Part shown: positions 1-20,930 of the stretch, in pieces | Position numbering within the stretch: the first letter of the stretch is position 1 | How the letters are laid out: the number at the start of each line of letters is the position of its first letter | DNA from: a virus | Virus record (IMG/VR): IMGVR_UViG_3300023174_000737 | Span: 1 to 20,930 of that record | DNA: 20,930 nucleotides | Strand: one strand, 5' to 3' | Program-made: the position numbers and the translations under genes | The notes under the pieces: model-generated | Told to the model about the DNA's origin: nothing | Database searches by the model: none | What the model saw: the letters and a program-made list of their open reading frames with translations, nothing else

Positions 1-419
1 TGGGGATTGTTACCTGTTACAGTATTGAAACTTTCAGTATCAAGTTCTGAAATCATCATGTTATTGATCATGTTTTTATGCTTGATGTATTGCTGTTTCT
101 TTTCTTTTGAGATTCTTCTAATAAAAGCATTCCATGCGATCTGGGTGAAATAAGCAAACGGATTGCTAGACTTTTCGGGATTGAACCCGTTTACGGAAGC
201 AATACAGTTCTCGATACCATCAGCGATCATTTCATCCCTGAAAGAGTAACCGATGAAATTGGGCTTGGTCGAGAGTTTGTTACAAATTGCTAAAATACAT
301 TGACCGATGTAATCGGAAACTTGAGTGTTCGGATTCTCAGAAAGTTTTTGTTTGTAAACAACGATCGCTTCGTAGAAATCTTTGTTATTCACGTAGTGGC
401 GCTTGGGTTTTGCTGACAT
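1..419 (-). CDS. 55: Late-transcription sigma factor gp55 (C-terminus cut by window edge)
   Basis: T4 gp55 is a small sigma-70-family factor that directs host RNA polymerase to TATAAATA late promoters, together with gp33 and the gp45 clamp. I translated this stretch by hand. It begins MSAKPKRHYVNNKDFYEA, and about 139 residues are visible before the reading frame runs off the left edge; T4 gp55 has 185 residues. Matches to remembered T4 gp55 include YVNNK near the start, EMIADGIE at about residues 64-71, and the segment around NPFAYFTQIAWNAFIRRISKE at about 86-106, which corresponds to the NP-AY-TQ-NAF-RI-KE pattern of the sigma region 2-like core. The ATG at 419 has a GGAG about 12 nt upstream, rather far. 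It follows uvsW by 56 nt. The matching late promoters elsewhere in the window fit this role. Confidence 0.92.
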   Translation of the reverse strand, partial: MSAKPKRHYVNNKDFYEAIVVYKQKLSENPNTQVSDYIGQCILAICNKLSTKPNFIGYSFRDEMIADGIENCIASVNGFNPEKSSNPFAYFTQIAWNAFIRRISKEKKQQYIKHKNMINNMMISELDTESFNTVTGNNP

Positions 420-475
420 AATGCTTGACTTCTCCATAAATGTAGGTATAATCACTAGTGTGTGAATGATAATGG

Positions 476-1921
476 TTACAGTAGATCTACACTGTAAGTC
501 TTGTAGGGAAACTTCTCCTCGCTATAGATCTTGATTCGCTCGACGAAATGAAGGATGGTGTGGTTCTTTTTAGACTTCCAAGTCAGGTCATCGGCAATGT
601 CATACAAAGTAGCTTCCGATTTAGTATCAGAAGTTCTAAGACCTCTACCGATCGACTGGAGGTTCCTTACCCTGGACTTTGAAGGACTAGAAAATACAAC
701 GTTGTGCAGATTACGAATGTTAATGCCGGTGGAGCTAGTTCCGTAGCTAGCAACCACAATAGCATTTTCTTCTGTTTCAATGATTCTCCGAATTTCTTCA
801 CGTTTCTCTCCATCAATAGCACCAGAAATGAAAAAGACCTTACGATCAACAGTTTCTTTTGATATAAGATCATATAGAGTTTTGCCGTGTTTGTCGACAA
901 ACTGGAACAGTAACAGAGTGTTACCATTCAAGGAAAGAGCAAGATTCTTGATGAATCGGTTGCGAGCTTCGTTTCTTACAATGAAGTCTATCTCGGTTTG
1001 ATAGTCAGATCCAGCCATAAGTTTTCTCACGTCTTCTGGATACTTGAGAACGATAGCCTTGATGCTGAAATCAGCAAGATGTTTTTGTTCAATCAGATCG
1101 GCAGTTGTTGTGATTTTACGAACCGCGCCAAACAAACCTTCGAGCACAAGCTTGTGGGTTTGAGTGCCGTCCAGAGTTCCGGTGAAACCGAATCTGTATT
1201 TACAACCAGTCATCTTGCCCATGATCGTTGATAAAGACTTGGCTTTGAACAGATGCGCCTCGTCGCCAATAACAACATCAAACTGATCGAACCATTTCTT
1301 CGGCTGTTTGTAGATTGACTGCCAGGTTGAAATGACGAAAGGTTTGTTAGATTCTTTTTCTTCGCCGGACATGATCTTATGAGTCATTCCCTTCGGTAGA
1401 CCATAATCTTCAAAGTCCGAAGCCATCTGATGAACGAGAGATGTTGTTGGAACGATCACAAGAGTTTTAGATTGATACCAACAAGCCAGAAGGTAAATGA
1501 TGAATGACTTACCAGAACCAGTCGGAGACAGTAGAACTCCTCTGCGTTTTCTTACTGCATGCACGAACGCATCAATCTGATAGTCTCTAGGCTGATGTTT
1601 TGGTTGTAGTTTCTCTATGAACTGTTTTGCTTCAATGAGAGAGAATTCTGTATCAGAGAACGGACCTTCGTATTCTATCTCGTAATGTCTGCTCTTACAG
1701 AACTGCTCTAGATGATGATTCAAGCCTGCGTAAAGCAATGAAACAAGCGGATTGAAGAGTCTAATCTTTCCGTCCCAGACTTTGTTTCTGAAAGATGGCA
1801 TAAACTTAGCGCCAGGTACTTCAAACGTGAAATGGTCCGCTAACTCCATGGCTAACCCGGAGTCGCAGACTATCTTGTTGTATACTTCGTCGTAACGTGT
1901 CACTCTTATAATATCAGTCAT
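476..1921 (-). CDS. uvsW: UvsW-like superfamily 2 DNA/RNA helicase
   Basis: UvsW in T4 is an ATP-dependent helicase that unwinds R-loops and branched recombination intermediates, shutting off origin-dependent replication late in infection. The 481-residue product (T4: 503) shows an N-terminal substrate-binding region with VPGAKFMPSFRNKVWDG at about residues 35-51. The helicase motifs follow: Walker A SPTGSGKS (132-139), a DEAH box (220-223), FTGT motif III (246-249) and motif VI QSIGRGLR (422-429). The longer frame begins with TTG at 1924, but the ATG at 1921 overlaps the uvsY stop as TGATG and has GGTGG just upstream, so I place the start there. Coupling to uvsY suggests coordinated synthesis of the recombination pair. 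Confidence 0.95.
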   Translation of the reverse strand: MTDIIRVTRYDEVYNKIVCDSGLAMELADHFTFEVPGAKFMPSFRNKVWDGKIRLFNPLVSLLYAGLNHHLEQFCKSRHYEIEYEGPFSDTEFSLIEAKQFIEKLQPKHQPRDYQIDAFVHAVRKRRGVLLSPTGSGKSFIIYLLACWYQSKTLVIVPTTSLVHQMASDFEDYGLPKGMTHKIMSGEEKESNKPFVISTWQSIYKQPKKWFDQFDVVIGDEAHLFKAKSLSTIMGKMTGCKYRFGFTGTLDGTQTHKLVLEGLFGAVRKITTTADLIEQKHLADFSIKAIVLKYPEDVRKLMAGSDYQTEIDFIVRNEARNRFIKNLALSLNGNTLLLFQFVDKHGKTLYDLISKETVDRKVFFISGAIDGEKREEIRRIIETEENAIVVASYGTSSTGINIRNLHNVVFSSPSKSRVRNLQSIGRGLRTSDTKSEATLYDIADDLTWKSKKNHTILHFVERIKIYSEEKFPYKTYSVDLL

Positions 1922-2355
1922 CAACCACCCATTGTAAACTTCGTAAACTCAATAGCGTTCTTGATTATATAGCCTCTGGTTTGAAACGACTTGATGATAG
2001 ACTCTAGGAATTCAATCTTCTCTTGCTGCATACCAATCTTCAGCGAAAGATCGATAATGTCTTGGTCGCCTTCCATGTATAGAGGAATATCAGCTTTCAG
2101 GATCAGCCCTCGCGCGGGCATGCGCCAGCCTTTTTCTTTTGTCTCTTCGGTTGGACCCTGAGTGTAAAACTCATGCTTCTCGAGCTTCAACTTCTTCATA
2201 TCAGACTCGAGTTTTCTAAGGATCACTTTCTCGCCAACGTAGATAGTATAGTATTTGTGATGGAGCTTGGGAATCTTTAAGCTCTCATCAGCAAGTTCTG
2301 TTCTATCAATAACGCTGTCTTTTTCCCAAGAAGCAAAAACGTCTTCAAACTTCAT
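1921..2355 (-). CDS. uvsY: UvsY-like recombination mediator
   Basis: UvsY loads the UvsX recombinase onto gp32-coated single-stranded DNA. The product is 144 residues (T4: 137). It is rich in Lys and Glu and largely helical, with a conserved-looking centre around GWRMPARGLILKADI and a C-terminal helix ending FTKFTMGG. The assignment rests on overall resemblance to UvsY and on position: it is directly followed by uvsW through a TGATG overlap. Two adjacent ATGs exist at 2358 and 2355. AAGGTG sits about 4 nt before the first and 7 nt before the second, so I favour 2355. A TATAAAGC element about 25-30 nt upstream resembles a sigma-70 -10 box or a degenerate late promoter and is not a firm call. 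Confidence 0.87.
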   Translation of the reverse strand: MKFEDVFASWEKDSVIDRTELADESLKIPKLHHKYYTIYVGEKVILRKLESDMKKLKLEKHEFYTQGPTEETKEKGWRMPARGLILKADIPLYMEGDQDIIDLSLKIGMQQEKIEFLESIIKSFQTRGYIIKNAIEFTKFTMGG

Positions 2356-2407
2356 CATTACACCTTGCTATATCAAAGCTTTATATTACTATAGAAGGTG
2401 ACAAAAG

Positions 2408-2932
2408 TCAAGCAATAACTTTAGAAATTTCGTATTTTGTGTACTTGAAAGATGCCGAAGCTTCTACGTAAGCAACGTCTTCATTTGTTGTATTCATTTC
2501 GAACCCTGATAATCCGGTTGGGAAACAATCTTCAAAAACAATTTCGTAGTTGGGTCTTTTGGCGCTTGATAGAATAGTCAAAGAAATTTCCGACGTTGTA
2601 GATTCACCGGTGATTTTTGATTTTGCAACTAAATTCGCATACGCGCTGTAAGATTGTTGACCGACTGCTCTTATCCAGTTATCGATCTCGAGATAGTTTT
2701 GCATATCTTCATCAACTCTGAATGTGATAGAAAGATCCGCGAACTCCAAGTGATCACCAAACTGAGGAATGCGAATCAGAGGAGTTGGAATGTTAAATGC
2801 CGGTAATGTAAGCTCTGGCAGTGTAACTTTCTGCACGAAAAAATTGATAGTTGGCGCTCTCTTCATAATGAACTTGAAATTGAGAGGGCTCAAAAAATTC
2901 TTGTTTGTGGGCGTATTATCAACTGCTGACAT
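2408..2932 (-). CDS. Tail-tube-fold protein, possible gp3 (tail completion) equivalent
   Basis: This is a 174-residue protein of mixed beta character with no signal peptide. The N-terminal part (LNFKFIMKRAPTINFFVQKV, then LPELTLPAFNIPTP) and the following FGDHLEFADLSITFRVDED at about residues 58-76 have the look of the T4 gp19 tail-tube family: a short strand, an LP-containing turn, then a conserved D-L-x-I/V-T-F strand. The true gp19 is a separate gene at 10302-10874, so this would be a paralogue. Its length matches T4 gp3 (176 aa). It sits between gp23 and uvsY, where I recall gene 3 being annotated in other T4-like phages. ATG at 2932 with AGG about 9 nt upstream. Structural role likely; exact identity unproven. 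Confidence 0.6.
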   Translation of the reverse strand: MSAVDNTPTNKNFLSPLNFKFIMKRAPTINFFVQKVTLPELTLPAFNIPTPLIRIPQFGDHLEFADLSITFRVDEDMQNYLEIDNWIRAVGQQSYSAYANLVAKSKITGESTTSEISLTILSSAKRPNYEIVFEDCFPTGLSGFEMNTTNEDVAYVEASASFKYTKYEISKVIA

Positions 2933-2941
2933 ATGGTTTGC

Positions 2942-3253
2942 CTATTCTGAATGTTTCAGTAGTTTCCATTCGTTATCACCTACTTTTCGGTGAATCTCGT
3001 GGTTTAGAATTTTACCTTGTTTTGTTATAGCTACAGTCATAGTATGTTTTTGAGCAGCGTTTGCCATCACAACATTTCTTACTGTAGATTTAGGATCGTC
3101 GCGTTTGTGAGGTCTGGCATAAATTTTGTGCTCGTGACTGTCAACATATGTTTTGTAATCGGGATGACTCGCAATAGATTTCATCTGACGTTTGTTAAAA
3201 ATTTCACCAGGTGAAGAATAAGATTCGTTGATAAACTGTTTGAATGAAAGCAT
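2942..3253 (-). CDS. Small basic protein with capsid-targeting-like N-terminus
   Basis: I do not recognise the body of this 103-residue protein. Its first ten residues, MLSFKQFINE followed by Ser, closely resemble the capsid-targeting peptide of T4 internal proteins (MKTYQEFIAE followed by Ala in IPIII), which the gp21 protease removes after the Glu. The remainder is rich in Lys, Arg and His (for example IYARPHKRDDPKSTVRN at about residues 47-63), as expected of a DNA-associated internal head protein. It lies directly behind gp23 and its terminator, with its own late promoter 18 nt upstream. The longer frame starts with TTG at 3259; the ATG at 3253 has AAAGGGA about 8 nt upstream and is preferred. 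Packaging in the head is inference. Confidence 0.6.
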   Translation of the reverse strand: MLSFKQFINESYSSPGEIFNKRQMKSIASHPDYKTYVDSHEHKIYARPHKRDDPKSTVRNVVMANAAQKHTMTVAITKQGKILNHEIHRKVGDNEWKLLKHSE

Positions 3254-3271
3254 TGTCAATTCCCTTTCAAA

Positions 3272-3279
3272 TATTTATA
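3272..3279 (-). promoter_or_regulatory. T4-type late promoter (TATAAATA) for the 103-aa gene
   Basis: Perfect TATAAATA octamer on the minus strand, 18 nt before the ATG at 3253. It lies immediately after the T-run of the gp23 terminator, so termination of one unit and initiation of the next are fused into about 40 bp. Confidence 0.7.
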
Positions 3280-3280
3280 T

Positions 3281-3309
3281 AAAAAAAAGGGGAGCCGAAG
3301 CTCCCCTTT
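3281..3309 (-). terminator. Rho-independent terminator after gp23
   Basis: On the minus strand AAAGGGGAGC, loop TTCG and GCTCCCCTTT form a perfect 10-bp stem closed by a very stable C(UUCG)G tetraloop, with a run of eight T's of which three are in the stem. It lies 62 nt downstream of the gp23 stop and ends the capsid transcript. Confidence 0.93.
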
Positions 3310-3371
3310 CTAGTCTGCGGCTTGAAACCGTCTTGTTTATCCCCACCTTCAGTTGAGTGAGGTATAGTGAA

Positions 3372-4769
3372 TCACATCAGGTTATTTACGATAACGCGAC
3401 GATAGTAGAGGTTGGTGTTGAATGTAAGAGCACCTGAACCAACTGTTAGACCCTGGGCGAATGGATTTGCTACCATGCCATAACGAGTCTTGAAGCCGAT
3501 CTTTGGCTGGAAGGTTGACTGGTCAACAGCGCGGACCATCTGCAGAGGAACGTATGGGCAGTAGAACAGACCAGCGTCGAAAGCAGAAGAACCCTTATAA
3601 CCGATCGTGATATAGTTGCCACCGATTGCATATGGATCGATGTAAACCTTTAGACGACCATTAAGAACACCAGCAAAAGTATTGCCTGTGTCATCAACGT
3701 TGAGGTTGTTTGAGTTGAGGGCAGGAGCGTAGTCAAGAACACCAGCCATCTGTAGAGCCGAAGCAACGTCGGACGAGCAGATAACGATGTTACCCTTACC
3801 ACGACGAGTTGTACGAGCGATAGCATTAGCTTCACGTTCCAGCTGGAACATCAGACCCTTGAACTTTTCAACTGACCAACGACCGTTTGAGTCGGTGTCG
3901 AGGTCGAAAATACCAGCAGTTGTAGTATTGTCCTGAGCGCCAGTTACAGCAGTGATATTGATCGTACGAACAACTTCACGGTTGATTTCGGCAAGGATTT
4001 CAGCTGAAAGGATGTTAGCAAGTTCTGTTTCAGCATCAAGACCATGAATAGCCTTCAGATCCTGAGCCAGTTCCATTGTGTACTCAGCCTTCAGGGCACG
4101 TGACTTCGCAGTAACAGTTACCTTCTCGATTGAGAAGCCCATCTGAGCGAATGCAGTGTTACCGTCAGTTCCGAGAACTTCAGCCTGAGCTGTCGACATA
4201 CCTGAACCGGTGTTATATCCGTTAACGGCAGACATGATTGAAGTATTCGTGTCACCTGGGATTGTACCAACAAACTTCTGACCGAACGAGTTAGCACCTG
4301 AAGTTACAGATGTGAATGTTGAGTCAACTTCGTTGTAGAAAGTTTCGCCACCAGCTCTTGTGTTACCAATTGCAGATGTGTTACCAAGAGCAGCAGAGTT
4401 GCCGAACTTCGAACGCATTGCGAAGATAAGTCCTGTTGGACCTGTCATTGGCTGAGTACCAGCAATGTCATAAGCAATCAGGTTTGGCATCGCACGACGA
4501 ACCAGTGAGATAAGTACTGGGTCGAATGTGTCGATTGGACCAGCGCCAGCAGTTGAGCTAGATGCGCCCATGCCGTTATATGCGCCGCCTGAAGTTGTTT
4601 CAGTAAGAGTTTGATATTGACCGTGAACGGCGGATTCGCGAAGAGCGCGCTCTGTGTTTTCTAGAACAACTGCAGTTACCGAACGACGGTGAGCGTCGCG
4701 GATTGATGGCAGTTCTGAGTGCTCTAGAATAGGAGCCCACTTCTTTTGGATTTCTTCCTGTAGAAACAT
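3372..4769 (-). CDS. 23: Major capsid protein gp23
   Basis: This is the hexon-forming HK97-fold capsid protein of T4-like heads, 465 residues against 521 in T4. Matches to remembered T4 gp23 run through its length: the N-terminal KWAPILE...LP region (10-21), VRRAMPNLIAYDI (about 90-102), MGFSIEKVTVTAKSRALKAEY, ELAQDLKAIHGLDAE, EILAEINREVVR, and the C-terminal FQPKIGFKTRYGM and YYRRVIV. The N-terminal scaffold-targeting segment contains LTE at 55-57 followed by Thr, aligning with the T4 gp21 cleavage site at Glu65. Predicted mature protein starts at residue 58. ATG at 4769 with AAAGGGAA about 9 nt upstream and a perfect late promoter 30 nt upstream, matching the expected very high expression. 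Confidence 0.98.
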   Translation of the reverse strand: MFLQEEIQKKWAPILEHSELPSIRDAHRRSVTAVVLENTERALRESAVHGQYQTLTETTSGGAYNGMGASSSTAGAGPIDTFDPVLISLVRRAMPNLIAYDIAGTQPMTGPTGLIFAMRSKFGNSAALGNTSAIGNTRAGGETFYNEVDSTFTSVTSGANSFGQKFVGTIPGDTNTSIMSAVNGYNTGSGMSTAQAEVLGTDGNTAFAQMGFSIEKVTVTAKSRALKAEYTMELAQDLKAIHGLDAETELANILSAEILAEINREVVRTINITAVTGAQDNTTTAGIFDLDTDSNGRWSVEKFKGLMFQLEREANAIARTTRRGKGNIVICSSDVASALQMAGVLDYAPALNSNNLNVDDTGNTFAGVLNGRLKVYIDPYAIGGNYITIGYKGSSAFDAGLFYCPYVPLQMVRAVDQSTFQPKIGFKTRYGMVANPFAQGLTVGSGALTFNTNLYYRRVIVNNLM

Positions 4770-4799
4770 TTTAGTTATTCCCTTTCTTTAGGTTTTTTT

Positions 4800-4807
4800 T
4801 ATTTATA
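4800..4807 (-). promoter_or_regulatory. T4-type late promoter for gp23
   Basis: Perfect TATAAATA on the minus strand, 30 nt before the gp23 ATG and inside the gap after the gp22 stop. It would give gp23 its own transcript on top of read-through from gp22. Confidence 0.8.
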
Positions 4808-4812
4808 AAAGA

Positions 4813-5850
4813 TTATTTCTTGACGGTTCTTGAGATTGCTTGTACGTACTTGTTAACCTGGGGATCAACAGATACGATCTTCTCGCCGATTTCGCCTTCG
4901 AACGTTTCTTCTTCAATATTCGAAGACTGAGGCTTCGTTGCTGGGAAATAGTTTTCCTTTACAACCGAAAGTTTCTTCTTGTAGACATCGAGGTCGCCGT
5001 CAAAGCTGACTCCCTCGGCGAGTGAAAGAAACTTTTCGGACTGAGTTAGAGTGAGACCTTCCGCGATTTCATCGACAGTTTCCTGTCTCGCCGATTCCAG
5101 AATAGCAACTTTTAGCTCAGCATTTTCATTGATTGTCTCATCTAGAGCAGCTTCTAGTCTTTCAACCTTAGCAGCTAGTTCTTCAACGACATTGATCTTT
5201 TCTTCTGGCATATCGATATAATGCTCAGCGAAAAGGTTCTTTAGACCACCAATGAATTCTTCCATGATTTCATTGCGTAGTGCCGATTCAATCGCCACTT
5301 CGTTTTCTTGCATCCAATTTTCAACAACGTAATCAAGGTATGTGTTTAGGTTATTTTCGACACCTTCAACGATAGAAGTAACTTCTTCTTCTAAGCGAGT
5401 TTCGTACTCTTCCTCAAGGCGCGTAATTTCAATCACAGCACGCGCATTAACTGCAGCTTCGAATAGAGTTGAAGCTTTATCTTTAAACTCTTCTGAAAGA
5501 TTTTCACCATCAAACATTTCTTCAACGTCTTCTTTAACGTCAATTTTTGGCATAGCGTCACGAGTCTTCGGACCCTTACCAGTCTTCATATCGATACTTG
5601 ATGCGTTAGAGTCAGCTGAAGCTCCAGCTGGTAGTGAGCTTGCTTCCTTACCGATAAGAGCCATGGCTTGTGTATACCACTTTGTCAAATCGTCCTTACG
5701 CATAGAATGCATTGCGCCGATTACTGAAGTAATAGCTTCAATCTTCGACTTTGGATCTGAACCCACTGAACGAGATCCTGCCTTCAGAGTTTCTGAGGCA
5801 ATTGATTCGTCTAGAGTTTCAGTATTGATATCCGTATTTTCTTCAGGCAT
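4813..5850 (-). CDS. 22: Prohead scaffolding core protein gp22
   Basis: gp22 forms the internal scaffold around which gp23 assembles and is later degraded by gp21. The product is 345 residues (T4: 269), strongly acidic and coiled-coil-like. Signature regions are FDGENLSEEFKDKASTLFEA followed by an Ala-Val-rich helix, a Glu-rich helix (EEEYETRLEEEV), a long coiled coil (VVEELAAKVERLEAALDETI), and the C-terminal DPQVNKYVQAISRT typical of the family. An N-terminal stretch of about 95 residues rich in Ser, Ala and Gly makes it longer than T4 gp22. The frame can be opened at TTG 5868, but the ATG at 5850 has GGGAGA about 7 nt upstream, while the TTG would lie over that site, so I use 5850. Confidence 0.95.
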   Translation of the reverse strand: MPEENTDINTETLDESIASETLKAGSRSVGSDPKSKIEAITSVIGAMHSMRKDDLTKWYTQAMALIGKEASSLPAGASADSNASSIDMKTGKGPKTRDAMPKIDVKEDVEEMFDGENLSEEFKDKASTLFEAAVNARAVIEITRLEEEYETRLEEEVTSIVEGVENNLNTYLDYVVENWMQENEVAIESALRNEIMEEFIGGLKNLFAEHYIDMPEEKINVVEELAAKVERLEAALDETINENAELKVAILESARQETVDEIAEGLTLTQSEKFLSLAEGVSFDGDLDVYKKKLSVVKENYFPATKPQSSNIEEETFEGEIGEKIVSVDPQVNKYVQAISRTVKK

Positions 5851-5879
5851 TAAAGGTCTCCCTTCCAATTTGTTTAGTT

Positions 5880-5887
5880 TATTTATA
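5880..5887 (-). promoter_or_regulatory. T4-type late promoter for gp22
   Basis: Perfect TATAAATA on the minus strand, 29 nt before the gp22 ATG at 5850, nearly the same spacing as at gp23. It overlaps the last codons of gp21 (stop at 5883). Confidence 0.75.
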
Positions 5888-6560
5888 ATAGCTTCGTTTT
5901 TGACGAGAGAGACTTTAGGAAGCTCTCATAGATACCGAACTTACCTTGCTCGATCTCATCCATACGCATTTTCTTCATTTCTTTACGCGTTTCGTGTAGT
6001 TTCTCTTGATACCAAGATTCTGTAGATGCATCATATACCCACTCAGCACCCTCCATAATACCCTTGACGAAAGCATTAGGAGCAGAAGGATCAGCTACAA
6101 TATCAGCAGCTGTGGCAAGATGGAAATCATCCTGCACTTCCATAATGCCTTGTTTATTTGGCTTCAGAGAACCAAGACCACGAGAAGAAACTCCGAGATT
6201 TGCACCAGAATTCAACAGACCCTTAGCAATATTACCCATTGGCGTATCTGTAAGTCTAGCCTTACCAATGAAGTCCGAACCATCGCGCTTTAGTTCTGTA
6301 ATCATATGAGAAACGCGATCAAGATTAATCTGAGGTCCAGCTGGGTGACCGAGCTCACCATAAGCTCTATTCTGACTGATATTGTTCTCGATGTATTTAT
6401 TGACTGCGGTTTCTAAAACAGGCAGGCTGTAGATACGACCATTACGGTTTGGAGTATCAGCCTGCATGAAGATACCATGGATGTAATGGTCTTTAGAACC
6501 ATCTTCCTTGGCTTCTGAGAGGTATTCGATCTCTTCGGTTAGTTCTGTGATAAGTTTCAT
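5883..6560 (-). CDS. 21: Prohead maturation protease gp21
   Basis: This serine protease assembles into the prohead core and cleaves gp22, gp23, internal proteins and itself at (I/L)-x-E sites. The product is 225 residues (T4: 212). Family motifs are clear: TPNRNGRIY (36-44), GELGHP with the putative catalytic His72, and LGVSSRG with the putative catalytic Ser125/126. Further on are DIVADPSAPNAFVKGIMEG (153-171) and a basic, helical C-terminal tail likely removed on activation. ATG at 6560 with AAGG about 9 nt upstream. It lies between head-core genes and gp22, as in T4 (67-68-21-22-23). Confidence 0.97.
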   Translation of the reverse strand: MKLITELTEEIEYLSEAKEDGSKDHYIHGIFMQADTPNRNGRIYSLPVLETAVNKYIENNISQNRAYGELGHPAGPQINLDRVSHMITELKRDGSDFIGKARLTDTPMGNIAKGLLNSGANLGVSSRGLGSLKPNKQGIMEVQDDFHLATAADIVADPSAPNAFVKGIMEGAEWVYDASTESWYQEKLHETRKEMKKMRMDEIEQGKFGIYESFLKSLSSKTKLL

Positions 6561-6569
6561 TTTTATGCC

Positions 6570-6848
6570 TTAATTCTTGTACGCAACCGGGACTGCTACT
6601 AAAGTAGCAGCTGTGTTATTTGAAGTCAATATATCTGTTGCACTTTTTTGAACAATTAAAGTCTCACCACCAATAATGGACGTCGTCCATTTAGTAGTAG
6701 TATTAGTTGAATCTTTACAAGTGATCAAAGCTAAAGTAGTAATTGCAGAAGCGTGTGATATCTTAACTAATGTGTTATTACCATAAGAACTGAACGTTGT
6801 AGTGTTACAAATGGATTCTACACCGAGAGGTTTGATTATATTGCTCAT
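6570..6848 (-). CDS. Small Thr/Ser-rich protein of unknown function in the prohead operon
   Basis: I do not recognise this 92-residue protein. It is rich in Thr, Ser, Ala and Val, poor in charge, and predicted by eye to be mostly beta strand (for example NNTLVKISHASAITTLALI, then TTKWTTSIIGGETLIVQ). It has two Cys (14 and 44) and no signal peptide or clear membrane helix. The start ATG overlaps the stop of the upstream gene (ATGA), with AGGA about 9 nt upstream, and gp21 starts 9 nt after its stop, so it is translationally coupled inside the head operon. A minor capsid or head-decoration protein is a reasonable guess from composition and position only. Confidence 0.72.
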   Translation of the reverse strand: MSNIIKPLGVESICNTTTFSSYGNNTLVKISHASAITTLALITCKDSTNTTTKWTTSIIGGETLIVQKSATDILTSNNTAATLVAVPVAYKN

Positions 6849-8293
6849 ACGTTTCTTCCTGTATTTACGTCAACCGAGTAACTCGGAAATGTGTTAGTTG
6901 GAGCGCCGGTCATACCAGAAAAATCTATACCACCTTCACGAGGAGCTTGTTCGTTTTCTTTGTCTTTTGAATGATCGCCGTAGACCATGTAATCATGAAC
7001 TGCAGATACGTGATCTTTAGCAACTGCAATCTTTGCTTGCACCCACGGTTCAATGATCTGTTCGTCGCCAAGCTTCATAGCAAGATGAAGTGCTTTATTC
7101 GCAAGAGCACGCAGTTGTGTCTTTGCCATTTCAGCAGATTCATCACCATCTGAACCGCCAAGTAGAGGAACGGCTAGGTCTTCCTTTAATGATGCTTGAT
7201 GTCGTCTGATTACATTATTAGCTACGTGTGCAGGTGTTGTATCATCGAGATCTGACGTTTTACTACCAGGTAGACTTGCACTGTATTTTGTGATGTCTTT
7301 ACGACTTGCGACTACGCGAGAACCAGGCGTTTTTTTATCTTTATACGCCGAATAAGGGTGGATAGAAGTTAACTTTTCACCTTTATAATAAAGATCGTAT
7401 GTCGGTTTGCCGTCAGGATGTGCAGTGGTTGATTTTTTACCAGTTTTGACCAGTTTGTAGTCTGGATGCAAATCTGTTGTTTCGACGATTTCGGTGGAGA
7501 CAACTCCGTGTAAAGCTCCCGAATTAAAACCCTCTGTTTCTTCTCCGAGGTGCGGAGTTACAGTAAACTTATGGGTCTTTCCGAGAGTTCCGGTTCTAGC
7601 CTTTGATCTAACGTGAACTGTTTTACCATCGTTCTTTGTTACCATACCATAACCTTTATCGCCTGTGCCGTGCTGATAGAAGTCGGTGTGCATACCAACA
7701 TCCATACCCTTCGCCATGTCTGGGTGCATCTTACCCTTGGCGCCATATTCGCGATGGTTTACTTCGTTGATTGGTTCAACTTCTTCGTTAGTCTTCTTTG
7801 ACTTTTCTGGGTGCATGCTGTAATAAGCACCAAGAGCCATCTGCTTACGTTTTTCTTCAGACTTACCAGCGAACTTCGGATCTTTTGACTTTTGGAAATC
7901 CTTGATGATTTCTCCAGCTGAAGTCTTCTTTGTCAGAACTTCTTTCAGAGTCTTCTTTGTCTTAGAGCAATCAGCCATTTCGTGCACCGGACAATAAACA
8001 CTTTCGGCTGTCATATTACATTTTGCAGCTTCATTTACGCTTTCTGAATCTTTGATATTTTTGCGACCATGTTTTGTTTCTTTAGCAAGAGCAGGTTTGA
8101 TGTTCGTAGCCTGATATACATCGTCGCCGTTACCAACGCGATCTGAATGCTTCTCAGTCTTGTGTAGTTTTACGAATTCTTGTTCGTTCGGAGCCTTCGG
8201 AGCGTAATCAACACCAGGATCTTTGCCAGTTGATCCCGGTACGACCTTGGAGGCTTTTACGCCGTTTAGGATATTTTTAAGCGTCTTCGCCAT
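6845..8293 (-). CDS. Lys-rich prohead/internal head protein candidate
   Basis: This 482-residue protein lies between the gp67-like core gene and gp21, where T4 has gp68 (141 aa), but it is much larger and cannot be called gp68. The N-terminal 250 residues are rich in Lys, His and Gly. A Cys cluster occurs at 92, 101 and 109 (C-x8-C-x7-C). Residues 137-165, around SKDPKFAGKSEEKRKQMALG, and the C-terminal helix around EPWVQAKIAVAKDHVSAVHD (415-434) resemble segments I recall from head-core proteins of other T4-like phages. Sites fitting the gp21 rule are LKE (116-118), INE (175-177) and LKE (369-371). ATG at 8293 overlaps the previous gene by 17 nt. Virion or scaffold role inferred. Confidence 0.7.
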   Translation of the reverse strand: MAKTLKNILNGVKASKVVPGSTGKDPGVDYAPKAPNEQEFVKLHKTEKHSDRVGNGDDVYQATNIKPALAKETKHGRKNIKDSESVNEAAKCNMTAESVYCPVHEMADCSKTKKTLKEVLTKKTSAGEIIKDFQKSKDPKFAGKSEEKRKQMALGAYYSMHPEKSKKTNEEVEPINEVNHREYGAKGKMHPDMAKGMDVGMHTDFYQHGTGDKGYGMVTKNDGKTVHVRSKARTGTLGKTHKFTVTPHLGEETEGFNSGALHGVVSTEIVETTDLHPDYKLVKTGKKSTTAHPDGKPTYDLYYKGEKLTSIHPYSAYKDKKTPGSRVVASRKDITKYSASLPGSKTSDLDDTTPAHVANNVIRRHQASLKEDLAVPLLGGSDGDESAEMAKTQLRALANKALHLAMKLGDEQIIEPWVQAKIAVAKDHVSAVHDYMVYGDHSKDKENEQAPREGGIDFSGMTGAPTNTFPSYSVDVNTGRNV

Positions 8294-8507
8294 CTTCCTG
8301 GTCCTCTACTTCTTCTGTTTCGAAATCTTCTTCAGTTTCATCGGAACGGTTTCCGAACATGTTCATCGCGATTTCTTGTTTCTTACCTTCAATCGCCGAA
8401 GCAACTCTATCCTGAAGAATAGCCTTGAAAGCGTCTTCGAAATCGATAGGCTTCTGATTAGAACTGAACTTGATAAGATCTGCTACCCGAGCTTCAATTT
8501 CCGTCAT
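8277..8507 (-). CDS. 67: Prohead core protein gp67-like
   Basis: T4 gp67 (PIP) is a small acidic prohead-core protein needed for proper head shape and chopped up by gp21. This 76-residue product is a short helical protein: IDFEDAFKAILQDRVASAIE (26-45), then GKKQEIAMNMF, then a very acidic tail (Glu/Asp-rich from about residue 54 to the end). That arrangement and its location directly after the portal gene match gp67. ATG at 8507 with AAGGA about 10 nt upstream. It starts 11 nt after the gp20 stop, and its 3' end overlaps the next gene by 17 nt, indicating translational coupling. Confidence 0.75.
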   Translation of the reverse strand: MTEIEARVADLIKFSSNQKPIDFEDAFKAILQDRVASAIEGKKQEIAMNMFGNRSDETEEDFETEEVEDQEDGEDA

Positions 8508-8518
8508 GTCTATAATCC

Positions 8519-10234
8519 TTATTTATTTCTTGCCAAAATTTGCACTGCTGACCTATATTTAGATTCGTCCTGTATAGAACGTTTATCTTTTTTTCCTAAA
8601 AGATCAACTGTTGCTTCGGCTTCTCTGATTTTTTTAGTTTGTGCATCATCTTCTGGGGGAGCTCCTGAATCTACACTGCCCTCCGGAGGTTGTTCGCCGT
8701 CGGTCGATGATGAATCAATCATTCCATCCATAGGAGAAGGAGGATTCCAACGAGGATCATCCTGCTCTTCATCAATCTGTTTGTCTTGTTCTTCAATATC
8801 GTCATCTGACTGCTGAAGAATGTTCTTGCGCGCCCACTCATGCGAGTAGTACTTACCAAGTAGACCACCCTGATCCATAGTCATCATGAGCTGAGCACGA
8901 TTCTGAATCATTTCGGCATTCTTCAGCTCAGTGAAGTAGTTGTCCTTGGCGAAGTCGAATCCGATATCCGGAGCAATATTCTGCCAATCTTCAATTGACA
9001 TAATACCTTTCAGAACCAACTGCTTTTCTAACAGTGAAGTGAACAGAGTGCTGAAACGACCGCGAAGTCTTGAGATGAACTTAGAGAACTTCAGTTCGTC
9101 TCTTGTAACTTCTGTTGCTCTACCAAGAGAGAACAGAGCATCAGAATTGAGACGGTTCACAGGCACGTTTAGAGTTTGATACATCTTTTTCTGGAAGTAA
9201 AGAACGTCATCCATTTGACCGAGGGTTTGACCACCTGGTAATGTAGTCACTTCCGTACCACGTCCGCCTTCTCTACGAGGCAGCCAGTAGTCTTCAAGCA
9301 TTGTCATGAACTTTCTGTCGTCGCGAACTTCACCAGTTGCGCCGTCGTAAATCAAACGATTTTTGTGCTTGACCATAATGTCGCGAACATACTGCTCAGC
9401 TTTCATTTTAGGCAAGTTACCAACGTCGATGTACCAGATACGACGCTCGGGAGCGCGTGCGAGGCGGTAGATGACTAGAGCATCTTCAAGAGTACGAAGC
9501 TGATTGAGTGCTTTGATTGCTTTGTGAAGATATGAGAGAACCATTGTTCCCTGAGTATCAGACAATCCAGATGTAATATACACAACTGAGTCTTTAGCAA
9601 TCTTCATACCAGTTGTAGAAGGACCAACTACCTTATTACCGTAGTTGAAACCCTTGTCATTGAAAATGAAGTATTCGTTCTGAACCTTGGGAACAACAGC
9701 CTCGTGACCGTCTCCACCAGGAACTTTTCTTTTTGCTACTTCACGAACTTTACGGATTTTTCTAGGATCAACGTATCTGACTTCCTTGATACCAGCGCTT
9801 ACGTTCTTTTCGTCAATAACAACATGGTAATACAATCTACCATCGATGTACCAGCGACGAAAAATCTCGTATGATCTTGATTGGAAATCTAAGATGTTCA
9901 GAACGTTTTTAAATTCGTCCCGAATGGCTTTTTTAACCTTGTCTGTGACTTCAAGGTTGTCGAGAACGATACTGACGATATTTTGTTCATCTATTGAAAT
10001 TGATTCGTTAACAATTTCATCTACAGCCGAATCAATTTCAGGCTGTAGAGACATTTCTCTGTATTTGGTTACTAACTCGGCTTCGGTTCTTACCGTTCCG
10101 TCTAGGTCAATATAAGTCCCATAAGCACCACCAGCAGCAACAATAACTGCTCCGTCATCTGCTTCTTTCGGAGCAAAAGACGGAGCTGTATCAACAGGAA
10201 CTTTACGTTGGAATTCGAATCCGAATAGTTTCAT
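8519..10234 (-). CDS. 20: Portal vertex protein gp20
   Basis: gp20 forms the dodecameric ring at the unique head vertex that initiates head assembly and provides the DNA channel and terminase docking site. The 571-residue product (T4: 524) contains family-typical segments: EIDSAVDEIVNESIS (66-80), FRRWYIDGRLYYHVV (about 125-139), YVDPRKIRKVRE, a stem/wing region with RLARAPERRIWYIDVGNLPK, and RLRGRFSTLFTSLLEKQL. The C-terminal roughly 95 residues form an acidic, Pro/Ser-rich and probably disordered extension (SDDDIEEQDKQIDEEQ, then EQPPEGSVDSGAPPEDD) followed by a basic tail. ATG at 10234 has only a weak GGA about 13 nt upstream and no perfect late octamer nearby, so it may depend on read-through from gp19 past the hairpin at 10250-10277. 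Confidence 0.97.
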   Translation of the reverse strand: MKLFGFEFQRKVPVDTAPSFAPKEADDGAVIVAAGGAYGTYIDLDGTVRTEAELVTKYREMSLQPEIDSAVDEIVNESISIDEQNIVSIVLDNLEVTDKVKKAIRDEFKNVLNILDFQSRSYEIFRRWYIDGRLYYHVVIDEKNVSAGIKEVRYVDPRKIRKVREVAKRKVPGGDGHEAVVPKVQNEYFIFNDKGFNYGNKVVGPSTTGMKIAKDSVVYITSGLSDTQGTMVLSYLHKAIKALNQLRTLEDALVIYRLARAPERRIWYIDVGNLPKMKAEQYVRDIMVKHKNRLIYDGATGEVRDDRKFMTMLEDYWLPRREGGRGTEVTTLPGGQTLGQMDDVLYFQKKMYQTLNVPVNRLNSDALFSLGRATEVTRDELKFSKFISRLRGRFSTLFTSLLEKQLVLKGIMSIEDWQNIAPDIGFDFAKDNYFTELKNAEMIQNRAQLMMTMDQGGLLGKYYSHEWARKNILQQSDDDIEEQDKQIDEEQDDPRWNPPSPMDGMIDSSSTDGEQPPEGSVDSGAPPEDDAQTKKIREAEATVDLLGKKDKRSIQDESKYRSAVQILARNK

Positions 10235-10249
10235 TTATTTTATTTTTCC

Positions 10250-10277
10250 AAAAATGGAGAGGAGTAATCCCCTCTCC
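10250..10277 (-). terminator. Probable terminator or attenuator between gp19 and gp20
   Basis: On the minus strand GGAGAGG, an 8-nt loop GGATTACT and CCTCTCC form a 7-bp stem followed by ATTTTT. It lies 25 nt past the gp19 stop. The T-run is short, so termination may be partial, which would reduce portal relative to tube protein. Confidence 0.6.
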
Positions 10278-10301
10278 TTCACAATATATATTATTTTACG
10301 A

Positions 10302-10874
10302 TCAGCCGCCAGGCTCGCCGGTGTCGATAGCAGCACCAGTTCCACCAAACTGAATCGGAATCCAATAATCGTAAGAGAATGTTACATCGAACGTCTGAAT
10401 AGCGTTTGTGTTATCCCAGTCCAGAGCCATATTAGAAACGGTTGTCGGAAAAATACCAACAAACTGATAAGATCTAATAGCGGTGCCGTCCTTAGAGAAC
10501 TGTGTTACATAAGCATCTGTATTCTTGTAACTGTTTGCCGCAAGAAGCTTTACGTTTCCGACAAACTGATTGATCTGATTTGACCAATCTTCAAACATAT
10601 TTCTTACTAGATAATCTTCATCATTCATAACCGTGACGGACCAATCGGCGAAAGTACGATCGCCAGCCAACTTAATCTGACGACCAAAATACGGAACGTT
10701 TACTGGATCGATAGTTGCTGCCGGAACTTCGGAAGCGCGACAAGTAAAAACAAACTTATCGATTGTCGCTTGATCTTCGCCGATATTTGGATTGATCTGA
10801 ACTTGAAAAAGGCTTGGTCTTGCGCCACCTAACGTAAGACCGCGACTTTTGAAGTCATTGATATTAAAAGCCAT
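10302..10874 (-). CDS. 19: Tail tube protein gp19
   Basis: gp19 hexamers stack to form the inner tail tube through which DNA passes. The 190-residue product (T4: 163) carries the family signature AGDRTFADWSVTVMNDE (70-86), nearly identical to T4. It also has FTCRASEVPA near the start and the C-terminal LDWDNTNAIQTFDVTFSYDYW. ATG at 10874 has an excellent AGGAG 9 nt upstream. It follows gp18 by 28 nt; an AATAAATA element (10897-10904), one mismatch from the late octamer, could give an extra weak start. Confidence 0.97.
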   Translation of the reverse strand: MAFNINDFKSRGLTLGGARPSLFQVQINPNIGEDQATIDKFVFTCRASEVPAATIDPVNVPYFGRQIKLAGDRTFADWSVTVMNDEDYLVRNMFEDWSNQINQFVGNVKLLAANSYKNTDAYVTQFSKDGTAIRSYQFVGIFPTTVSNMALDWDNTNAIQTFDVTFSYDYWIPIQFGGTGAAIDTGEPGG

Positions 10875-10902
10875 GTTCGTTACTCCTGTTTTTCTTTATT
10901 TA

Positions 10903-13014
10903 TTAGAACTGACCGATGATTGTTGAGAACTGAACGCCAGTTCGAACAGCCACGAAATTCAGCTGAATAAAGTTGATTGAACGATTTGGCTTGATGTAAA
11001 TATCACCCCAGAACTCATTGCGATCAATTCTTTCTGCTGTGTTATTTGTGGAGTCGCAAACAACCAGGAAGTCAGTTATACCACGACGAGCCTGAACGTC
11101 GCGCAGATAAGGAACGACTAGGTTTTTAAACTGCGATCTTGTAAATTCATCGTTGAACTCAAATAGAGAGAATCTTGAAGCATTGGAGATTGCTTTTTCG
11201 AGCGTGATGAATAGGCGACGAACATTGATACGATCGAATGCAGAAGGCTTCTTTGTTCCAGTCTTATCACCGAACAGAACTGTTCCCTGACCTGGGAATG
11301 TTACAATCGGATTGATCGAGTTTTTGTAAAGGAGATCTCTTTCGAGCTTTACTGGATTATAACGAAGCTTTACAATGTTTTTAATCTGACCGCGATTGAA
11401 ACCGGCTGGAGAAAACCAAGCATCGTTTGTTGCTTCTGTTCTTGCTGCAAGACCAGCGATATCGCCGTTCAGAGGAACATAACGATAAACGTCGTTATAA
11501 CGATCGTACATATACTTGTAACTTGAGTCGTAAACAGCGTATGTAGAATCAGAAAGAGCGCCAAACCAGTTAACAAGTGAATTAGCTTCTGCACCGACAT
11601 TGTTTTTTACAAGATTGTCATCTGGAGAAATGAACGCGACACAGTCTTTACGAGCTTCGGCGATATTCTGAATCAGATAATTCGCAAGCTGAAAGTTATT
11701 TACAGTCTGACCATTTACAGTTGTAGAACCGCCAGTTGGTTTACCCTGCAACAGTAGAGCAATATCGACTGTCTCTGTAGATTTATAAAGATCATACGCA
11801 GAAGCAAGAATGTTTAGAGGGGCTGTTGATTCTGTATAACCATCAGTTCCACCAGCGAACGATAGAGACAGAGGAGACATGTTAGATGAATTTGCGATAT
11901 TTAGAGCAACATTTGAAACAGCACCGGTACGATCGTTAGCCCACCATACGTAAACAGAACCATCGTTGATTACTGTTTTATAGTAAAGTGAAGCGCCTGC
12001 CTGAGACTTAGCATCTGTGGCGCGAGAAACGTTTTCAAAAACTTCTAGAACTGCATTAGGAATTCCAGTGAACATACCGTCTTGGTCAACAACCACTACG
12101 TGCATAGTATCAACGGCTGAAGTGTTACCGAAGTTTGTATTATAGTAAGAAGATACAGGAGCTCCATCGACTCTGTCGAAGAATTCCCAGTTTCTTGTTA
12201 CGTTAATAACAGAAGTGTTACCGTTTGTTGTCGTATTAGCGACGTAATCAGTTGAAAGCTTATAACCGCCATCGAAACTTACAGAGAATGTTGATACCGA
12301 AGCGTTAGCAGTAACCGAACCAACAGAAGTAACTTTCAGATACTGAGTTCCGATAGAACTGTTTCCTACAGTTACAGCATCACCGACTATTAAACCATTC
12401 GCGATTGTATTTGCATAAGTGTTAGCTGCGCCAACAACGCCATCAGAAGTGAACGAGAAAGTACCTGTGTTCGAACCAATGCTTAAAGAGAAAGAACCAG
12501 TAATCGTGTTACTTGTTACGTTTCCAACAAGAGCGAGGTTTGAGCTGTATGCGTTAACGCTGTCGCAAACCGAGATCTTCAGCGATGTTCCAAGATAACC
12601 AGGATACTTTGCGATATAAACTGCATTTGAAGAAGTGTTACCATCACGAACGTTTAGATAATCATTTCTGTTCTTTACAACGTTAGCCGCTACGTTTGCT
12701 ACGTTCGTATTTGCAATCGCGTTAAACGCGCCTTGAGCAGCATTTGAGCTAGTCGTATTGGCAGCACGAACTACGTAAAGAGAAGAACCGTAACCAAGAA
12801 AGTTAGCGGCAGTGAAAAAAGTCTCGTAGTTGTTTGATGTTGGTTTACCGAATGTGTTAACGAGAACGTTTTCATCGGTTACCAAAAATCTTTCGCCAAC
12901 CGGACCCCAGCGAAAAATGCCGGCAACTGCACCGGTTGAAGTGGCTACGCCTGGAACAACTGTAGTAAGGTCGACCTCAGTTACGTTTACGCCAGGACTT
13001 ATTTGATATGCCAT
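10903..13014 (-). CDS. 18: Contractile tail sheath protein gp18
   Basis: gp18 subunits form the sheath that contracts on infection. The 703-residue product (T4: 659) matches T4 gp18 at both ends: SPGVNVTEVDLTT near the start, FRWGP (34-38), NTFGKPTS, NFLGYGSSLYVVRA. The C-terminal half has ARKDCVAFISP, YKYMYDRYNDVYRYVPLNGD, WFSPAGFNRGQI, VLFGDKT, AFDRINVRRLF, VVCDSTNNT and the final RSINFIQLNFVAVRTG. The region of about 85-270 is unusually rich in Asn, Ser, Thr, Ala and Val and corresponds to the surface-exposed, variable domains. ATG at 13014 has AAAGGAG 7 nt upstream and a perfect late promoter 46 nt upstream. Confidence 0.98.
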   Translation of the reverse strand: MAYQISPGVNVTEVDLTTVVPGVATSTGAVAGIFRWGPVGERFLVTDENVLVNTFGKPTSNNYETFFTAANFLGYGSSLYVVRAANTTSSNAAQGAFNAIANTNVANVAANVVKNRNDYLNVRDGNTSSNAVYIAKYPGYLGTSLKISVCDSVNAYSSNLALVGNVTSNTITGSFSLSIGSNTGTFSFTSDGVVGAANTYANTIANGLIVGDAVTVGNSSIGTQYLKVTSVGSVTANASVSTFSVSFDGGYKLSTDYVANTTTNGNTSVINVTRNWEFFDRVDGAPVSSYYNTNFGNTSAVDTMHVVVVDQDGMFTGIPNAVLEVFENVSRATDAKSQAGASLYYKTVINDGSVYVWWANDRTGAVSNVALNIANSSNMSPLSLSFAGGTDGYTESTAPLNILASAYDLYKSTETVDIALLLQGKPTGGSTTVNGQTVNNFQLANYLIQNIAEARKDCVAFISPDDNLVKNNVGAEANSLVNWFGALSDSTYAVYDSSYKYMYDRYNDVYRYVPLNGDIAGLAARTEATNDAWFSPAGFNRGQIKNIVKLRYNPVKLERDLLYKNSINPIVTFPGQGTVLFGDKTGTKKPSAFDRINVRRLFITLEKAISNASRFSLFEFNDEFTRSQFKNLVVPYLRDVQARRGITDFLVVCDSTNNTAERIDRNEFWGDIYIKPNRSINFIQLNFVAVRTGVQFSTIIGQF

Positions 13015-13060
13015 TTGTTATCTCCTTTCGAAAGTATATAATAATCGAGCGTTTCAAACT

Positions 13061-13068
13061 TATTTATA
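13061..13068 (-). promoter_or_regulatory. T4-type late promoter for gp18
   Basis: Perfect TATAAATA on the minus strand, 46 nt before the gp18 ATG and overlapping the gp17 stop codon region (13064). Confidence 0.75.
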
Positions 13069-14707
13069 AAAACCCATGTTCTGGCTCGTCGTTCATCCAT
13101 CCTCTAATAGTCGGAGCCTCGACTATTTCAGCATGAGTCATACCATTATCAACAAATCCAAACGGAGTAAGATCCTGTGAAATTTCTTCATCTGTTTTTT
13201 CGCGGAGCCTCGCGAGTGTATTTATAGAAGTAAGCTCCTTGAAATACATCTGATCCGAAAGCCAAGCGAACAGAACCAACCCCATGACCATGTCATCGTG
13301 TTTACCAGACTCTGCTTCGTAGGACAATCCTTTTCTAGAAAAAGTAGAGAGTTCGCTAATAGTTTCAAAATCATTTATTACAAACTGATTTTGTTCGATG
13401 AGAAGCTTCAAGATTGAACAACCGACAGATTTTACTGATTTTGTTGTTCTGATACCTTTGTCGATATTACCGCCGAAACCTGAAGTGATTCTCTTGCCGC
13501 TTCTGCCAGCTGATTCTGTGAACAGAACGTTATCGTATTCAAAATCATAATGTAATGAATTTGCTACCTGACCACCCATGTTATTGATTTCAACAAGAAC
13601 AACAGCGCTGTTATACGATTTGCAAACTCTGAAAACAATCTCAGCATAGTCAATTGGCGACACTAGATTGTTACGGTAAGTGCAGACCTGTTTGTAAGGC
13701 ATAGAATGAACGTCTATTATACTGAATGCCGAGTAGTCTAAACCTTTGCCCTCTGAAACGTCGACGATACAGACGTAAGGGTGATCTTTCACAGGCTGTT
13801 CAAATAACTGCAATCCATCGTTTTTATGCATTGGTATTTGGTATACGAGCTCTTTTAGTTTCCAACCAGCGATAAGAGTACCAGAGCTACCTTGAAATTC
13901 TACACAGTACTCTTGATCGAACTTTTCTGTATCAAAATTCAATGCTGAAAGAGCGTCTTTTCTCCAGGCTTCATCTCTTCCTGGAACGTCATGCCACATT
14001 ACTTTGATTGGCTTGTAGTTACTTTTACCTTCGGCTGCGTTCTGCCATATTTTGTAGAAATGATTCAGACCATTTGGAGTTGATACCAAAACGATCTTTG
14101 ATTCTGTACCAGATGAAATAGTTGGGTAAACGGATGTAAAAAATTCGTCCCAGTTCTCTATGAACGCAGCTTCGTCGATAAACAATAGGTTGATAGAGTA
14201 ACCACGAATGTTATTAGAAGAAGTAGCAGCTGCGATTACTCGGCTGTTGTTTTCTAACTCGAACGATCCTTTGTTCCATTCTTTTACTCCCTGTTGAAGC
14301 CACTTAGGAAGATATTGATACGCCAGCTGAATACGCCCAAGGATTTCACGTGCCGTATCGCCTTTATTTGCAAGTAGAGCGACGGTCTTATCGGCATGGA
14401 AAATAATATACCAAAGAATGAATCCGCAAGTTGTAGTCGACTTACCAGCCTGTCTAGCCGTCGCGATAACGGTGTATCTTTCTTCCGCCATCGTTCTGAG
14501 CATTTGTTCTTGATACGGATAAGGAACGAAGTTAACTAGACCACGATCGATGTTAATGATCTTCATGTAAGTTGTAACGAAGTACACAACATCGTTTTTA
14601 CATTTCATGTATTCTTGAACTAAATCCGGAGACCAGTTTACAGAAACTCCGCTGCGTTTTAGATTTGGATTACCAAGGTAACTTTTGAAGTTGTTAATCT
14701 CATTCAC
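13064..14707 (-). CDS. 17: Large terminase subunit gp17
   Basis: gp17 is the ATP-driven DNA-packaging motor and headful nuclease. The 547-residue product (T4: 610) has an ATPase domain with Walker A-type ARQAGKST (84-91), Walker B LLFIDE (174-179) and coupling motif STPNG (209-213). The RNase H-like nuclease domain has three acidic positions: Asp316 in CIVDVSEG, Glu373 in VLVEINN, and Asp471/472 in KHDDMVMG. Spacing fits T4 D401/E458/D542. The frame opens with GTG at 14707, whose last bases overlap the gp16 stop (GTGA); GAGGG lies about 10 nt upstream, so a coupled GTG start is the best reading. The nearest ATG at 14703 is out of frame. No intein or intron is visible. Confidence 0.98.
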   Translation of the reverse strand: MNEINNFKSYLGNPNLKRSGVSVNWSPDLVQEYMKCKNDVVYFVTTYMKIINIDRGLVNFVPYPYQEQMLRTMAEERYTVIATARQAGKSTTTCGFILWYIIFHADKTVALLANKGDTAREILGRIQLAYQYLPKWLQQGVKEWNKGSFELENNSRVIAAATSSNNIRGYSINLLFIDEAAFIENWDEFFTSVYPTISSGTESKIVLVSTPNGLNHFYKIWQNAAEGKSNYKPIKVMWHDVPGRDEAWRKDALSALNFDTEKFDQEYCVEFQGSSGTLIAGWKLKELVYQIPMHKNDGLQLFEQPVKDHPYVCIVDVSEGKGLDYSAFSIIDVHSMPYKQVCTYRNNLVSPIDYAEIVFRVCKSYNSAVVLVEINNMGGQVANSLHYDFEYDNVLFTESAGRSGKRITSGFGGNIDKGIRTTKSVKSVGCSILKLLIEQNQFVINDFETISELSTFSRKGLSYEAESGKHDDMVMGLVLFAWLSDQMYFKELTSINTLARLREKTDEEISQDLTPFGFVDNGMTHAEIVEAPTIRGWMNDEPEHGFL

Positions 14708-15129
14708 TTTTTCATGCCCTCAATCATCTTTTGTAGTTCTGAGGTTGAACCTACGAACAGATTGTTCGTCACGTGTTTTTTCGCTTCTTCGTCCTGAGGA
14801 ACGTCTGCCTTGTCAATTGTTCTGATTTGTTGCTGTATGTCAAGCAACTGTTTAGATGCGTTGGTTACAGTGTCCATGAGTTTAGCGAGGACCTCGAACG
14901 CTCTGGGATTTTGTGACTGATCTGCGATTGTTGCAAGCTTTGCAATAGCGTCAGTACCATTTTCTATAACCTCGCGAACGTTCGCGCGCGCGAAAGTGAA
15001 GTCTTCTTTGGCAGAATCATTCTTTGCTGTGTTAACAATAGTAGAAATTGATTTACTATAGTCTGGCGGAACGATTGGTCCCAAATTCAATGCCCTATCG
15101 ATTGGGCTTTCATCATCATTATTGTCCAT
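14704..15129 (-). CDS. 16: Small terminase subunit gp16
   Basis: gp16 forms a ring that recognises DNA and stimulates gp17 ATPase. The 141-residue product (T4: 164) is mainly helical. Its N-terminus carries LNLGPIVPPDYSKSI. A central region (FARANVREVIENGTDAIAKL to LMDTVTNASKQLLDIQQQIR) gives the antiparallel helical hairpin of small terminases, and the acidic/Lys tail ends in LQKMIEGMKK. ATG at 15129 overlaps gp15 by 11 nt, and the stop overlaps the gp17 GTG, so both subunits are translationally coupled. Confidence 0.9.
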   Translation of the reverse strand: MDNNDDESPIDRALNLGPIVPPDYSKSISTIVNTAKNDSAKEDFTFARANVREVIENGTDAIAKLATIADQSQNPRAFEVLAKLMDTVTNASKQLLDIQQQIRTIDKADVPQDEEAKKHVTNNLFVGSTSELQKMIEGMKK

Positions 15130-15955
15130 AGTCCCGTTCCGTGATGTTAGTTACGTAGCCATAATCATCAGTTGCAACAATATTAGCAACTGGTATCGAA
15201 AGGCTAGAGTTAGAGGTTGGTTTACCGTTCGCAGTCAATCCTGGCTGAACCTGGATGTATGATACAACCGGATTCGATGTATTGGCGACAATATCGTCTT
15301 TTACAACAAAGAATTCTGTGTTGGCGAATTTGATAACTTTTGTTTTCTTGACCGGTCCATACAGATAACCCTTCAACGTAAAATCTAGATTCCAAACCAT
15401 CGATCTGCGTTCTTTGAAATCGCCTTCGTATACGTCTTCAAGATTAACTCTATTCAGAACGACCGGTATGTCCATGGTCACATTCATCTCAGGAATAAGA
15501 TGAACAGTAGTTGTCCAGTCTGGTGTGAAGTAAGGTAGAATCTGCTCTACGATTTTGTTACCATCTTCGGCATTCTTTACAAGGATGCTAAGCTGGAAGT
15601 TGATGTTGTAGGGAACCGGCATGTACTGATATTTGTTCTTCGACTTATCATCCGGGTCTACTACTGCAATGCGGTTGATCGTTTGGAGTTTTCTAGAACC
15701 ATCATAGTCGAAACCAGTCATTTCGAACGCCATCATCGGCAATGGATACGTTGCTGTTGGGCGATCAATATTCGGATCCTGGACTACACGAGTTAGCATT
15801 TTGTCTTTTGGTCCGTATGTAATCGGAACTCTTTCAACAAGAGTCACGTTACCATTTTTATCTGTTCTGCTGATGTAGATACCGTTGAACAAAGTCCCAA
15901 ACAGAATGATGTATTTGCGTATTGTTGAGAAGTAGAATGGAGTTGATGAGAACAT
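15119..15955 (-). CDS. 15: Tail sheath stabiliser / tail terminator gp15
   Basis: gp15 caps the finished tail and joins it to the neck. The 278-residue product (T4: 272) matches T4 gp15 in the opening FYFSTIRKYIILFGTLFNGI, VPITYGPKDKML, ILVKNAEDGNKIVEQILPYF and WNLDFTLKGYLYGPV. The frame could open at GTG 15958, but ATG 15955 has AAGGA 8 nt upstream and shares its A with the gp14 stop (TGATG). The last 60 residues (VQPGLTANGKPTSNSSLSIP region) are probably variable. Confidence 0.95.
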   Translation of the reverse strand: MFSSTPFYFSTIRKYIILFGTLFNGIYISRTDKNGNVTLVERVPITYGPKDKMLTRVVQDPNIDRPTATYPLPMMAFEMTGFDYDGSRKLQTINRIAVVDPDDKSKNKYQYMPVPYNINFQLSILVKNAEDGNKIVEQILPYFTPDWTTTVHLIPEMNVTMDIPVVLNRVNLEDVYEGDFKERRSMVWNLDFTLKGYLYGPVKKTKVIKFANTEFFVVKDDIVANTSNPVVSYIQVQPGLTANGKPTSNSSLSIPVANIVATDDYGYVTNITERDYGQ

Positions 15956-16699
15956 CACAGATTTCCTTCTGAGAAAGGATCTTTTTCGGTAAAGTCGATG
16001 AAATCATCTGATCCTAGTGGGAAGTTATCAGTTCCATACTGAATCGTATCGTTTTCGGATGCTGGATTGATAGTTTCGGGTTTGTAACCCTCTACAACCA
16101 GATAGTTACTATTTTCGTCGGTCAGATTGACACCCTCTTCATCCATAATAGCGTAATCAAGAATGTTGATGGAGTAGTTTTTCTGAATGGAGTCGATCTC
16201 ATCAACTCCAGTGTTGAACTGTTCGTTACTGTATTCGAAGAGCTCGCAAGTCAGTTCCCAAGTCTGCAAAGCACCGAACTGATAGAACATCTCAAACTTA
16301 TTGACGAACTTGATCTGGAAACATTTGCGATTCAGTGGGAAGTAAATCAGATCGCCTTCGTTCGGTCTTACCTGATCAGTTACAATAGCAACTTCCTGGT
16401 TGAACGTTCTCTGGGCAATGCTGAATACAACCTGATCACGAATCTGCAAGCCGAACTTAGACATGAAGTTACCATCGCCAGTAAACCCATCAACCGATTT
16501 GATGTAGAGCTCTACCATGATAGCATGATTGTATTGTGATGAATCGTCTTCGCCGATGAGCTTATCGTAGTTTGTAATAACACGGGGAATGTATAGCATA
16601 TCTTCTCCGTAAATACGGATAGCTTCGATGATCAGATCCTCGTAAAGGCTCTGTTCGCCTGTAGATGAGAAGTTATTGAAAGTAAAAGTTAGTCGCCAT
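15955..16699 (-). CDS. 14: Neck protein gp14, with an apparent +1 frameshift at codon 7
   Basis: gp14 is a neck/head-completion protein linking head and tail. The uninterrupted frame starts only at an internal ATG (16599, 214 aa) and carries family segments such as MYIKSVDGF-type LYIKSVDGFTGDGNFMSKFG, LQIRDQVVF, PNEGDLIYFPLNRKCF and GALQTWELTCELFEYS. By hand translation the same frame continues upstream of 16599 as FNNFSSTGEQSLYEDLII then EAIRIYGED, which is what gp14 proteins carry at their N-terminus, but it has no start codon. A well-placed ATG at 16699 with a strong Shine-Dalgarno reads MATNFYFQ then stop at 16673. Skipping one T in the TTT at 16679-16681 joins the two as MATNFYFNNFSST and gives 247 aa (T4: 256). 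Either a sequence error, a real mutation or a +1 frameshift. Confidence 0.88.
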
Positions 16700-17318
16700 T
16701 GACAATTCCCTCCTTTTTCTTAGCCCAAGCGGCTTTAGATCTTATAGATTGCAATTCTCTATAGTTTTCGGGTCTTCTTGACGCGCTAATTTTACCTGCT
16801 TTAGAAGCAATTTCTTTAGTGTTGGGATTAACAAGTTTAGATTCGCTCATTTTCTTTTTTGATATATCCGTATGTTTACTACCTATTCTGGAAGCAATAA
16901 CGGCTGCAGCATGTTCAGGAGAATTTTTCGAAGCTTTTCTACCTGCTCGTAATGCCGCAATATGTTCTGGCGTTCTTTTTCTTTTTTTTCCTGCAATACT
17001 CATATTGATTTTATGTTCTTCTGATATGGAATCTTTGGTCCAACCGTCAAAATAAAAACCGTCATTGTTATGCCTGTTGTAAAATCCCTCGTTTAGTTTA
17101 GCGTCAACAGATTGAAGAATTTTAGCTTCCAATTTTCTTATGTCCGCATGTTTTCCTCTAGCAACGATCTGTCTCGAGAAATCTTGAGGTCTGCGATTAT
17201 ACTCTTCCATCATGTATTTACTAGAACAAACGTAACCGTCATCCGTCGAACCTTTATGAGATCCGACATACAACTTGTTATTAACTTTATCGGTCCAACA
17301 GTACACGAAAGCTTCCAT
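16689..17318 (-). CDS. GIY-YIG homing-type endonuclease with NUMOD-like repeats
   Basis: This is probably a free-standing homing endonuclease of the Seg/I-TevI type, a selfish gene that spreads by cutting DNA lacking it. The 209-residue product has an N-terminal GIY-YIG nuclease domain: VY (5-6) and LYVGS (16-20) frame the motif, Arg48-Arg52 region and Glu64 in KLEAKIL are candidate catalytic residues, and FYNRHNN (79-85) closes it. The C-terminal half carries repeated short helix/DNA-minor-groove modules of NUMOD3 type (SEEHKINMSIAGKKRKR, TPEHIAALRAGRKAS, SPEHAAAVIASRIG) and a Lys-rich tail. It is wedged between gp13 (TAATG overlap) and gp14 (11-bp overlap). By eye it looks more AT-rich than the flanking structural genes. 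It is not required for virion assembly. Confidence 0.9.
   Translation of the reverse strand: MEAFVYCWTDKVNNKLYVGSHKGSTDDGYVCSSKYMMEEYNRRPQDFSRQIVARGKHADIRKLEAKILQSVDAKLNEGFYNRHNNDGFYFDGWTKDSISEEHKINMSIAGKKRKRTPEHIAALRAGRKASKNSPEHAAAVIASRIGSKHTDISKKKMSESKLVNPNTKEIASKAGKISASRRPENYRELQSIRSKAAWAKKKEGIVNGD
16708..16715 (-). promoter_or_regulatory. Strong Shine-Dalgarno for gp14 inside the endonuclease gene
   Basis: AAGGAGGG on the minus strand ends 8 nt before the ATG at 16699. It is the strongest ribosome site in the area and lies within codons for the last residues of the endonuclease. It argues that the true gp14 start is 16699, not the internal ATG at 16599. Confidence 0.85.
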
Positions 17319-18124
17319 TAGGCTGCTCCAACAAAACCGAGAACGGTTTGTAGTAAAGGAACAGAAACGGCAAGACCGAATAAAATTCCGATCATATCTG
17401 TAACCGGGAGTGAATAACTGGTGATCATCTCGCGTTCTAGCTCTCCACGCTCACGTATGGCATCATCGTAGATTTTCTGACCATTGAACTGAATACCACC
17501 AGGAAGCTGCATTCCAATGAACTTAGAAAGATTTGCGCCCCACTGCTGTTTGATCAAGCAAGTAGCATAGCGAAGAAGCCAACGATCTTTCCATACGTCG
17601 GGAAATAATGCCGGATCGACAATCTGATAAGCTTCTACAATGATGTAGTCTCCGGTGTTTACGATGTTCCAGTCCATATCAATGTAAAGGCGATTGATGT
17701 TTCTGTTATAACGAATAGGCTGCTGACCGACGAGCATCTGTTCTAGGAACTGAACGTGAGTCAGCGCCATGTAGTAAGGAACCATTGATACAGAAGTAAG
17801 AGTGTAAAGATCGTTCAGAGCGATCTGATAACGAATGTTGAACAGGTTGTTGGTGTTCAATGCTTGACCGATCGGAAACAGATTGACAGCACCAATGATG
17901 TTCTCGGGCATAGTGATGTATCTGTTTGTCTTGTCAGTATCCGTGATCTGATATTTGTAGAAAGTTCTTTCGGATCCATCGAAGTGATAATCCCAGTAAT
18001 ACTTTAATGCTTCATCAATACGATCATCAACTTGATCATCATCCACATTGATTTCGATTACGGGTTTACCAAGAGTTCTTAGGCAATACTCTTTAAACTG
18101 ATCTTTTGTTGTAGGTGTTGCCAT
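17318..18124 (-). CDS. 13: Neck protein gp13 (head completion)
   Basis: gp13 sits with gp14 in the neck below the portal and is needed for head completion and tail joining. The 268-residue product (T4: 309) has family-typical segments: LGKPVIEINVDDDQVDDRID (18-37), YYWDYHFDGSE (42-52), HVQFLEQM with the following FNR-like RYNRNINRLYIDMDW, WLLRYATCLIKQQWGANLSK (182-201), MQLPGGIQFNGQKIYDDA and SLPVTDMIG (238-246). After that, about 22 hydrophobic residues (LFGLAVSVPLLQTVLGFVGAA) form an unusual tail. ATG at 18124 has AAGGAT 8 nt upstream and a perfect late promoter 31 nt upstream. The stop overlaps the endonuclease ATG (TAATG). Confidence 0.95.
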   Translation of the reverse strand: MATPTTKDQFKEYCLRTLGKPVIEINVDDDQVDDRIDEALKYYWDYHFDGSERTFYKYQITDTDKTNRYITMPENIIGAVNLFPIGQALNTNNLFNIRYQIALNDLYTLTSVSMVPYYMALTHVQFLEQMLVGQQPIRYNRNINRLYIDMDWNIVNTGDYIIVEAYQIVDPALFPDVWKDRWLLRYATCLIKQQWGANLSKFIGMQLPGGIQFNGQKIYDDAIRERGELEREMITSYSLPVTDMIGILFGLAVSVPLLQTVLGFVGAA

Positions 18125-18155
18125 AAGAATTATCCTTGTTATTTAAAGATACAAC

Positions 18156-18163
18156 TATTTATA
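18156..18163 (-). promoter_or_regulatory. T4-type late promoter for gp13 and the neck genes
   Basis: Perfect TATAAATA on the minus strand, 31 nt before the gp13 ATG. It separates the accessory fibre/radical SAM cassette from the neck operon; no hairpin terminator is visible between them. Confidence 0.78.
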
Positions 18164-18168
18164 ATCAA

Positions 18169-18612
18169 TCAGATATCGAACTCATAACGATAAGCAACCG
18201 GTTCAATACCAAGCTTTTTATACATATCAATTGTTGATTGAACTGTTAACATCACATTATCTGTTATACGTTTCACGCCTTGTTCTTTTAATTCTTTGTA
18301 TGCCATTTCGCGCGTTATAACACGTAGACCCCTTTTTCTGTAATCTGGTTTAACATAAGTAAACAATGATTCGTAAAATTCGGGCGTTATAGGATAATAA
18401 ACTCTTATTCCTACTGGAACATCATCAACTTTAATGAAGTAAAAAACTCCTTTTAACCTATTGATAGGAGGAGTCTCGCGAGCAAGAGAACCTAGCGCAA
18501 TCAATTCCACCCAAGCGGCATCCCACATTTCTGTAAAAATTTTATTTTTTTCAAAATTTTGTTCATTAACGGTTCTTAGATCTAATTTTTCAAGCGTAAT
18601 ATTATCTGTCAT
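18169..18612 (-). CDS. GNAT-family acetyltransferase-like protein
   Basis: This 147-residue protein has the layout of a GCN5-related N-acetyltransferase. Two beta strands with VFYFIKVDDVPVGIRVYYP (56-74) come first. The acetyl-CoA-binding motif A then appears as YVKPDYRKRGLRVITREMA (86-104), with RKRGLR standing for the R/Q-x-x-G-x-G/A signature; the last position is Arg, not Gly or Ala. Motif B-like STIDMYKKLGIEPV (126-139) follows. The substrate cannot be inferred from sequence. The frame also opens at ATG 18624, but GGAGG lies 5 nt before the ATG at 18612, and the 18624 start would lie on this site, so I choose 18612. It follows the radical SAM gene by only 12 nt and so may act in the same modification step. 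Confidence 0.72.
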   Translation of the reverse strand: MTDNITLEKLDLRTVNEQNFEKNKIFTEMWDAAWVELIALGSLARETPPINRLKGVFYFIKVDDVPVGIRVYYPITPEFYESLFTYVKPDYRKRGLRVITREMAYKELKEQGVKRITDNVMLTVQSTIDMYKKLGIEPVAYRYEFDI

Positions 18613-18624
18613 TTGAACCTCCAT

Positions 18625-20037
18625 TTACTTCTTTGCGACTGTTGGGATTGATTCTTCTCTAATTTGCGGTACTGATTGCTTAATGTTTCTAATCTGACCC
18701 CATAAATCTTGTCTATCTTCTGGTAGTTGATAATCATCATCAATAGCAGTAATCTTGTAAGGGAGTGCTCCTGTAGCGGTTTCTAATGCAATAGCAAAGA
18801 ATGGAAGATGATCCGAGTAAGCTGCATCACAAGACAATTTAAAATATTCGCCTTCAAGAAACATACAAGAACCTTTACATACCTGTAATAGAGGACACCT
18901 GGCGCAATCATCTCTGAACTTCCAGTGCGTTGATGTATTCAACTTAACATTAGCTAATTGATTAACATGCCCAATTCTATGAGACTTGCCATTTGGAGCT
19001 TTCGAAACAGCCGTGACATTCTGACAAGTGAGCACATTGCCCTGAAGATCAACAGCCATGGTATCTTCTTGATCCATTCCACACTTTTGACCTAGAGTAT
19101 CGGCTGATCTATAGTTACCCCAACTATTAAGCCATTCTTGAACTCTTTGTTTGACAATGATGAATCGATTAATATCATTATTACGAATCGCCATCAAAGT
19201 GGTCATTCTATGACCTACGTGTTCTTCATCACCTTGTGGCACATTTTTCTTACCACCCTCATCATATACATCGATGAATCCGCCTTCACCGATCATGAAA
19301 TTGCTCTGTTGGTTTAAATTAAACAGATCCTCGAAAAATGTCTGAATACTAGCCCGATCCATGTTTTCGCGATGCACCATTGAATTGATGCTAATTCTAC
19401 CTTCAGGAAGGAACCGATTGAACAGCTTAAATAGAATCTTTCTTTGGACCGGATCTTCGAACGGATCTGGACCTCTTACGTTCTGACCTGGACCATCGTG
19501 AGATACAGCCATACTAAAACCCATGTCATACAGCCAGTCGATGATCTCTTCTGTGATCAAAGAGCCGTTAGTAATGACCGAGAATCTTGTCTTTGGATAT
19601 TTTTCTCGAAGACGCTCAGCCAACGGCTTCATGACTTTCCAGTAAACGAATGGTTCACCACCCCAAAATTCAATCTTCTCGGGCGGAATTTTAAGCCAAG
19701 TGTCCATGTTATCGATGAACTTATCCATCAACTTCGTATTGGAGTGATCGATGTTTGGAACGAATCTCTGCGAACAATATTCGCAAGAGTAGTTACAAGA
19801 CAGACCCATCTGAATCTTCAGAAGCTTAATGTCTGATTTACTGCCTGGGGTGTCGACCGAGATAGCCTTTACGATATTATTCGACTTTTGCGACCAGACT
19901 GGCTTAATATTAACCAGTTTATTTTTGTTATCAAAAATCTCGGAAGTCATGTTATCATAGATGTAACTTACCTGATCAATTCTTTCAATACCGGTATCGT
20001 TGTAAACTGGCTTCGTGCAGTTAAGTAAAAACCTCAT
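18625..20037 (-). CDS. Radical SAM/SPASM enzyme (peptide- or protein-modifying)
   Basis: This 470-residue enzyme is predicted to cleave S-adenosylmethionine with a [4Fe-4S] cluster and modify a peptide or protein. The radical SAM core has CNYSCEYC (Cys81, 85, 88; CxxxCxxC), WGGEPF (GGEP at 126-129) and ITNGSL (155-160). The C-terminal SPASM domain fits CX9-15GX4C-CX2CX5CX3C-C exactly: Cys319, Gly333, Cys338, Cys378, Cys381, Cys387, Cys391, Cys403, enough for two auxiliary clusters. This layout is shared with anaerobic sulfatase maturases, PqqE and sactipeptide/ranthipeptide maturases. Residues 1-70 are an N-terminal extension of unknown type. ATG at 20037 with AAAAGG 8 nt upstream, 21 nt after the Asn-Cys-rich gene, its likely substrate by adjacency. 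No sulfatase is present. Confidence 0.93.
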   Translation of the reverse strand: MRFLLNCTKPVYNDTGIERIDQVSYIYDNMTSEIFDNKNKLVNIKPVWSQKSNNIVKAISVDTPGSKSDIKLLKIQMGLSCNYSCEYCSQRFVPNIDHSNTKLMDKFIDNMDTWLKIPPEKIEFWGGEPFVYWKVMKPLAERLREKYPKTRFSVITNGSLITEEIIDWLYDMGFSMAVSHDGPGQNVRGPDPFEDPVQRKILFKLFNRFLPEGRISINSMVHRENMDRASIQTFFEDLFNLNQQSNFMIGEGGFIDVYDEGGKKNVPQGDEEHVGHRMTTLMAIRNNDINRFIIVKQRVQEWLNSWGNYRSADTLGQKCGMDQEDTMAVDLQGNVLTCQNVTAVSKAPNGKSHRIGHVNQLANVKLNTSTHWKFRDDCARCPLLQVCKGSCMFLEGEYFKLSCDAAYSDHLPFFAIALETATGALPYKITAIDDDYQLPEDRQDLWGQIRNIKQSVPQIREESIPTVAKK

Positions 20038-20058
20038 TATATAATCCTTTTCATTAAA

Positions 20059-20463
20059 TTATTTACCACATTGACAATCACAATTACAATTACAATTGTT
20101 TTGAACACATTGTGAAGCATTGCAATTATAGGGACCACAATTTCCATCATTACAATTATTCTGTAACGCATAACCACCGCAATTGATACAATTAACATTT
20201 CCTGCATAAACACAATTTTGACAATTTTGTGGGTAATCGTAGCAATTGCAGTTGAAAGTACAATTGCCGTTGTTACAGTTGCCTTCGTTGGTCTTGTTGA
20301 TATAAGCTTTACCGTAATAGTTACTCATGGCATAAGATTGTTGACCAGGTCTGGTGTTATTATAAACATAAGCCATATCGATGATTGTACCACTGGCACC
20401 ACCGCCATTGATTTCAACGTGAATATCATTTAAGCTTAAAGGACCACTGCCCGGTAACGTCAT
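20059..20463 (-). CDS. Asn-Cys-rich small virion-type protein, candidate substrate of the radical SAM enzyme
   Basis: This is a 134-residue protein in two parts. Residues 1-58 (LPGSGPLSLNDIHVEI and later SNYYGKAY) resemble a short module I recall from phage tail and baseplate proteins with an LPxSGPISLxDI start. Residues 60-134 hold 17 Cys in about 70 positions (63, 68, 72, 74, 81, 84, 92, 95, 104, 109, 114, 119, 124, 126, 128, 130, 132), 14 of them directly preceded by Asn. No known metallothionein or disulfide fold is recognised. ATG at 20463 is 1 nt after the fibre stop, and the radical SAM gene follows 21 nt downstream. The arrangement suggests a structural protein with a modified or cross-linked Cys-rich domain. 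A metal-binding or simply low-complexity spike tip are alternatives. Confidence 0.8.
   Translation of the reverse strand: MTLPGSGPLSLNDIHVEINGGGASGTIIDMAYVYNNTRPGQQSYAMSNYYGKAYINKTNEGNCNNGNCTFNCNCYDYPQNCQNCVYAGNVNCINCGGYALQNNCNDGNCGPYNCNASQCVQNNCNCNCDCQCGK
20074..20097. repeat. Tandem ACAATY hexamer repeat
   Basis: Four head-to-tail copies, ACAATC then ACAATT three times. On the minus coding strand this is the Asn-Cys codon pair (AAT TGT) near the end of the Asn-Cys-rich protein, a structure prone to expansion and contraction in steps of two residues. Confidence 0.85.
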
Positions 20464-20464
20464 G

Positions 20465-20930
20465 TTAAATTCTCTTTTCTAGTTCTTCAACTTTAGCGGA
20501 AAGCTCTTTGATGGCTTCAATTAACAACGGCACAATCTTTTCATACTGAACTGTTTTATAGTTTTCACCTGATTTAGAGACATATGTTGTACCCTCATCT
20601 ATATATTCTCTGTCAAATGGAGCCATCTGCACTGCTTCAGGAAGAACTGCTTCGATTTCATGAGCAATAACGCCAACTTGTTTGCTTTGATCTTTATAAC
20701 CAAGACTTGCGGCAATATCATTGCTATTGAATGTCACACCACGAATTGCTTTGACTTTATTCAAAGCATCTGGTATTAGAGTGATATTGGTTTTTAATCT
20801 TATATCAGAGTAATAAGCAATAATATTGCCTGAAGTATGGGTTTCACCGGATGTATATGTTGATTGATTTAAAACAATGTGGGCACCATCCCAATACATA
20901 CCTACGGCGCCATCATTACGCATATAATAT
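20465..20930 (-). CDS. Tail fibre/spike C-terminus with S74 intramolecular chaperone domain (N-terminus cut by window edge)
   Basis: The visible 154 residues are the C-terminal end of a tail fibre or spike protein. They hold a Peptidase_S74-type intramolecular chaperone, which trimerises the fibre and then often cleaves itself off. Features are SDIRLKTNI, with the Ser at the usual autocleavage position, and IPDALNKVKAIRGVTFN. QVGVIAHEIEAVLPEAV, then VQYEKIVPLLIEAIKEL and a final short coiled coil (SAKVEELEKRI) complete the domain. The first ATG seen is at 20923, but the frame stays open to the right edge (Tyr-Tyr just before), so this is an internal Met and the gene extends beyond the window. 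It is followed 1 nt later by the Asn-Cys-rich gene. Confidence 0.93.
   Translation of the reverse strand, partial: YYMRNDGAVGMYWDGAHIVLNQSTYTSGETHTSGNIIAYYSDIRLKTNITLIPDALNKVKAIRGVTFNSNDIAASLGYKDQSKQVGVIAHEIEAVLPEAVQMAPFDREYIDEGTTYVSKSGENYKTVQYEKIVPLLIEAIKELSAKVEELEKRI

Follow-up and report, generated by a model that had tools for sequence, protein, structure and literature searches.

A radical SAM/SPASM enzyme of phages paired with Asn-Cys arrays on tail-type proteins, and its probable role as their maturase

In this study, a radical SAM/SPASM enzyme was found in a viral DNA of 20,930 nucleotides (IMG/VR record IMGVR_UViG_3300023174_000737, positions 1 to 20,930; this whole stretch is called the window). 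The enzyme belongs to a family spread over hundreds of viral contigs, and the evidence for pairing of this family with Asn-Cys array substrates is strong. The enzyme is probably a dedicated maturase of the Asn-Cys array on a protein of tail-fibre or tail-tip type encoded by the same phage, and thioether formation is the likely chemistry. The pairing suggests that these viruses cross-link part of their tails in an undescribed manner. Cys-rich targets next to SPASM enzymes are known as such; action of such an enzyme on phage tail proteins is apparently undescribed, no earlier description of the system having been found in the open full-text papers searched.

Genes of the cassette and properties of the enzyme

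The following features were assigned in the window.

20465..20929, minus strand: fibre C-terminus with S74 intramolecular chaperone domain (PF13884, 54.1 bits, cut-off 22)
20059..20463, minus strand: Cys-rich protein of 134 aa, predicted substrate (17 Cys; homologue in contig L004; type I alignments)
20062..20277, minus strand: Asn-Cys-rich region, substrate residues 63-134 (Asn directly precedes Cys in most pairs)
18625..20037, minus strand: radical SAM/SPASM enzyme of 470 aa, predicted maturase (PF04055, TIGR04085, phrog_1802)
18169..18624, minus strand: GNAT acetyltransferase (PF00583, 28.4 bits, cut-off 20.7)
17318..18124, minus strand: T4 gp13-like head-tail adaptor (phrog_211, 2.9e-42)

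The S74 fibre end and the GNAT-like protein named in the preliminary description were both borne out by domain scores above the cut-offs. The gaps it gave (1, 21 and 12 nt) agreed with ours, the last one only if the GNAT is started at its second ATG, which is preceded by GGAGG. The 5' end of the fibre gene lies beyond the window edge, and the fragment matched tail fiber family phrog_5668 best among the PHROGs (1.9e-32). The GNAT gene is the final one before the gp13-like neck gene; in phage T4, gp12 and wac lie directly before gp13. Because the gp13-like gene adjoins, the cassette sits at the T4 tail-fibre/whisker position. In comparison with the close relative L004 (98.5% and 94% identical), dN/dS values were approximately 0.04 (Cys-rich gene) and 0.05 (enzyme gene), indicating that both are selected coding genes.

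The Cys-rich protein begins with a short phage-type domain (MTLPGSG...SNYYGKAY) and continues as an Asn/Cys-rich part ending NCNCNCDCQCGK. Its Cys are confined to residues 63-132, the first 59 residues having none; the reported total of 17 Cys was correct, with 16 in the last 70 residues, where all had been placed, and 17 in the last 72. The predicted model had a pLDDT of 55.6, the Cys-rich part being predicted as disordered (pLDDT 33-60). Two weak PHROG matches (4.8e-4 and 6.9e-3) were both to families of unknown function, and tblastn on the phage collection gave zero matches, the query being too divergent and partly of low complexity. L004 encodes a close homologue together with a second tandem copy containing 25 Cys. 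In the alignments of the type I family (A2, A4 and A6), GNCxNGNC, NC and NCxNC positions were invariant. Among the type I relatives, Asn stands before 70% of Cys and at position -3 from 35% of Cys, as compared with 23% Asn overall, and no single fixed crosslink register was seen.

The window enzyme is a member of the radical SAM superfamily (PF04055, 42.5 bits, cut-off 29.5) and of the SPASM subfamily (TIGR04085, 33.2 bits, cut-off 27), and matched phrog_1802 at 1.3e-59. Its Cys pattern is C81-x3-C85-x2-C88; C319-x18-C338 (G333-x4-C338); C378-x2-C381-x5-C387-x3-C391-x11-C403. These ten Cys (3 core and 7 SPASM) were invariant in 57/57 diverse relatives, which was never so for other Cys columns; an eighth SPASM Cys was absent as an invariant column among the 57. 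The complete CxxxCxxC and SPASM pattern described earlier was therefore confirmed. In fold comparison, the AlphaFold2 model (pLDDT 94.1) was nearest to CteB (5why, Z 23.2 over 316 residues), with lower matches to anSME (Z 19.3) and the epimerase EpeE (Z 13.1). An RRE had been proposed for residues 1-70; the model has strands at 2-13, 16-28 and 33-35, with high pLDDT and no helix before residue 89, and no RRE-like winged helix was seen in this region. Another recognition module is conceivable.

Among NCBIfam models, that of PapB (NF047865), a maker of Cys-Asp thioethers, ranked first and matched all 57 members, and the QhpD model (TIGR03906), also of a thioether maker, matched 57/57. The enzyme reached none of the named maturase cut-offs, with 66.8 of 340 bits for NF047865, over only 114 core residues, and 41.3 of 425 bits for TIGR03974 (SCIFF maturase). 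An anaerobic sulfatase maturase was also considered and rejected (TIGR03942, 39.7 of 349.45 bits; within the window, no sulfatase gene was noticed).

Pairing of the enzyme with Asn-Cys arrays

Loci were collected through the enzyme alone and dereplicated to 74 for a forward test; 80 IMG/VR enzyme members, among the matches listed, were covered. An array was scored as a same-strand gene within 6 kb with an (xC)3+ run containing at least 2 N/D-C pairs. Open-frame scanning was used for detection, gene calling having hidden NC genes under antisense ORFs (79 of 113). An array was present in 66/74 loci and on the opposite strand in 1/74. In all loci together the number was 104/113, with 0/113 in the reversed-sequence control. 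Two of the 8 misses had a variant C-terminal tail (TNCACACEC, TACNCAGGACDCG), in one NCNCNCNCNC lies 6.0 kb upstream, and in another the fibre gene ends abruptly. No array near the enzyme was found in the remaining four of the 74 loci (L028, L200, L236 and L239), of which L236 and L239 carry distant enzyme members and L200 has ABC-transporter-like and membrane-fusion-like genes beside the enzyme.

In the reverse test, the enzyme was located downstream of 30/31 in-frame NCNCNCxC genes having at least 4.5 kb of downstream sequence. A dedicated Cys-rich precursor adjoining the enzyme, as is characteristic of RiPP maturases, was thus observed in both directions, and enzymes routinely lacking a Cys-rich gene, named beforehand as the observation that would speak against the idea, were not what was found. 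In the larger set of 158 loci, an array was near the enzyme in 123 by sequence clustering and in 139 by motif. Synonymous codons were mixed in 96 of the 113 NC runs beside the enzyme, indicating that the NC repeat is maintained as protein sequence rather than as a DNA microsatellite. A DNA-pattern scan of 201 related genomes showed 3 with the enzyme, 2 of them with the pattern approximately 3 kb from it, and 21 enzyme-less matches, largely out-of-frame AACTGC microsatellites where inspected. Short 'KNCNCNCHC' proteins of 56-77 aa (L248, L249, L250, L254 and others) were observed on short contigs without the enzyme and were treated as a separate class.

Three substrate forms were distinguished: a separate Cys-rich protein as in the window, a C-terminal tail on a fibre-like protein, and an array just before a Hint domain; the latter two together are commoner than the first. 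In fibre-type carriers the array forms the last 6-24 residues, and 79 of the 113 arrays end within 10 residues of the C-terminus. A Hint start after the array was matched in 7 of the 113 by a strict rule, and 13/158 loci were of the Hint type by a looser one. In the isolated Achromobacter phage JWF (NC_029075), which has the system, gp028 carries its array just before a Hint domain (PF05203, 47.5 bits, cut-off 32.1); the Hint domains of L005 and L007 scored under this cut-off. Carriers are fibre-like proteins of up to 616 aa; those sampled matched tail fibre, collagen-like minor tail and structural PHROG families, and tail tip protein J was upstream in 40 loci. These matches and the J context place the carriers among tail fibre and tail tip proteins, and from homology and gene position we infer that the array proteins are part of the virion. 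The preliminary proposal that the SPASM enzyme acts on Cys and Asn of a tail-type protein thus gains from the pairing in both directions and in many lineages; its separate Cys-rich protein proved to be only one of the three forms.

Proposed chemistry and alternative explanations

In the proposed reaction, a 5'-deoxyadenosyl radical formed at the radical SAM cluster would abstract a hydrogen atom from array residues, probably Asn or Asp beside Cys, and the Cys sulfur would then bond to the carbon concerned. Since Aux I is left with just three invariant Cys ligands in this enzyme, it could hold a substrate Cys, as in CteB. The resulting chain of thioether links would make the tip or adhesive end compact and stable. 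The Hint domain could self-cleave to leave the array as the protein end. Further tail modification may come from the 2OG-Fe(II) oxygenases or Asp/Asn hydroxylase-like proteins encoded at many loci. No obvious cleaved leader was present in the array proteins. Whether all this amounts to a class of post-translational virion modification that is widespread and as yet undescribed, namely a radical-SAM ladder of Asn/Asp-to-Cys thioethers on fibres and tail tips, sometimes uncovered by Hint and oxidised further by 2OG enzymes, we regard as evenly balanced. If the chemistry is confirmed, covalent radical cross-linking would join the ways in which virions are built, the unexplained Asn-Cys fibre tails would gain a reason, and SPASM enzymes acting on proteins would appear to be numerous.

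As a precedent for action on a protein, QhpD comes closest: this SPASM enzyme makes several Cys-Asp/Glu thioethers in a subunit of quinohemoprotein amine dehydrogenase. Its target is an enzyme subunit and no virion part, and the phage enzyme scored 55 bits with the QhpD model (cut-off 453). PapB substrates, in spite of the best NCBIfam match, are small peptides with Cys/Asp motifs. CteB, the maturase of SCIFF (ranthipeptide; PDB 5wgg/5why), resembles the phage enzyme in its radical SAM core, SPASM domain, open Aux I site (PMC6231123) and Cys-rich substrate. It differs in acting on a peptide of approximately 45 residues and in having an N-terminal RRE-like winged helix, and identity is about 20%. 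A Cys-Asp thioether is present in freyrasin (PMC8326336), and PMC8326336, citing Caruso 2019, describes an Asn20-Cys23 Cbeta thioether in NxxcA, the substrate of NxxcB. Each Asn of a pure (NC)n run has a Cys at +3, the register of this Asn-Cys link. NxxcA differs in having a single link in a small streptococcal peptide. Family phrog_1802 ('radical SAM domain-containing protein') includes the window, JWF and 2-1 enzymes, with no function annotated and no link to Asn-Cys arrays recorded.

That the enzyme acts on the array to give something other than a thioether appears unlikely. Such a product could have epimerised alternate residues (a beta-helix-like tail), oxidised Cys or Asn, or another C-H change, with Cys free or serving as metal ligands. 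The strict X-C-X-C alternation does resemble epimerised peptides such as polytheonamide with its alternating pattern, the Cys register is variable, and 2OG-Fe(II) oxygenase and Asp/Asn hydroxylase-like genes are frequent beside the enzyme. However, the model is far nearer to CteB than to EpeE, which is a shorter enzyme, whereas the phage enzyme has the full seven-Cys SPASM, and at the family level it most resembles thioether makers, PapB and QhpD among them.

Less probable still is that the array works unmodified, as a metal- or Fe-S-binding tail or a disulfide knot, with the enzyme directed at another target, either a host molecule or a neighbouring protein of approximately 285 aa. CxC-rich stretches can bind metals, and this neighbour, which has an Ig-like end and is, together with the 2OG-Fe(II) oxygenases, a conserved partner at the enzyme loci, occurs in 79 loci, often directly adjoining the enzyme. 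Its gene is absent from about half of the loci, whereas the array is common to most; moreover, the enzyme is kept with arrays of differing architecture on unrelated fibre domains, and NCNCNCxC genes with a long enough flank are almost never enzyme-less. Pairing by shared descent of one tail module, with no joint function, is highly improbable: descent would also give the clustering of substrate classes on the enzyme tree (29 changes vs 67.5 in shuffles), but the partner has been swapped at least 10 times for another array-carrying architecture with an array still nearby, contig L023 has two enzymes and two array genes, and the pairing is seen in T4-like phages, in lambda-like phages with a J tail and in prophages from several bacterial phyla.

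The S74 fibre and the GNAT, earlier described as parts of the cassette, were not conserved partners across the enzyme loci. The GNAT was rejected as a core partner, being not among the common neighbour clusters, and is probably outside the core system. In L004 and L006, both close relatives, the enzyme gene is followed by a GNAT-like one.

Gene order at the right end of the window

The window belongs to a T4-like phage. Family searches identified genes for the neck, adaptor, and tail tube, and portal, major head, sheath, and terminase genes were assigned from the evident T4 gene order. At its right end (18169-20929), the following genes are arranged in this order:

minus strand, S74 fibre end
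minus strand, 134-aa Cys-rich protein
18625..20037, minus strand, 470-aa radical SAM/SPASM enzyme
minus strand, GNAT protein

The gp13-like neck gene comes after the GNAT gene. Since the T4 fibre genes gp12 and wac immediately precede gp13, the cassette is in a tail-fibre position. The cassette and its Cys-rich protein were confirmed as in the preliminary description, with a small correction to the Cys count: the last 70 residues hold 16, and 17 is reached over the last 72.

A homing-endonuclease-like gene (16689-17318, minus strand; phrog_314, 7.1e-21), with weak GIY-YIG and NUMOD3 matches, lies between the gp13- and gp14-like genes; T4 structural genes are likewise interspersed with homing endonucleases. 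At 16600-16700 (minus strand), the gp14-like neck gene has been given an internal start (ATG at 16599); an N-terminal segment homologous to that of relatives such as L006 is present upstream but meets a stop codon, suggesting a frameshift or a sequencing error close to the gene's 5' end.

Pairing of the enzyme with Asn-Cys arrays

Enzyme relatives were taken from the best 80 of at least 560 confirmed viral stretches and from 80 of 126 bacterial stretches; dereplication at 90% identity left 158 enzymes. Bacterial carriers among the matches listed included Limnohabitans, other Burkholderiales, Rhodobacterales, and Magnetospirillum, together with MAGs labelled Verrucomicrobia or Bacteroidetes. 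The genome of Magnetospirillum sp. SS-4 has five places matching the enzyme family (including L230, L232, and L237). Several of these come with a separate fibre, and the tail at L237 is divergent, with YCSYCTCACSDCSC at its end.

An array was scored as a same-strand open frame within 6 kb carrying a run of at least three x-Cys pairs, with at least two Asn-Cys or Asp-Cys. Among the matches listed, 66 of the 74 dereplicated enzyme-found loci with at least 4.5 kb upstream had an array, bearing out the proposed co-occurrence of enzyme and Cys-rich gene; the opposite strand gave 1/74. For all 113 loci, the counts were 104 and 3, respectively, and reversed sequences gave 0/113. Within the runs, Cys was preceded by Asn 232 times, by Ala 71 times, by Asp 51 times, by Gln 9 times, and rarely by other residues. 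Mixed codons were used in 96/113 runs; therefore, selection acts on the protein.

Eight loci were missed. Two of them (L045 and L091) carry C-terminal tails of variant sequence, in L047 a same-strand ...NCNCNCNCNCGK lies 6.0 kb upstream, and in L169 the fibre ends early, exactly where the array sits in relatives. For L028, L200, L236, and L239, no array was detected by this criterion. By inspection, the distant relative in L200 (3425-9185) adjoins ABC-transporter-like and membrane-fusion-like genes, with no Asn-Cys tail seen nearby; it may be a bacterial relative of the phage enzyme linked to peptide export.

In the reverse direction, DNA encoding NCNCNCxC was searched in viral contigs (at least 120 stretches), and 84 in-frame open frames were identified among the stretches listed. 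Among these matches, the enzyme lay downstream in 30 of the 31 frames with at least 4.5 kb downstream and in 13/13 with both flanks long; the Cys-rich frame of the sole exception, L246, looks spurious. Proteins of 56-77 aa that combine KNCNCNCHC with another small group of Cys (L248, L249, L250, L254, L287, and similar) are a different Cys-rich family, and the enzyme was absent within their short contigs. No paper describing the enzyme-array pairing was found in the open full-text literature searched.

Enzyme family and predicted action

The window enzyme matches phrog_1802 (1.3e-59) and scored above the Radical_SAM and SPASM cut-offs, and below every named maturase cut-off in the NCBIfam search, in which PapB (66.8 of 340 bits) and the geopeptide maturase ranked highest; the QhpD model matched 57/57 members below cut-off. 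In the AlphaFold2 model (pLDDT 94.1), residues 1-70 form strands only, and the winged-helix RRE looked for in this region is absent. The closest solved fold was CteB (5why, Z 23.2 over 316 residues), followed by ChlB (19.9), anSME (19.3), TigE (17.6), and the epimerase EpeE (13.1). Because of the missed cut-offs and the lack of an RRE, the enzyme was not classed as a ranthipeptide maturase, which it probably resembles in way of working.

Alignment of 57 diverse relatives showed exactly ten invariant Cys, three in the core (C81, C85, and C88) and seven in SPASM. An eighth Cys upstream of C319 was absent from this alignment, and an Aux I cluster with an open site is therefore predicted; such a site is reported for CteB, in which it binds a substrate Cys (PMC6231123).

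The enzyme very probably acts on the array; given such action, the product is probably a thioether. It would remove a hydrogen atom from array residues, and Cys sulfur would then bond to that carbon. Precedents in the literature are a Cys23-Asn20 Cbeta thioether in NxxcA and a Cys-Asp thioether in freyrasin (PMC8326336). In an (NC)n array, Cys stands at +3 of each Asn, the NxxcA spacing. Since Asn at -1 of Cys dominates in type I proteins (see below) and Asn at -3 is mildly enriched, the NxxC register is a prediction. The array protein can be placed in the virion with considerable confidence, where crosslinking may give a stable, compact tip or adhesive end. If the thioether chemistry holds, this would be a new kind of virion modification.

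Forms of the array protein and other neighbours

Three forms were observed. In type I (44 loci), to which the window's protein belongs, a short N-terminal domain (MTLPxSGxIS...) precedes a Cys-rich region marked by invariant GNCxNGNC and more NC pairs; the gene is present in L004 as two tandem copies. In one subgroup of type I (L012 7389-8279, L010 5855-6739, and relatives), the gene follows the enzyme and encodes, after the Cys-rich region, a ~170-aa domain (KIICxKLxxxGxM...ADQxYGxxL...) with a hydrophobic segment at the end. Type II (82 loci) has an Asn-Cys tail (e.g. ...RYNCNCNCDCC-end) at the C-terminus of fibre-like proteins matching tail fibre and collagen-like minor tail families. Type III (13 loci) has a longer domain after the array, usually Hint, as in phage 2-1 and the isolated Achromobacter phage JWF (gp028, ...RQNCNCDCNCNCSCFPAGTMVLMADG, PF05203 47.5 bits); Hint may cut at its own first Cys, leaving the array C-terminal again. 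At least 10 changes of form on the enzyme tree indicate that the partner was repeatedly swapped and the array kept. In L023, two enzymes are accompanied by two array genes.

GNAT and S74 are not among the recurrent neighbours of the enzyme. A ~285-aa protein with, on inspection, an Ig-like C-terminus is such a neighbour in 79 loci, where it often separates the array from the enzyme. Others are 2OG-Fe(II) oxygenases (62 and 37 loci), tail tip protein J (40 loci), tryptophan-halogenase-like (13 loci) and Asp/Asn hydroxylase-like (10 loci) proteins, and lysis genes. Genes for a tryptophan halogenase, an Asp/Asn hydroxylase-like protein, and a fatty-acid desaturase recur beside the enzyme in viral contigs, as in L128 (3702-5237), L110 (4700-5491), and L096 (4536-5261).

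Follow-up and report, generated by a model that had tools for sequence, protein, structure and literature searches.

A recurrent gene pair of an Asn-Cys array protein and a radical SAM/SPASM enzyme, a candidate tail modification module of phages

INTRODUCTION

Why would a phage protein place Asn before almost every one of its cysteines? The question is raised by an open reading frame in a 20,930-nucleotide stretch of viral DNA (IMG/VR record IMGVR_UViG_3300023174_000737, positions 1–20,930; hereafter the window), which matches to neck, sheath stabilizer, and terminase proteins identify as a fragment of a T4-like myovirus. A first-pass annotation had suggested that the Asn-Cys (NC) dipeptide is the recognition element of a modifying enzyme. 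That hypothesis is supported by a neighboring gene that the annotation did not mention, which encodes a radical SAM/SPASM enzyme and begins 21 bases downstream of the array ORF on the same (minus) strand. The relevant features of the window, all on the minus strand, are as follows.

20059..20463, minus: 134-aa array protein rich in Cys, putative enzyme substrate and putative protein of the distal tail-fiber tip (ORF; homologs in at least 12 phage/prophage loci of the same subtype)
20290..20463, minus: N-terminal module, residues 1–58, probably tail-associated (small AF2 fold, pLDDT about 60–84; weak matches)
20062..20283, minus: Asn-Cys array, residues 61–134, 17 Cys, proposed modification sites (sequence; predicted disordered)
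18625..20037, minus: radical SAM/SPASM enzyme, 470 aa, proposed array maturase (PF04055, TIGR04085, phrog_1802, AF2 fold)
19774..19797, minus: motif of the SAM-binding 4Fe-4S cluster, CxxxCxxC with C81, C85, and C88 (invariant in 81/81 sequences)
18829..19083, minus: SPASM region (C319...C403), seven invariant Cys, CX13GX4C-CX2CX5CX3C-C (alignment)
20465..20929, minus: C-terminal part of a tail-fiber protein with a Peptidase_S74 chaperone (PF13884, 1.9e-14; tail-fiber PHROGs)
18169..18624, minus: GNAT acetyltransferase, downstream of the enzyme (PF00583, 2.2e-06)

RESULTS

The Asn-Cys Array Is Maintained at the Protein Level

The ORF starts with ATG, and 14 of its 17 cysteines follow an Asn, as originally counted; all 17 lie at residue 63 or later. 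When the non-Cys residues of the array were shuffled, a mean of 6.3 Asn-Cys dipeptides was obtained and 14 was never reached in 200,000 trials. Codon usage is mixed (AAT/AAC and TGT/TGC), which indicates that the pattern is kept at the protein level and excludes a DNA microsatellite artifact. The protein ends in NNCNCNCDCQCGK, and its Cys spacing is as first described. The array is not a single simple repeat; it combines a conserved irregular core, GNCNNGNC..NCNC..NCxNC..NCxNC..LQ..C.YNC, with an alternating tail. Variation in repeat number, proposed earlier as a check, was found among close relatives, where copy number differs by single NC units. The array tail of a relative that is 96% identical (L001) has one NC more than that of the window, and Achromobacter phage JWF has one NC more than phage 2-1. 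In L001, the nearest relative, two array genes stand in tandem ahead of the enzyme (4553-4972 and 4124-4531), the second with 25 Cys in 141 codons.

Across 88 arrays, the residue preceding Cys is Asn in 402 of 653 positions (62%), Ala in 85 (13%), and Asp in 69 (11%). These three residues account for 85% of the positions, and for 89% in C-X-C contexts. Asn is not among the eight commonest pre-Cys residues in neighboring ORFs of the same loci. The irregular subfamily to which the window belongs contains cysteines that have no second Cys two positions away; Asn precedes 89% of these directly (position −1) and is found at −3 in 24%, which identifies the NC dipeptide as the unit and leaves an NxxC spacing unsupported in the irregular array. 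The NC unit is thus conserved and the spacing is not. The earlier idea of a fixed residue before Cys held as a preference for Asn but not as a rule, given the Ala and Asp in the wider family.

AF2 predicted the array, modeled without metal, to be disordered, and comparing its fold with known structures is therefore uninformative. A known zinc or iron-sulfur fold, which the first-pass annotation had named as one of the findings that would speak against its proposal, was set aside after searches of Pfam, NCBIfam, and PDB sequences gave no convincing match.

Most Arrays Lie at the C Termini of Probable Tail Proteins

The fiber gene ending in an S74 domain adjoins the array gene on its upstream side, and the same order is seen in two further loci (L002 and L006). 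Foldseek searches with the N-terminal module gave weak matches, including two proteins named as Gp38 receptor-recognizing (E 0.09 and 0.53), and tblastn gave a weak match to a tail-fiber protein of an Alteromonas phage (E 0.3). Gene order and these matches suggest that the window protein is probably located in the tail. The N-terminal 58 residues had been proposed to act as either an anchor or a leader. A tail module is the likelier of the two because the arrays sit on several unrelated bodies (four multi-member groups and singletons); with bodies that are unrelated and reach 600 aa, a conserved N-terminal leader on a small precursor was not found. The carriers are tail-fiber proteins, including one from the cultured siphophage JWF, and small tail-module proteins. 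Array proteins of JWF and L023 match tail-fiber PHROGs, many arrays are the tails of fiber-like proteins of 300–600 aa, and the JWF locus sits in the tail and lysis region.

The array ends within 10 residues of the C terminus in 70 of the 88 distinct arrays. About a dozen of the remaining 18 lead directly into a Hint domain. In JWF gp28, NCNCDCNCNCSC is followed by FPAGT, with the match to the Hint model beginning at the final Cys of the array. The array of L209 leads into an S74 chaperone, and in L007, L009, L188, and L195 the array is followed by a third kind of C-terminal domain. Members of the Hint and S74 families are known to cleave themselves; in such proteins, cleavage would leave the array as the mature C terminus.

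The Neighboring Enzyme Has Radical SAM and SPASM Domains

The enzyme matches the radical SAM model PF04055 (1e-10; 42.5 bits against a cut-off of 29.5), which places it in the superfamily. Assignment of a SPASM domain was based on the pattern CX9-15GX4C - CX2CX5CX3C - C together with a TIGR04085 match; the enzyme has the pattern and scores 33.2 bits (cut-off 27). Ten cysteines, three from CxxxCxxC and seven from the SPASM pattern, are present in 81/81 aligned enzymes. The strongest family assignment is to PHROG 1802, radical SAM domain-containing protein (1.3e-59), which is also the annotation of the enzyme gene in phage 2-1; the JWF enzyme is annotated as a sulfatase maturase. Among the matches listed, no named NCBIfam maturase model reached its cut-off. 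The best was PapB (NF047865; 66.8 against 340 bits), a model that matches all 82 members of the enzyme set, and the anaerobic sulfatase maturase model scored 39.7 bits, far below its cut-off of 349.45.

The AF2 model of the enzyme (pLDDT 95.4) has as structural neighbors CteB (Z 23.3), ChlB (19.8), anSME (19.6), TigE (17.8), SuiB (15.5), and EpeE (12.9), a shared fold that does not show what the enzyme does. TigE (8vpo) is the best PDB sequence match. The N-terminal 60 residues were modeled as strands without helices, so a canonical leader-binding RRE is not seen in this region; the alignment with CteB spans residues 1–423.

Three of the seven conserved SPASM cysteines are putative ligands of auxiliary cluster I, and D322 is nearly invariant. 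One auxiliary Cys of anSME, which we take to be an auxiliary-I ligand in that enzyme, lacks a counterpart here. In CteB and SkfB, an auxiliary cluster has an open site where a substrate Cys can bind, and this site is absent from anSME, SuiB, and PqqE (PMC8326336). The conserved Cys set is consistent with such an open site, which would favor Cys-sulfur chemistry. By analogy with the Asp of PqqE (PMC8326336), D322 could be a fourth cluster ligand, which counts against an open site.

Array and Enzyme Genes Occur Together

The search for enzyme relatives covered IMG/VR, GTDB (one genome per species), and GenBank phages. At least 565 IMG/VR stretches encode one (565 of the 600 candidates listed), and GTDB species genomes contain 79 enzyme loci, many of them in Limnohabitans and other Burkholderiales. 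Pairing was counted at loci with a full enzyme relative and at least 4 kb of upstream sequence (n = 163, among the matches listed). A C-x-C-x array ORF lies on the same strand within 6.5 kb in 149 of these, upstream of the enzyme in 148; the antisense control for array ORFs at the same 163 loci gave 19. Five of the 14 loci counted as missing (L002, L101, L009, L010, and L052) have arrays under a looser score. Searching in reverse for DNA that encodes NCNC[ND]CNC recovered 48 different array ORFs followed by 4 kb or more of sequence. Of these, 44 are accompanied by a same-strand enzyme (above 300 bits in 37 cases), although many loci are close relatives, so that the counts in both directions show consistency rather than independent events. 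In the four array ORFs without the enzyme, the repeat is not C-terminal. Some array ORFs are partnered by more distant enzymes of this kind (44–174 bits).

Arrays occur in T4-like phages, in siphophage JWF, and on contigs from bacterial genomes, and the two genes abut or overlap at several loci (L006, L106, L108, L109, and L210, among others), which points to this pair as the minimal set. Lumi and Seuss, relatives of JWF, serve as natural controls: the enzyme search gave no match in either, and their tail region has no array. The pairing of array and enzyme is strongly supported. Its recurrence in both directions, together with the adjoining genes of the window, strongly supports the proposal that a modifying enzyme recognizes NC as its unit.

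A few distant enzyme relatives from Bacteriovorax-type and Phaeospirillum genomes (L079, L082, L084, L085, and L086) have no array nearby. Radical SAM matches from Campylobacter phages and fecal phages were rejected as too distant, and no array lies beside those checked. Divergent arrays in L183 (2383-2784), L202, and L251 consist of CQxCQGC repeats followed by NCNCDCNCNC and accompany distant radical SAM enzymes (67–119 bits). In Rhodoplanes (L055:7188-7987), the enzyme is preceded by a series of three small Cys-array ORFs, the most RiPP-like layout seen.

DISCUSSION

We consider it probable that the two genes form a tail modification module in which thioether links are introduced by the enzyme into an array at the distal tip of a tail fiber. 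The array protein would be placed at the distal end of the tail fiber, ending in Asn-Cys repeats, and the enzyme would act on these repeats inside the host cell. Each Cys would be bound through an auxiliary iron-sulfur cluster, and its sulfur joined to a carbon of a nearby Asn, Asp, or Ala, the likeliest partner being the residue immediately before it. Where an extra C-terminal Hint or S74 domain exists, it would probably remove itself and leave the modified array as the exposed C terminus. The outcome would be a rigid, redox-proof tip for host contact. As judged from sequence, the enzyme very likely acts on the array, and a role for the array at the fiber tip also seems likely; for the chemistry, we lean slightly toward thioether formation.

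A more specific version, in which a large set of phages would encode their own maturases to cross-link the Asn-Cys tails of receptor-binding tips, Cys to directly preceding residue and possibly between three fiber chains, is offered tentatively. We know of no natural small-ring link between Cys and the residue directly before it. The Ala that precedes 13% of the cysteines is no activated acceptor for β-carbon chemistry, which counts against thioether formation. Thioether peptides are known to use Asn, Asp, and Thr as acceptors, with an Asn-Cys thioether in NxxcA and a Cys-Asp thioether in freyrasin (PMC8326336). PapB also links adjacent Cys and Asp, although incompletely (PMC9413430).

The enzyme might instead modify the array by other radical SAM chemistry: epimerization of the pre-Cys residue to give alternating D and L residues, conversion of Cys to formylglycine, the reaction of anaerobic sulfatase maturases, or formation of a new kind of bond. 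The structural matches include anSME (Z 19.6) and EpeE, an epimerase (Z 12.9), and the alternating X-C pattern would suit an epimerase acting on every second residue. The top PDB sequence match, TigE, is a radical SAM protein that to our knowledge is not a thioether maker, and the sulfatase maturase annotation in JWF points the same way. Set against this, the constant member of each pair is the Cys, for which an epimerase would have no need, and only three auxiliary-I ligands are conserved, unlike in anSME (PMC8326336). On this evidence, other chemistry appears unlikely, if by some way the most serious alternative to thioether formation. Far less probable is an array with unmodified thiols, in which a metallothionein-like metal site or disulfides would hold the tip together and the enzyme would serve another substrate. 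C-x-C and C-C spacings are indeed frequent in metal-binding proteins; however, neither metal nor disulfides would need the −1 Asn seen at 89% of isolated cysteines, the PDB holds no convincing match to the array, and pairing with the enzyme is near-exclusive in both directions. A free phage-made ribosomal peptide, antimicrobial or signaling, is least credible: the gene layout resembles RiPP pairs and L055 spreads its arrays over several small ORFs, but many arrays sit on fiber-like proteins of 300–600 aa, neither a transporter nor a protease was conspicuous in the neighbor census, and the JWF locus lies among tail and lysis genes.

The proposed thioether module resembles the ranthipeptide maturase systems of CteB/SCIFF and PapB-freyrasin, in which a radical SAM enzyme with a SPASM domain adjoins a Cys-rich substrate. 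CteB is the closest fold, and the three auxiliary-I cysteines are consistent with its reported open site. The differences are that the substrate here is the C-terminal tail of a phage tail-fiber or tail-module protein, that the repeats are NC rather than CX3D, that an RRE is not seen, and that the enzyme falls far below the PapB cut-off. NxxcA, which carries an Asn-Cys β-carbon thioether, shares the two partner residues but has the spacing N-x-x-C in a small peptide (PMC8326336), whereas isolated cysteines of the window subfamily favor Asn at −1 over −3. TvgB, likewise a radical SAM enzyme, has a short repeated motif as its target, but it makes cyclopropylglycine from Val in TVGG repeats with no Cys involved (PMC9062424); TvgB and TigE are grouped as repeat-modifying maturases. 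In T4-type phages, the gp38 tip adhesin is similarly encoded by a small gene directly after an S74-ended fiber gene (gp37). Unlike gp38, the window array protein has no Pfam match to that family, and its structural matches are weak.

Phages with this gene pair, which recurs in about 150 phage and prophage sequences, probably use chemical means to harden or adapt the part of the tail that meets the host cell. A phage-encoded radical enzyme that modifies receptor-binding tips would, if confirmed, be a new layer in how host contact is built and varied, and the approximately 150 natural enzyme-substrate pairs would add a new group to the peptide chemistries of radical SAM enzymes. Such a role would also be a likely one for PHROG 1802, a recurrent gene of freshwater phages and prophages whose pairing with NC arrays is not described in the literature searched. 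That literature covered phage radical SAM enzymes, Hint domains, and tail-fiber modification, with preprints and most subscription journals outside its coverage, and contained no report of the system. The cultured temperate Achromobacter phage JWF provides a direct experimental system.

Other neighbors were considered as parts of the module. GNAT, ATP-grasp, 2OG oxygenase, and asparagine-synthase-like genes were rejected as essential components because they are present at some loci only. Involvement of the window's GNAT acetyltransferase is doubtful; in a neighbor census of about 100 loci, no GNAT cluster recurred in at least six. ATP-grasp-like enzymes, recognized by eye from sequence, occur near array and enzyme in L002 (6440-7402) and L004 (2820-3758), recalling other peptide-modifying pathways. 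Genes for an asparagine-synthase-like protein (L113:474-1577, E 0.014) and a 2OG-Fe(II) oxygenase (L106:8442-9101) recur in the vicinity of the enzyme, at about 10–13 loci of about 100. More frequent is a family of proteins of approximately 280 residues (L112:7074-7928) that matches nothing in Pfam or PHROG and is encoded a short way upstream of the enzyme at 39 of these loci; it is possibly an accessory or substrate-delivery protein. In L006 (2407-6443), two different radical SAM enzymes of the family come after the array gene, separated from each other by a 297-residue protein. Elsewhere in the window, an inserted GIY-YIG/NUMOD3 homing-endonuclease-like gene (16689-17318, minus strand) separates the head-tail adaptor and head-closure genes.
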